From positions 1 to 52,561 of the IMG/VR virus record IMGVR_UViG_3300047560_001441: a DNA stretch of 52,561 bases; one strand, given 5' to 3'. The notes under the pieces were generated by a model. That model searched no databases. It was not told the DNA's origin and saw only the letters and a list, made by a program, of their open reading frames with translations. A program made the position numbers and the translations under genes. Of the stretch, positions 1 through 52,561 are shown in pieces. The stretch is from a virus. How positions within the stretch are numbered: position 1 is the first letter of the stretch; every line of letters starts with the position of its first letter.

Positions 1-525
1 ACCTATATAACCAGCTGCACCACCACCCCCACTACCGTTATAAGTATCAACGTTAGGATATGTTAAAGCACCGCCACCCCCTCCTGTGCCTCCACTACCA
101 ATGTAACCATTAATTAAAAAAGAACCTCCAGGAGACGGTTGGGTTGTTTGAGTGACAGTAGCCCCATCAAAGTTACCACCTTGGCCACCGTAAGCAACAA
201 TACTAGTATCTGATATAAACCAACTATTTGAACCATTTGCCCCAACACCGGCCTGGTTTTCTAGACCCCCGGCACCAACAAAAAGTGAATATTGTTGTCC
301 AGGTAAGACGCTTACATAATTAGCCCATGCAAGTCCACCACCACCACCACCTTGACCACGACGATCACGACCACCACCACCACCCCCCCCTATACATAAC
401 ACGCTTACTTGATATACATTATTTGGGCATGTCCATGTAAATGATCCAGGAGTAGTGTATATATTTTGTCCAGGATTAATATTTCTTGCTGCGTGAACAC
501 CAACCAGAGCATTAACTATAGACAT
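1..525 (-). CDS. Glycine-rich virion/fibre protein, partial (3' end outside window)
   Basis: The ATG at 525-523 overlaps the stop of the upstream fibre gene by one base (TAATG). About 175 codons are visible before the window ends. The N-terminus (MSIVNALVGVHAARNINPGQ) leads into a segment resembling the glycine-rich domain of many phage fibre proteins: a Thr-Trp-Thr-Cys-Pro strand followed by runs of glycine (GGGGGGGRDRRGQGGGGGG), then PGQQYSLFVGAGG and further glycine-rich loops. Such domains sit at distal or adhesive parts of fibres. Its position as last gene of the fibre block supports an adhesin or fibre-tip role. The function is inferred from composition and context only. Confidence 0.75.
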   Translation of the reverse strand, partial: MSIVNALVGVHAARNINPGQNIYTTPGSFTWTCPNNVYQVSVLCIGGGGGGGRDRRGQGGGGGGLAWANYVSVLPGQQYSLFVGAGGLENQAGVGANGSNSWFISDTSIVAYGGQGGNFDGATVTQTTQPSPGGSFLINGYIGSGGTGGGGGALTYPNVDTYNGSGGGGAAGYIG

Positions 526-2093
526 TAGAACAAGCTTCCACTAATTACGTAGGAGTCAGCGGCATCTACACAAATTATAGTTGCTAACCCTCTTTGGGTC
601 AGTATTCTATTACCTGTAGAACTAGTTCCAGCCCAGTATAGTGTTGTTCCGGTGTTAGAAATAATTGTAACGTTAGAACTACTATTGTTGAATATTGTAC
701 AATTAAAACCTGATGTTAAAACGCCAGAATTTATCACAACATTGGCAGTAGTAGAAATAAGACCACCATTATAATTGTTTGATAAGGCAATAACTGTGCT
801 TTGAGGTGTGACGGGTAATACTGTTGAACCTGCTGAACCTGTATAACCTGCATAACTCCAGTAAGTACTAGTACCATTAGATGTAAGTATTTGTCCCGAT
901 AAGCCTAGTGAGCCATTTGAACTAATTGAATTTGCAGTTAATGTTACAGCTACTACAGTATTTGTTGTAATATTATTTGAGTAGATATTATTTGAGGTTG
1001 TAGTATTAATACTAATTGTATTTGTTGTAATATTATTTGAGTAAATATTATTTGAGGTTGTAGCATTAATACTAATTGTGTTTGTTGTAATATTGTTAGA
1101 AAAAATATTATTAGAATTAATAGTATCAGATAAAAGAGATGTAGTATAAACTATAGAAGCAACATTAATAACCCCCACTTCAAAATTACCAAGTGAAAAT
1201 GTTCCTGCTACTGATAAATTACCTGTTGTGATTCCATTTGTAATTGTCAATGTGTCGGCTGCAGCTGAACCTGTTACCGATAATGATGCACCAGTTAAAG
1301 AATGTGTAACTGCTACGGAATTAGCTGATATTGGACCAGGAATTGAAATGGCACTAAATGATGGTGTTGGGTTAGAGGCATCTACCCATTGACCAGTATC
1401 AACATCATCATAGTATACTTTAAGAGTACCTTCCTGTGTATTCCACCACAAATCACCAGAAGCAGGAGTGCCAGGCGCAGTATTTGATACTGTTACAGAG
1501 GCTCCACCACCACCACCTCCTGTACCGGATGAACCAGTATAACCTCTTACACCTTGATCACCTTGAGAACCAGTATAACCTAGACCACCTGATCCAACAT
1601 ATCCTGTAGAACCTACATATCCTACACCTATTGATCCAGTGTAACCATAAGATCCTGTGTAACCAAAATCACCCTGAGAGCCACTATAACCTAAATTACC
1701 CTGAGAGCCACTATAACCTATATCACCTTTAGATCCTGTGTAACCAATCGATCCAGTAAACCCATATGAACCAGTGTACCCTAGATTTCCTTGTGATCCA
1801 ACGAAGCCAGTAGAACCTGTATAACCTATTGAACCAGTATAACCCAGATTTCCTTGAGAACCTACAAAACCTGTTGAACCCGTGTAACCTAAATCACCTT
1901 TAGAACCGGTGTATCCTGTTGAACCTGTATATCCTAGGTTTCCTTGTGATCCAACGAAACCTGTTGATCCAGTATAACCTATTGCTAGTGTGTTAGCCAA
2001 CCAAACACCATAGTTATTTGCCCAACTCCAAGACTGGGCATTATAAGTATATGTTTGGTTATTTGCAGGGTTACTAGGAAAATTAATTGCCAT
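525..2093 (-). CDS. Collagen-like tail fibre protein (522 aa)
   Basis: Modular fibre protein. Residues 1-31 are an N-terminal anchor (MAINFPSNPANNQTYTY...WANNYGVW) shared with the genes at 3221 and, more loosely, 9692. Residues about 38-190 are Gly-X-Y repeats of the form GYTGSx, nearly without proline. A short polyglycine linker leads to a DLWW module (GDLWWNTQEGTLKVYYDD) near residues 200-245 that recurs in other fibres here. Residues about 310-385 contain three near-identical 20-residue repeats built on SNNIYSNNITTNT. The C-terminal 130 residues look beta-rich. It presumably forms a trimeric fibre or whisker on the virion. The stop overlaps the next ATG. The specific receptor or T4 counterpart cannot be assigned. 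Confidence 0.85.
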   Translation of the reverse strand: MAINFPSNPANNQTYTYNAQSWSWANNYGVWLANTLAIGYTGSTGFVGSQGNLGYTGSTGYTGSKGDLGYTGSTGFVGSQGNLGYTGSIGYTGSTGFVGSQGNLGYTGSYGFTGSIGYTGSKGDIGYSGSQGNLGYSGSQGDFGYTGSYGYTGSIGVGYVGSTGYVGSGGLGYTGSQGDQGVRGYTGSSGTGGGGGGASVTVSNTAPGTPASGDLWWNTQEGTLKVYYDDVDTGQWVDASNPTPSFSAISIPGPISANSVAVTHSLTGASLSVTGSAAADTLTITNGITTGNLSVAGTFSLGNFEVGVINVASIVYTTSLLSDTINSNNIFSNNITTNTISINATTSNNIYSNNITTNTISINTTTSNNIYSNNITTNTVVAVTLTANSISSNGSLGLSGQILTSNGTSTYWSYAGYTGSAGSTVLPVTPQSTVIALSNNYNGGLISTTANVVINSGVLTSGFNCTIFNNSSSNVTIISNTGTTLYWAGTSSTGNRILTQRGLATIICVDAADSYVISGSLF

Positions 2094-2111
2094 ATGTGTT
2101 CTTTTTACATT

Positions 2112-2119
2112 TATTTATT
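2112..2119 (-). promoter_or_regulatory. Possible T4-type late promoter (AATAAATA)
   Basis: On the minus strand AATAAATA lies about 20 bases before the ATG at 2093, differing at one base from the T4 late consensus TATAAATA. It lies within or just after the end of the 2118-2876 gene. AT-rich context makes chance matches likely, so support is moderate. Confidence 0.4.
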
Positions 2120-2876
2120 AGACGTATCTTGATTTAAAATTGCCGTAATTAGCAGCCAGTTGTGTAGTTGATAGTTCAGAAGTGTAAAACATTGCTACAG
2201 CACAATCAAAATTAGCATAATAACTGGCTTGTCCATATACCATACCTAATCTCCAATTATTAGTATTATCTGTAGCAGCATTGACATTTAATGCAGAACC
2301 AATTTGTACCTGATCAACAAAAAGTTTAGTACCACTTGCTGTACTTGATGTAACTGCTACTTCATGCCACTTACCATCAGATACTATATTATTATAGACA
2401 GTTGGTTGATTTTGTTGATCCCCCGCTCCTAATCCTGACCATATTCCAACATTACCACCGCCTATAGTTAACCCAAAATCCTGTGATGATGTACCAGAAG
2501 ATACATACCCCATAATACCAGGTTTCTGATAATAAGTAGCATTATCAGAAAAAGATGTTGATTTTATCCAACAATAAAATGTAAATGTGGATAAGTTGGT
2601 AGTAACGAGTCCTATACCATATTGCGATGAACCGTTAAATGTTACATAGTTGTTTTTCTTTGTTAGGCTAGTGGTTATAGTGGGTGATCCAGTAAATGTC
2701 ATGTTACCATAACCCATCTGATCAGTCCAGGAACTAGTAGATATTGTGTTATTAATACTACTTAAATATGCATCAAAATACTGTCTCAATCCAGTAGTGG
2801 TATATGTACTACTCCCACTGGTATTATAGTTACTTGACGTATATTTTCTACTGGATGTTAATGTTTTAGTAGACAT
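2118..2876 (-). CDS. LamG/concanavalin A-like domain virion protein (252 aa)
   Basis: Residues about 65-250 look like a laminin-G/ConA-like jelly-roll lectin fold: VTFNGSSQYG near residue 75, then FTFYCWIKS, WHEVAVTSS, KLFVDQVQIGS, NNWRLGMVYG and a closing CAVAMFYTSELSTTQLAANY. These are the usual strand landmarks of LamG_3 domains. Such domains bind carbohydrate in many proteins, so a role in host-surface glycan binding is plausible. The first 60 residues are Ser/Thr/Tyr-rich and low in complexity. The gene starts by a one-base stop/start overlap with the upstream gene and is probably translationally coupled. The exact ligand is unknown. Confidence 0.75.
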   Translation of the reverse strand: MSTKTLTSSRKYTSSNYNTSGSSTYTTTGLRQYFDAYLSSINNTISTSSWTDQMGYGNMTFTGSPTITTSLTKKNNYVTFNGSSQYGIGLVTTNLSTFTFYCWIKSTSFSDNATYYQKPGIMGYVSSGTSSQDFGLTIGGGNVGIWSGLGAGDQQNQPTVYNNIVSDGKWHEVAVTSSTASGTKLFVDQVQIGSALNVNAATDNTNNWRLGMVYGQASYYANFDCAVAMFYTSELSTTQLAANYGNFKSRYV

Positions 2877-3217
2877 TACGTAATTTCTGCTCCAAACACC
2901 GTGAATGCAATGTTAGCAGTGCTGTTTGCAAACACTACTATAGAATCATTAGCTGCAAGTGTAATGCCAATAGTTAGTGCAATACTATCTGAAGCAGGAA
3001 TAGTTGTTTCGTAAGCTAAAAAGGTATTAGATGTGGGTGTTGAAATAGAATATCCACTCTTAACAGATGCTAACCTGAAATTTCTTGGTGTTGCATCTAA
3101 GTTACAAATATTTACTGTTGATACAGTAGCAGAAGTGGCTGCTGGAACTGTATATAAAGTGGTATATGTACTGGCAACAGGTGCGGACTGTCCTAATATT
3201 TTATACGCGTATGTCAT
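2876..3217 (-). CDS. Small beta-rich virion protein (113 aa)
   Basis: A 113-residue protein that reads like a single beta-sandwich: YKILGQSAPVASTYTTLYTV, SATVSTVNICNLDATPRNFR and NDSIVVFANSTANIAFTVFG. Proteins of this size and pattern occur as small virion structural proteins in marine T4-like phages (family resemblance from memory). It sits between a LamG-like adhesin and a minimal fibre protein, so it probably decorates the tail or fibre base. The initiation codon lies just after the stop of the upstream gene. No enzymatic motif is visible. Confidence 0.7.
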   Translation of the reverse strand: MTYAYKILGQSAPVASTYTTLYTVPAATSATVSTVNICNLDATPRNFRLASVKSGYSISTPTSNTFLAYETTIPASDSIALTIGITLAANDSIVVFANSTANIAFTVFGAEIT

Positions 3218-3220
3218 TAA

Positions 3221-3526
3221 TTAAGCTCCCATGAAAAGAAACGGACTTAAAGATTCAGTGGCTGATCCACTACCACCTCCAGCTGATGGGATTGCCGAAA
3301 CCCATTGAGATGTATCACCATCATTATAATATATAAAAAGTAACCCTAAATCATTATTCCACCAAAGATCACCATTTTTAGGACTTGATGGTGCTGCGGA
3401 AGAAATAGAAAAAGAAGCACCAGTACTTCCTTGCCATACACCATAGTTGTTTGCCCAGTACCACGTTTGTGTACCATAGGTATATGTTTCGTTATTTGCA
3501 GGACTAGTAGGAAAATTAATTGCCAT
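3221..3526 (-). CDS. Minimal fibre protein: anchor plus DLWW module (101 aa)
   Basis: The first 31 residues (MAINFPTSPANNETYTYGTQ...WANNYGVW) nearly duplicate the N-terminus of the 522-residue fibre. They are followed directly by a DLWW module (NGDLWWNNDLGLLFIYYNDG) and a short glycine/serine tail ending SPFLFMGA. The collagen-like shaft that separates these modules in the longer fibres is absent. It may be a short spike or the product of shaft loss after duplication. An AATAAATA element lies 24 bases upstream and an AAGAAG ribosome site precedes the ATG. Confidence 0.7.
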   Translation of the reverse strand: MAINFPTSPANNETYTYGTQTWYWANNYGVWQGSTGASFSISSAAPSSPKNGDLWWNNDLGLLFIYYNDGDTSQWVSAIPSAGGGSGSATESLSPFLFMGA

Positions 3527-3549
3527 ATCAGATCTTCTTGTTTATATCC

Positions 3550-3557
3550 TATTTATT
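3550..3557 (-). promoter_or_regulatory. Possible T4-type late promoter (AATAAATA)
   Basis: AATAAATA on the minus strand, 24 bases upstream of the ATG at 3526, in a true intergenic gap (3527-3560). One mismatch to TATAAATA. The spacing to the gene suits a late transcript with a short leader. Confidence 0.5.
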
Positions 3558-3560
3558 TCA

Positions 3561-6500
3561 TTAAGCCCAAGTACCAACTGAAACATTAGAACCAGCAGTG
3601 CCAATCGGATAAATTGATATAAATGAACCCGCTCTGATTGTATATGCACCTCCAGGTGCAGCTGACGGTTGATATTGAGGTATAAATGTACCACCACTAC
3701 CTATTGATACAGTACCACTCCATTTCCAGTAACGGGCAATACCAGCCGAAGATGAACTTGAAGAAATTACTGTGGATGTTTCTCTAGTAACTGCAATACC
3801 AGCAACACCAGTATCAATAAAGTTGAATGTATTGGAAGCTTGTGATGTAGAGTGCACTATATATTCTATATTATTGATTGTAGCATTACCTCCAAATAAC
3901 ACACTAACAGTATGTGAGGTAGTACCAGCTGATTTATACCATAATGTCTCTGCTTCAAATCTATAGATAGTATTAGAACTTAGTGTTACACCTACACCGT
4001 ATATATTTTGTACCGCAGTAGAATTTAACCCTACAAGATCTTGCTCTAACCTAAAGAATTGCATTCCAGGTACAATACCTCTTTGTGTACCTGCTGGTGT
4101 GTATAATAGTGTTTTACCATCGAACTCCATTGCACCAGCAGTGGCAGTAGTAAGGTTAGTACCTGTTTGGAACGTAAGAGGTGCTGTAGAAGTAGTACCT
4201 GCTGGTAATGTAATAAATGAACTGGAAGGTGAGCCAGTACCTGCATTAGGAGATGTTGTAACCCATTGTGAACTATCACCATCATTGTAGTAAACATAAA
4301 GACTACCTGTCTCTGAACTCCACCACAGATCACCAGTATTAGCAGAACCTGGTGGTGTTGCTGATAATGTTACAGAAGTACCACCTCCACCACCAGAACC
4401 AGCAGATCCTGTATAACCAACAGAACCAGATGAACCTGTATAACCAGCAGCAGAAGATCCAGTATACCCTGTAGAACCTGCATAACCGACACCTATTGAA
4501 CCAGTATAACCTGTACCACCTTGTGATCCAATTGACCCAGTATATCCTGTATCGCCTATGGAACCTGTAAATCCTACCGAACCACTATAACCAGTAGAAC
4601 CTATTGACCCTGTATAGCCTGTATCACCAATATCACCAGTTCTTGCAAAAGTAATAATAATATCAAGTGCATTACTAAATGTGTTTGAACCTGACAGGAA
4701 TGATGAAGGGACCGCAAAGTAATTTGTATAGTGGGTATGATTACCAGTAATAGCAAACAAAGCAAAATGATCAGTGTTTGCTTTTTCAGTTACTGTAAAG
4801 TGACCTTTTATTGATGATGTTGAATCATCAATTGTTTGTAAGTAGTTATAGACTGATACAAAATTATCTGCATTTTCATTTATATAAAGAGTGGTTGCTT
4901 GTGAGGCATTGGTATTACTTAACTTTAAACCACCATTACCTGGATCACTATTGTCAGTATTTGCATTAAACGTATAATCAAATGCTGCACCACCAAATGT
5001 ACCTTGTGGACCTTGTGATCCTACAAAACCAGTGGAACCTGTGTAACCAGTTGATCCTGAACTTCCAGTATCACCTTTAGAACCAGTATAACCAACAGAA
5101 CCAGTAAATCCTGTACTACCTATAGAGCCTGTATATCCAACAGAACCGATTGAACCTGTGTAACCAACAGAGCCTGTAAACCCAGTAGCACCTTGTGATC
5201 CTGTATAGCCCAGTGATCCTACCGAACCTGTATAACCTGTACCACCAATTGAGCCTGTATAACCAACACCATTAGTAATTAATGCAGCTGCAAACCACGA
5301 ACCTGATCCGGATAATACCTTTTGTGTTGATCCGCCAGTATATGCAGTACAATCAATATTATCAGTTGTACCGTTCATATAAACAATGCGTGTTATTTCT
5401 TGACTTACTCCTGACCAAGTAAGTTTGGGATTCTGTGCAATAGCAAATCCAGAACCATTTTTACGCAATTGTGAATTATATTGATTTGTATTAGCAGATG
5501 GTGTATCCCACCATACATGCAATGTTACTTCGTAATAACCTGCAATTGTTGGTGTGAACTTATATGTTGATGCATTCCACCAATTTTGTGGATCAAAATC
5601 ATCAATAAACTGAATTACTGTATCACCATCTGCGGATATAGTTTGATCAGCATTAAGTTTAGCTTGTACTACATAATCACTTACTGATAAAGCAGCTGAT
5701 GATCCTGTATAACCTGTAGAACCGGTATAACCTACACCTTGAGAGCCGGTATAACCTAGGTTACCTTGTGATCCAACATAACCCACTGAACCTGTATAAC
5801 CTGTAGTACCTTGTGACCCCTGTGAGCCAGTATAACCAGTACCACCTTGAGATCCAGTAAACCCTGTTGTACCCTGTGAACCAATTGACCCAGTATAGCC
5901 AGTATTACCAATAGAACCTGTGAAACCTATCGAACCTGTGTAACCTGTTGTACCCTGTGATCCTATTGAACCGGTGTAACCTGTACCGCCCTGAGAACCA
6001 GTGAACCCTGTAATACCTTGATCACCTGTTGATCCAGTATAACCAGTATCACCCTTAGAGCCGCTAAATCCAATAGAACCAGTAAATCCGAGTGAACCAG
6101 TATAACCAGTGCCACCTTGTGAACCAGTAAATCCTGTATCACCTATATTACCTGTTCTGGCAAATGTAATAACTACATTTGAACCATTTGTAAATGATGT
6201 AACACCACTCAGATAAGACACCGGAATATCAAAATGATCAACATCTTCAGTGTGTGTTCCAGTGATAGCAAACATTGCATAGTTTTGTGCGTTTGCCAGA
6301 TCTCTAAGAGAGAAATGACCCTTGATAGCACTTGTACTATCATCAACAGTCTGTAAGAAAGAATAACTGTTAGCACCCAATGCATCAATATAGTCTACAT
6401 AAAGACTAGTTGCATATACTAAGTTTGTGTTACTAAAGTTTAGATATCCATTAGCTGTAGATGTATGAGCTGTGTTAGTTGAGAAGCTATATTCAAAAGC

Positions 6501-7868
6501 TGCACCACCAAACTCACCTGCAGGACCCTGTGATCCTACAAAGCCTGTTGAACCTGTATACCCGTCATTACCTTGAATACCCTGATCACCTTTAGATCCT
6601 GTATATCCTGTTGAACCTTGGGAGCCAGTGAATCCAATATCACCCTTTGACCCTGTATAACCTGTACCACCTTGTGATCCTGTAAAGCCTGTTGTACCTT
6701 GATCACCAGTTGAACCAGTATACCCTGTAGTACCTTGAATACCTTGTGATCCAGTAAAACCAACTGATCCAGTAAATCCTATTTCGCCTTGTGATCCTAC
6801 ATAACCTGTACCACCTTGTGATCCAGTAAACCCTTCTACACCTCTACTACCAGTATAACCTGTTGTTCCTTGTATACCCTGTGAACCAGCAAAGCCTACT
6901 GATGTAGACCAATAAGCAGTTGTACCATTGGAAGTAAGAACCTGTCCAGCTGTACCAATAGAACCGTTTGCATTTAATCCTTTAATAAAGGACGTAGCAG
7001 TTCCATCAACTTTAAACAGTTCATTATTATTACTTGAATCAGTAACTACAAAGTAACGAGTAGGATCACCAGCACCACCCCACAACTTAACTTGCATAAA
7101 GACATTGGAACCTGATACATCTGAACCAAATGCCCAGTAGGGATCAGCATAGTTAGGTAGTAATAAATTAGGATTAGCATAACCTGAGCTAGTGAAGGAT
7201 GCTGCGTTTACTGAACCTTTAAAGTAAGCATCATTCCAACTTGCACCTGGTTGACCTAAATTAGCAACACCATCACTATTAGGTTGAATAGATGCATCAC
7301 TACCACTAATTTGAATGAATTGAGAACTTGTACCAAGATATAATGAATAATAAGTAGGAGCAAATATTTGACCTGAGCTGTAATAGCTAATAGGAACGTT
7401 TACAACGCCTTGGCTATCAAGTGTAAGCTGATAAGAACCGTTTATAAGTTTATCAGTAGTTGCAACACTTCCTGTTGAACCTGTATAACCAATACTACCA
7501 GTTGATCCAGTATATCCAGCATCACCTTTTGAACCTACAAATCCTGTTCCTTGTGATCCAGTAAAACCAATTGAACCGGTGTAACCAGCTGCCCCTGGAC
7601 CCCAATAAACATCTGAACCGTTTGTATAAAGAACTTGACCACCCGAACCCAAACTATTATTTGCTATAATAGATTTTACTGTTAAATTTCCTGAAACATT
7701 TACGTTTGTATTATTAGCACCAATTTCAAATACAACAGAACCATTGCCGGAATATAAAATTCCGTCAGTCATGTTAAGGGCTAATTCACCAGGGTTTGTG
7801 AGGGTTGTGTTATTAGCAGCACGTCCAGAAACAGACGTACGCTTAATTTGGATCAGGTTATTTGCCAT
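3561..7868 (-). CDS. Giant collagen-like tail fibre protein (1435 aa)
   Basis: Residues 1-50 form an anchor (NLIQIKRTSVSG...NPGELALNMTDGILYSGNG) resembling the N-terminal domain of major tropism determinants and shared with the 8117 gene. Several blocks of proline-poor Gly-X-Y repeats (GYTGSx/GFTGSx) alternate with globular insertions. Two copies of a roughly 120-residue domain (about 451-575 and 957-1079) carry FLQT(V/I)DDSTSAIKGHF and end in FARTG(N/D)IGDTG. A C1q/TNF-like beta domain near residues 720-815 has DDFDPQNWWNASTYKFTPT and GYYEVTLHVWW. A DLWW module and a beta-rich C-terminal domain follow about residue 1200. It is probably a long trimeric fibre. It has no late promoter of its own and is probably cotranscribed with the 66-residue gene upstream. 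Confidence 0.85.
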   Translation of the reverse strand: MANNLIQIKRTSVSGRAANNTTLTNPGELALNMTDGILYSGNGSVVFEIGANNTNVNVSGNLTVKSIIANNSLGSGGQVLYTNGSDVYWGPGAAGYTGSIGFTGSQGTGFVGSKGDAGYTGSTGSIGYTGSTGSVATTDKLINGSYQLTLDSQGVVNVPISYYSSGQIFAPTYYSLYLGTSSQFIQISGSDASIQPNSDGVANLGQPGASWNDAYFKGSVNAASFTSSGYANPNLLLPNYADPYWAFGSDVSGSNVFMQVKLWGGAGDPTRYFVVTDSSNNNELFKVDGTATSFIKGLNANGSIGTAGQVLTSNGTTAYWSTSVGFAGSQGIQGTTGYTGSRGVEGFTGSQGGTGYVGSQGEIGFTGSVGFTGSQGIQGTTGYTGSTGDQGTTGFTGSQGGTGYTGSKGDIGFTGSQGSTGYTGSKGDQGIQGNDGYTGSTGFVGSQGPAGEFGGAAFEYSFSTNTAHTSTANGYLNFSNTNLVYATSLYVDYIDALGANSYSFLQTVDDSTSAIKGHFSLRDLANAQNYAMFAITGTHTEDVDHFDIPVSYLSGVTSFTNGSNVVITFARTGNIGDTGFTGSQGGTGYTGSLGFTGSIGFSGSKGDTGYTGSTGDQGITGFTGSQGGTGYTGSIGSQGTTGYTGSIGFTGSIGNTGYTGSIGSQGTTGFTGSQGGTGYTGSQGSQGTTGYTGSVGYVGSQGNLGYTGSQGVGYTGSTGYTGSSAALSVSDYVVQAKLNADQTISADGDTVIQFIDDFDPQNWWNASTYKFTPTIAGYYEVTLHVWWDTPSANTNQYNSQLRKNGSGFAIAQNPKLTWSGVSQEITRIVYMNGTTDNIDCTAYTGGSTQKVLSGSGSWFAAALITNGVGYTGSIGGTGYTGSVGSLGYTGSQGATGFTGSVGYTGSIGSVGYTGSIGSTGFTGSVGYTGSKGDTGSSGSTGYTGSTGFVGSQGPQGTFGGAAFDYTFNANTDNSDPGNGGLKLSNTNASQATTLYINENADNFVSVYNYLQTIDDSTSSIKGHFTVTEKANTDHFALFAITGNHTHYTNYFAVPSSFLSGSNTFSNALDIIITFARTGDIGDTGYTGSIGSTGYSGSVGFTGSIGDTGYTGSIGSQGGTGYTGSIGVGYAGSTGYTGSSAAGYTGSSGSVGYTGSAGSGGGGGTSVTLSATPPGSANTGDLWWSSETGSLYVYYNDGDSSQWVTTSPNAGTGSPSSSFITLPAGTTSTAPLTFQTGTNLTTATAGAMEFDGKTLLYTPAGTQRGIVPGMQFFRLEQDLVGLNSTAVQNIYGVGVTLSSNTIYRFEAETLWYKSAGTTSHTVSVLFGGNATINNIEYIVHSTSQASNTFNFIDTGVAGIAVTRETSTVISSSSSSAGIARYWKWSGTVSIGSGGTFIPQYQPSAAPGGAYTIRAGSFISIYPIGTAGSNVSVGTWA

Positions 7869-7883
7869 ATGGCCCTCTTACAA

Positions 7884-7897
7884 ACAGTATATACTGT
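7884..7897. other. Perfect 14-bp palindrome
   Basis: ACAGTATATACTGT reads identically on both strands. It lies between the stop of the 66-residue gene and the start of the giant fibre gene, touching the stop codon. It could bind a dimeric protein or be chance; there is no terminator-like T run. Confidence 0.4.
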
Positions 7898-8097
7898 CAG
7901 GATTCCAGTTCATTCTTTTTAGTCTTGGAGCTGGCCTTATCTAAGGCTTTTTGTTGCTCTTCAACTTTACTATTTAGGCTTGCAATTTGCTTCTCATAAA
8001 AAGCAATCTGAGCTGATTGCAAGATATTACTCTTGGTCAGCTCAGATACAGCGTTTAATAATTTTTCCACATACAAATTAAATAATTCAGGTCCCAT
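7897..8097 (-). CDS. Small coiled-coil protein between fibre genes (66 aa)
   Basis: A 66-residue, mostly helical protein. Residues 5-45 have heptad-like spacing of hydrophobics (LYVEKLLNAVSELTKSNILQ; QIASLNSKVEEQQKAL), followed by a lysine-rich tail. Size, helicity and location between two fibre genes suggest a fibre assembly factor or a small structural connector, but this is inference. A GAAAG ribosome site lies about 10 bases before the ATG at 8097. No homologue is recognised with certainty. Confidence 0.65.
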   Translation of the reverse strand: MGPELFNLYVEKLLNAVSELTKSNILQSAQIAFYEKQIASLNSKVEEQQKALDKASSKTKKNELES

Positions 8098-8116
8098 AAT
8101 ATATTATCTTTCAGTA

Positions 8117-9691
8117 TTAGAAAGTACCACCATCAAGAGAACCGTAATACAAGATTGATCCATCTGATTGAAGAACTTGACCTGCAGCACCCGCTGATAA
8201 CTTTTGTAATCCTGATGCTGTGTTACCAACTAACAAATCACCATTAGTGTATGTTTTGAAACCAGTACCACCTGATGCATATCCTAAGGCAGTTGAAAGA
8301 GATAGTGTATTGGCTTGAATATCAACCGTAAGTGAGTTAGTACCAATAATGTTAATATTAGTTGAGTTAGAAACTAATCCACCAGCAATCAACCAAGCCT
8401 GCAATGTGCCTTGATTATAAGATGTATCACCAGTATCAACAACAGTTGTTGGAGTTACTGTTAGACTGTCAAATATTTTGTAGACACCGTCAGATGCATC
8501 ACGGAAGAAGCCAGTGTGCTCGTGTCCTCCGCCATCTTTATTATAATTACCAAAGAAACCTATATCTAGTAAATCAGTTAAATCATTGTTTGAGGCTAAC
8601 TGGATTAATGGGTCAGTGACAATATATGATTCAACGTTTGAAAATACTGCATTACCAGTGATATGAAGGTCACCACCAATATAGAAGTCATGATAGACGG
8701 TTCCAGTATTAGCAACAAAATTACTATTGACTGTTAAACCATATACTTGAATTGTGTTAGATGTTGCTGTAACAAATGAATCACTAGATGAACCAAGTCT
8801 TAATTGATTAAACCAACCAGTGTTGTAAATTGCACCCGGACTACCTACATCATAAGTATTATCTGAAGTGGGTATAAGAGTTCCAGCTAAACTTCCGTTG
8901 ATAGTAATCTGATCTTGAATAGCATCACCAAGAACAACGTTACCATTAAGAGTTGTTTGTCCGTCAACTGTTAATGAACCGAGTGTTTGATCGGAGGCAA
9001 CATGTAAACCAGTTGAATTGGATACTAAACTACTACCAACAACAGCTGCAATAACAGGCTGAGCACTTTCACCTGAAGTTACTGATACACTTATACCATT
9101 TCCAGCTGCAATACTTTGAACATAGTCACCTGTTGTATCCGTACCAAGAGCAACTGTATTGTTATCAATAGTAACGCTAAGGGTTGCATCACCTAAATTG
9201 GTAAATGTAACGTTACCTGAAACATCACCAGTAAGTGTAAGTTTTGGTGAGCGGTTGATTGTTGTTACATTTAGATTCTCAATGGTTGTATTTGCACCAG
9301 TGAGATATAAGTTACCAGAAAGTGTTCTTGAATCAGTATTTTGTACAAATGATGGACCAGCTGCAGCTGTTGTTGACCAGTAAAGTTTACCAGAACTATC
9401 AACAGAAAGAACTGAATCAGTAGGACCATAGGTACCATTAGCAGACAAACTATTGATTGTAGCATTAGCTGTTCTGATTTCATTAAGAAACCCAGTGCTA
9501 TTTGCAACAAGAGCTTGATTAGCTGTTAAGATACCAGGGTTTCTTTCACCGGCAATTGGGAGGACTGAACCATAATTGCCAATAAAAACAACATTACCCG
9601 CAGCAGTAAACGCAAGCTCACCATTAGCTAACGAGGCGGGTGTAGCTGTTGTTTGTGAGCGTTTAATTTGAATTAAATTTGGCGATGCCAT
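8117..9691 (-). CDS. Tail fibre protein without collagen repeats (524 aa)
   Basis: The N-terminus (NLIQIKRSQTTATPASLANG) is the same anchor type as in the 1435-residue fibre. The rest is Asn/Thr/Ser/Gly-rich and beta-structured, with recurrent strand patterns such as LTLTGDVSGNVTFTNLGDAT and SNVESYIVTDPLIQLASNND. It ends in a region with GYASGGTGFKTYTNGDLLVG and a C-terminal LDGGTF. This resembles beta-rich fibre shafts of marine T4-like phages. No GYTGS repeats occur, unlike its neighbours. The ATG immediately follows the stop of the upstream gene with no gap, so translation is probably coupled. Confidence 0.8.
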   Translation of the reverse strand: MASPNLIQIKRSQTTATPASLANGELAFTAAGNVVFIGNYGSVLPIAGERNPGILTANQALVANSTGFLNEIRTANATINSLSANGTYGPTDSVLSVDSSGKLYWSTTAAAGPSFVQNTDSRTLSGNLYLTGANTTIENLNVTTINRSPKLTLTGDVSGNVTFTNLGDATLSVTIDNNTVALGTDTTGDYVQSIAAGNGISVSVTSGESAQPVIAAVVGSSLVSNSTGLHVASDQTLGSLTVDGQTTLNGNVVLGDAIQDQITINGSLAGTLIPTSDNTYDVGSPGAIYNTGWFNQLRLGSSSDSFVTATSNTIQVYGLTVNSNFVANTGTVYHDFYIGGDLHITGNAVFSNVESYIVTDPLIQLASNNDLTDLLDIGFFGNYNKDGGGHEHTGFFRDASDGVYKIFDSLTVTPTTVVDTGDTSYNQGTLQAWLIAGGLVSNSTNINIIGTNSLTVDIQANTLSLSTALGYASGGTGFKTYTNGDLLVGNTASGLQKLSAGAAGQVLQSDGSILYYGSLDGGTF

Positions 9692-10054
9692 TTAGAAGTC
9701 TCCTCCGTCCAAAGTCTGATTTGAAATTTGTAAAGGTAATACATAGTATTTATCTTCTGAAGCGACGTAAGTTAAAAGATTTCCATCTGCGGGCGGATTG
9801 GCAGATAAATCAGCTGCAACCACATCGGATAGATTATCAAGATTGTTATTTGCCCAATATACTGCGGTTCCATTTGAACTTAATACCTCACCTGGATTTC
9901 CATTTGAGCTATTAGCAGTTAGAGAACCTGTAAGAATTATATTATTAGCAGTAATGGTTTGTGGAACCCAACGAGATCCATCCCAGAGCCAGGTTTTACC
10001 ACCTGTAACTGTAGTATCATTTAATGACGGGTTATTAGGGAAATTCAAAGCCAT
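9692..10054 (-). CDS. Short fibre/anchor protein (120 aa)
   Basis: Starts MALNFPNNPSLNDTTVTGGK and WLWDGSRWVP, a version of the anchor seen at 525 and 3221. It continues with a strand-rich segment (IILTGSLTANSSNGNPGEVL) and finishes in LQISNQTLDGGDF, much like the C-terminus of the 524-residue fibre (DGGTF). It is probably a short partner or base segment of the neighbouring fibre. A GATAAATA late-promoter-like element lies 23 bases upstream. Function is inferred from shared modules and position. Confidence 0.7.
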   Translation of the reverse strand: MALNFPNNPSLNDTTVTGGKTWLWDGSRWVPQTITANNIILTGSLTANSSNGNPGEVLSSNGTAVYWANNNLDNLSDVVAADLSANPPADGNLLTYVASEDKYYVLPLQISNQTLDGGDF

Positions 10055-10076
10055 CTGTTAAAAAACCATTTTTTAA

Positions 10077-10084
10077 TATTTATC
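10077..10084 (-). promoter_or_regulatory. Probable T4-type late promoter (GATAAATA)
   Basis: GATAAATA on the minus strand in the 43-base gap between the 1195-residue fibre gene and the 120-residue gene, 22 bases before the ATG at 10054. One mismatch from TATAAATA. The position suits initiation of a late transcript for the 9692 and 8117 genes. Confidence 0.5.
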
Positions 10085-10097
10085 CGACCGTTTTTCA

Positions 10098-13000
10098 TCA
10101 AATAACCAAGGCAACCCAAACAGTGTTACTAGAATCACCCGCATTAATACTTAATATGTTTGTGTTAGTATCGTACCAGAAAGTTCCAGACTGTGCACCT
10201 ATTGGTGCAATATCAGTATAATAGGAACCTGCTGTATCACCTTTTGAACCAGTATAACCAGCACCCTGAGAACCAGTATAACCTAATGTACCTTGTGAGC
10301 CAGCAAATCCTGTTGTACCCTGTGAGCCGGTAAATCCTGCACCACGAGAACCAGTGTAGCCCAAATCACCACGTGAACCAACAAAGCCTACTGAGCCAGT
10401 AAAGCCAGCACCTCTTGAACCAGTATAACCTAAATCACCTTGAGAACCAACGTAACCAGCTCCAGTTGATCCTGTATAACCAATAGACCCAGTATATCCA
10501 AGATCACCATAAGATCCAGTATAACCTGTATCACCTAATGAACCGGTATAACCTTCAGATCCTGTATAACCCAAATCACCAATAGATCCAGTATATCCAA
10601 TATCACCAACAGATCCTGTGTAACCTATAGATCCTGTGTAACCTATTGATCCTGTATAACCTAGATCCCCTATAGAGCCAGAGAAACCAACTGAACCTGT
10701 ATAACCTGCAGAACCAGTATATCCATATCCACCAGTAGAACCTATTGATCCAGCATAACCAGTATCACCGCGGTCTCCTAATCTTGCAAGAGTGAGAGCA
10801 GTAATAGAAGTATCAGGTATTGATTGATCACCAGATAAGAATGAAACTGGAACTGTAGCATATGTTAAATCATCTTCTATTTCTCCAACAATTGCAAACA
10901 ATGCATAATTGATTGTGTTGGTGGTTGATTGTATTTTAAAATGACCTTTGATTCCCGATGTAGAAGATTGAACGATCAACAAGGCATTATAAAAATACTG
11001 CAAGTCAAGTGCTTGTTTACTTACGTAAACAGATGTTGCGTTACCAAAAGCAGAATTAGAAAATCTTATTACACCTGTACCAGGATCAGCTGATGTAGTA
11101 TTTGCACTGTAATAAAATAAGAATGTTGAGCCAGCAAAGTTACCAGCAATACCTTCTGAACCTCGTGAACCTACATAGCCTATATCACCTTTTGATCCTG
11201 TGTAACCAATAGAACCAGTATAACCTAGCGGACCTATATCACCTTGTGAACCAACATAACCTGCACCAATAGAACCAGTGTAACCTATTGATCCTGTATA
11301 ACCTAGATCACCATAAGAACCAGTATAACCCTCAGAACCTGTATATCCAATATCACCTTGTGAACCTGCATATCCAGTATCCCCTAATGATCCTGAATAA
11401 CCTAATGGTCCTTCAGAACCAGTATATCCGAGATCACCAATAGACCCAACGTAGCCTTCTGAACCAGTATAACCTACACCTTGAGATCCAACAAATCCTG
11501 TAGAACCAGTGTAACCTGTAGATCCTGTAAATCCAAATGAACCAGTAAAACCTTGTGATCCGGCATATCCTAAGGGTCCAATATTACCTTGGATACCTTG
11601 CACACCTTGTGATCCTACAAAACCAGTTGAACCGGTAAAGCCAGTAGAACCAGTGAAACCTAACGAACCCGAGTATCCAAATGAACCAACAAAGCCTGTT
11701 GAGCCAACAAAGCCTGTTGAACCAGTGTATCCGGTTGATCCTACATAACCGGTATCACCTTTAGATCCTGTGAATCCAATTGAACCAGTAAATCCTTGTG
11801 ATCCCGTATATCCAAATGAACCTGTATAACCAAAAGAACCTGTAAATCCAACTGAACCAGTAAACCCTTGTGATCCTGTATAACCAAAGGATCCTGTAAA
11901 TCCAGCATCACCCTTAGATCCGACATATCCAGTTGATCCTGTAAAACCAAAAGATCCGGTATATCCCAATGAACCTGTATAACCTATATCACCTCTAGAT
12001 CCTGCAAACCCAACACCTTGCGATCCAGTATAACCAATAGAACCAGTATAACCAAAAGATCCTGAATAACCTGTATCACCAATATCACCTGTTCTTGCAA
12101 ATGTTAGAGCAACAGTTGTATTATTTGAATAATTTGTTGTACCAGAAACATAACTTACAGGAATAATGAAATAATTACTTACATATTCGTGATAACCAAC
12201 AATATTAAAAATTGATGATTTACCAGCTTCATCAATACCATTGATAGAAAACTGACCTTTAATTGCTGATGTGGAATCATCAATTGTTTGAAGGAATGTA
12301 TATGTTGAATCATAATAAACGTCATTTTCACTAATATACATTCTTGTAATAGAAGAATATACATTACTATCAAATTTATAATATCCAGCACCAGGATCAG
12401 TATTTGAGGTGTTGGCTACAAATTTATAATTGAACGAAGCGCCACCAAAGTTACCGGCAACACCTTGCGGGCCCTGTGATCCTCTTGAGCCTGAATAACC
12501 GGAATCACCTTGTGATCCTACAAAACCAGAGGAACCTGTGAAACCAGAAGAACCACCGTATCCTGTTTCACCTCTTGATCCTTGATAACCCTCAGATCCT
12601 CTGTAACCAGTAATACCTTGTGTAGTTCCAAAGTATCTTACTTCTATTTCTGCACCAATTTGAGGTGCATAATTTAGTTGCAATATTGTACCAGATACTG
12701 TATAATCTATTATAGGAGTTTCAAGAATACCATTAACATAAACAAAAATATGACTTGGATCAGATGTTTGATCTAGTAAAGTAAATTGAGTGTTACTTCC
12801 ATTAGCAATGTAACGAGATGATTTAGAAGGTCTACCAACCTCACCCATAGATCCAGAATAACCAATAGAACCTGTGTAACCTATAGATCCAGTATAACCA
12901 TCTTCACCACCTGCAGGACCCTGTGGACCAGTAGCACCAACAGATCCTTGATAACCTGTATCACCAAGTGATCCTCTATAACCAGTATTACCTGTAGAAC

Positions 13001-13685
13001 CAATATAACCTGTTGATCCTGAATAACCAGTAGAACCTATAGTGATGTCAAAATAACGAACATCTATTTCTGCACCAATTTGAGGAGCATAAGAAAATGA
13101 AAGTGTGGTTCCTGAAACATTATAATCTACAAGAGGTGTTTCTAATATACCATTCGTAAAGACCATAATGTGGTTAGCATTAGCAGTATCTTCAATTAAA
13201 GTAAATTGAGTGTTACTTCCATTACCAACATATTTTGATGATTTAGAAGGTTTACCAACAAGGCCTAATGAACCTGAAAACCCAATAGAGCCAGTGAAAC
13301 CTATTGAACCAGTATAACCTTGTGAACCACCAGGATCACCTGCTACACCCTTATCACCAGCAGATCCTTTATATCCAGTATCCCCAAGTGATCCACTATA
13401 TCCTAAACTACCTGAATATCCGGTAGAACCTGAATAACCTTGTGAACCGGTATAACCAACACCATCATTTTCAATATATCTGATTTCAATATCAGCTAGA
13501 TAAGGAGGAGTAGAAGCCAGATTTACAGTGTTACTATTTGTGATTGTGTAGTCAACATCTGGAATTTGTACAAGACCATTTACTATGACAAGTATGCTAT
13601 TAGCTAAATTTACCGTGTCAATTAATGGGTACGAATTGGCTGTGCCACTTGCAGATATTTGTTGACTTTTAAAAATCAGCGCCAT
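10098..13685 (-). CDS. Giant collagen-like tail fibre protein (1195 aa)
   Basis: The N-terminal module (about 1-75) contains SILVIVNGLVQIPDVDYTIT. Related modules recur at about 148-215 and 285-355 (NGILETPLVDYNVSGTTLSF; NGILETPIIDYTVSGTILQL), so this module is triplicated. Two copies of the 120-residue DDSTS/IKGHF domain lie near 412-537 and 845-968. The remainder is long GYTGSx/GFTGSx collagen-like shaft with glycine every third residue, Thr/Gln/Ile/Ser in the Y position and almost no proline. The C-terminus (SGTFWYDTNTNILSI...VWVALVI) is a divergent DLWW-type module. A CATAAATA late element lies 48 bases upstream. It is probably a long trimeric tail fibre, transcribed divergently from a glycosyltransferase gene. 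Confidence 0.87.
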   Translation of the reverse strand: MALIFKSQQISASGTANSYPLIDTVNLANSILVIVNGLVQIPDVDYTITNSNTVNLASTPPYLADIEIRYIENDGVGYTGSQGYSGSTGYSGSLGYSGSLGDTGYKGSAGDKGVAGDPGGSQGYTGSIGFTGSIGFSGSLGLVGKPSKSSKYVGNGSNTQFTLIEDTANANHIMVFTNGILETPLVDYNVSGTTLSFSYAPQIGAEIDVRYFDITIGSTGYSGSTGYIGSTGNTGYRGSLGDTGYQGSVGATGPQGPAGGEDGYTGSIGYTGSIGYSGSMGEVGRPSKSSRYIANGSNTQFTLLDQTSDPSHIFVYVNGILETPIIDYTVSGTILQLNYAPQIGAEIEVRYFGTTQGITGYRGSEGYQGSRGETGYGGSSGFTGSSGFVGSQGDSGYSGSRGSQGPQGVAGNFGGASFNYKFVANTSNTDPGAGYYKFDSNVYSSITRMYISENDVYYDSTYTFLQTIDDSTSAIKGQFSINGIDEAGKSSIFNIVGYHEYVSNYFIIPVSYVSGTTNYSNNTTVALTFARTGDIGDTGYSGSFGYTGSIGYTGSQGVGFAGSRGDIGYTGSLGYTGSFGFTGSTGYVGSKGDAGFTGSFGYTGSQGFTGSVGFTGSFGYTGSFGYTGSQGFTGSIGFTGSKGDTGYVGSTGYTGSTGFVGSTGFVGSFGYSGSLGFTGSTGFTGSTGFVGSQGVQGIQGNIGPLGYAGSQGFTGSFGFTGSTGYTGSTGFVGSQGVGYTGSEGYVGSIGDLGYTGSEGPLGYSGSLGDTGYAGSQGDIGYTGSEGYTGSYGDLGYTGSIGYTGSIGAGYVGSQGDIGPLGYTGSIGYTGSKGDIGYVGSRGSEGIAGNFAGSTFLFYYSANTTSADPGTGVIRFSNSAFGNATSVYVSKQALDLQYFYNALLIVQSSTSGIKGHFKIQSTTNTINYALFAIVGEIEDDLTYATVPVSFLSGDQSIPDTSITALTLARLGDRGDTGYAGSIGSTGGYGYTGSAGYTGSVGFSGSIGDLGYTGSIGYTGSIGYTGSVGDIGYTGSIGDLGYTGSEGYTGSLGDTGYTGSYGDLGYTGSIGYTGSTGAGYVGSQGDLGYTGSRGAGFTGSVGFVGSRGDLGYTGSRGAGFTGSQGTTGFAGSQGTLGYTGSQGAGYTGSKGDTAGSYYTDIAPIGAQSGTFWYDTNTNILSINAGDSSNTVWVALVI
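10230..12080 (-). repeat. Dense collagen-coding tandem repeats (about 18-bp unit)
   Basis: Degenerate tandem units of about 18 bases encode GYTGSx hexapeptides. The array is broken only by the 120-residue globular domain near 10780-11150. The same unit recurs in the genes at 525 and 3561. Codons vary, so nucleotide identity is imperfect, but many 12-17 base matches occur and could support recombination or slippage between fibre genes. Confidence 0.8.
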
Positions 13686-13688
13686 TTA

Positions 13689-13717
13689 TTGCCTTATTTA
13701 AATGCTGGATATATAAT
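13689..13717 (+). promoter_or_regulatory. Sigma70-like promoter for glycosyltransferase gene
   Basis: TTGCCT at 13689-13694, a 17-base spacer, and TATAAT at 13712-13717 on the plus strand. Transcription would begin near 13724, giving a leader of about 37 bases before the ATG at 13761, which has GAGG as ribosome site. The -10 is perfect and the -35 matches four of six. Confidence 0.55.
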
Positions 13718-13732
13718 AACAGAATACTGAGA

Positions 13733-13740
13733 TATTTATG
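13733..13740 (-). promoter_or_regulatory. Probable late promoter for giant fibre (CATAAATA)
   Basis: CATAAATA on the minus strand in the divergent gap, 48 bases upstream of the fibre ATG at 13685. One mismatch to TATAAATA. It lies within the predicted leader of the oppositely oriented glycosyltransferase transcript. Confidence 0.5.
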
Positions 13741-13760
13741 ATTTGTTGTGAGGATATATT

Positions 13761-16496
13761 ATGAACCTTCCCTCTATTGCTATTCTTGATTTAATTGGAC
13801 TTGTTTATGATGGAACCACTCTTTCTAAGAAGGGTTTAGGTGGTTCAGAATCAGCAGTTATCCTTATTTCTAAAGAATTAGCTAAATTAGGATTTCCTGT
13901 TACCGTTTTTAATGCCTGCGCAGAAGACGACGCAAAACCTGGCATCTATGCAGGCGTTAGTTACAGGCCTATTAATAGTATAAAATCTACTGATCAGTTT
14001 GATATAGTCATCTCCTCTAGAACTGTTATACCCTTTATTCCTGATCATTATTTTGAAGCCTATAAAAATGCTACTCGCCATTCTCCGGAGATATTCAAAC
14101 CTTTGCGAGATAAAGCTAAACTTAAGATCATGTGGATGCATGATACTTTTGCTAATGGTGATATCAATCTAGAAGATCTTCTTGTAAATGGTTATATTGA
14201 TAAAATCTTTACACTATCAGATTTTCATACTGCCTATGTTACAAATTGTCATCATGGCAAGAGACGTAATTTTGAAGTGCTTAAAAATAAGGTATTTCAA
14301 ACACGAAATGCTGTAGTGAAATATATTGATGAGGTGGATATTAGAGCCAAAGATAGAAATCTTTTTGTTTATAATGCTTCAGTAACAAAAGGGCTTTTAC
14401 CACTCATTGATAGAATCTGGCCCAGACTTAAACAATATATTCCTGATGCCAAGTTAAAAGTTATTGGTGGATTCTATAAATTTAGATCCGAAGCACCACT
14501 TGATGCACAGGGTGAGACTCTTATGAAACTCATGAGAGATCCTAAGTACTCTCAAATGGGTATTGAGTTCACTGGAATCATTTCACAAAGTGAAATAGCC
14601 AAAATTCTTTCTCAAGCTTATATGTTCTTGTTTCCCGGAGCTTTTCCAGAAACATTTGGCATATCAACTTTAGAATCTTTAACATATAATACTCCTCTTG
14701 TAACAACCCGTTTTGGTGCTCTAGAGGAAACAGCTATTGAGCAGGCTTCATACTTTATTGATTATGCAATTGAACCAAATAGTTTATTTACTGAGATCAA
14801 TATTGACGATCAAGTAAATAAATTTGTTGAAAAAGTTATCAGAGCATATAATGATCCCTACCTTCACCAACAAAAACAATATTACTGCAATGTAATTCAG
14901 GATATTAATACCTGGGATACTGTTGCAATTCAGTGGAAGCAATTTTTCTTTAAACAATTTGATCTACCCCTTTCAGTAGATGAATATCGTAAAGTATCAT
15001 ATATCAATGATAAGGTGCATAGAGTTTTTGGTAGAAGGTTTAGTAATAATGTTGAGTGGAATAATTATAAATCAGGTTTTGAAAAAAGAATTAATATAAT
15101 TACTCCATTTTTTAATGCTCAAAATTATATTGAAAAATGTCTTCAATCGGTTGCCTCTCAAGACTATGATAATTATATGATGTTCTTGATCAATGATTGT
15201 AGTACAGATGATAGCCTTAATGTAATTAAAAAGTTTATTGGTAATCTACCTGTTAAACAACAAGATAAATTTATTATCATTAATAATAAAGAAAATCGTG
15301 GGGCTGTTTATAATCAGATCAAAACAATTAAAAATTATCCTTTGGGGGATGATAGTCTTGTAATGTTACTTGATGGTGATGATTGGTTAAAAGCAGATAA
15401 TAATATCTTTAATTTTTATAATAATCTTTTTGCTGATAATAAAACAGATTACGCCTATGGAAGTTGTTGGTCATTAGCTGATAATATTCCTTTGATTGCT
15501 CAACCTTATCCAAAAGAAATCAGAGAATCTAAATCCTATCGTAATCACAAATTTAATTGGGGAATGCCTTATCCCCACCTCAGAGTTTTTAAGAAACACC
15601 TTGTTGATAATGTTGATGAAAAGGTATTCATTGATGATAATGGAAATTGGTATAAGGCAGGTGGAGATAATGCTACCTTCTATAATATAATTGAACAAGC
15701 TGATCCTAATAAGATAGTAGCCGTTCAAGAAATTTTCTATAACTATAATGATTTAAATCCACTAAATGATTATAAGGTTCATTCAGAACTTCAAAATCAA
15801 AATGCTAGTAAGATTGTTTCAAAAGAAAAACATGATGTACAAGAGATTGTTACAGAATCACAACCTGAAGAAATTAAAATTCAAATTGAAAGAAAACCAG
15901 TGAAAAATATTCTTATTGCTATTCCTACTGCTAGAAACATTGAAGCTCAAACGTTTAAATCAATTTATGACCAAGTTGTTTCTGATGATTATAATCTTAA
16001 TTTTCAATACTTCTACGGTTATCAGGTTGATCAGGTTCGCAATCTAATTGCTGATTGGGTTGTTAAAGGATATGATTATTTGTTTGCAGTTGATTCTGAT
16101 ATTGCATTTCCTGCTGATACTCTTTCAAGATTATTAGCTCATGATAAAGATATTGTAACAGGAGTCTACAGACAGAGAGTCCCTGATAGACAAACATTAG
16201 AAATTTTTGAGGCTAATGATAGAGGTGGATATACACACATTGATTGGGAAAAGATCAAAGGCAAGGGTCTAGTTGAAATTGGCGCCTGTGGTTTTGGATG
16301 TGTACTTGTTAAAAAGCAAGTTATGGAAGATATTGGTTATCCTCAATTTGCCTATAAATCAGCCTTAGATCACAATCACACATTCTCAGAAGATCTTTTC
16401 TTTGCAAAGAAAGCTTCTGAAAAGGGTTATAAATTTTATGCTGATACATCAATACTCTGTGATCACATAGGATCGTATACGTTTAGAGTATCTTAA
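13761..16496 (+). CDS. Triple-domain glycosyltransferase fusion (911 aa)
   Basis: Three glycosyltransferase-like domains in one chain. Residues 1-400 look like a GT-B fold of the GT4 type: GLGGSESAVILISKELAKLG near 26-45 and the donor-site motif PETFGISTLESL near 296-307. Residues about 443-690 are a GT-A, GT2-type domain: NIITPFFNAQNYIEKCLQSV, NDCSTDDS and the DxD-like LLDGDDWL near 536-543. After a charged linker, residues about 715-911 form a further GT-A-like domain: NILIAIPTARNIEAQTF, AVDSDI near 777-782, and GVYRQRVP. It probably transfers sugars from nucleotide donors in the host cytoplasm. It is the only gene on this strand for 20 kb and diverges from a Thr/Ser-rich fibre gene, so fibre glycosylation is a reasonable inference. 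Lipopolysaccharide or DNA modification are alternatives. Confidence 0.85.
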   Translation: MNLPSIAILDLIGLVYDGTTLSKKGLGGSESAVILISKELAKLGFPVTVFNACAEDDAKPGIYAGVSYRPINSIKSTDQFDIVISSRTVIPFIPDHYFEAYKNATRHSPEIFKPLRDKAKLKIMWMHDTFANGDINLEDLLVNGYIDKIFTLSDFHTAYVTNCHHGKRRNFEVLKNKVFQTRNAVVKYIDEVDIRAKDRNLFVYNASVTKGLLPLIDRIWPRLKQYIPDAKLKVIGGFYKFRSEAPLDAQGETLMKLMRDPKYSQMGIEFTGIISQSEIAKILSQAYMFLFPGAFPETFGISTLESLTYNTPLVTTRFGALEETAIEQASYFIDYAIEPNSLFTEINIDDQVNKFVEKVIRAYNDPYLHQQKQYYCNVIQDINTWDTVAIQWKQFFFKQFDLPLSVDEYRKVSYINDKVHRVFGRRFSNNVEWNNYKSGFEKRINIITPFFNAQNYIEKCLQSVASQDYDNYMMFLINDCSTDDSLNVIKKFIGNLPVKQQDKFIIINNKENRGAVYNQIKTIKNYPLGDDSLVMLLDGDDWLKADNNIFNFYNNLFADNKTDYAYGSCWSLADNIPLIAQPYPKEIRESKSYRNHKFNWGMPYPHLRVFKKHLVDNVDEKVFIDDNGNWYKAGGDNATFYNIIEQADPNKIVAVQEIFYNYNDLNPLNDYKVHSELQNQNASKIVSKEKHDVQEIVTESQPEEIKIQIERKPVKNILIAIPTARNIEAQTFKSIYDQVVSDDYNLNFQYFYGYQVDQVRNLIADWVVKGYDYLFAVDSDIAFPADTLSRLLAHDKDIVTGVYRQRVPDRQTLEIFEANDRGGYTHIDWEKIKGKGLVEIGACGFGCVLVKKQVMEDIGYPQFAYKSALDHNHTFSEDLFFAKKASEKGYKFYADTSILCDHIGSYTFRVS

Positions 16497-16696
16497 AAGT
16501 AATTAACGTTAGGGGCTACATTAGGAACTGTTGGTGTAGTTCCCAAAACATCAGAAGCTTTCATTTTTAAAATAGAAAGTGGTTCTATAGTCTCACCAAT
16601 TTGTTTAACAATTAATTTTGTTTCCATTGGTGCAGAACGAGCTATTGTTATCAAAACATCACCATGTCTTTGTACAACAATTTTAGCATCACGCAT
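16493..16696 (-). CDS. Small hypothetical protein (67 aa)
   Basis: A 67-residue protein whose stop overlaps the stop of the convergent glycosyltransferase gene (TTAA shared). The sequence (MRDAKIVVQRHGDVLITIAR...KLIVKQIGETIEPLSILKM) has alternating hydrophobics consistent with a small beta domain and a flexible C-terminus rich in Pro, Val and Asn. The ATG overlaps the stop of the upstream gene by one base, so it belongs to the fibre/baseplate operon upstream. No family is recognised; a small virion component is the most likely guess. Confidence 0.65.
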   Translation of the reverse strand: MRDAKIVVQRHGDVLITIARSAPMETKLIVKQIGETIEPLSILKMKASDVLGTTPTVPNVAPNVNYF

Positions 16697-17022
16697 TAGC
16701 GTGTCACCTCTGGATTTACAGTTACAATACCCTCAAGTATTCTAGATGTGACATTATTCGCATGGAGTTGCAAATCATAAACATATCTTGAATTGGTTAG
16801 ATTTGCTGTTACAGCTGCATTCATTGATAAAGTAACGAGGCCGGTATTACCACCTAAAGTTACATTAATAGTATTGTATGTTGTTGATGTGTATGTTTTT
16901 CTAATTTGTGCATTGGCAGTAAAATCAGTAATATCAAATGCATCACCATTTGAATCAATTAAATAAACATTATGAATAAAGTTTGCACCCTGATCAACTA
17001 CTAAATTTGATTTAATTGCCAT
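16696..17022 (-). CDS. BppU-like/Ig-like small virion protein (108 aa)
   Basis: Reads like the N-terminal beta domain of BppU-type baseplate proteins: LVVDQGANFIHNVYLIDSNG, FDITDFTANAQIRKTY, TGLVTLSMNAAVTANL, SRYVYDLQLHANN and RILEGIVTVNPEVTR. This pattern (input type, 'D-I-T', a Y-x-Y-D-L strand, then 'GxVTVxPxVT') is common in short structural proteins of phages. It probably decorates the baseplate or a fibre base. The start overlaps the end of the S74 fibre gene by 11 bases, indicating coupling. Assignment rests on motif resemblance only. Confidence 0.7.
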   Translation of the reverse strand: MAIKSNLVVDQGANFIHNVYLIDSNGDAFDITDFTANAQIRKTYTSTTYNTINVTLGGNTGLVTLSMNAAVTANLTNSRYVYDLQLHANNVTSRILEGIVTVNPEVTR

Positions 17023-18583
17023 TTTTTAATCTATCAACTTCTGCTTTGAGTTCTTTGATGGCTTCAATTAGTAGAGGTACTAATTTTTCATATTGAACAG
17101 TTAGGTAATTTTCATCAATAGGTGCGGGATGAACTATCTGAGGTAATACTTGTTGAACTTTTTGAGCAGATACCCCTACCTGAATATCTTCCTCAGTATA
17201 ACCCAACTCCTTAGCCTTTTCATTTCCCTTATAATAAAATCCTTCAAGAGAAGTAACTTTATCAAGAGCATTTTCAATTGGACCTAATACTTCTTTAAGT
17301 CTTTCATCAGAGTACTTGGCAATTACGTTACCCTTAGCTCTGAGTTCACCTTTGTAATCTTCACCTGGTGCATTTACTCCAACACCAACACTTCTAAATA
17401 CACCGTCAATATCATCTTTATCGGTACCATGATTATCATCAAAACCTAGAATACCGTTGATTTCATCAACAATCACCAGGACTTGTTTAAGTTTACCTTT
17501 TTTCTCAGGAAGAATTAAATCAAATCCAATGTTTGTATTAGGAGAAACTAATCTAACATAACCAGTATTACCTGTTGCATCAATTCTAATTGCACCATTA
17601 ACATGTAATACATCAGAAGCAGATGTTCTTCCTGTTCCTACGAACACATTACCAGAATTTCCATCTACACGGAGACGTACGGTCTCATTGGTTGCAAGAA
17701 GTAAATCCCTAATTGAAGAATTGTGTCCCACCCACATTCCATTTGAATCAAGTGAGATACCACCATTATATCCATTACCAACAATTTTTAATTGACTGGT
17801 CCAATTATCATCTGGTGTAATATTATATGTTGAATAAATTATAAGATTACCGGTCTGTGTATTTGCAACTGAAAGCAATCCATTTTCAAAATAATTATTG
17901 GTACCAAGAAATTCTGTATTACCAAAAAACTTAGCAGTACCTGTACCAGTAAGATTTAAATTAGAAGTTGTTACTTTACCAACATTTAATTCAAATGCAG
18001 TTAGATAAGAGTTTGTATCACCGGCAGGAAGATTGTCATTGAAAACAATGTAAATACCATCTCTGGTTACATAAGTATTTCCATCTTCTGCACCAACATT
18101 TAATTGGCTGCCAACAGTTGCATTTAATATATTGGCTGTGTTTATTACAATACTATTATCATAGATATATGTGTTACCAATAATAACTCTGTCAGAAAAA
18201 TAAGCGGCGTTTGAATTTACGTTAGCAGTTGTGATTACAGTGTTATTTAATGATATAAGTGTTTTAGTATAAGCTGTTGTACCATCAATCAACATACCTG
18301 AGGGTGAAATGATGTTGTTTGCTGTTGATGTTGCTTGTATGATAATTGCGGATGCATTAATAGTGGCATTAGCCGTATCTGTACCAATAAACAAGGAACC
18401 AGCATTAGCTGTTACATAAGAATCTGCTGTAAAGGTGCCCGTGATAGCAGCGTTGCCTACAGAAGTATTAGAGTTTACAGTAACTACTGAATTATTAATA
18501 GTAGCAATAACTTGATTAGTTTTTGACAACCATTGTCCAAATGAATCAGTAGCTTCTACAACCGGTGCTATGTAAATAGTCAT
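17012..18583 (-). CDS. Tail fibre/spike with C-terminal S74 self-cleaving chaperone (523 aa)
   Basis: Residues 1-420 are Asn/Thr/Val-rich beta-structure typical of trimeric spikes. The last 101 residues form an intramolecular chaperone of peptidase family S74: SDERLK at 425-430, ALDKVTSLEGFYYKG, VGVSAQKVQQVLPQIV, and a coiled-coil helix LVPLLIEAIKELKAEVDRLK. In this family the Ser of SDxRLK is the cleavage-site nucleophile and the Lys five residues later completes the dyad. Both are present (Ser425, Lys430), so autoproteolysis after trimer folding is expected. The gene overlaps both neighbours by a few bases and belongs to the operon starting near 20535. Confidence 0.87.
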   Translation of the reverse strand: MTIYIAPVVEATDSFGQWLSKTNQVIATINNSVVTVNSNTSVGNAAITGTFTADSYVTANAGSLFIGTDTANATINASAIIIQATSTANNIISPSGMLIDGTTAYTKTLISLNNTVITTANVNSNAAYFSDRVIIGNTYIYDNSIVINTANILNATVGSQLNVGAEDGNTYVTRDGIYIVFNDNLPAGDTNSYLTAFELNVGKVTTSNLNLTGTGTAKFFGNTEFLGTNNYFENGLLSVANTQTGNLIIYSTYNITPDDNWTSQLKIVGNGYNGGISLDSNGMWVGHNSSIRDLLLATNETVRLRVDGNSGNVFVGTGRTSASDVLHVNGAIRIDATGNTGYVRLVSPNTNIGFDLILPEKKGKLKQVLVIVDEINGILGFDDNHGTDKDDIDGVFRSVGVGVNAPGEDYKGELRAKGNVIAKYSDERLKEVLGPIENALDKVTSLEGFYYKGNEKAKELGYTEEDIQVGVSAQKVQQVLPQIVHPAPIDENYLTVQYEKLVPLLIEAIKELKAEVDRLKNGN

Positions 18584-18819
18584 TTATTTTCTATTGCCTT
18601 TAACAGTAGTTCTTTAATTTGTGTTATATCATTTTTTAGTGATATAACATCTTCCTTAAGATTATTTATTTCAATATTAGATGATTCCAATACTCTTTTT
18701 CTTCTTATTTCTTTATAAGCAGATAAACCTTCCATATTATTATTTACAAATGATCCGGGATTTCCTCTTTGTAGGACAAAATCTCCTTCAAATGGTTTTA
18801 GCCTATTATCTGTCATCAC
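18580..18819 (-). CDS. Small coiled-coil protein (79 aa)
   Basis: Residues 1-35 are polar (MTDNRLKPFEGDFVLQRGNP), and residues 40-79 form a clear coiled coil with heptads (SNIEINNLKEDVISLKNDIT, QIKELLLKAIENK). Small proteins of this kind, placed between a baseplate protein and a trimeric fibre, may act as connectors or oligomerisation adaptors, but no homologue is recognised. The stop overlaps the start of the S74 fibre by four bases (ATGA). An alternative start at the second Met changes the length by one residue. Confidence 0.65.
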   Translation of the reverse strand: MMTDNRLKPFEGDFVLQRGNPGSFVNNNMEGLSAYKEIRRKRVLESSNIEINNLKEDVISLKNDITQIKELLLKAIENK

Positions 18820-18822
18820 TTA

Positions 18823-20535
18823 TCACATCTGTAAGGCAACTGCTCTTACATCTCTCATTGTTGGGAAATTAGCTGTTGTATCTGATACTAATACAATTTT
18901 AATTGAGAAAGTATCAAATCCTCTGAAAAGAGCACCACTACTATTATAATATGTTAATGTTCCTGCTGGTATATCCTTTGTAACATCTCCAACTGAATCA
19001 GCATATGCTATTGTATCTACTGGTGATGTAGGTCTTGTACTAGCTGCGGGTACACCCAATTGATATTCTTTATAATCTTCAAAGTTTTTAGGTGAACTAA
19101 AGATAGTCCCAAGATTATTTAAATACTCAAGTTGTGTCCATGGTTTTGTATCAAATAAATCACTATCAACCTGGGAATTTAAAAATTTAGCATAAACATA
19201 AATGTTTGTACCAGCAGGACGATACCCAGTTACCCAAACCTTTAAATCTTCTGCAACCGTATCCAATACAACTGTTCTAGAAATATATTTACTTCTTGAA
19301 CTACCATATCTTGTATGTTCATTAGTTGTATCATTGTTAATTTGATTTGTGATATAATTGATTGTTTTAGTAGAAAGATCAATTACAGGTGAAAGCCATT
19401 GGCTATTTGTATACAAATCAATTTCATAGGTTGAGTTGCCTTTAGTACCATATGATCCTGTTGCAACTTCGTTAGAATAACTTCTTAAAACACGTTCATA
19501 ATCACGGAGCTCTGCTAGGTCTTGATTGTATACTTTTACAAAGTTAGAATCTTTTGCAAAAGCACCACCTGAATAAGATGAGTTAGCAGTTCCCTTATAT
19601 GAGTAATCTGCTGCAGTTCCTATTGGTTCATTCATTCTAAATCTTGGAACAACAGCATTATAAACAATATCATCAAGTACAGAAATTGCAGCGTTTGCAA
19701 TTCTATAGGTTTCTGTAAGTAATGTTGGATCACCTTCACTAGGGGGTCTAAAAATTCTTAAATTACCAAAATTTGCAGATGCTGGTGTTACAGATGCATT
19801 GGTAAATTTACCATTTGATCTAATATACAAGTCCCCTGCAACTTCGTCAACATAAGTTACTCGACCAAAAGGAAATTTTGTTGTGTCTGTTAAAACTGTA
19901 AAATCTGTAGCATTGGCAGCATATACTAAGTCACCGATATTGATAGGAGTTGAAGAATTTTTTCTAAAAATACCAGTAGTCATATTTAAACGACAAAAAT
20001 CTATATTATCATTTCTAAATACAACCTTACCGGTACTTACTGGAAAGTTTGCAGCATATAGATTAAATTTAATATCTTGAGATTGAACAGCAGTCCAAGA
20101 ATCACCGTTAGAAGAAATATAGAGTACACCTGAATAAGGTTGTTGTGTAACATTCTGTCCAGTAAGTGTATCTTTACCACCTATTTCTGAAACCCATATA
20201 TCAAAGTCAGTTGTATTATTGTCAGGATATACATAGAATGCGTACATTGAATCTGAGGCAAGCATTAAAGGTTCTTGAAAATAAAATATCGTCTCAGCAC
20301 TAGCATCGTCACTAGTTAAAATTTGTGATGGGTATAAATGCCCAGATCCCATTCTCTTTGAGGTATCAGGAACACCATTTGTACATTGTACAACTACACA
20401 AAATGCACCAAGAGTAGAAGATTTATTTTTAAAAAAGATACCAATTCCGGTTAAAAACACACCAGGCAATCCTCCTAATGATTTTGAATCAATAGAGAAG
20501 GTCTGTGCTATCGGATTTGTAGTTTCTAATGCCAT
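18823..20535 (-). CDS. Large baseplate/tail structural protein (570 aa)
   Basis: A 570-residue protein whose N-terminus (NPIAQTFSIDSKSLGGLPGV, FLTGIGIFFKNKS) and strand-rich remainder match virion structural proteins that follow the DUF4815-type protein in marine T4-like phages (resemblance from memory). Residues 1-165 look like a beta-sandwich with FYFQEPLMLASDSMYAFYVY. Residues about 330-560 include SQWLSPVIDLSTKTINYI and FDTFSIKIVLVSDTTANFPT. No catalytic motif is seen. The same 'AQTF' opening is often seen at C-terminal parts of DUF4815 proteins, so this could be a detached part of that complex. Preceded by a 77-base gap. Confidence 0.7.
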   Translation of the reverse strand: MALETTNPIAQTFSIDSKSLGGLPGVFLTGIGIFFKNKSSTLGAFCVVVQCTNGVPDTSKRMGSGHLYPSQILTSDDASAETIFYFQEPLMLASDSMYAFYVYPDNNTTDFDIWVSEIGGKDTLTGQNVTQQPYSGVLYISSNGDSWTAVQSQDIKFNLYAANFPVSTGKVVFRNDNIDFCRLNMTTGIFRKNSSTPINIGDLVYAANATDFTVLTDTTKFPFGRVTYVDEVAGDLYIRSNGKFTNASVTPASANFGNLRIFRPPSEGDPTLLTETYRIANAAISVLDDIVYNAVVPRFRMNEPIGTAADYSYKGTANSSYSGGAFAKDSNFVKVYNQDLAELRDYERVLRSYSNEVATGSYGTKGNSTYEIDLYTNSQWLSPVIDLSTKTINYITNQINNDTTNEHTRYGSSRSKYISRTVVLDTVAEDLKVWVTGYRPAGTNIYVYAKFLNSQVDSDLFDTKPWTQLEYLNNLGTIFSSPKNFEDYKEYQLGVPAASTRPTSPVDTIAYADSVGDVTKDIPAGTLTYYNSSGALFRGFDTFSIKIVLVSDTTANFPTMRDVRAVALQM

Positions 20536-20549
20536 TAATATAACTTTCT

Positions 20550-20573
20550 TTAAATATTTTAATTATAGTAAAC
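20550..20573 (-). promoter_or_regulatory. Weak promoter candidate upstream of 570-aa gene
   Basis: The 77-base gap 20536-20612 contains, on the minus strand, a TATAAT-like -10 (in TTTACTATAATTA) about 30 bases before the ATG. There is no convincing -35 box and no ATAAATA late element. A 10-base palindrome AGATTAATCT lies at 20595-20604. Confidence 0.3.
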
Positions 20574-20612
20574 TATTGGTTAATGATCCTGAATAGATTA
20601 ATCTGCATATTA

Positions 20613-22436
20613 TTATCCGAACAATCCATTCTGAGCATGATCATTTGCGGTATCACGAGCCGGATCTCCAAGATAACCACCGCACGGATCAGGAGTATAA
20701 CCATCTTTGTTATGCACAACATAATTTTCTACAATATATGTATTATCACCATCTAACATTAGATTATAAATTACATAATCTTCGGGTTTGGTAATTGAAT
20801 CAATAGTATCTACAGATTCAAAAATACCATCATCTCCTGCAATGTATCTTTGAACCTTAGATCCTATTTCAATTTTTGTTAATTTATCCTTGAAATTATC
20901 TTCTACAGCCCAGCTATTTGGATCAAAAGCGCCCCATCCATTATCAGTCATAATTGGATGCTCTTCTGATACGAAAGCCCAATTATTATTAAATGAATAC
21001 ATCTTTCTATCACCAATGACAGGAGACTCAATTCCTATTACGTTGTTGTATGCGTTATTATCAAGACCACTTTTTACCTTATCACCAACTTCAATTTCAC
21101 ATATTTTCTTTTTATTTCCGTCATACATCACAACCAATGCTTCTGGATCAAAGCAACAATATGATGGTGGAGGAGGTGCAGGTGGTGGAGGTGGATCTTG
21201 TGTAGTCCAAGTTAAAGGTGGTGGACTATAAGTATTTGATTTTGGTGTAAAGATTGGTTCAATAATTTTAAAATTGACGTCTTGTGAAGTTACTGACAAT
21301 CCTTGTGATGTGTATACACCTTCAGCTGATGTAATAGCCTCTCCACCAGTTTCCAAACTATCTAAATTAGATAGCATAAATGATCTTTCTCCTGATCTAA
21401 ATGTATTATCAGGAAGATTAAAAATCATTGCAATTTCACCATACTTATTAGCAACAAATGGACCGCCAGTATTACTTGTTGCAACAAATGCAGCCGCTGG
21501 ATCACCAGCAAAAGATGCATTAAATTTATCAATATCGGTAGTACCATCAACCTTCAAAAAGCTGTTAGCAATTTTTGCTGTTGTACAATATGTACCAACT
21601 GGTTTTCTATCAAAATAAGCATATAGTTTAGAACCAGGTCTTAAAAATCTACCTATAATTCCAACTTTTCTACCTTTCATATAAGGTAACATTGCAACAT
21701 CTCTTACAACATTTCCTAAATCTTGTTTTGTTGTTTGAGTTGTTACTTTAATATCAGTGATAGTTGTTTTAGCATCCATTGACCAGTAGTTAGTTCTACC
21801 TTCTTCTTTATCTAATTTTGGTGCACTATATGTAGTATCAATATCTTTAAAAGCACCATTGGCTGCTGCATCTTGGAAAGCCTTAGCCTGGTCAATAGTG
21901 ATGGTTTGAGGAGCCATTTCTTTGTTAGTATTAGTACCATCATAATTTGGATAAAGATGTAAAGCACCTCTAAAATTGTAAAATGTTTCAGCTGGGTTTC
22001 TATATTCAGTAGCTTTATCATTTCCACCAATTTTTACGCTGGTATAATCAAGCATTAATAGACGACCATAAATTTTTACAGCTGTACTTGTTGATGTATC
22101 AACAATCATGTCATTATAGGTTTCTGTAAAATTAGGTCTTGCTATAGATTTTGAAGAACTAATAGCCATGCTAAATTCAGGGTCATTAGTTCTGGCAATG
22201 GTTCCATCATTGAATGGATCAGCAAATATACCATTTTTAAATCTTTCTACGCCACCTGCACCTGGAACAGTACTTGGCAATGAAAGAGTTTTAGTATCAA
22301 GGGCTAGAGCATTTAATACTGAATAATATTCAAGAGCTTTGATTCTTTGTTCTAAACCAAAGATTTCTTTCATAGTGTAGCCTTTGGCTACTTCAATATC
22401 AACACGAACTGCTAAATCTTTTCTTTTAAAACCCAT
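20613..22436 (-). CDS. DUF4815-type virion protein, C-terminal part, with Hint/intein-like domain (607 aa)
   Basis: The N-terminus (YTMKEIFGLEQRIKALEYYS, then RFKNGIFADPFNDG) matches the C-terminal half of DUF4815-type structural proteins. A Pro-rich linker near residues 408-425 leads into a Hint (hedgehog/intein) domain: Cys428 in CCFDPEALVVMYDG, KKICEIEVGDKV, the His-block VSEEHPIMTDNGW near residue 490, and a C-terminal block YNLMLDGDNTYIVENYVVHN ending at Asn576. The residue after Asn576 is Lys, not Cys/Ser/Thr, so protein splicing is unlikely. N- or C-terminal cleavage as in bacterial intein-like domains is possible. A 31-residue tail follows. It starts two bases after the stop of the 1041-residue gene. 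Confidence 0.82.
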   Translation of the reverse strand: MGFKRKDLAVRVDIEVAKGYTMKEIFGLEQRIKALEYYSVLNALALDTKTLSLPSTVPGAGGVERFKNGIFADPFNDGTIARTNDPEFSMAISSSKSIARPNFTETYNDMIVDTSTSTAVKIYGRLLMLDYTSVKIGGNDKATEYRNPAETFYNFRGALHLYPNYDGTNTNKEMAPQTITIDQAKAFQDAAANGAFKDIDTTYSAPKLDKEEGRTNYWSMDAKTTITDIKVTTQTTKQDLGNVVRDVAMLPYMKGRKVGIIGRFLRPGSKLYAYFDRKPVGTYCTTAKIANSFLKVDGTTDIDKFNASFAGDPAAAFVATSNTGGPFVANKYGEIAMIFNLPDNTFRSGERSFMLSNLDSLETGGEAITSAEGVYTSQGLSVTSQDVNFKIIEPIFTPKSNTYSPPPLTWTTQDPPPPPAPPPPSYCCFDPEALVVMYDGNKKKICEIEVGDKVKSGLDNNAYNNVIGIESPVIGDRKMYSFNNNWAFVSEEHPIMTDNGWGAFDPNSWAVEDNFKDKLTKIEIGSKVQRYIAGDDGIFESVDTIDSITKPEDYVIYNLMLDGDNTYIVENYVVHNKDGYTPDPCGGYLGDPARDTANDHAQNGLFG

Positions 22437-22438
22437 AA

Positions 22439-25400
22439 TTATTCTGCTTCTGGAAATGTAAGTGACGGATAAGGTGTGACATACACATCTGCAATTTTTA
22501 ATCCTGTATCACTAATGATTGGAGGTTTAGCTTTAAATGAAGGAACACTTGATTTTACATTTAAATGTCCATCTTTATTTATTATCAATGTATCAACTCT
22601 AGGTAGATAGTATTCTATGTTATATGTAAAATTACTATCAGGTTCAATAGCTGCTTTGATAGTTGGATGGGTATAAAAATTTGGATTTGTATTTGCAGGA
22701 TTAACAGTAAAGTTCGGCCATACGCCAGTTTGATCACTAATAGCTGTATTAACCATCACAGGTCTAAAATCTATATGGTTTCTTAAATCATATACTTGAC
22801 CTGCAATATCTTTGTATATTGGTATTTCAGCTGTTTGTAATGCTGACATATCAGTTAGATCACTGTCATTTGTTTTATATGAATCAACTGAGAAAAATCC
22901 AGCCTTAGCTCCTGTTGTATTAGGAGTTAAATGTTTTAATCTTACAAATAATCTAGTTGAGGATGTAATTGCTGATTTATATTGAGGTAACACTGTAATA
23001 TATGATAACCCATATAAATTATCTCTTTGACCATTATCAAATGCAAACCAGTCTTTTCTATCAGGATTGGTATTTGAGAAATTAGATCCAAGATGAATTG
23101 CATCAATTTTATACACATCAGGGAATCCTAATGACCATGGCCCATTAGTACCTGTTGCGTGTGTGGCACAATTAACAGCTACCCATATACTCTTACGAGT
23201 GACTTTTTCAATTGGCGTAGCTTGATTTTTAATTTGAGGAATTTGTGCTCGCATTGTGTATGAAGTTGACTCAGCATCCCTCAAGCACACATTTGCTACC
23301 ATTTCAGTTATTTTTCCGGCAATTGAACTGAATGAGATGATATTACTACCACCATTAAAATCAACAGTAGATCCGGCTTTATGGAATCTATTAAAATAAA
23401 TGTTAGTAGGAATCGCGGTTGAAGAAAGATTTGGTGTCAATCCAATCAAGCTTGCACTGTATACACCTGTGACTGTATGATAAGTCACTCCTCCACTATG
23501 GGTAGCTCTCAAGGTATCACCAACTCTAGGTGTAACTCCAGCATCAACAGTAGCTTGGGTTGTTGTTAATCCTCCTGCAGGGAATGTATATCCAGCAGGT
23601 GAGTTTACAAAGCTTCCGGCTCCACCAGTGACTGCAGAACAGCTGACATTAGTGTGAGTATTATTTGCTGTACCTGAAACGGATCCAACAGAACGTGATC
23701 CTGCGGCACCACTATATAAATTTGCAACAACATCCGTGTTGAAGTACACATCAATTCCTAGTGATGCAGTATCACTTAGTCCTGTAGTTGCTCCAAAATT
23801 GTACTCATCAGTTGTTGAAAAAGTTGCATACACGTAGTTAGTAGTTTTAGTAGCTGTTACAGGGTCAGATGTTGTTCTAAAAATGTAACTAGTTGCATTT
23901 ACACCTGCTGAGGAAAGTAGTCTTTTTGTACCATCAAGACCTGTATAGAACAATAATGACTTATTAGTAGAATCAGTTTGGTATAATGTTGATTGGCCTG
24001 AACCAGCATCTCTAACTATATCACCAAATATTTTACCATATGTACCATTAAGATATATACTTCTTGCATCAGCACCAAAACTATAACCTGCTGCCATCTG
24101 CACATCATTAACATAAAGATGATATATTGCTTGTGCAGTACCCTTAGTACCCGAATACCATTTAACTGCTCTAACTGCAGCATTTCCAATTAATGTACCA
24201 ACAGGGGCTGATATACTTACAGATTTTGATAATGCATATTGATTTGCATTATAAATGTTTACTCTTGCCACACTTCCCGTATCTACAATACCTGCAAAAT
24301 CAGCAACTTTCATATAGTTACCAAAGTTTGCGGTTGTTCTTTCATTGAGAATAGAATTAGATGTGATACCTCTATCAGCTTCAATTTGCTTAGGTGATCT
24401 ATATTCCACACGATAACCATCTACATAGGCAATACCAGGTGAAATAGTATAATACATTGTCTGTGAATTAGATGAAGGCTCTACGTTAACCTGGAATGGT
24501 TTTACAACATAGTCTCCAGACTCTTCTTTTGTTCTTTTTGCAAGAATATCACCAATTGTACTTAACATAGGATCTTGTTGAATAGTAACTGCAGTTCCTG
24601 TACCTTTGCTATAATCTACAACAGGAACAAAATCTTTTGGAACAGTTACAGTTGCATCATTGGTATCATATGCAATAAGTTCAGGTACCAATTTTAATCT
24701 GTAGGCGCCAGGAGCATTGTAGTTTGGTGATCCTATTGAATTATCATAAAGTGATGGATCTTCTGTGGGCTCAACAATATATTCTTTTGTTGTAAACCCT
24801 ACCTGTATACCTACAGCATTTGAATCATGTTCTTTAATTATAAAATTCTTGGCAGAAGATTTTAAGAAAAATCCTTTTTGGAAAATTATACCTTGACCGA
24901 CATGTAATCCAAAACCAGTTCCTAATGCATTTACAGTATTATTGCTTGGTAGAACATAAAGATCACCAAGATAATAATTTGAATTTAATGATCCGTTTTT
25001 ATCCTGAGTAGGTGAATAGACATTAATTTTTTCACCATCAGAATTAAATTCATAAACTGCAGATCCATTACCTAAAAGTGAACCACCAGTAGAAGCATCA
25101 GAACGACCAGTATTTAAATAAATTAAATAAGCACGATTGGTATTATTACTACCTCTATCAACCGCTGCTTCAGCACCAGAGAAAGCTTCAAAAACTGCAG
25201 CTCTCAATCCGGTTGTATTTGAAACTAATAAATGTGCTTCTGAAAGATGAGAATAAGGTGTTAAAGGATTTATTAATTCTCTAGTGATGGTTTTAAAATC
25301 TAAAGTTGAAGTGTTGCTATCTTTAAATTTAACCTGCTTAAGACTTTTATATTCAGTAAAATTACAACCTTCAACAACTGAACCATCTTTATAAATGCTA

Positions 25401-25564
25401 GAACCAAATCTTGAAATTTGTTTCTGCATCATTGTTTGAAGCTGAGTTAATTCACGAGCCTGAACCGCAGTAGAAGGGCGGAACAAGATGCGATAATACA
25501 TCTTATCTTCATCATAATCATCATAAAAAGGAGCAACATTAAAATTAGTTTGCAACTCAGCCAT
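22439..25564 (-). CDS. DUF4815-type large virion structural protein, N-terminal part (1041 aa)
   Basis: The opening FNVAPFYDDYDEDKMYYRIL and FRPSTAVQARELTQLQTMMQ is the hallmark of DUF4815 phage structural proteins. The C-terminal third keeps family-like features (SVDSYKTNDSDLTDMSALQT, YDLRNHIDFRPV, YYLPRVDTLIINKDGH). It ends at VYVTPYPSLTFPEAE, where related proteins usually continue into the sequence found at the start of the next ORF. It is probably a baseplate-periphery or fibre-attachment protein. The ribosome site AAGGA lies just before the ATG. It follows gp8 in the operon, in the place where T4 has genes 9-12. Confidence 0.82.
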   Translation of the reverse strand: MAELQTNFNVAPFYDDYDEDKMYYRILFRPSTAVQARELTQLQTMMQKQISRFGSSIYKDGSVVEGCNFTEYKSLKQVKFKDSNTSTLDFKTITRELINPLTPYSHLSEAHLLVSNTTGLRAAVFEAFSGAEAAVDRGSNNTNRAYLIYLNTGRSDASTGGSLLGNGSAVYEFNSDGEKINVYSPTQDKNGSLNSNYYLGDLYVLPSNNTVNALGTGFGLHVGQGIIFQKGFFLKSSAKNFIIKEHDSNAVGIQVGFTTKEYIVEPTEDPSLYDNSIGSPNYNAPGAYRLKLVPELIAYDTNDATVTVPKDFVPVVDYSKGTGTAVTIQQDPMLSTIGDILAKRTKEESGDYVVKPFQVNVEPSSNSQTMYYTISPGIAYVDGYRVEYRSPKQIEADRGITSNSILNERTTANFGNYMKVADFAGIVDTGSVARVNIYNANQYALSKSVSISAPVGTLIGNAAVRAVKWYSGTKGTAQAIYHLYVNDVQMAAGYSFGADARSIYLNGTYGKIFGDIVRDAGSGQSTLYQTDSTNKSLLFYTGLDGTKRLLSSAGVNATSYIFRTTSDPVTATKTTNYVYATFSTTDEYNFGATTGLSDTASLGIDVYFNTDVVANLYSGAAGSRSVGSVSGTANNTHTNVSCSAVTGGAGSFVNSPAGYTFPAGGLTTTQATVDAGVTPRVGDTLRATHSGGVTYHTVTGVYSASLIGLTPNLSSTAIPTNIYFNRFHKAGSTVDFNGGSNIISFSSIAGKITEMVANVCLRDAESTSYTMRAQIPQIKNQATPIEKVTRKSIWVAVNCATHATGTNGPWSLGFPDVYKIDAIHLGSNFSNTNPDRKDWFAFDNGQRDNLYGLSYITVLPQYKSAITSSTRLFVRLKHLTPNTTGAKAGFFSVDSYKTNDSDLTDMSALQTAEIPIYKDIAGQVYDLRNHIDFRPVMVNTAISDQTGVWPNFTVNPANTNPNFYTHPTIKAAIEPDSNFTYNIEYYLPRVDTLIINKDGHLNVKSSVPSFKAKPPIISDTGLKIADVYVTPYPSLTFPEAE

Positions 25565-25573
25565 TTCTATTCC

Positions 25574-27070
25574 TTAAAAATTAAAATATAATTTAACGTC
25601 TTCTGATCTAATACCGGTTCTATTAATCGGTTCAATATTCTTAAAATATAAAACTTCGGATGAATAAGGAATTAGATCTTTGTTATTTATCGTGGATATT
25701 ACAACAGTTTTACCTGATGAAAGTGAAGTGATGGTTTCATAGGGTTGGAAAGAACCCGTATCACCAATTACATATATGCTTGATGTATTCATGTAAGCAA
25801 CAGTTGCAGTGGCTCTACTATTAAACCCTTGGATGACTTCACCCTCTTCTAAAAGACTGGGGGCAACTAGAACACCAAAATTTACCATTTGATTAAAAGT
25901 TGACTCTTCATAGTTAGTTAAATTAGCTGATGCTTTAGGATTATAAATTAAGGCAACTTGTCTATACTTAGCCCAGCTAGGGAAATTATCTAATGAATTA
26001 GTTGTTACAGTCATACCTAAAATTTCACAACCTAACTCAGCCGCAGGATCGGATCCATGACCACCTTTTGGTGATATGATGACATGAGCACTTGCACCGG
26101 AACCAAAATATGCATTAGCACCAATAGAAACATTGGCATAAGTATAATTTCTACCCTTACCAATTACCCTGATTGATTCTATATTACCATTGGCATTTAA
26201 ATTAGTAATAGCTGAAGCTGATGCACCATCACCACTTATATTAACACTTGGCCCCATAATATATGTTGACGTGGTGTCTGTTTCTGTAATTGGTGTTTCC
26301 GTGAATACATATTTACCAGATGTGTTTACAACATAATCTGATACTTTAGAAAGAGCTCCTGAACCCGAACCCGTTGAAATATAAAAATATGAATTAGTAT
26401 AAGCACCACTTATAGCTAGAGCACCTGAATTAGAAATTTTAAATGTATACAAATCTAGAGTAATATCAATTGAACCATTTGCTGAGATATAATTGTTACC
26501 ACTATTATCTACTTTAATAACATGTATAGCGCCCGGAATTGCTGATGAAACTACCGTATCACTAGGTGTAATTGGAAAATAAGTATCAGTTCCAAATTTA
26601 TTATTATCAGCTGCACTAATTGTAAAAAGATATTTCCACTTATAACCATCTGCAGTATTAAAATCACCCTGTGCAACAGTTAAAAGTGGTTCTACTGTTG
26701 AGGGAGAATCATTATTATTAAATAGACATTTATAAACACGTCCTAAATTATTAATTACATAAAAATTTTTATCAAAGAGCTGTGAATCAGTATGATCATA
26801 AGCGGTATAAACTGTTCCAGATGTCCAGGTAATTCTTTTTCCAATATAAGTTATATCAGAAGCAGATACCTTTTTACCAAAAATAATATTATCGTTTATA
26901 TCCAAATATGAGGTTTGAACAGAAGAATTTGGTGTGGGAGGAATTGCATCATCATCCCAGTTAAAAAATTTACCAAATGAAACATAATAATTTGATGATG
27001 TATTTCCAAGACTTTCTTTGAAAACCTCAACAAATTTATTTTTAATATTTTTTGTAAACAAACCTGACAT
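25574..27070 (-). CDS. 8: Baseplate wedge subunit gp8
   Basis: Matches T4 gp8-type wedge proteins in its landmarks: YYVSFGKFFNWDDDAIPPTP near residues 28-47, FGKKVSASDITYIGKRITW, YVINNLGRVYKCLFNNNDSP, and DGYKWKYLFTISAADNNKF near 140-160. It also carries several Gly-rich 'GKGRNYTYANVSI' type repeats often seen in marine versions. Length (498) exceeds T4 gp8 (334), as is common in marine relatives. It follows the gp6 and gp7-position genes in the T4 order 6-7-8, and its start overlaps the upstream stop. It works in the baseplate wedge. Confidence 0.85.
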   Translation of the reverse strand: MSGLFTKNIKNKFVEVFKESLGNTSSNYYVSFGKFFNWDDDAIPPTPNSSVQTSYLDINDNIIFGKKVSASDITYIGKRITWTSGTVYTAYDHTDSQLFDKNFYVINNLGRVYKCLFNNNDSPSTVEPLLTVAQGDFNTADGYKWKYLFTISAADNNKFGTDTYFPITPSDTVVSSAIPGAIHVIKVDNSGNNYISANGSIDITLDLYTFKISNSGALAISGAYTNSYFYISTGSGSGALSKVSDYVVNTSGKYVFTETPITETDTTSTYIMGPSVNISGDGASASAITNLNANGNIESIRVIGKGRNYTYANVSIGANAYFGSGASAHVIISPKGGHGSDPAAELGCEILGMTVTTNSLDNFPSWAKYRQVALIYNPKASANLTNYEESTFNQMVNFGVLVAPSLLEEGEVIQGFNSRATATVAYMNTSSIYVIGDTGSFQPYETITSLSSGKTVVISTINNKDLIPYSSEVLYFKNIEPINRTGIRSEDVKLYFNF

Positions 27071-28707
27071 TACTTTTCCAATTTACTAAAATCATCATTT
27101 GTAATTATTATAGCATTGTTGACAATTTTTTGATCTAATTTATAGGTATCAATAATTATTGGTCTACCAAAAACTCTGTTACCTACCGGATGATATACTT
27201 GTTTTAAAACTCCAATATATTTATCTAGAGATTTTTCAAGTTGTATTTCATAAGAATATTCTTGATAGTAATCACTATCTTGAATGTATTTGTCAGAATT
27301 TAATAGACCACTTGTGTCTAACCATTCACCTTCTGATTTTCCAATAGCACCTACTTGTAGGTATACTTCACCATAATTTGTAGGATCATCAGGGTTGTAA
27401 ACATACATAAATTCTTGATTTGTATTGTAACCAAAACCTGAATCAACTAGAACAACAGTACTCATAACACCATTACCAGAAGCTGGATTGCCTGTTATCC
27501 AAGCATTGTTACCCCACAATTTACCATTTTCGTCTGTTATACCATAGCCTGTTATTTTATGATCTGTAACTTTAATAGCCACATAACCATCATAATGATG
27601 ATCACCAGAAGAAACGCCTGTTAAAGATTTAATATTTCCAATTGTTACATTTGCATCTGTAAGAGCATTTCCAATCACTGAGTCAACTGATGCAGAGTTT
27701 AAATTTGCACCATAACTTGCATCACTTATTAATTTACTTGTCTCTGACCAAAGTTGATTGGTATTATAAGTGAAAGTGATGGTGTTACTTAGTTCTTTAA
27801 TTTTAAAAGTTGCACCTGATCCAGAAGTATTTTGGCCTGCTGAGATTGTAATATTTGCGGAATTTGAATAACCATATCCACCATTTCTTATAAGAAAAGT
27901 CAAATATCCTTTTGATTTTTCACTATCTAGTAATGTACTTACACCAAATTTGATTCCTTCACCTGAATAACTGTTACTAACCAATATATGACCAGCTTCA
28001 TGGTTTTCTGATGATGTAAATACCGTTGCCCCTGTTGCAGATCCTTTTATTTTAGTAGATTTTAATATATCTAAACCATCAATAATAAGATATTCACCAA
28101 TTAAAAATCTAGTACCTGAAGGACCCGGAACAATATCATTTATGTACATTACATTTGTTACAGTCTCATTGTTATCAAAAGCACTACCTGTATTAATTTG
28201 ACCAACTGTTGTTACAAAAGCAGTTGCACCACTCGTAGAGCCTGTGATAGTTTTTTTATTGTAGAGACTGTTGTAAATATTTTCATCTACCTCTAGATAC
28301 TCATTAGTACGCCAATTACCGGCAGATGTTCTTAACATATCTACTTGAGGAACAAATAATTTTACCTCAAGATCGTAAAGAATTCTGAAAAGTAATTTCA
28401 AACCTTCAACAGAACCTTTTGATCTATAGACATCTAATATATTTTTTTCTAGAAGAGCCTTATTGGTCAATACGGTTCTAGGAATACCGTACATAAATTT
28501 TGAAAGGAAATTATCAATAAATTCATTACTTACTTCATCAATATCAGCATATTCTAGAAGACGTCTGGTATCATAGATGGGACCTTGTTCTTCCATCCAT
28601 TCATAATATGCTTTAGTAAATTGAATAAAACTATCACCATCTTCCTGATAGAAAGCAGGGAACTGTTCACGTATAAAGGAAGATAATTTTTTTAATCCGA
28701 CTGACAT
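27070..28707 (-). CDS. Baseplate structural protein in the gp7 position (545 aa)
   Basis: The N-terminal region is helical (LSSFIREQFPAFYQEDGDSF, FTKAYYEWMEEQGPIYDTRR, GSVEGLKLLFRILYDLEVKL). The middle is beta-rich with 'GGYGYSNSANITI' and 'DSGFGYNTNQEF' repeats. The C-terminus has SDYYQEYSYEIQLEKSLDKY followed by VYHPVGNRVFG, a motif common in marine T4-like virion proteins. Position between gp6 and gp8 suggests it replaces T4 gp7, although it is about half that length and no direct similarity to gp7 can be claimed. Start and stop overlap both neighbours, so it is part of the wedge operon. Confidence 0.72.
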   Translation of the reverse strand: MSVGLKKLSSFIREQFPAFYQEDGDSFIQFTKAYYEWMEEQGPIYDTRRLLEYADIDEVSNEFIDNFLSKFMYGIPRTVLTNKALLEKNILDVYRSKGSVEGLKLLFRILYDLEVKLFVPQVDMLRTSAGNWRTNEYLEVDENIYNSLYNKKTITGSTSGATAFVTTVGQINTGSAFDNNETVTNVMYINDIVPGPSGTRFLIGEYLIIDGLDILKSTKIKGSATGATVFTSSENHEAGHILVSNSYSGEGIKFGVSTLLDSEKSKGYLTFLIRNGGYGYSNSANITISAGQNTSGSGATFKIKELSNTITFTYNTNQLWSETSKLISDASYGANLNSASVDSVIGNALTDANVTIGNIKSLTGVSSGDHHYDGYVAIKVTDHKITGYGITDENGKLWGNNAWITGNPASGNGVMSTVVLVDSGFGYNTNQEFMYVYNPDDPTNYGEVYLQVGAIGKSEGEWLDTSGLLNSDKYIQDSDYYQEYSYEIQLEKSLDKYIGVLKQVYHPVGNRVFGRPIIIDTYKLDQKIVNNAIIITNDDFSKLEK

Positions 28708-30497
28708 TATTGTCTAACAACATTTATTGAAATAAGTACTTTTGAAAAATCAATTTTAAGATATTTACTTTCTTGAACTACCACATCATCATTTAATGTA
28801 ATAGCATACATGTCAATATAATTAGTATAATCCTGAGGATTAAGGTCCATAACAATAGCACCTGTATTATAGTTTACAGTGCCAATATTATCTTCTAGAA
28901 CAATCTGAACTGAATCAGGTGTTAGATAATAAATTCTAAGATTTCCCAATCCATCATCAGAAATTCTAGCGGTATAGTAAACATCATTTTTAAGATATGT
29001 AAAATAGTCTGAACGAACTGTTTCCTCTTCACCTGCTGAATATGCTCTCAAGAAAGGTCTATACAATGCATTTGAAAATGAAAATTTAATTCTTTGAGAA
29101 ATGCCACGAATAGGAGTTAGTCTATATATTGGTCTAAAGTATGTTTGATTACTTTTAATTGCAGGATCTGCCTCATCAATCATGGAAGATAACTTAGATT
29201 TTCTTAAATCATTTCCAAAATCATTTAAATAAAGATTACTGTATTCTTGTATTTTTGCAATAACCTCTGTTTTAATTTGCTGTGTGCTCTTGGAGGTCAA
29301 AGTTGGATCATATCTAACATCTGATACAATTTCAACGTAAAGATATTCAGGATCAATTATTACAGGTTCTGTTGTTATACTTTTCGTCTTTAAAAACGTT
29401 ATGATGTTTGATTTAAGTTCTGTTGATACAACTGGATTAGATCCATATGGTATCATAGAAACAATTACTTTACCAAACTGAGGAGGATCAGCATCTTCTC
29501 CTCCATAAACATTTACAGTTTTAATTTGAGGGTAATTTTGTACTATTAAATTTGTATAGTCTTCTTTTGTTACAGCTCTATTTTGAGAAGCAAAATATCT
29601 AGGAGCATTGTATTTAATTGAATCATCTGTTTCACGTTCTGACCCATCAGCAGCAACTGTATTTGTTGCAACAGTAACAGAGTATATACTATCTATCTTA
29701 GAGGTTGGTGAGAAAGTATATGCTTTATTACCAAGTTCTCCATTAGTAGAACGATATTTAATTTTTACAATATTACCATTTGATAATTTTTTACCAGCAA
29801 TTCCGTCACCAAATATTACTTCATATTGATTTGAACCATATCCCTGAACAAAGTATATCTCAGAATTTGAATTTAATCCATATAAATTTTCTGATTCAAA
29901 ATAAACAGTGTTTGCTGAATCAGTAGCTGATTTGATCACTGTAACTTTAATACTGTTAGTATCAATATTTTCTGAATTTAAAATGTAACGTGTGCTATCA
30001 GTAACATCAAAATATTCTGTAACTATCTTACCTTCATAAACATAAATTGGGTCACTAGTGTAGGCTGTACCATTATAGGTAATAACTACAGCTTCGTTGG
30101 TTGAGAAATCTAAATTAGTATTATCAACTACTGTTCTAAGAGTATAATTTTCTGGAATAACAACTGAAGAAGGAAGATCATCACCTGTATTAACAGTGAA
30201 AGTAACTAAGGCTCTGGCAGATGTCCTTGATCTTGGTAAATAGTTTAATTCCTTAGCGTGTGAAACAATAGAACTTCTAAGCTTTGAAGAGTCTAAGAAC
30301 ATTTCACTTCCTATCATGTTTAGATAGAAAGAATTCATATATGTATTATAAGATAGTATATCTAACAAAGCATTAAGATTAGATCCGTCAAAATCATAAT
30401 CTTTAAATTCTGTTTTACTTTTTAAAAAAGTCTTGAGGTTACCTTTAATGCCATCAAAACTTAAATCAGATACACTTAAAAATCCTGTGTTTGCCAT
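28707..30497 (-). CDS. 6: Baseplate wedge subunit gp6 (baseplate J-like)
   Basis: The N-terminus (LSFDGIKGNLKTFLKSKTEF, LLDILSYNTYMNSFYLNMIG) and the following FLDSSKLRSSIVSHAKELNY are characteristic of T4-like gp6. The central part NRAVTKEDYTNLIVQNYPQI with VNVYGGEDADPPQFGKV is the baseplate J-like segment. Length 596 is close to T4 gp6 (660). gp6 forms the dimeric ring that links wedges and triggers sheath contraction. The gene directly follows gp25, as in contractile injection systems where gp25 and gp6 form the wedge core. The stop overlaps the next start. Confidence 0.92.
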   Translation of the reverse strand: MANTGFLSVSDLSFDGIKGNLKTFLKSKTEFKDYDFDGSNLNALLDILSYNTYMNSFYLNMIGSEMFLDSSKLRSSIVSHAKELNYLPRSRTSARALVTFTVNTGDDLPSSVVIPENYTLRTVVDNTNLDFSTNEAVVITYNGTAYTSDPIYVYEGKIVTEYFDVTDSTRYILNSENIDTNSIKVTVIKSATDSANTVYFESENLYGLNSNSEIYFVQGYGSNQYEVIFGDGIAGKKLSNGNIVKIKYRSTNGELGNKAYTFSPTSKIDSIYSVTVATNTVAADGSERETDDSIKYNAPRYFASQNRAVTKEDYTNLIVQNYPQIKTVNVYGGEDADPPQFGKVIVSMIPYGSNPVVSTELKSNIITFLKTKSITTEPVIIDPEYLYVEIVSDVRYDPTLTSKSTQQIKTEVIAKIQEYSNLYLNDFGNDLRKSKLSSMIDEADPAIKSNQTYFRPIYRLTPIRGISQRIKFSFSNALYRPFLRAYSAGEEETVRSDYFTYLKNDVYYTARISDDGLGNLRIYYLTPDSVQIVLEDNIGTVNYNTGAIVMDLNPQDYTNYIDMYAITLNDDVVVQESKYLKIDFSKVLISINVVRQ

Positions 30498-30886
30498 TAC
30501 CTTACTCGTCTTAGGATTAAATCCAAGGTTATTGGTGTTGAATTATTAGTCACATAAAAAATTATAGTTGCTGAATATGAATTATCATCAGGAAGAGCTT
30601 TTACATTTACTGAATATAAACTGGCTCTGGGTTCATAATTTTTTATTGTTTCTACTATCTTTTCTTTAATTAAAAATTCCGTATCTCTGCTTATATTTTC
30701 AAAAAGTGTTGCTCTAATACCACCGCCTAAATTTGGTCTAAAAAATCTTTCACCTGGATCAGTTAGAAGTAAATTTCTAATAGATCTTTTTACGGCCTGC
30801 TCATTAGTTAGCAACACCAAATCTTCCTTGATTGGGTGTATATCAAAATTAGTAGTTATATCCGAATAGTATGTTGCTGTTGTCAT
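30497..30886 (-). CDS. 25: Baseplate wedge subunit gp25 (GPW/gp25 family)
   Basis: 129 residues, near the usual size. It contains the family core NEQAVKRSIRNLLLTDPGER, FFRPNLGGGIRATLFE and the conserved EPR-type motif in NYEPRASLYSVNV. gp25 joins gp6 in the wedge core and contacts the sheath initiator. The start at 30886 is immediately preceded by a perfect TATAAATA on the same strand (30899-30892), leaving almost no leader. The stop overlaps the gp6 start by one base. Confidence 0.93.
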   Translation of the reverse strand: MTTATYYSDITTNFDIHPIKEDLVLLTNEQAVKRSIRNLLLTDPGERFFRPNLGGGIRATLFENISRDTEFLIKEKIVETIKNYEPRASLYSVNVKALPDDNSYSATIIFYVTNNSTPITLDLILRRVR

Positions 30887-30891
30887 TTAAA

Positions 30892-30899
30892 TATTTATA
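30892..30899 (-). promoter_or_regulatory. Perfect late-promoter match TATAAATA upstream of gp25
   Basis: TATAAATA on the minus strand, five bases before the gp25 ATG, containing the TAA stop of the 564-residue gene. A T4-type start site would fall essentially on the ATG, giving a leaderless gp25 mRNA. It may also be a chance match in AT-rich sequence. Confidence 0.4.
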
Positions 30900-32589
30900 A
30901 GGAAGATTGACATGTTTTTAAGTATTGGGGATTGTATCTTTGAATATCATTAGCAGCCGAGGCAGCTAAAATCCAACCTGATGATATAGGTTTAGATCCA
31001 AAAGGTGAGAAATTTTCACCGACCATGGCCGCACTAAATCCTAACATAAAGGGAATAGCATTGTCAGATCTTCTCATTTCAATACTAGATGAAATGGGAA
31101 CGTTGAGATTACTACAGACATTAGAAACCATCGTTCCTACCGAAGCTCCAAAAGCAGTTGTAGATGGAGGTAGTACAGGGGATCCGGTTATCATCCTTGA
31201 AACAACGGATGAAATAGGAATTGAACCACCCATTGAAGCGAAATTTTGCATTGTGAAACTTACAACACCTGATCCATTTGAAGGCGAGCCAAAAGCACCA
31301 ACTCTTCTGCAGAACATCTGATCAACTGCTGGTAAAGATACTGGTGCTTCACCAAAGAAACTTTTACCTGCAAAAGAAGGAGCTGTCAGCATAGGGTTAT
31401 TAGCATATTGTGATGTAGCTAATCTTTTTCCTGTTATCACTTCAGACATCATTGCACCAATTGCCAAGCCTCCACTTTGCCCTAACAGAAGACCTGCAGC
31501 TATACCACCTAGAGCACCAAAAGATCCTAATGAACCTCCAAGAGGAGATTGATCAAGTAATCCCGCAATTGTAGAAGCAGCTGCAATAGAAGCCAGACCT
31601 TGTGTTGCAACAGCAGGATTTGTAATTGAGGCTAGTTGAGTAGCACCTAGAGTGCCTGCTGCTAACCCTGCAAAAGTGTTTACAGATGATGATACTGAAC
31701 TTTCTGAAAGTGCAGGAAAACTACTAAGAACACCTACACCACCTGAAGGTCTATTGTTTGTATAAGCATTATCTAAAATATAAGAACCTATGACACCCAA
31801 TGAGGCACCTAAAGCTGCTGCAGAAAGTATATCACCATTATTACTTTTTTCAGGGTAATCGATTTGTTGTGCACTGCTATATTCACTTGAAAATTTATTA
31901 TTAATAGAATAAACTGCCTGACTCAAATAACCAATTTTATAAATGTCTGGTATCTGAGTGATACCAATTATGTTTCTAATATATCTTGAATTGTTTAATT
32001 CAGGAATACCAACTGCATCTGAAATAGTTTTTAAATTTGTTATACTGTTTATAAAAGCTAGAGTATAAAAAAATTGTTTTAATACGTCTTCTGGTATCAC
32101 ACCACTTGCAGCCAGTTCTCTTGACTTACTAGAGATAGCATCTTTTTCTGCTTGTGTTAAAATATAATTTTCTGGTGTTCTTACGTAATTTGGAGGAGCT
32201 GGAGGAGCTAATATTTGCAAAGCTGCTATACCTGCCACAGCTCCACCAATAGCTGCAGCTGCCGTAAACGTATTATGTGATGCTTTAAGTTCTTGGCTTC
32301 CGTAGAACCCAGGTTGTTGATAAACACCTCTTTGAACTAAAGCAGCTGTATCTTTATTTGCGGGTGTACCTGAAGAAGAAGATGGTGCCGGAGGAGGGGA
32401 AGGAGGTGTAGACTGACTTGAGGGATTTTTTGAAACAGTATAATAAGTACCATCAGGTAGTTTATAATTACCAGTAACTGGTTCACCTTTTGCATCAGCT
32501 ATTGCCTGAGCATCTTGTTCAAATAAAGCTTTTCTTTCGGCTATTGATTGTGTACCACCAGTATAACTATTCTCTGTATACGTATACAT
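30895..32589 (-). CDS. Gly/Ala/Ser-rich protein of unknown function in hub operon (564 aa)
   Basis: The N-terminal 95 residues are polar with a Pro/Ser-rich linker (SSQSTPPSPPPAPSSSSGTP). Several glycine/alanine-rich hydrophobic stretches follow (FTAAAAIGGAVAGIAALQIL near 110-130; ILSAAALGASLGVIGSYIL near 255-273; LGGIAAGLLLGQSGGLAIGA near 365-385) that could be membrane-inserting or amphipathic helices. The C-terminal 150 residues are less hydrophobic. It lies between the M15 puncturing protein and gp25. It could be a tail-lumen, membrane-interacting or DNA-injection protein, but no family is recognised. TAATG coupling to the upstream gene. Confidence 0.65.
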   Translation of the reverse strand: MYTYTENSYTGGTQSIAERKALFEQDAQAIADAKGEPVTGNYKLPDGTYYTVSKNPSSQSTPPSPPPAPSSSSGTPANKDTAALVQRGVYQQPGFYGSQELKASHNTFTAAAAIGGAVAGIAALQILAPPAPPNYVRTPENYILTQAEKDAISSKSRELAASGVIPEDVLKQFFYTLAFINSITNLKTISDAVGIPELNNSRYIRNIIGITQIPDIYKIGYLSQAVYSINNKFSSEYSSAQQIDYPEKSNNGDILSAAALGASLGVIGSYILDNAYTNNRPSGGVGVLSSFPALSESSVSSSVNTFAGLAAGTLGATQLASITNPAVATQGLASIAAASTIAGLLDQSPLGGSLGSFGALGGIAAGLLLGQSGGLAIGAMMSEVITGKRLATSQYANNPMLTAPSFAGKSFFGEAPVSLPAVDQMFCRRVGAFGSPSNGSGVVSFTMQNFASMGGSIPISSVVSRMITGSPVLPPSTTAFGASVGTMVSNVCSNLNVPISSSIEMRRSDNAIPFMLGFSAAMVGENFSPFGSKPISSGWILAASAANDIQRYNPQYLKTCQSSL

Positions 32590-34376
32590 TATGCTACTCC
32601 TGCTCTACCTTGCAACGCAGCAACTGCATAAGATAATTTTAATCCAGGAATAGATGAATAACAATGCGGATCAGCACAAGTCAATACTGTACCTCCTCCT
32701 TGTTGACCAGGCTGTACTGATTCTACATGGCAGTGTATACCACCTTCATCATTTTTCTCTAAAAGAACTTTACTGTATGGTAAATAATCTCTTACATAAG
32801 CTGCCATTTCAGCAGTAAATCCATAATCGGGTTTATTACTACATCTTATGTCAACTGCACCGCCAGTTCCATGATTTGCTGATTTTTGTCTATACCAAGA
32901 TGATATATACATTCTTGAACCAAATTTTTCATACAATGGATCTAAGATATTCCAAGCAACATTCATAGCAGCTTTCAGTGCTTGTGGTTGTTCACTGGCT
33001 GGAATACTTCTAGCATTTTTAATATCACCAACAGTAACATATCTTGAAATTTTTTGACTTGCATTATAAATTGAGGTCGGAACTGGAAGAGGATTTTGTT
33101 CAGCTTTTCCATTGTTACTAGATACACCAGTTGGTCTATCATATATGCCTGTTGCAACTGCCTCGGCTGTGATACCTGCATCCTTAGACTCATAAGTAAC
33201 TCCAGATCCCTTATTTCCTGCAGCATATGCTTCGGCTTGAGGATTTGGATTTCCACCTTCATTTTTATAATATGAAAATTCTTCAGCTGATAGACCAGCA
33301 GCATTGTGTGGAAAATCTGGAGCCAATCTTATGGAAGTAATAGAATCAATTACAGTATTTGCATCTGGATATTGTGCAAGTTGTGCTGCATTAATATCAG
33401 CAGAATCAACAGAAGGTGAACCACTTGTTTGAATATCAGTAGCTGAACCCTTGATGTTAATTTTAGCAGAAGCCAATAAATCAATTGTAGAAGAAGAGTG
33501 AATTGAAGCTGCACTAGTTGAGGATTGTTTAATACTTCCATCAGCTTTAATAGCAATATCATCTTCTGTTGCAATGGTCATTGCATCTTTTGACATCAAA
33601 TAACTTTTTTCTTTAGCATAGATACCAATATTTTTCTGTGCATTAACCTCAACGGTTTGATCTGATCTTATTGTAATATCTTGTGCTGCATCTATTTCCA
33701 ATGATCGAGGTGTTTGTATTCTCATTTTACCAGCTGAAGTAATTCTAGCATCACCAGCAATCATTGTACTTGTATCTTTAGCTACTTCAAGTATTTTACT
33801 ACCATTTTGAATTATTTCTTCAACAGATCCATTATGAACAGTTGTGATCATATCCCCACCTACTGAGATATTAAGGCTACCACCAACGTTAATATCTAAA
33901 TCACCAACTGTTTCTAATGTGATTTTACCATCACCCTTAAGTATCATATGACCTTTTCCAAACAAAGTCATATCACCTTTTGGAGAAACAATACCAACAC
34001 CCTTGGTACTAGAAGATATCATATGGATCGATCCATCAGCATCTATCATGATAGTTGCACCGGAATGATGTTGGAGTGTAATTGTATCTGCACCAAATGT
34101 ATTATCAATAACAACTTTATTACCAGTGGCAGAAACAAACCCTTGAACATCAGTAGCCTCACCTACACCCCCCATAAGACCTGCACCAGGTCCTGTATGA
34201 GTGATTGTGTTATCTGAAGCACCACCGGGTTTATCTTTTACCGATACTTCATAGTAGGGAGCAGGATTACCAGAACCTATATTTTGAGGTCCAGTACTTC
34301 TTGCAACACCATCACTTTCAATGTTGGTTGTTGCTTTTACATTTAAGGGGTCATTTGTAAATCTATCTACAGACAT
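32589..34376 (-). CDS. gp5-like beta-helix needle with C-terminal M15-type peptidase (595 aa)
   Basis: Residues about 80-320 show short-period repeats (DNTFGADTITLQHHSGATIM, GSIHMISSSTKGVGIVSPKG, GDLDINVGGSLNISVGGDMI, DITIRSDQTVEVNAQKNIGI) typical of the gp5 C-terminal beta-helix or VgrG-like needle. The C-terminus has a zinc peptidase M15 signature: HGTGGAVD with His502 and Asp509 at the standard six-residue gap, then IHCH (His548, His550). M15 enzymes cut peptidoglycan peptide links. Thus the needle probably carries a peptidase. The ATG at 34376, overlapping the upstream TGA, is preferred to the TTG three codons upstream. Confidence 0.8.
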   Translation of the reverse strand: MSVDRFTNDPLNVKATTNIESDGVARSTGPQNIGSGNPAPYYEVSVKDKPGGASDNTITHTGPGAGLMGGVGEATDVQGFVSATGNKVVIDNTFGADTITLQHHSGATIMIDADGSIHMISSSTKGVGIVSPKGDMTLFGKGHMILKGDGKITLETVGDLDINVGGSLNISVGGDMITTVHNGSVEEIIQNGSKILEVAKDTSTMIAGDARITSAGKMRIQTPRSLEIDAAQDITIRSDQTVEVNAQKNIGIYAKEKSYLMSKDAMTIATEDDIAIKADGSIKQSSTSAASIHSSSTIDLLASAKINIKGSATDIQTSGSPSVDSADINAAQLAQYPDANTVIDSITSIRLAPDFPHNAAGLSAEEFSYYKNEGGNPNPQAEAYAAGNKGSGVTYESKDAGITAEAVATGIYDRPTGVSSNNGKAEQNPLPVPTSIYNASQKISRYVTVGDIKNARSIPASEQPQALKAAMNVAWNILDPLYEKFGSRMYISSWYRQKSANHGTGGAVDIRCSNKPDYGFTAEMAAYVRDYLPYSKVLLEKNDEGGIHCHVESVQPGQQGGGTVLTCADPHCYSSIPGLKLSYAVAALQGRAGVA

Positions 34377-34756
34377 CAGGCACAATAATTTGAGTAAAGG
34401 GTTGTCAGGGCTTGTTCTAGTTTATCATTATTAGAAGATATAGTTGCACTATCCGTAAATGAAGCTAGATCTTTCATAATTTTATATAGAGTAACTTTTT
34501 GTTGTTCTGTCAAATAAAAATTTGAATGTATAGTATTCAATCTACTGTGTACAAATTTATTTAACCCGCCTATAATACACACTGTTGCATTTGTTTCACT
34601 AGCAGGTGATCCTTGATAAACAGTTCCGTTCACATCTATTATGAAACTATATGTACTATAATTATTTAAATTTACATTTTCTCCTCTTGCTGTGTTAGAG
34701 AAAATGAAATTTAGATTTGTACAATAAGAAACTGCTGTAGCATCTACTTTGTTCAT
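34376..34756 (-). CDS. Degenerate T7-lysozyme-like amidase fold protein (126 aa)
   Basis: The pattern YSTYSFIIDVNGTVYQGSP, then ATVCIIGGLN, then YLTEQQKVTLYKIMKDLASF parallels type-2 amidases (T7 lysozyme family: YHF-I-DGTV-GR, GVCLVGG, FT-AQ). The zinc ligands are missing: the expected His near the N-terminus is Tyr/Cys in AVSYCTNLNF, and the late His and Cys are replaced in SSNNDK. It is therefore probably not an active amidase, but may bind peptidoglycan or serve structurally. It overlaps both neighbours by a few bases and lies between a lysozyme-bearing hub protein and an M15 needle. Confidence 0.65.
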   Translation of the reverse strand: MNKVDATAVSYCTNLNFIFSNTARGENVNLNNYSTYSFIIDVNGTVYQGSPASETNATVCIIGGLNKFVHSRLNTIHSNFYLTEQQKVTLYKIMKDLASFTDSATISSNNDKLEQALTTLYSNYCA

Positions 34757-35712
34757 ACTGTATTACCTGTATAAGAAAGAGAAGAAAGTGCTGTTCTAGC
34801 CTTAGCCAATTTTTTCAAATAAAAAGGTGAACTTCTATCAACCTGCCATGAGTTACCAATCTTTTTATATGAAGCATCTCTTTCATAATAAATCATAGCC
34901 GCAACAGCATCTTGAATTGTAGTAGCAACTAACAATTTACCATAAGCTGTCTTTTCAGTTGTATGCAACTCATGCCAAACATAATCCAACTGCTGTTCAA
35001 GAGAAGGTAAATTAGGAGGACGCACTTGTCCGTTTACACCACAAAATTTTAAAAATGGTGTAACTCTATCATATTTACCACCTCTCCATTGAGCAATACC
35101 CATTGAAGCTTCACCTCTATCATTAGGATTATACGCTTGAGGATTAATACTATCTCCGGATTCAATTTGGAAGTTACCCACAATAGCAGCCACCATCACT
35201 TTAATGTCACCTGATGCAGAACCTTCTTTTGATATTCTTTCCCAAAAATAATTATACACTTTTTTAGGATTATCTCCACCAGTTAATTGTGTTGTTGATG
35301 GTTGACCTGTGTTGTCACTATTATAAGCTTCATTTGGATTAGAGGGAACAACACCAGATCCACTTGTTTGTGAACCTGTAGGAGAACCCGAATTGTTTAC
35401 TGAACCAGGTCCACCATTAATGACACCAATCACAATAGGTTGTTGACTATCTTCACCGTCAACAAAAAAACCAACTACCCAGGTTCCAACTTTTAATCCG
35501 TGACTAACATTACCTCCTGAAGTCTGGCCACCAGTTGTTGGATAAAGAACCATAGCCCAAGGCAACATATCATTTGGTATTCTTTCAAAGTCTTCTGTTC
35601 TATGAATACCAAATACTCTTACTCGTACACGTGATCTATCATCACCAATATCTTGTACAGTTCCAACAAACCATCTAAATCTATCACCATAGAAGTCATC
35701 ATTTAATATCAT
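34753..35712 (-). CDS. 5: gp5-like hub protein: OB-fold plus tail lysozyme (319 aa)
   Basis: Residues 1-100 match the gp5 OB-fold: YGDRFRWFVGTVQDIGDDRS, RVRVRVFGIH, ERIPNDMLPWAMVLYPTTGG, LKVGTWVVGFFVDGEDSQQP and VIGVING. A Gly/Ser/Asn-rich linker leads to a phage tail lysozyme domain (about 150-310): AAIVGNFQIESGDSINPQAY with the likely catalytic Glu184, GEASMGIAQWRGGKYDRV, and LEQQLDYVWHELHTTEKTAY. This domain differs from T4 gp5's own lysozyme but fills the same role of cutting peptidoglycan glycan strands. Unlike T4 gp5, the beta-helix is encoded separately at 32589. Confidence 0.87.
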   Translation of the reverse strand: MILNDDFYGDRFRWFVGTVQDIGDDRSRVRVRVFGIHRTEDFERIPNDMLPWAMVLYPTTGGQTSGGNVSHGLKVGTWVVGFFVDGEDSQQPIVIGVINGGPGSVNNSGSPTGSQTSGSGVVPSNPNEAYNSDNTGQPSTTQLTGGDNPKKVYNYFWERISKEGSASGDIKVMVAAIVGNFQIESGDSINPQAYNPNDRGEASMGIAQWRGGKYDRVTPFLKFCGVNGQVRPPNLPSLEQQLDYVWHELHTTEKTAYGKLLVATTIQDAVAAMIYYERDASYKKIGNSWQVDRSSPFYLKKLAKARTALSSLSYTGNTV

Positions 35713-37142
35713 GCATGACCTCCCGTCACTCTAGGTGAAGTAACTGATGTATCATATTCTGAAGTTTCAAGAAGTAGATTGAGATAACCATCTTTTTGAA
35801 TTCTCAGGGAAGTAGCCGCCTTATTTCCTAGCATCAACACTTGTTTGATTTCCGTTATTACAAAAAATCCTGAAAGATAAATGTCTTCAATAACATTAGT
35901 AAATCCATGCATTTCAGGAATAGCACAGTAAATAACTTGTCCGGGTTTCAAATCCATATTTGCGGGCACGGTAATTGATAAATCAATTTGATTTAATGCA
36001 TTTAAATATTTAACAGTATTACCAAATTTATATCTATCACCGGGTTGTGTTAACCCTTGATCATCATTGAAATCATCATAGTTGTTTATTACATATCTGA
36101 TTCTATTTGAATACTCGGTGTTTATTTTTTCATTTTTTACATAATTAATATACCCTTGTGTATTTAAAGGATATTTTTCTAGGGTATAAGGTTTATCTTT
36201 TGAACCGATATGTTCAGTCGGTGTACTATTATAAGCTTTTTGTAATAGACTTATTTCAAACAATTCATTTTGATAATAACCACCTGCAATTTTTTCAATT
36301 GAGGAAAACCTTTTATTATTTACAATATTAGTAATCAATCTTTTATCAGCATCTTTATCAGTTGTAAGATTGTAATTAGTTTCAGCGTCTGAAAAATATA
36401 CGTATCTTTTTTCTCTAATAAGATCTTTTTTCAGTTGTGCTTCTTGAATTTTTTGTTGAAGTGTAATAAAATTAAATTGATCTAAATCTTCATAAAATAG
36501 ATAAAGGAAATGATTTTCAGAATCTTTTGCAATTGCATGTTTAGCTAACCATGTTATTCCCTGAACAGGTCTAATATTTGGTATCACTAATGATCTTACT
36601 TTTAAAGATTCTTCTTTTACAAAAGGTTTGCTGATATTATAAAGTGCCTGAGTGTCAGTTGCCAAATACTCTAAAAATAATTGTTCAGCCGCATTTTCCA
36701 CTTTATCACTATAGGCATGTGATACATATTTTCTTGTATTTTGTAAATAATAAGGACTTACTAAATCTAAAATATACATCAGTGATCTAGCACGATCACT
36801 AAGAGAAATATTTCTAACACCTCTAATAATAAATTTCAGATCTGTATGAGGAACATCTAAGCTTTCAGCTGTAAACGTTCCTGTTTGATTATATGATATT
36901 GTAATTAATTCTTCACCCGTGAAAGGATAATTAACAAACATACCAATTTGATCATTTATTAAAATTTCAGCTTTAATAAATGGTTCAAATATAGATTGAA
37001 AAATGTTAACCTCAACAAACTGAGGTTTAATAGACATTCTATCTGTCTTATTAAATTTTTCAATTGTGATGTCTACAATTTCAACATGTAAAGGATTAAT
37101 GTCAAATTGTCGTCTGGGTAACCTATCAACGGTATCAGGCAT
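35709..37142 (-). CDS. 27: Baseplate hub protein, gp27-like (477 aa)
   Basis: The opening DINPLHVEIVDITIEKF and then EVNIFQSIFEPFIKAEILIN, DQIGMFVNYPFTGEELITI resembles hub proteins of marine T4-like phages in the gp27 role. The C-terminal part (LNALNQIDLSITVPANMDLK, PGQVIYCAIPEMHG, GFFVITEIKQVLMLGNKAAT) fits the second tube-like domain of gp27/gpD hubs. It sits directly upstream of the gp5-like OB/lysozyme gene, its expected partner, with a four-base ATGA-type overlap. The T4 number is assigned by role and context. Confidence 0.72.
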   Translation of the reverse strand: MPDTVDRLPRRQFDINPLHVEIVDITIEKFNKTDRMSIKPQFVEVNIFQSIFEPFIKAEILINDQIGMFVNYPFTGEELITISYNQTGTFTAESLDVPHTDLKFIIRGVRNISLSDRARSLMYILDLVSPYYLQNTRKYVSHAYSDKVENAAEQLFLEYLATDTQALYNISKPFVKEESLKVRSLVIPNIRPVQGITWLAKHAIAKDSENHFLYLFYEDLDQFNFITLQQKIQEAQLKKDLIREKRYVYFSDAETNYNLTTDKDADKRLITNIVNNKRFSSIEKIAGGYYQNELFEISLLQKAYNSTPTEHIGSKDKPYTLEKYPLNTQGYINYVKNEKINTEYSNRIRYVINNYDDFNDDQGLTQPGDRYKFGNTVKYLNALNQIDLSITVPANMDLKPGQVIYCAIPEMHGFTNVIEDIYLSGFFVITEIKQVLMLGNKAATSLRIQKDGYLNLLLETSEYDTSVTSPRVTGGHA

Positions 37143-37695
37143 TAAACAAATCTTTTACTTGTTGTTTTATAAATGGGATATAAGCAGATTTTATTACCTT
37201 AATCTCTCTCTTAGATTCATTAATTTCATTTTCATAATCATAAATTGATTTTGCAACCCAACCCGCTGGACTACCATTTTTTACATATGTGGTTGGCGTC
37301 ATAGTATAATTATATGAATTAATCGTAGCTTTGTCATCAGAAACCAAACCTGCATAATAATAATATGCAATAGAATCTGGGTTTATGGTATTGGTTAATT
37401 TATCTGCAGAAACACCGTATTTGCTTTCTAGATAATTTTTAAAGTGGGTAGAATCCATCACCCAATCTTTATAAGGATCTGTAATATCATTAATCAAATA
37501 TAAGACCCAATCTAATCTAGAATCATTATAAAATCTATATGCTAATGTATCTGGTCTTTCACCGTCTTTAACAACATAAGTGTAAAACTTTGTGTAGTCA
37601 TCCAAATACTTTTTTATAACTTCTACTTCCAAAAGTAAGTTTAATGAATTAATATTGTTATAGTTTATTCTTGGAATGTAATTAAAAAGAGACAT
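37135..37695 (-). CDS. 53: Baseplate wedge subunit gp53
   Basis: 186 residues, close to T4 gp53 (196). It contains FYTYVVKDGERPDTLAYRFY with NDSRLDWVLYLINDITDPYK, the LysM-like region typical of gp53, and a C-terminal helix ENEINESKREIKVIKSAYIP. gp53 clamps neighbouring wedges in the baseplate. It lies beside gp48 and the hub genes, and gp4 is close by on the other strand, recalling the T4 cluster 4-53-5. The start overlaps the gp48 stop by one base. Confidence 0.88.
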   Translation of the reverse strand: MSLFNYIPRINYNNINSLNLLLEVEVIKKYLDDYTKFYTYVVKDGERPDTLAYRFYNDSRLDWVLYLINDITDPYKDWVMDSTHFKNYLESKYGVSADKLTNTINPDSIAYYYYAGLVSDDKATINSYNYTMTPTTYVKNGSPAGWVAKSIYDYENEINESKREIKVIKSAYIPFIKQQVKDLFNA

Positions 37696-38534
37696 CAGTG
37701 ATCTCCCACGCCGCCAGGATTAGTATCCAAATCATTAGGAGTATTGATAAAGTTTTCTCTTGTTTGAATTGTGATTTCACTCAAATCTATTCTCATTTCA
37801 ATTACAACAGGTTGACCATCTTTGTAGAAAGCTGGTGATCCGGATACCGAAAGATGGGTAATAAAAGAATCTCTTACTTTAGGGACAACAGTGTCTGGTA
37901 ATCCTTCAAAATTTAAATTAGCAACATAAGGATATTCTAATGCAAATCCAGAATATATAATTTTTGGATGCATATATCCTTTAATTAATTGAATTATACT
38001 ATTTAAAGTTTTTGCTTCTTCTGCAGACTTAGGTGCCATTTTCCAATTGAAGGAATATGATTTTAATCTTACACCTTCAAATATTGTTGTCAAATGAGGG
38101 TTTCTAACCTGACCTGAAATTGACTGAGTATATCCTCTAATATCTTGTGCTGTAATACCAGGAACAGGAGCAGCTGCTAATTCTGCTGCGCCAGGTGCTA
38201 AAGCCAAAGCTGAAACTGCATCCCTAACCATTTTTTGAGTAGAAAAATTTCTACTGACAAAATCATTATAATAACTCTCAATTTTTGATGTACCAGAATT
38301 TAACATCTCACCCATGTTACCCATATTGTTTCCTAAGAATCCAAGAACACCAAAAGATGGATTACTGGTTTCCATACCATAATCATCTTGAAGGGAAGAA
38401 GGTATAGGTAGTCTTATTACATACTTTGTAGTAACACTAGATGTTGATTCACCAGGAAATCTATCATATTTTTTTAATGACAGTCTAGTATAATACTGTG
38501 GTTCTTGTGCAGGAAATGAAAGTATCTGAGCCAT
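37695..38534 (-). CDS. 48: Baseplate tail-tube cap gp48-like (279 aa)
   Basis: The signature FEGVRLKSYSFNWKMAPKSA, followed by EEAKTLNSIIQLIKGYMHPK, the YPYVANLNFEGL strand and THLSVSGSPAFYKDGQPVVI EMRIDLSE pattern, is that of gp48-type tube-cap proteins that connect hub and tube. The N-terminus (YYTRLSLKKYDRF, KYVIRLPIPSSLQDDYG) also fits. It is the first gene of the long minus-strand baseplate operon, with a perfect TATAAATA 25 bases upstream. Confidence 0.8.
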   Translation of the reverse strand: MAQILSFPAQEPQYYTRLSLKKYDRFPGESTSSVTTKYVIRLPIPSSLQDDYGMETSNPSFGVLGFLGNNMGNMGEMLNSGTSKIESYYNDFVSRNFSTQKMVRDAVSALALAPGAAELAAAPVPGITAQDIRGYTQSISGQVRNPHLTTIFEGVRLKSYSFNWKMAPKSAEEAKTLNSIIQLIKGYMHPKIIYSGFALEYPYVANLNFEGLPDTVVPKVRDSFITHLSVSGSPAFYKDGQPVVIEMRIDLSEITIQTRENFINTPNDLDTNPGGVGDH

Positions 38535-38543
38535 TTTTACCCC

Positions 38544-38551
38544 TATAAATA
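38544..38551 (+). promoter_or_regulatory. Late promoter TATAAATA for gp4 operon
   Basis: Perfect T4 late consensus on the plus strand, 27 bases before the gp4 ATG. Expected start near 38557-38558. It lies only 7 bases from the opposing late promoter at 38559-38566. Confidence 0.75.
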
Positions 38552-38558
38552 TTCTTAT

Positions 38559-38566
38559 TATTTATA
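38559..38566 (-). promoter_or_regulatory. Late promoter TATAAATA for baseplate operon
   Basis: Perfect T4 late consensus on the minus strand, upstream of gp48 (ATG at 38534). The two opposing late boxes face each other, so nascent transcripts overlap by a few bases. Confidence 0.75.
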
Positions 38567-38578
38567 CGGTGTTTCAAA

Positions 38579-39022
38579 ATGGCCTATAAGGGTAGATTCA
38601 AACCTAAGTATATTGAGAAATATAAAGGTGACCCTACTAAAATTACATATAGAAGTATGTGGGAATTGAGATTCATGAGATATCTTGATTCACACCCTTC
38701 TGTTGTCAATTGGGCTTCTGAAGAAGTTATCATTCCCTATGTTAGCCCAGTGGATAAAAGAGTACATAGATATTTTCCCGATTTCTGGGTTAGAATGAAG
38801 TCTGAAGATGGGTCAATAAATACTGTAATAATAGAAATAAAACCTTACAGAGAAACTAAGATTCCTCAAAGACCTGAAAAGTTGACACGTAAATTTATCA
38901 ATGAGGCCAGAACTTATAGTGTCAATGCAGCCAAATGGAAAGCAGCACAAGAGTTTTGTAGTGATAGAAACTGGCAATTTAAAGTGTTAACTGAAAAAGA
39001 ATTAGGACTAGATAAACTATAA
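38579..39022 (+). CDS. 4: Head completion nuclease-like protein gp4
   Basis: 147 residues, like T4 gp4 (150). It has YKGRFKPKYIEKYKGDPTKI, TYRSMWELRFMRYLD, NWASEEVIIPYVSP, HRYFPDFWVRM and IIEIKPYRET. The E/PDF/ExK arrangement is the TnsA/PD-(D/E)XK-like core seen in gp4 proteins, which complete heads after DNA packaging before tail joining. First gene of the plus-strand late unit. The stop overlaps the start of the next gene (TAATG). Confidence 0.9.
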   Translation: MAYKGRFKPKYIEKYKGDPTKITYRSMWELRFMRYLDSHPSVVNWASEEVIIPYVSPVDKRVHRYFPDFWVRMKSEDGSINTVIIEIKPYRETKIPQRPEKLTRKFINEARTYSVNAAKWKAAQEFCSDRNWQFKVLTEKELGLDKL

Positions 39023-39627
39023 TGGGTATCTTTACCAACATACTACAACAAGGTAGAACAGATAGAAAGACCACTGGTATTATAAGACCGGGTACTGATG
39101 AGGCAAGGGATTGGTATAGAGACCTTGCTTTAACTATTAGAAGTGTACAGGTTGATACCATTATAAGAAAAAATCAACAATATAATAGATCTTTTGTTAG
39201 ACCAGGATTTATGTATCTGTTTAATTATGATCCCAAGATGAAAGATGAATTACCATATTATGATAGATTCCCTTTGGTGTTTCCGTTTGAGGCAGATGGG
39301 GATGGATTCTTAGGTATGAATCTTCATTACATACCACCATTATACAGAGCTAGATTAATGGATAATCTTTATGATTTAACTAACAACTCAAGGTTTGATG
39401 AGACCACTAAATTGAGAGCTAGTTATAGTATGTTAAAATCAGCTGCCCGCTATAAATATTTTAAACCTTGTGTAAAAAGATACTTAAATTCCCATGTTAG
39501 AAGCAAATTCTTATTGATACCTTCAAATGAATGGGACTTAGCATTATTTTTACCACTTGAAAGATTTACTAAATCAACAAAACAAAATGTTTACAAAGAA
39601 TCAAGGAAGTTTATAAATGGCGTTTAA
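39022..39627 (+). CDS. Conserved T4-like protein of unknown function (201 aa)
   Basis: Contains well-formed blocks FVRPGFMYLFNYDPKMKDEL, PYYDRFPLVFPFEADGDGFL, GMNLHYIPPLYRARLMD, AARYKYFKPCVKRYL and NEWDLALFLPLERF. I recognise this pattern as conserved in T4-like phages but cannot assign a T4 gene with certainty. It is flanked by gp4 and gp54-like genes, so a role in head completion, neck or tail assembly is likely. The start overlaps the gp4 stop by one base, and its end overlaps the next start by 11 bases. Confidence 0.7.
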   Translation: MGIFTNILQQGRTDRKTTGIIRPGTDEARDWYRDLALTIRSVQVDTIIRKNQQYNRSFVRPGFMYLFNYDPKMKDELPYYDRFPLVFPFEADGDGFLGMNLHYIPPLYRARLMDNLYDLTNNSRFDETTKLRASYSMLKSAARYKYFKPCVKRYLNSHVRSKFLLIPSNEWDLALFLPLERFTKSTKQNVYKESRKFINGV

Positions 39628-40354
39628 TATAAGAGACATGATAGGGGCAATGAATGCTTCAGGAGGATTTACAAAATCCTCTAAGTTTTTTGTTGAAGTC
39701 TATCCTCCTAGAAGTCTTGCCGTAAATCCAAATTTATTTTTTCTTTGTGAGGCTGCCTCATTACCTGGTGTTGGTTTAGCCACAGATGAAATAAGAATGG
39801 CAGGTTATGGTAACGTAGAAAAAAGACCGTATGCACCTGTATTCACTGATATAAATTTAATGTTCTTTAATGATGCTAATAGTAAAGTAATTACTTTCTT
39901 TCATAAATGGGTTCAAAGTGTCTACAATTTTAATGCATCAATGAATCCAAGCAGTACTACACGTTCTGGTCAACCTCAAATGACTCTTAATTATCCTAAT
40001 GAATATAGAGGTATTGTTGAGATTACACATTTTGACGATACAGGTGAACAAGTAGTAAGGTATACTTTACAGGATGCATATCCATTAGCTATTAGTGATA
40101 TTAATGTTGATTGGAATAGTTCAGATCAATTGGTGAGAGTGCCAGTTACTTTTGGTTACACTTATTGGTCTTCAGAAACATTAGATCCTGGATATGTGTC
40201 AGCAAAATCACAGGCCATTTATAATGCAACACAATCTACTGCTTCCCGTGTTGACATGGAAAATAAAGTTATTTGGGAACTATTAAATTTCACTTCACCT
40301 GCTATTGTTCAAAACAGAGTAAACATCTTAGCAGGCGTTTTATCATTTTTATAA
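39617..40354 (+). CDS. 54: Baseplate tail-tube initiator gp54-like (gp19 tube fold)
   Basis: 245 residues in the tail-tube fold family (T4 gp19/gp54): KSSKFFVEVYPPR, FLCEAASLPGVGLATDEIRM, NVEKRPYAPVFTDINLMFFN, FFHKWVQSVYNFN, VRYTLQDAYPLAISDINVDW and VPVTFGYTYW. A C-terminal extension beyond residue 200 distinguishes it from the main tube protein. Neighbouring gp48, gp26 and tape measure genes favour the baseplate initiator gp54 over gp19, but gp19-type cannot be fully excluded. Confidence 0.78.
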   Translation: MAFNIRDMIGAMNASGGFTKSSKFFVEVYPPRSLAVNPNLFFLCEAASLPGVGLATDEIRMAGYGNVEKRPYAPVFTDINLMFFNDANSKVITFFHKWVQSVYNFNASMNPSSTTRSGQPQMTLNYPNEYRGIVEITHFDDTGEQVVRYTLQDAYPLAISDINVDWNSSDQLVRVPVTFGYTYWSSETLDPGYVSAKSQAIYNATQSTASRVDMENKVIWELLNFTSPAIVQNRVNILAGVLSFL

Positions 40355-40371
40355 TATAAGGACTACTTGAC

Positions 40372-41070
40372 ATGGCACTACCAAAAATCAAACACCCAAC
40401 ATATGCTGTTGTTATACCTTCTACTAAGCAAAAAGTAAATATCAGACCCTTTACTGTTCAAGAAGAAAAGCTTCTTCTTATGGCAAGGCAATCTGAAAAT
40501 GCTGATGATTCAATCAACACAATTAAACAAATTATTACAAATTGTATCGTAGAACCAATTGATGTTGATAAGCTTGCCACATTTGACATTGAATATCTTT
40601 TTGTCAAACTAAGAGCTAAATCAGTGGGAGAAATTGTTGAGTTAGATTATAAAGCTCCTGACTCCAATGAAAATATTAAATTTAAAATTAACTTAGATGA
40701 AATTGAAGTAAAATATAAACCCAACCACAGTACTAAATTTTTAATTACTGATGAGGTTGGCGTGGTCATGAGATATCCAACTCTTGGTGAACTTAAACAA
40801 ATAGAAAATGATGCTTTTGCTGATAATAGTGTTACCAATATTCTTTCAAAATGTATAGATAAAATTTATGATAATGAAACCGTATATAGCGATTATACTG
40901 ATTCAGATTTGAAAGAATTTATTAATAGTTTACCTATTGAATCTATGACAAAAATAAGAGAGTTTTTTGAAACAATGCCTTCTCTTGAACATCATACAGT
41001 TATTAAAAACAAGAATGGTAAAGATATTGATATTGAATTAAAGGGAATTAACAATTTTTTTACGTATTGA
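40372..41070 (+). CDS. 26: Baseplate hub assembly/tail assembly chaperone gp26
   Basis: 232 residues of the T4 baseplate gp26 family (PF12322-type): LPKIKHPTYAVVIPSTKQKV, IRPFTVQEEKLLLMARQSEN, IKQIITNCIVEPIDVDKLAT, FDIEYLFVKLRAKSVG and MRYPTLGELKQIENDAF. It acts with gp51 in hub assembly and is thought to escort the tape measure. AAGGA is the ribosome site. Its last codons form a T TTT TTT slippery heptamer seven bases before the stop, so a fraction of ribosomes probably shift into a 60-codon extension (see the next entries). Confidence 0.9.
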   Translation: MALPKIKHPTYAVVIPSTKQKVNIRPFTVQEEKLLLMARQSENADDSINTIKQIITNCIVEPIDVDKLATFDIEYLFVKLRAKSVGEIVELDYKAPDSNENIKFKINLDEIEVKYKPNHSTKFLITDEVGVVMRYPTLGELKQIENDAFADNSVTNILSKCIDKIYDNETVYSDYTDSDLKEFINSLPIESMTKIREFFETMPSLEHHTVIKNKNGKDIDIELKGINNFFTY

Positions 41071-41093
41071 CCGGATATTCTAGTATCTCGGTC
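41055..41093 (+). promoter_or_regulatory. Programmed -1 ribosomal frameshift signal
   Basis: In the gp26 frame the codons are AAT TTT TTT ACG, so 41055-41061 is a perfect X XXY YYZ heptamer (seven T). After a 7-base spacer a hairpin begins at 41069: nine pairs (GACCGGATA with TATC and CGGTC, one bulged T at 41088) and a 6-base loop (41078-41083). The gp26 stop (41068-41070) lies at the foot of the hairpin. In the -1 frame a TAA at 41049-41051 precedes the heptamer and no stop occurs until 41241, which restricts any shift to this site. Confidence 0.85.
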
Positions 41094-41243
41094 TATTACA
41101 ACACGTTATTTTCATTGGTTCAACACCATAAATATTCATTGACAGAGGTTTATGATATGTATCCATATGAAAGAGATCTATTTTTAGAACTACTAATGAT
41201 GCATATCAAAGAAGTACAAGAAAGAAAAGCACGTGGCGGCTAG
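41061..41243 (+). CDS. Frameshift extension of gp26 (gp51/GT-like, 60 codons)
   Basis: Read by -1 frameshift from gp26 to give a 290-residue fusion (40372-41061 joined to 41061-41243). The extension includes LVQHHKYSLTEVYDMYPYER followed by DLFLELLMMHIKEV, resembling the C-terminal motif of tail assembly chaperone extensions (lambda GT type) and gp51-like proteins of marine T4-like phages (from memory). It ends at a TAG overlapping the GTG start of the tape measure. An internal ATG at 41157 could alternatively give a 28-residue peptide. Its location between gp26 and the tape measure is the classical G-GT-tape measure arrangement. Confidence 0.8.
   Translation, partial: YVLTGYSSISVYYNTLFSLVQHHKYSLTEVYDMYPYERDLFLELLMMHIKEVQERKARGG
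41127..41134 (+). promoter_or_regulatory. Possible internal late promoter (CATAAATA)
   Basis: CATAAATA on the plus strand inside the frameshift extension, about 100 bases upstream of the tape measure start. One mismatch to consensus; it may simply encode the His-Lys-Tyr codons of the extension. Confidence 0.3.
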
Positions 41244-43632
41244 TAAATTTACCGATAAAGAATTTAAAGATTTTCTTAGAAAACAACAAGAAACTAAAGC
41301 TAGTTGGGAAGCTGCAGATGCGGCTGCTAAAAATCTTAATGATGCCGCAGAAAATATGAAACAGAATTCTAAAGAACAATCTAAAATAAGTGATGCTTTA
41401 GGTTCAATGTTCAATAATTTTAAAAATTCTTTTTCATTTGGTGGTGGAAGTTCAGGTGGTGGTAGAGGTGGTGATACTGGCGGTGTTTCTGATGGAGGTG
41501 GCGCTGGCGGCAGAAGAAACAGTGTACCCAATATTTTAAATAATATTTTAAATGTAGATAGAAGTATTTTAAGATTTACCCGAGCTAATAATGATGTATT
41601 ATTTGATATACTTGATGCTATAAGAGGTGATCAAAGACAAAAGATTGAAGAAAGAAGAGAAAGTGCTAGTAGAGCAAAAGTTACTGACAGTACAGGTGCA
41701 TCTGTTGGAAAGGCTCTTACGGGTACAGGTGATCTTTTAAGTGGCGCTGGTAATCTATTAGGTGGTCTTGGTGGTGGCCTGGGAAAACTTTTGGGTGGTG
41801 CAGGTATTGCTGCTTTTTTACTTGGTGCTGGTGATGCTGAGAAAATTAAAAAGAATATAGAAACACTTCTTTCTATTGGTGATGGATATGAAAATAGATT
41901 AGAGTTTCTAAAAGATGGTGGTACTTTAACTGCCATGTTAATTGGCATTGGCCAAGGATTGAAGTATTTTGCTATTGGTGAAGGTGCCACCGTAATAGCT
42001 GATTGGCTTTCTGGTAAACTAGGTCAAGAAAACTGGGCCGAGGGTGTTAAAAATAATATTGCAACTCTTTTATCTATTGCAGATTTACCACACACAACAG
42101 GTGATGTTGCTTGGCTTGCAACATCACTCATGGGTATTGGTGCGGGCCTAGCAGTATTTGGAATTGGTGAAGGTATAAAAGGTGGTGTAGACGGAATAGT
42201 CAAAGGCATTGATTTTCTTACTGGTGAAAACGCTGGTTGGGCTCAAAGGGTATATGATGAATTAGAAACTTTACTATCTATTGCAGAACTTCCTCATAGT
42301 AGTGATGCTGGTTGGTTAGCTGGTGCTTTAACTAAAATAGGATTGGGTCTAGCTATATTTGGTGGTGGTAAAGCTATTGAAGGGTTAAGTCAGGGATTCC
42401 AAGGTATCATTAGTTTCTTTAGTGGTGATAAGGCTGGCTGGGCTAAAAGAATATATGATGAAATGAGTGTGTTACTCTCAATAGCCGAACTTCCACATTC
42501 AGAAGATGGGGCTGTATGGTTACTCAATACTTTAGGTAACATTGGATTAGGCCTTTCTATTTTCAGTATTGGTAAAACTATAGAAGGTGTTGCAGTATCA
42601 TTTCAAAGTATAATTGGTTTCTTCAATGAAGAAAAAAGAGGATTTGCTCAAAGAATATATGATGAAGTAAAGACATTATTATCAATCAATGATCTTCCTC
42701 ACGGACAAGATGAAGGCATTGGATTTTTAAATACAATGGGCAATATTGCCCTTGGCCTTTCTATCTTTGCTGTTGGTAATACACTTGCTGGTGGTTTAAA
42801 TACAGTAAACAAAATACTTGATTTCTTCACAGGTGGAAAAGCTTTTGCTGATCAAATTTATACTCAGGTAGATAAATTATTATCTATTACTCAAATACCA
42901 GCTGCGCAAGATGGTGGTGAAAAATTTTATGCCACCATGAAAAACATTGCTGAAGGATTATTGTTATTCACTGGTTCTAATTTTGCTGCTTCTTTGGTAA
43001 ATGTAGGAACAAGCATTTTAGAATTTTTATCAGGCAAATCAAGTCCCTTTGATAAAATTAGACAACTTGCTAATGATGCAGATAAGCTAGAGAAGGGGGC
43101 CAACGCTCTACAAAAGGTTGCAAATGCACTGTCAACTTTCTCCAATATACAAACTGGTAATCTTGGAGAGATTGACTTTAAAGGTATGGCAGAAAATTTA
43201 GGTACCGCCATACCTTTGTTAAATCTTTTAGCTAAGGGTGGAGTTTTAAAAGCAAATGGTCCATTAAGTTACATTGGATTAGGTAGTGATATTGATTTTG
43301 GAAAAGGAATATTAGATCCTAGTTTGAAATTAGATCAAATGACTGCTGCCATCAGCAAAATAAATTATGTATTGGGTAGAACAACAACACTAGAACCTGT
43401 GCAAGGTAACCAATTATCTAATGCTCAACAGATCAATGGTGCAGCCACTGAAGATAAATCAGCAACACCAACAGTAATAATGCAAGGTGGTGGTCAGGGT
43501 TATCAATCACCAGTAATGACACCACCACCATTACCACCTAGAACAACAGGGGCTGTAAAGACAGCCCCTGATATTTCATTGCAAGAACGCACTATGTATG
43601 ATAAGGCGTATTTTGGTGCCGGCCACCGTTAA
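41233..43632 (+). CDS. 29: Tape measure protein, repeat-built (799 aa)
   Basis: Starts at GTG (GTGGCGGCTAGT), overlapping the stop of the gp26 extension. Residues 1-60 are helical and charged (KEFKDFLRKQQETKASWEAA), then comes a Gly-rich linker (near 68-95). Residues about 205-610 comprise six repeats of roughly 67 residues, each centred on LLSI(A/N)(D/E)LPH followed by a GLxIFxxGxxIEG stretch and a FFxG segment. A Pro-rich tail (PPPLPPRTTG) precedes the C-terminus. The tape measure identity rests on its place right after the tail chaperone frameshift gene, length and helical/hydrophobic character, corresponding to T4 gp29. It ends convergently with gene 32, sharing stop bases. Confidence 0.75.
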   Translation: MAASKFTDKEFKDFLRKQQETKASWEAADAAAKNLNDAAENMKQNSKEQSKISDALGSMFNNFKNSFSFGGGSSGGGRGGDTGGVSDGGGAGGRRNSVPNILNNILNVDRSILRFTRANNDVLFDILDAIRGDQRQKIEERRESASRAKVTDSTGASVGKALTGTGDLLSGAGNLLGGLGGGLGKLLGGAGIAAFLLGAGDAEKIKKNIETLLSIGDGYENRLEFLKDGGTLTAMLIGIGQGLKYFAIGEGATVIADWLSGKLGQENWAEGVKNNIATLLSIADLPHTTGDVAWLATSLMGIGAGLAVFGIGEGIKGGVDGIVKGIDFLTGENAGWAQRVYDELETLLSIAELPHSSDAGWLAGALTKIGLGLAIFGGGKAIEGLSQGFQGIISFFSGDKAGWAKRIYDEMSVLLSIAELPHSEDGAVWLLNTLGNIGLGLSIFSIGKTIEGVAVSFQSIIGFFNEEKRGFAQRIYDEVKTLLSINDLPHGQDEGIGFLNTMGNIALGLSIFAVGNTLAGGLNTVNKILDFFTGGKAFADQIYTQVDKLLSITQIPAAQDGGEKFYATMKNIAEGLLLFTGSNFAASLVNVGTSILEFLSGKSSPFDKIRQLANDADKLEKGANALQKVANALSTFSNIQTGNLGEIDFKGMAENLGTAIPLLNLLAKGGVLKANGPLSYIGLGSDIDFGKGILDPSLKLDQMTAAISKINYVLGRTTTLEPVQGNQLSNAQQINGAATEDKSATPTVIMQGGGQGYQSPVMTPPPLPPRTTGAVKTAPDISLQERTMYDKAYFGAGHR
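41860..43070 (+). repeat. Six about 200-bp coding repeats in tape measure
   Basis: LLSI-encoding positions recur near 41868, 42066, 42272, 42470, 42677 and 42880, a period of 198-206 bases (66-69 residues). Copies 2-5 are the most alike (WAxRVYDExxTLLSIAELPH). The sixth is diverged. Confidence 0.75.
43547..43570. terminator. GC-rich hairpin at convergent gene end
   Basis: CAGGGGCTGT-AAAG-ACAGCCCCTG: ten perfect base pairs and a four-base loop, by far the most GC-rich hairpin nearby. It lies in the last codons of the tape measure gene, 62 bases before its stop, where gene 32 converges. There is no long T run on either strand, so it may be a weak or bidirectional terminator, or an mRNA 3' stabiliser. 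Confidence 0.45.
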
Positions 43633-44540
43633 TCGGAAGCCAACTTCTTAAAGAAGCTCAAGTCTTCGTCATCATCATCCCAATTACTCTCTTGCTTTGG
43701 AATAGAAGGAGCAGCTGCTGCCTTTTGAGGAACAGGGAATGCTTCATCTTCATCTACTGAAGATGATTGGCGAGATGAAGAAACATCAACATTACCCAAA
43801 GCCTTCTCAAGACGCATCTTCAATTCATCATAGGACTTGAAGTGTTTGAGATCAAGAAGCTCTTGAAGTGAATGTTGTGATTCCCAGATCTTCTTAATCT
43901 GATCATCATCTTGGGCTACAGGTGAGGGTGAATCAAACTCTGACTTATCATAGTTACGATAACCTTCAACTTGACGAATCTTCAACTTGAAATTAGCACC
44001 ATCCCAGAAGTCAAATGGATTGACTGCCTTCTCATCAGCAAATTGTGGATGCATTGCTTCATTGATCTTATCAAAGATCTTCTTACCATACTTGAACAAG
44101 AATACCTTACCTTCGTTTTCTGGACGGGTAGGATCCTTAACAACAAGAATGTTAGAATAGAAAGAAAGACGGCGCTTCTGCTTGCGTACAATTTCTTTGT
44201 TAGATTCAATTCCAGAGTTCCAGAGCTTTGTGTTCATTTCTGAAACAGGATCTGGCTTCTGAAAAGTGGTCAAACTCTTTTCGATATACCAACCACCAGG
44301 ACCTTGGAACCCATGGTCCCAAATGCGTACGAACGGCACGTCTTCACCAGCTGGGGCGGGAAGAAAACGAATGATCGCATAACCGTTTCCGGCTTTGTCA
44401 ACATCGGGTTTCCAGTAACGGTCGTCGTTGTTTGAGTTGTCCTGGGAAACTTGATTACTGTTGAGCTTGCTGAGCTCGGATGTGAGTTTGTCAAAGTTAG
44501 ACTTACGATTTTGTTTGAGTGCTTCAAAATTAATAGTCAT
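43629..44540 (-). CDS. 32: Single-stranded DNA-binding protein gp32
   Basis: 303 residues, like T4 gp32 (301). The N-terminal cooperativity region has FEALKQNRKSNFDKL. The core contains YAIIRFLPAPAGEDVPFVRI, WDHGFQGPGGWYIEKSLTTF, DPVSEMNTKLWNSG and FLFKYGKKIFDKINEAMHPQ. The C-terminus is the acidic tail WDDDDEDLSFFKKLASD that recruits partner proteins. No cysteine occurs, so the zinc module of T4 gp32 is lost, as in marine relatives. It coats ssDNA in replication and recombination. The gene is preceded by a sigma70-like promoter (44600-44572) and a GGAG ribosome site. Confidence 0.95.
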   Translation of the reverse strand: MTINFEALKQNRKSNFDKLTSELSKLNSNQVSQDNSNNDDRYWKPDVDKAGNGYAIIRFLPAPAGEDVPFVRIWDHGFQGPGGWYIEKSLTTFQKPDPVSEMNTKLWNSGIESNKEIVRKQKRRLSFYSNILVVKDPTRPENEGKVFLFKYGKKIFDKINEAMHPQFADEKAVNPFDFWDGANFKLKIRQVEGYRNYDKSEFDSPSPVAQDDDQIKKIWESQHSLQELLDLKHFKSYDELKMRLEKALGNVDVSSSRQSSSVDEDEAFPVPQKAAAAPSIPKQESNWDDDDEDLSFFKKLASD

Positions 44541-44571
44541 AGTATTCTCCGTTGTGTGTTACGATATATTA

Positions 44572-44600
44572 ATTGTATGATATTTTGTATATAATATCAA
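44572..44600 (-). promoter_or_regulatory. Sigma70-like promoter of gene 32
   Basis: On the minus strand TTGATA (44600-44595), exactly 17 bases, TACAAT (44577-44572). Transcription should start near 44565, about 25 bases before the ATG. The spacer contains an inverted repeat (TGATATT at 44599-44593 and AATATCA at 44584-44578), a possible operator or small hairpin. The -35 overlaps the end of gene 59. Confidence 0.65.
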
Positions 44601-45169
44601 GAGAATTTATTTCTCAAGATACTACAATATTTATCCTTGTCATACTCAAGGAATGGATGTAGCTTCTTACAATTTAAAGCTATTTGTGGCCAAAGAACTG
44701 TGTCAGTAATTTCTTTATTCCATTTAGAAAAGAAACGGACACAATCTTGAATAATGATGAATGACTCTTTGCAGATTTTTTTGCGTGTGAGTAGAGTGAG
44801 AAGATAGGGATAGTCACCAGATTTTACTTCAAAGTTGGCATCAAAGTTTTCTAATAAATTGTCAATATCATTTTCAAATGTATATTGCATTGTTTGCTTA
44901 CGTCTAAGAAAATCATTATATTTAAATTGATGATCAACTGAAAACATATCACCAATCCACATCTTAGAATTTTCAGAAAAATTAGCTACTAAAAATGTCT
45001 TAGGATCTTCATGTTTTGAGAGCTTGTAAAACATATATTTGTCTTTACGAATCTCAAAAGAATGCTCTGATACATTTGTCTTACCATTATACTTTATATA
45101 ATCATAAGAGGAGGATGTAAAGTGATTCTTAAGAGCAACAAATAATTTATAGGCTTCAAAAGGACTCAT
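44597..45169 (-). CDS. 59: Loader of DNA helicase gp59
   Basis: 190 residues. Matches T4 gp59 in order: SPFEAYKLFVALKNHFTSSS, YDYIKYNGKTNVSEHSFEIR, KDKYMFYKLSKHEDPKTFLV, ENSKMWIGDMFSVD and the helical C-terminal half with ESFIIIQDCVRFFSKWNKEI and LHPFLEYDKDKYC. gp59 loads helicase gp41 onto gp32-covered forked DNA. It lies between gp33 and gp32 in a replication/late transcription cluster. The start overlaps the gp33 stop by four bases. Confidence 0.9.
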   Translation of the reverse strand: MSPFEAYKLFVALKNHFTSSSYDYIKYNGKTNVSEHSFEIRKDKYMFYKLSKHEDPKTFLVANFSENSKMWIGDMFSVDHQFKYNDFLRRKQTMQYTFENDIDNLLENFDANFEVKSGDYPYLLTLLTRKKICKESFIIIQDCVRFFSKWNKEITDTVLWPQIALNCKKLHPFLEYDKDKYCSILRNKFS

Positions 45170-45405
45170 ATAGGCAATCTACCAGAACGTCTCACAAGGT
45201 TTAAATTTTCTGCTTCAATTTGAATTCTTGCTTTTAATACTGTGCTCTGTTTGATGAGGGAGGCAGCAGTCTCCACTTCAATATTATTAGATTCACAATA
45301 ATGCATAACCGCATCAAAGTATGTTAAATTTTTTACTGATGCTAGCTTGTCTATTTCTTTAACAAAGTCAGCAGAAGATTTTACATTAGCAATTTTCATG
45401 AACAT
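45166..45405 (-). CDS. 33: Late promoter transcription accessory protein gp33
   Basis: 79 residues; matches short gp33 proteins of marine T4-like phages: SADFVKEIDKLASVKNLTYF, DAVMHYCESNNIEVETAASL and KARIQIEAENLNLVRRSGRL with a terminal PI. gp33 bridges RNA polymerase and the sliding clamp, co-activating transcription from TATAAATA late promoters such as those seen here. Adjacent gp59 supports the call. ATG 45405 is used; an in-frame Met two codons later is possible. Confidence 0.85.
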   Translation of the reverse strand: MFMKIANVKSSADFVKEIDKLASVKNLTYFDAVMHYCESNNIEVETAASLIKQSTVLKARIQIEAENLNLVRRSGRLPI

Positions 45406-45432
45406 TCTTTTATAATATATGTTGGTAGGATG

Positions 45433-45440
45433 TATAAATA
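45433..45440 (+). promoter_or_regulatory. Late promoter TATAAATA for GIY-YIG gene
   Basis: Perfect late consensus on the plus strand, 66 bases before the endonuclease ATG. The leader would include the hairpin at 45453-45480 and an AAAGGAG ribosome site at 45492-45498. Confidence 0.6.
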
Positions 45441-45452
45441 TATTTGTATTGT

Positions 45453-45480
45453 GTTAGTCGCGGATGGCCGTCCCACTAAC
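45453..45480 (+). promoter_or_regulatory. Hairpin in endonuclease leader
   Basis: GTTAGT (45453-45458) pairs perfectly with ACTAAC (45475-45480). The interior can add a GGA/TCC stem around GGCC. It is markedly GC-richer than its surroundings. It could modulate expression of the endonuclease, or act on the minus strand as a terminator/insulator upstream of gp33. Confidence 0.45.
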
Positions 45481-45506
45481 TCTAAATCTGTAAAGGAGAT
45501 TCAGCT

Positions 45507-46001
45507 ATGAACAAACATCATTATACCGGCTATATTTATATTTGGCAAGATACAATTGCAAAATTGTATTATGTAGGTGGCCATTTTGGTAAAGTAGAAG
45601 ATTCATATATTTGTTCTAATAAACCAATGAAGAGAGCATATAAGTTAAGACCTCATACTTTTAAATTTAGAGTGTTAGAATATGTGTTTGGTGATACTAA
45701 AGATTTAAGAATTAAAGAACAAAGATGGCTTAATATGATAAAAGATAGCGAACTGCTTTTATCTGAGAATGTTTTAAATAGAACAGCACGTTATTATAAT
45801 GTTAAGAAAAACGCTGCTGGTGGAAATGGTTTAGGTACAAATAAAGGTAAGTCTACTATAGGTGGTTGGAATAGAGGTCTTAAAGGTGTTCAACTTTACT
45901 CTGATCAAACTAGAAAAAAAATGTCTGATAAAAAGAAAGAATACTGGGCTAGGAAAAAAGGTGAGCCCGTTCTGTTTCTAGGTGGAGCTCATACCCAATG
46001 A
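45507..46001 (+). CDS. GIY-YIG homing endonuclease (164 aa)
   Basis: The GIY-YIG core is present: YTGYIYIWQD (GIY part, residues 6-15), YYVGGHFGK (YIG part, 21-29), and the catalytic Glu of IKEQRWLNMI (Glu71). The C-terminal half has the lysine/glycine-rich DNA-binding layout of NUMOD3-type modules (NKGKSTIGGWNRGLKG, YSDQTRKKMSDKKKEYW). Such free-standing enzymes copy themselves into related phages. It lies on the strand opposite its neighbours, between gp33 and a tmRNA gene, and its last codons are antisense to the tmRNA 3' region. It has its own late promoter, and AAGGAG is its ribosome site. Confidence 0.85.
   Translation: MNKHHYTGYIYIWQDTIAKLYYVGGHFGKVEDSYICSNKPMKRAYKLRPHTFKFRVLEYVFGDTKDLRIKEQRWLNMIKDSELLLSENVLNRTARYYNVKKNAAGGNGLGTNKGKSTIGGWNRGLKGVQLYSDQTRKKMSDKKKEYWARKKGEPVLFLGGAHTQ
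45954..45995 (-). terminator. Rho-independent-like terminator of tmRNA
   Basis: On the minus strand GGT(AT)GAGC pairs with GCTCACC across a 20-base loop, and the right arm is followed immediately by TTTTTT (45959-45954). It lies just downstream of the tag ORF and overlaps, antisense, the end of the endonuclease gene. Confidence 0.5.
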
Positions 46002-46003
46002 GA

Positions 46004-46048
46004 TCAAGCCGCTAGGCGAGATTCAAATGGAGCGTTATCATTCGCTGC
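46004..46048 (-). CDS. tmRNA proteolysis tag (AANDNAPFESRLAA)
   Basis: Fourteen codons plus TGA inside the tmRNA coding piece. Starts at the resume codon GCA (46048-46046). The AANDN start is like alphaproteobacterial tags, and the end LAA is the standard ClpXP degron. It is translated only by ribosomes switched from a stalled mRNA, so it has no ribosome site or ATG. Confidence 0.85.
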   Translation of the reverse strand, partial: AANDNAPFESRLAA

Positions 46049-46117
46049 ATTTACGAGTTTGCTTCAGTCTCGATCTTGTCTTTACTACACCTGTCGATCC
46101 TATTTCACCCCCATCAA

Positions 46118-46168
46118 AGATACACCAGCCTGGCCAGCTTTCGTATTAAATACTATAATGGTGTATCT
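46118..46168 (-). other. tmRNA internal spacer with 10-bp stem
   Basis: AGATACACCA and TGGTGTATCT form a perfect stem enclosing a 31-base loop between the CCA end and the 5' acceptor strand. In permuted tmRNAs this spacer is removed to yield two RNA pieces. Confidence 0.75.
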
Positions 46169-46242
46169 ATGGTGGAGGCGGAGGGTATCGCACCCTCGTC
46201 CAGTATGTCTATTCCACTAGATGTCAACAACATCAGCAATTA

Positions 46243-46250
46243 TATTTATA
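46243..46250 (-). promoter_or_regulatory. Late promoter TATAAATA of tmRNA
   Basis: Perfect late consensus on the minus strand. A start six bases downstream gives G46237, immediately before a GATGT/ACATC hairpin (46234-46220) that would cap the 5' end of the acceptor piece. Confidence 0.7.
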
Positions 46251-46269
46251 GTATGAAATTAAATAAAAA

Positions 46270-46422
46270 TCAACGTTTCTTTTTAACAGAAGAACCTTTC
46301 CACTTAGACCCTCCTGATTTTTTCCATTTAGTTTTACCGTTAGATTTTACTTTACTAAATGTAGAAGATCCTTTTTTATTTTTTACAACTTTAGTATTTT
46401 TTGATTTAAATAAATTAAACAT
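46270..46422 (-). CDS. 50-residue highly basic protein
   Basis: Starts MFNLFKSKNTKVVKNKKGSS and ends SSVKKKR. It has 17 lysines and one arginine in 50 residues, no Asp or Glu, and two Trp in repeated (K/S)KWK contexts. The ATG overlaps the end of the exonuclease gene (AATGTTTAA), with AGACAGG upstream as ribosome site, so it is translationally coupled. It is probably a nucleic-acid- or RNA-binding peptide; no family is recognised. It lies between the exonuclease and the tmRNA promoter. Confidence 0.65.
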   Translation of the reverse strand: MFNLFKSKNTKVVKNKKGSSTFSKVKSNGKTKWKKSGGSKWKGSSVKKKR

Positions 46423-47119
46423 TATACCTGTCTCTGTATTGTTGTCTTACATCCATCAATTGTTTAATGTAGAGATCTCGACGTTCTTCAAAGTATTGAG
46501 GTTCTTCATTATCAACTGAAATAAGAATTACAATTCTATTAATGGGTATATTATATCTTTCTTCAAACATAACAGCATAGGCAGAAGCTTGACAAAAGTA
46601 ATTTGTAATGTATTCTCTGTTCTTATGTTTTCTGGAGGTCTTAAAGTCAATGATTGACAACTTACCCTTCCACTCAGCCACACAATCCACTGTACCCGCC
46701 ATTTGTAGATAATCAGAATATAGTCTGGTTTCTTGAACATACACATTATCAATGTTAGTATCAATTAGAGGTTTGATAGCTTGAAAATTGAGAGTATCAT
46801 TAAAACTATATTTGTCAGTATCAATCTCAGCATTATCAATATAGTTTTCTAGTAGCTGATGTATTCGTGTTCCACGAGTTGCAGCTGTTGAACTAATTCT
46901 ATTAGCCTCTTCTTCACCAACCCGTCTGCGCCATTGTTGAATAGCCTTCTCACTCATTAATCCAGTAACAGTAGTTACTGAAGGATAGGTAGCACCGGTA
47001 GGTGTCTTATAGTACCTACCGGTTTCAGTGTTTACTTGTTCTAGTATTACTTCATTCTCAGGGATCTTTTTGAGATGTGTGAAGTGCTTGCGTTGGGCTA
47101 AAATGTCCTTGAGATGCAT
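46415..47119 (-). CDS. PD-(D/E)XK exonuclease, RecB/Cas4-like (234 aa)
   Basis: Nuclease motifs in order: GTRIHQLLENYI with His87, VQETRLYSDYLQMAGTVDCV with Glu130 and Asp145, LSIIDFKTSRK with Asp158 and Lys160, and QASAYAVMFEE (Gln177, Tyr181). This is the RecB/lambda-exonuclease-like metal-binding core. It probably takes part in DNA processing, recombination or host DNA degradation. ATG 47119 is chosen; the longer reading to 47140 would need a TTG start. Overlap with the end of PhoH is 62 bases, unusually long for this region. The N-terminal 45 residues (YYKTPTGATYPSVTTVTGLM) are typical of phage versions. Confidence 0.85.
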   Translation of the reverse strand: MHLKDILAQRKHFTHLKKIPENEVILEQVNTETGRYYKTPTGATYPSVTTVTGLMSEKAIQQWRRRVGEEEANRISSTAATRGTRIHQLLENYIDNAEIDTDKYSFNDTLNFQAIKPLIDTNIDNVYVQETRLYSDYLQMAGTVDCVAEWKGKLSIIDFKTSRKHKNREYITNYFCQASAYAVMFEERYNIPINRIVILISVDNEEPQYFEERRDLYIKQLMDVRQQYRDRYNV

Positions 47120-47858
47120 TGTGTAATATTCCGGTTTCAATCATATTCTTTTTAATTATAAAGTCTTTAACAAGCCCGGATCTTACAATATCATTTTCTA
47201 CAAATTCAATGCAAGAGAAATACTTAGGCATCTTAGAAAGGATCTTCATGAACTTATGAATACCTTCTCTTTCATCATCCCATTTTAGATCAGTCTGTCT
47301 ATAATCTCCACAGAAAATAATCTTACTGTTGTGACCAACTCTTGTGATGATTGTATTTAATTCTTGATATGTCATATTTTGACATTCGTCGACAATTATA
47401 ATTGTATTGTCAAGAGTGAGACCTCTTAGGAATGATGATGTCTCAAAATTAATAATGCCTTTTTGTTTTAGTATTTCGTAGGCATCGCCTCTGTTATAAA
47501 GTTCATTACAGATGGCTTGGTAAGGGGCTTCATATACTTTGGATTTTTCTTTTATTGAACCTGGTAGGAAACCCATATCTCGGGAAGGGACTACGGAGCG
47601 AATTATTGTGACACTATTATAATCTCTATACTCTTCTAGTTCTGATAAAGAGAGGTAGAGGGAAATAAAAGATTTACCTGTACCTGGAAGACCATGAATG
47701 AGGAGATTTTTACCGTTGATAAATTCTTTGAATACTTTTTCCTGGTTTAGTGTCTTTGGTGTTATTGTTTTTAGTTCGAGGTTATTCTTTGTTTGTTTTT
47801 GCTCCTGACGCTTTTGTTGTTTAATTAGTCTCTTTTCAGCGCGAGATAGTCTTTCCAT
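47058..47858 (-). CDS. phoH: PhoH-like ATPase (266 aa)
   Basis: P-loop protein: Walker A GLPGTGKS at residues 56-63, then VTIIRSVVPSRDMGFLPGSI, Walker B TIIIVDECQNMT, and the PhoH signature GHNSKIIFCGDYRQTDL. PhoH ATPases are widespread in marine phages; the role may be in RNA handling or stress, and the substrate is not certain. The start ATG at 47858 has AAGAGG seven bases upstream and does not overlap the preceding gene; the longer GTG start at 47900 is less likely. The N-terminus is Lys/Arg/Gln-rich. Confidence 0.9.
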   Translation of the reverse strand: MERLSRAEKRLIKQQKRQEQKQTKNNLELKTITPKTLNQEKVFKEFINGKNLLIHGLPGTGKSFISLYLSLSELEEYRDYNSVTIIRSVVPSRDMGFLPGSIKEKSKVYEAPYQAICNELYNRGDAYEILKQKGIINFETSSFLRGLTLDNTIIIVDECQNMTYQELNTIITRVGHNSKIIFCGDYRQTDLKWDDEREGIHKFMKILSKMPKYFSCIEFVENDIVRSGLVKDFIIKKNMIETGILHNASQGHFSPTQALHTSQKDP

Positions 47859-47868
47859 GCGGTACCTC

Positions 47869-48105
47869 TTACCATGTGTTAATAGTATTTCTCCTCCCAC
47901 TACCTTTCTTAATCTTTTTCAAAACATCACGAAAACCAGAGTCAGGCTTTCTAAGGCCTAACCTGGTTGGGTCAACTATATTAGGGGCAGATAATACTTG
48001 TTGAAGATGTGGATTGTTTTCTACGTAGGCATCGTATTCAGAGATTGGCATAGAGATGTCAAACTCTTTATTTGTCTTTGTATCATAAAAAGTATAGTTA
48101 GCCAT
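47869..48105 (-). CDS. Conserved small T4-like phage protein (78 aa)
   Basis: Starts MANYTFYDTKTNKEFDISMP, continues ISEYDAYVENNPHLQQVLSA and ends with DSGFRDVLKKIKKGSGRRNT. This organisation (an N-terminal 'YxFxD' strand, 'ISEYDxYVxxNPHL', then 'DSGFxDVLKKI') is common in small FmdB-like proteins of T4-like phages (from memory), but the zinc-binding cysteines of FmdB are absent. ATG 48105 with GAGG just upstream is preferred over 48147. Function unknown. Confidence 0.72.
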   Translation of the reverse strand: MANYTFYDTKTNKEFDISMPISEYDAYVENNPHLQQVLSAPNIVDPTRLGLRKPDSGFRDVLKKIKKGSGRRNTINTW

Positions 48106-48295
48106 TCGCCTCGATACCTTTGGACTTCCAGTATGCCTGAACGTCATTTTTATTTAGCGGATCTAATCCCTTAGAAAGCATTTCTTCTTCAACTAAATCT
48201 TCCAAATATGCTTTTTCGTTTAGATTTCTTGGATTATAATGTTCATCAATCATATTAGAAATTATCTGTTTATTACTATCAAGAATCTGCGGCAT
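48098..48295 (-). CDS. Small acidic hypothetical protein (65 aa)
   Basis: A 65-residue helical acidic protein (MPQILDSNKQIISNMIDEHY, LEDLVEEEMLSKGLDPLNKN, DVQAYWKSKGIEANG). No family is recognised. It overlaps both the gene before (by 17 bases) and the gene after (by 8 bases), which argues for a real, coupled coding sequence in the run of small genes downstream of RNase H. Confidence 0.6.
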   Translation of the reverse strand: MPQILDSNKQIISNMIDEHYNPRNLNEKAYLEDLVEEEMLSKGLDPLNKNDVQAYWKSKGIEANG

Positions 48296-48464
48296 TTAAT
48301 TCGTTCCTAACTTTCTGTTGAACTCGTTTAACTGCTTCTGGTTCATGCTCATTAAAAACTACAAGTGTTTCTGTAACACCTTTTTTATGACCAGCCAACC
48401 AATAATAAAATGCTACACCTGCCATAAGCAAGGTGTAAAGTCCTGCGGTAATAAAATTATCCAT
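48279..48464 (-). CDS. Small single-span membrane protein (61 aa)
   Basis: Residues 5-24 (ITAGLYTLLMAGVAFYYWLA) form one likely transmembrane helix, followed by a positively charged GHKKG turn and an amphipathic, charged C-terminal half (EPEAVKRVQQKVRNELNAAD). Topology would leave the C-terminal helix in the cytoplasm. Its start and stop overlap neighbours, supporting expression. Possible host-takeover or lysis-accessory function, but no evidence is direct. Confidence 0.62.
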   Translation of the reverse strand: MDNFITAGLYTLLMAGVAFYYWLAGHKKGVTETLVVFNEHEPEAVKRVQQKVRNELNAADS

Positions 48465-48658
48465 TAGTCGTCTTCATATGAGAGGAGTCGGTCTAAATTT
48501 TTAGAGCGAAGAGCATTATCATAATTGCGATAATGCTTTTGCATTTTTTCTCGTCTTACTTCTTTAAAACTTACATTTTCTTCTTCAATATAATTATTAT
48601 TAAATGATTTCTTTTTATTTTTGAAATCAGATTTATTAAATTTATTGGAGTTGTTCAT
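48464..48658 (-). CDS. Small Asn/Lys-rich protein (64 aa)
   Basis: A 64-residue, polar, Asn/Lys/Ser-rich protein (MNNSNKFNKSDFKNKKKSFN) with a helical charged second half (VSFKEVRREKMQKHYRNYDN, LDRLLSYEDD). The N-terminal half is probably disordered. Linked by one-base or four-base overlaps to both neighbours. No family is recognised. Confidence 0.6.
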   Translation of the reverse strand: MNNSNKFNKSDFKNKKKSFNNNYIEEENVSFKEVRREKMQKHYRNYDNALRSKNLDRLLSYEDD

Positions 48659-49083
48659 CCTGAGAGAAGTCCTGGAAAAGCAGCCATTACTATTTCTTTA
48701 GTTATGCCTTTATAAGGGCACTTTTTATCCTTCATAGCAACAAGAAGTTGTGCGTCATCTGCACTTACTGTTTCTAACATTTGGATAAAAATTTGCTCAC
48801 GTTTAGTTTTTGTAAGGTTGGGATTACCATTTTCCGCCAACAAATAAAATCGTGATACTTCAGAATGAATGGCTTTGGGTTCATCAAACTGATTTGGTTT
48901 ATAAGGTGGTGCTCCCTCTGGGAGAGGAAATTTGACATTGTCGTCAAACATACCTTGTAGAATAGATCTCACAGTATAATTACCGTTTTGTTTTAGAGCT
49001 TCTATTCTTTCTTCTTTCTTTTTAAGTTCATTAATTTTAGCTAATACTTTAGCCACAGAGTTCATTTTAAATTCAAATGACAT
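48655..49083 (-). CDS. Conserved T4-like phage protein, DUF6433-like (142 aa)
   Basis: Contains VRSILQGMFDDNVKFPLPEG, APPYKPN, FYLLAENGNPNLTKTKREQI, FIQMLETVSADDAQLLVAMK and FPGLLSG. This LPEGxPPY... REQ(L/I)FIQ(L/M)LE pattern is conserved in many T4-like phages. I recall it as a DUF6433-type family, but that assignment is from memory. It sits immediately downstream of RNase H with start/stop overlap, suggesting a replication-associated role. No catalytic motif is seen. Confidence 0.72.
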   Translation of the reverse strand: MSFEFKMNSVAKVLAKINELKKKEERIEALKQNGNYTVRSILQGMFDDNVKFPLPEGAPPYKPNQFDEPKAIHSEVSRFYLLAENGNPNLTKTKREQIFIQMLETVSADDAQLLVAMKDKKCPYKGITKEIVMAAFPGLLSG

Positions 49084-49928
49084 TAGAAATCACCTACATT
49101 TTCCATCATATGTTTTAGTTTATGTGTTATAAAATAGTTGAACAGTTTACTCTTATCCTTGTTTTGTTCACTGATGTATTTATTAAGAACCTCATCTTTA
49201 ATACTATCCGGAACCATTGATAGATCAACCATATGTTTATTACGCATAAAGTTTCTATCTGTTGCACTGTCTAACAATACAGCTCCATCATTATAGATTT
49301 TGTTTATTTTTTTCTGGGTCAGAGGTTTCTGTCTTTTATCAGTTACAAACGTATCATCATCTGATAAAACATTAGGTACACCATCACCGGCATCACCTTT
49401 AAGAATATGTTCTACAAGGTAACGCTCTGGATTATCATGATTGATCCATTTCTTACGAACCGGATCATATTGTTTTACGTTGGGATAGGTGTGTAATTGA
49501 ACAAAGTCTTTATCTCCAGAAAGGATAAGAATCTTTTCTGGTATATTAGATGTTCTTACTAAAGATGCAATAATATCATCTGCCTCGGCCGAGTCAACTT
49601 GAATGACTGGATAGGGAAAATAATCTTTAATTTCTTGCTTCACCTTATTAAAGATTTCAAAGACATTTGTCCAATCAATCTCAGAAGATTCTCTGTTCTT
49701 TTTACGATTAGCTTTGTAATAAGGAAATACTTGCTTACGCCAATAGTTCTTATCATCACAGGCAATAACCATCTCACCATATTCTTCACCAAACTTTTGT
49801 TTGTAAGAACGTAGTGAATTAATTACCATATGACGAAACAGCCCTTCTTCAATAGGGATATTCGTATGGTTCCCAATCTGCATCATAAGATTGGATATCA
49901 TGACCTGGTTAAAATCAATAAGTATCAT
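49083..49928 (-). CDS. rnh: RNase H / 5'-3' flap exonuclease
   Basis: 281 residues in the T4 RNase H (FEN-1-like) family. Metal-binding acidic residues occur in expected blocks: Asp5 in ILIDFNQ, Asp58-Asp59 in ACDDKNYWRKQVFPYYKANR, Glu115/Asp117/Asp118 in VDSAEADDIIA, Asp139/Asp141 in LSGDKDFVQL, and the helix-hairpin-helix-like KGDAGDGVPN with Asp179 and Asp182. It removes RNA primers and adjacent DNA during lagging-strand synthesis. It has its own sigma70-like promoter at 49988-49960, separating it from the genes upstream. Confidence 0.93.
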   Translation of the reverse strand: MILIDFNQVMISNLMMQIGNHTNIPIEEGLFRHMVINSLRSYKQKFGEEYGEMVIACDDKNYWRKQVFPYYKANRKKNRESSEIDWTNVFEIFNKVKQEIKDYFPYPVIQVDSAEADDIIASLVRTSNIPEKILILSGDKDFVQLHTYPNVKQYDPVRKKWINHDNPERYLVEHILKGDAGDGVPNVLSDDDTFVTDKRQKPLTQKKINKIYNDGAVLLDSATDRNFMRNKHMVDLSMVPDSIKDEVLNKYISEQNKDKSKLFNYFITHKLKHMMENVGDF

Positions 49929-49959
49929 TTTATAATTTCCACATTAATCTACATTAATA

Positions 49960-49988
49960 ATTATATAGTATATAGATTATGTGATCAA
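49960..49988 (-). promoter_or_regulatory. Sigma70-like promoter of rnh
   Basis: On the minus strand TTGATC (49988-49983), exactly 17 bases, TATAAT (49965-49960). Start expected near 49953, about 25 bases before the ATG. The -35 lies in the last codons of the 117-residue gene. A direct repeat ATTAATGT (twice, 10-base period) follows in the leader. Confidence 0.6.
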
Positions 49989-50330
49989 CTGGTTTTCATC
50001 AATAATTCTAGATAATTCTTCTTTGGCACCGGATGTCAATGTGATGGCTGTGTCAGCTAATTCTTGAAACGGATGACTAAGTTTCTTTGTTCTATAAACA
50101 ATAGCTTTAAGAGTTTCCTCTACCATGACGACACATTTAATTGATTCTTCGTCTGGTGGAACCTGCAATCCGTAGGAAGAAAGAACTGAAAAGGCAGCTT
50201 CTAATGCGTCTGCTGCTACCTCGTCACAATAATTACGTCTCACATCTTCAATATGCTCAAAAGATTCCTCAAGATTATTTGGAAAACCTTTTATTGCCTT
50301 ACTGGGGAATTGTATAATATTATCTTCCAT
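49977..50330 (-). CDS. Hypothetical protein (117 aa)
   Basis: A 117-residue, mostly helical acidic protein (MEDNIIQFPSKAIKGFPNNL, DEVAADALEAAFSVLSSYGL, SIKCVVMVEETLKAIVYRTK, AKEELSRIIDEN). The 'IIQFPS' opening is frequent in small phage regulatory or structural proteins, but no family is recognised. It is coupled to the 369-residue gene by TAATG. The rnh promoter overlaps its 3' end. Confidence 0.65.
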   Translation of the reverse strand: MEDNIIQFPSKAIKGFPNNLEESFEHIEDVRRNYCDEVAADALEAAFSVLSSYGLQVPPDEESIKCVVMVEETLKAIVYRTKKLSHPFQELADTAITLTSGAKEELSRIIDENQLIT

Positions 50331-51439
50331 TACCTTACCACTTTGAGGAGGATGGTATCTTTATTTATCCTCTCCGAAAGCTTGGTAGGTCCAGATGAGA
50401 CATTATCCATCAATTTTCTAAGAACAATTTTACCACCGTTCAAGACCTGTTTGATTGTATCTTCGGTTTTACGACCAATCTTTTTACTTACGGAAGAATC
50501 GCTATCAAACCCATCAATAGCAGTGCGCCGTATATTAAGACCAGCAGGCCCACGAGCCCGAAACACGCTAAGTACTTTAGACTTAGTATTAAAGGTCCAT
50601 AGTTCTTGAGAGCCGATAACCGTTGCGGGGTCACACGATTGTAATTTATACTCATTGCTTTCTTTCTGATATTGAAAATGTTTCAACAATTTCTCTGCAG
50701 TAGGAGCTTTCTTCTTACGAGGAGCACGAGCCTTCTTCACATTACCTGCAAAGCGTTCGCAGTCCTCAATAAGCTTAAGAATATAACCAAGTTTAGTCTT
50801 AAGTTGACCTTTAGTATAATGTTGGTAACCTTCGTTATCAACCTCTAACACATAGACATATTCATCACGAAGTGGCTTATAGAACTCTGCAATCTTATTA
50901 GCATGCATTGCAGGTATCTCATTCTTCTGAAGCCACTCATAGATATTAACTAACTCACCAGAATCAATAATAGCTTCCACATCACCTATGATATCAGATA
51001 CACGTTCACGGACACGATCTTGAATAGAAGGTTTAATCTTAGGTTCAGTAGGCTTTGCTTCTACTTCTTCATTGTGTTTAAGAGCTTCCTGAATATGAAA
51101 ATCAACTCGCTTACGATCAATCTCATCTAATTCCTGCTTACGATTTGAGGCAATGCGACATAACCAAGCAGCTGTTGTAGGCATACGTTTTTCAGGGATA
51201 CGATCAATTGATTTGATCATATCCTTATCAGACTTGAAATAGTCTTTTAGATATTGACGTGCTTCATCTGGTTCTGCCATAACATTATACCAATGCAAAG
51301 CTTTAATCAAATCTACTTTAGTCTCAATGTTCTTTGGTTCATCACCTAAGTACTTCCAATTGACCAAATAATTTTCACTCTTGGTCTTTCGGGCAGCCTT
51401 AGGTTTCTTAGACTTTACATTAAGAAGAGACTTTGCCAT
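50330..51439 (-). CDS. Lysine-rich conserved hypothetical protein (369 aa)
   Basis: The N-terminus is strongly basic (AKSLLNVKSKKPKAARKTKS), followed by helical segments (KVDLIKALHWYNVMAEPDEA, AAWLCRIASNRKQELDEIDR), a charged linker (about 120-140), and a C-terminal domain with GSQELWTFNTKSKVLSVFRA, RTAIDGFDSDSSVSKKIGRK and VLNGGKIVLRKLMDNVSSGP. The basic stretches suggest nucleic-acid binding. No catalytic motif or family is recognised with confidence. Its location upstream of rnh in the same strand block suggests a replication-era gene. It overlaps the upstream gene by 20 bases. Confidence 0.68.
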   Translation of the reverse strand: MAKSLLNVKSKKPKAARKTKSENYLVNWKYLGDEPKNIETKVDLIKALHWYNVMAEPDEARQYLKDYFKSDKDMIKSIDRIPEKRMPTTAAWLCRIASNRKQELDEIDRKRVDFHIQEALKHNEEVEAKPTEPKIKPSIQDRVRERVSDIIGDVEAIIDSGELVNIYEWLQKNEIPAMHANKIAEFYKPLRDEYVYVLEVDNEGYQHYTKGQLKTKLGYILKLIEDCERFAGNVKKARAPRKKKAPTAEKLLKHFQYQKESNEYKLQSCDPATVIGSQELWTFNTKSKVLSVFRARGPAGLNIRRTAIDGFDSDSSVSKKIGRKTEDTIKQVLNGGKIVLRKLMDNVSSGPTKLSERINKDTILLKVVR

Positions 51440-51635
51440 TTAATTTTTCCAACATATCTTTAATAGTTGATAGATTGACAGCATTTATATTAGATGAACT
51501 TTTTCTACCAACAAAGTAACCCGATGCGTAATCGTGTTGATTAACCCAATCAGGTGTAGGTTCATTTCTAACAGAATTAATAATATTTAACATATTATCA
51601 ATCTTTTCTATTATAAAAGCAACGTCTTTATTCAT
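51420..51635 (-). CDS. Small hypothetical protein (71 aa)
   Basis: A 71-residue protein with a helical N-terminus (DVAFIIEKIDNMLNIINSVR), a middle WVNQHDYASGYFVGRK segment and a helical C-terminus (LSTIKDMLEKLNGK). The 'YASGYFVGRK' piece is reminiscent of small phage proteins of unknown function. It overlaps the start of the 369-residue gene by 20 bases. Confidence 0.6.
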   Translation of the reverse strand: MNKDVAFIIEKIDNMLNIINSVRNEPTPDWVNQHDYASGYFVGRKSSSNINAVNLSTIKDMLEKLNGKVSS

Positions 51636-51646
51636 GACAAATTCCT

Positions 51647-51889
51647 TTAATCACAAGATGTCCATCTGGAACAAGCTGCATAATGCTTATTATCAATGTA
51701 AGTTAAACTAGCTCGTCCATTATAACCCATACGCCAAATATCAGTATATTCATCACACCATTGTTTACATTCCTCAATAGTATCAAATGGACCTACATAG
51801 TAGTCCATGATACCACCAGAAACTTTTTCATTGTATACACCAAAGACCTTACCAGTCTTGGTATCTGTCATATTATATGATAGCTGCAT
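51647..51889 (-). CDS. Small Cys/Trp/Tyr-rich hypothetical protein (80 aa)
   Basis: An 80-residue protein with alternating strands: MTDTKTGKVFGVYNEKVSGG, MDYYVGPFDTIEECKQWCDE, YTDIWRMGYNGRASLTYIDN and a C-terminus with Cys and Trp (AACSRWTSCD). Four cysteines might form a metal site or disulphides, but the spacing fits no family I recognise. The start overlaps the upstream stop by one base. Confidence 0.6.
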   Translation of the reverse strand: MQLSYNMTDTKTGKVFGVYNEKVSGGIMDYYVGPFDTIEECKQWCDEYTDIWRMGYNGRASLTYIDNKHYAACSRWTSCD

Positions 51890-52077
51890 TACTTCACCAT
51901 TACAGTTCGAATAAAACCATCTTTATCCACTGACTGAGACTTTACCTTCCAACCTTCTTCAACAAGAAGGTCGATACGCTTCCTAGAATATGTTCTGCTC
52001 TTACTTGTAACTACATACTGATCAATATAGTTCTGTTGCATTCTGAAATAGTCTTCTGACAGAGCTAACGTAGACAT
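51889..52077 (-). CDS. Small hypothetical protein (62 aa)
   Basis: A 62-residue basic protein: helical N-terminus (LSEDYFRMQQNYIDQY), a basic centre (TSKSRTYSRKRIDLLVEEGW) and a C-terminal strand pair (KVKSQSVDKDGFIRTVMV). The 'RKRIDxLVEEGW' stretch suggests a small helix-strand domain that could bind nucleic acid. No family is recognised. Separated from the upstream gene by one base. Confidence 0.6.
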   Translation of the reverse strand: MSTLALSEDYFRMQQNYIDQYVVTSKSRTYSRKRIDLLVEEGWKVKSQSVDKDGFIRTVMVK

Positions 52078-52078
52078 A

Positions 52079-52366
52079 TCATACTCCTATAATCTTATGA
52101 ATTTCCCAAGTATATGACCAATAAGAACCACCCCAACCGACATGCTCGCCGCGAGCACTATACTGAGGACCAATCTTATTGCCATACTTATAGACCGGCT
52201 GACCAGTCAGGTGCTCTGACCTTTTCACTATATAAAACTTATCAGAGTTCTTGCGAACCCATGAACGATGAAAACGTGAGAGCTTTTCGTCGTACCATTT
52301 ATCATGAGTAGCAAAATGTTCATCTAGATTATTATGAACATCTTTTTCTGTAGGCTTACCAAACAT
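52079..52366 (-). CDS. Small Trp/His-rich hypothetical protein (95 aa)
   Basis: Reads MFGKPTEKDVHNNLDEHFAT, then KWYDEKLSRFHRSWVRKN, YIVKRSEHLTGQPVYKYGNK and a Trp-rich C-terminus (VGWGGSYWSYTWEIHKIIGV). No family is recognised. The ATG at 52366 is preferred because GGAG lies about 8 bases upstream and the gene then starts just after the upstream stop. An in-frame ATG at 52387 would add seven residues and overlap the upstream gene by 20 bases. Confidence 0.6.
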   Translation of the reverse strand: MFGKPTEKDVHNNLDEHFATHDKWYDEKLSRFHRSWVRKNSDKFYIVKRSEHLTGQPVYKYGNKIGPQYSARGEHVGWGGSYWSYTWEIHKIIGV

Positions 52367-52367
52367 A

Positions 52368-52561
52368 TTAGCGGCTCCGCTTCTCATCCATCATTTCTGA
52401 AAGAATAAACTTAGCAATGTTCATATACTTACGGGCACGTTCTTGATCACCATGCTCCATCACATGCTGAGCATCTGAAAGAATTGACATCACTGTCATC
52501 TCAATTCCAGAAAGCTGAGTTGTAATTGAATTAATATATTGGTCATAGATGCTTTGTTGAT
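52368..52561 (-). CDS. Hypothetical protein, partial (5' end outside window)
   Basis: An open frame runs in from the right edge and stops with TAA at 52370-52368. The visible C-terminal 63 residues are helical: QQSIYDQYINSITTQLSGIE, MTVMSILSDAQHVMEHGDQE, RARKYMNIAKFILSEMMDEK. The remainder lies outside the window. Helical spacing and codon use match the neighbouring small genes; function unknown. Confidence 0.55.
   Translation of the reverse strand, partial: QQSIYDQYINSITTQLSGIEMTVMSILSDAQHVMEHGDQERARKYMNIAKFILSEMMDEKRSR

Follow-up and report, generated by a model that had tools for sequence, protein, structure and literature searches.

A permuted tmRNA gene in T4-like viruses, met at its 3' end by a GIY-YIG endonuclease gene

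The window, meaning the whole stretch of DNA analysed here, is a 52.6-kb virus record from an environmental sample. Its genes include gp32, the gp59 helicase loader, the gp33 coactivator, PhoH, a PD-(D/E)XK exonuclease, baseplate genes and a DNA end protector, a T4-like set that bears out the initial annotation, made from the sequence alone, in which the genome was described as T4-like. For a 799-aa open reading frame adjoining gp32 (41233-43632, plus strand), neither PHROGs nor Pfam gives a match at E 0.001. Between the genes for the exonuclease and gp33 lie a tmRNA gene with its own promoter and, on the opposite strand, a gene for a free-standing GIY-YIG endonuclease (Table 1).

Table 1. Features between and including the exonuclease and gp33 genes of the window
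Feature	Position	Strand	Basis
PD-(D/E)XK exonuclease, upstream neighbour	46415..47140	-	PHROG 298, E 5.2e-74
Sigma-70-type promoter	46245..46273	-	TTGATT (46273-46268), 17 nt, TATAAA (46250-46245)
tmRNA first piece (T-arm, acceptor 3' strand, CCA)	46170..46232	-	RF04321/RF01849 alignments and sequence; 5' end approximate
CCA end of first piece	46172-46170	-	Read from sequence
Intervening spacer, 57 nt	46113..46169	-	Sequence; stem covaries in relatives
tmRNA second piece (acceptor 5' strand, D-loop-like, tag, 3' hairpin)	45960..46112	-	Rfam alignments
Tag frame AANDNAPFESRLAA and stop TGA	46004..46048	-	ARAGORN; viral tag codons apparently under purifying constraint
Terminal hairpin TGAGCTC/GGGCTCA and T-run	45954..45991	-	Pairing kept despite changes in relatives
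GIY-YIG free-standing homing endonuclease gene	45507..46001	+	PHROG 314, E 2.2e-9
gp33-like late-transcription coactivator, downstream neighbour	45166..45405	-	PF16805, E 8.6e-17

Independent programs agree on the tmRNA. ARAGORN calls a permuted form (tmRNA*) at 45913-46262 on the minus strand and reads the same tag, which has an AA-type end. The Rfam model RF01849 (alpha_tmRNA; gathering cut-off 50 bits) matches 46273-45960 (-) with 100.5 bits (E 2.4e-26) over the complete model, positions 1-355, and RF04321 (tmRNA_permuted; cut-off 47) scores 98.3 bits (E 5.5e-18). The interval 46273-45960 (-) is a complete circularly permuted alpha-type tmRNA gene, and the phage-encoded two-piece tmRNA that the initial annotation proposed is confirmed. 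Read directly, the first piece has the T-stem GAGGG/CCCTC and the acceptor 3' strand CGCCTCC, followed by ACCA. A stem of 10 perfect base pairs, AGATACACCA/TGGTGTATCT (46168-46159 with 46127-46118), closes the spacer, and beyond the spacer the acceptor 5' strand GGGGGTG (46112-46106) forms seven pairs across the spacer, among them the G3:U70 pair that marks alanine identity. The D-loop-like GGATCGACAGG at 46100-46090, the tag of 14 codons with its TGA and a terminal hairpin (45991-45985 with 45968-45962) complete the gene; every part listed in the first reading is where that reading had placed it. The hairpin and its T-run are a possible terminator; a terminator scan did not report the hairpin, because its loop is long.

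Permuted tmRNAs in phages are already known as a kind. Among the phages with published two-piece tmRNAs are the pelagiphage Mosig and the OM43 methylophage Melnitz, and a 2021 survey counts 53 unique phage two-piece structures (PMC9004378). Mosig (EXVC030M) and Melnitz likewise are T4-like aquatic phages with a permuted alpha-type tmRNA (PMC9004378), and the Mosig record, which annotates SsrA, has the order exonuclease, tmRNA, gp33 seen in the window. The Mosig tag, GEDNFALAA, differs from AANDNAPFESRLAA, and the window, unlike Mosig and Melnitz, has a GIY-YIG gene between tmRNA and gp33. A glutamine riboswitch has been reported for both of these phages; in the window no such Rfam match exists in 45400-46500 up to E 5, and a T-box match in the same interval is far below cut-off. 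With the alphaproteobacterial members of RF01849 and RF04321 the window shares the order of parts, the acceptor formed across the spacer, G3:U70, the tag frame and an AACAGAA loop in the terminal hairpin. Its RF01849 score of 100 bits is below the roughly 140-310 of the sampled bacteria. In the middle region of the model, which includes the pseudoknot, the window is partly gapped, about 20 positions after the D-region being missing from the alignment. One class of SAR11-like bacteria also deviates in the middle region.

The gene is a constant feature in this group of viruses. Searching with the exonuclease protein yielded 29 viral contigs, one of them (L239) being the same sequence as the window; of the others, 20 span the whole interval from exonuclease to gp33, and in all 20, some of them near-duplicates, ARAGORN or the covariance model detects a tmRNA. 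The sporadic occurrence suggested by ARAGORN is an artefact: the covariance model recovers 14 relatives that ARAGORN missed (L240, L242, L243, L245, L246, L249, L250, L252, L255, L256, L257, L263, L264 and L265). Since ARAGORN misses tmRNAs that the Rfam models detect, phage tmRNA surveys based on it will undercount. The structure is not a chance fold, because relatives retain pairing through changes on both strands of the acceptor, T-stem, spacer stem and terminal stem, a comparison that used the best match per sequence and is firmest for the acceptor and T-stem. The most striking compensatory change is the acceptor GGGCCGG/CCTGGCC of L246, in which G3:U70 is unchanged. Among 168 collected viral permuted tmRNAs, 161 have G:U at pair 3; at pair 6, 105 have C-G and 56 have U-A. 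The first of two loose DNA pattern scans for tmRNA also picked up standard tmRNAs among the matches listed, and the matches listed by either scan are no measure of prevalence. The gene is mosaic and offers about 140 informative positions, which would not support an RNA phylogeny. The tag frame, too, appears to be under purifying constraint: single-base differences in tag codons, counted over non-independent pairs of near-identical viral tag frames, comprise 84 synonymous and 33 nonsynonymous changes, the expected synonymous fraction being 0.227.

Upstream of the tmRNA the motif TTGA(C/T)-17-TATAAA recurs in nearly all clade members at fixed spacing and at a fixed distance from the gene. The sequence TATAAATA occupies the -10 position in 17 of 19 clade members and is also compatible with a T4 late box. 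A T4 late promoter as the sole promoter was discarded, since TATAAATA shows no enrichment in the window (7 occurrences against 9.9 expected) and the -35 box is conserved at the exact 17-nt spacing. The upstream element is of sigma-70, early type, and so does not favour the role late in infection that the initial annotation had suggested. The -35 box and the end of the exonuclease gene are overlapped by a very basic 50-aa open reading frame (46270-46422, minus strand); short frames resembling it occur in several relatives.

Taken together with established tmRNA biology, from which activity is extrapolated, the sequence, structure, constraint and conserved position of the gene make it very probable that this is a functional, trans-translating tmRNA. 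It would be transcribed from its own sigma-70-type promoter, the spacer would be excised by host tRNA-processing enzymes, and the two pieces would be held together by the acceptor and P2 stems. Host AlaRS would charge the RNA with alanine, and, bound to host SmpB, it would during infection rescue ribosomes that have stalled on broken mRNAs, AANDNAPFESRLAA being added to the stalled products as an LAA-type degradation tag. No SmpB was found in 10 viral records, which may be fragments, so that a phage-encoded SmpB was set aside and use of the host protein is most likely; for ordinary ribosome rescue the tmRNA most likely relies on the SmpB, AlaRS and ClpXP of its host. The initial annotation also considered that a special tag may redirect proteins; most viral tags are AA-type with LAA-like ends, which predicts ordinary proteolysis.

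The viral tags are at the same time diverse, unlike the uniform tags of the sampled bacterial orders. This diversity would fit a phage tmRNA that mainly competes with that of the host, titrating SmpB or overriding the host tag and thereby altering the fate of the products, and there is a precedent in phage DS6A, whose tmRNA lacks a tag frame and inhibits the endogenous tmRNA (PMC11915505; PMC4131195). We consider such a role unlikely, since a tag frame that is kept, seemingly constrained and mostly LAA-like at its end gives the RNA the look of a complete trans-translator and not of an inhibitor. That the gene was recently captured from a host genome and has no function, as the bacterial origin of permuted tmRNAs and the match to an alphaproteobacterial family might suggest, is scarcely credible given its fixed position across the group, covarying helices, constrained tags and conserved promoter.

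The tag does not reveal the host. The SAR11 host assumed in the initial annotation is no more than a candidate. A bacterial order that is SAR11-like in genome size and GC only has uniform tags, ANDNRLALAA/ANDNELALAA, from which that of the window differs. Identification of a host by tag match was abandoned because the tags of the sampled bacterial orders do not match. A SAR11-like genome assembly (L424; G320 contig C33) contains several tmRNA matches, one with the tag ANESYALAA; as this tag is identical to that of five viral contigs, the contig probably belongs to a phage and ended up in the bacterial bin.

The GIY-YIG gene converges on the tmRNA gene, with an overlap of about 40 nt at the tmRNA 3' hairpin. 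This overlap, like the mosaicism described below, had escaped the initial annotation. The protein has the motif GYIYIW..LYYVGG and the conserved Arg and Glu of the GIY-YIG catalytic domain besides its match to PHROG 314; Pfam GIY-YIG gives a weak match in one homolog (E 0.018). The predicted fold (mean pLDDT 67, about 80 in the catalytic part) is closest to the catalytic domain of I-TevI (1ln0; E 2.3e-3, probability 1.0). Searching viral contigs with the protein alone gives 24 loci, and a permuted tmRNA lies convergent at the 3' end of the gene in 21 of 21 close homologs, defined by at least 64% identity in the best segment, counted only where sequence continues past the gene's 3' end, and forming 12 clusters at 97% identity (L455 was scored from L240, the same contig). 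In several homologs the endonuclease ends within the tmRNA hairpin, its stop codon coming from the antisense of the hairpin loop. Distant homologs, with less than 48% identity, occur in Sinorhizobium and Rhizobium phages; those examined adjoin other genes. In L245, L250 and L252 gp33 directly follows the tmRNA and the endonuclease is absent, so that the gene, like those of Seg type, is intergenic, present in some alleles and missing from others at the same place. The copy in L468 is frameshifted. Most of the tags linked with the endonuclease (L452-L466) are extended at the N-terminus and end in MK(I/V)AA, which sets them apart from the usual ANDN...ALAA; those of the window and L468 are not of this type.

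There are parallels in T4, where SegB-type enzymes are likewise intergenic GIY-YIG endonucleases beside small structured RNA genes (PMC2988022, PMC13096335). Homing with co-conversion is known from T4 (PMC2988022), and the related homing of SegB takes place at tRNA genes (PMC13096335). Several endonuclease homologs (L456-L467) have tRNA-Arg(tct) on one side and the tmRNA on the other, recalling T4 segB beside tRNA-Arg. Unlike SegB, the window gene has as its neighbour a tmRNA, convergent and overlapping, and is a candidate homing enzyme known from sequence; the SegB paper does not mention tmRNA (PMC13096335). An endonuclease gene is also linked with a tmRNA gene in the case of group I introns (PMC11915505), where it sits inside an intron within the tmRNA, whereas that of the window stands free, downstream of a permuted tmRNA and in antisense orientation to it. 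Among the titles and abstracts searched in the open-access literature, none connects a phage tmRNA to a free-standing homing endonuclease. The overlap of the endonuclease with the tmRNA end, together with patchwork tmRNAs bearing different tags in relatives, looks new.

The patchwork arises from the exchange of tag/3' modules and of spacers among relatives, and one breakpoint, immediately ahead of the tag, is clean. L240 equals L247 without mismatch, except for a 3-nt insert and one base, over the acceptor strand, the whole spacer and the stretch leading up to the tag. From the tag onwards L240 has an L261-like tag and 3' end (93% vs 48% identity), followed by an L261-like endonuclease with 86% nucleotide identity, compared with 67-71% for gp33 and gp59; phoH and gp59 of L240 are L247-like. 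L255, L256 and L258 have a common spacer and different tags, and at least six tag types occur among phages whose exonucleases are more than 60% identical.

Mosaicism and adjacency are observed facts; it may be, at somewhat less than an even chance, that the endonuclease has caused part of the former. A SegB-like GIY-YIG enzyme that spreads from phage to phage in co-infections, with the tmRNA 3' end as its site, would drag the adjacent tag/3' module along by co-conversion, and this would explain part of the mosaicism in the relatives. The broader proposal that a dedicated homing-endonuclease subfamily is at home in the phage tmRNA gene and swaps tags as a mobile cassette is equally tentative. 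A point against homing is that the window tag is not of the MK(I/V)AA kind common beside the other homologs. About evenly balanced is the chance that the mosaic reflects ordinary homologous recombination at conserved blocks during co-infection, the endonuclease being a passenger. Conserved blocks flanking the tag would provide the homology, and ordinary recombination clearly contributes, because spacers move without the endonuclease, as in L255, L256 and L258. It accounts less readily for the imported module of L240, which arrives with an L261-like endonuclease, and for the confinement of close endonuclease homologs to this one place. The association of endonuclease and tmRNA could also be a single old insertion, vertically inherited.

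This group makes the question of why lytic phages carry their own tmRNA a testable one, because the tmRNA is present in every complete relative, its promoter is of early type, and its tags appear constrained yet are diverse. If the link with the endonuclease holds, the picture drawn for SegB, in which homing enzymes move or amplify small RNA genes that aid phages against tRNA-targeting defences, would extend from tRNAs to tmRNA, and gene conversion would explain the diversity of the tags.
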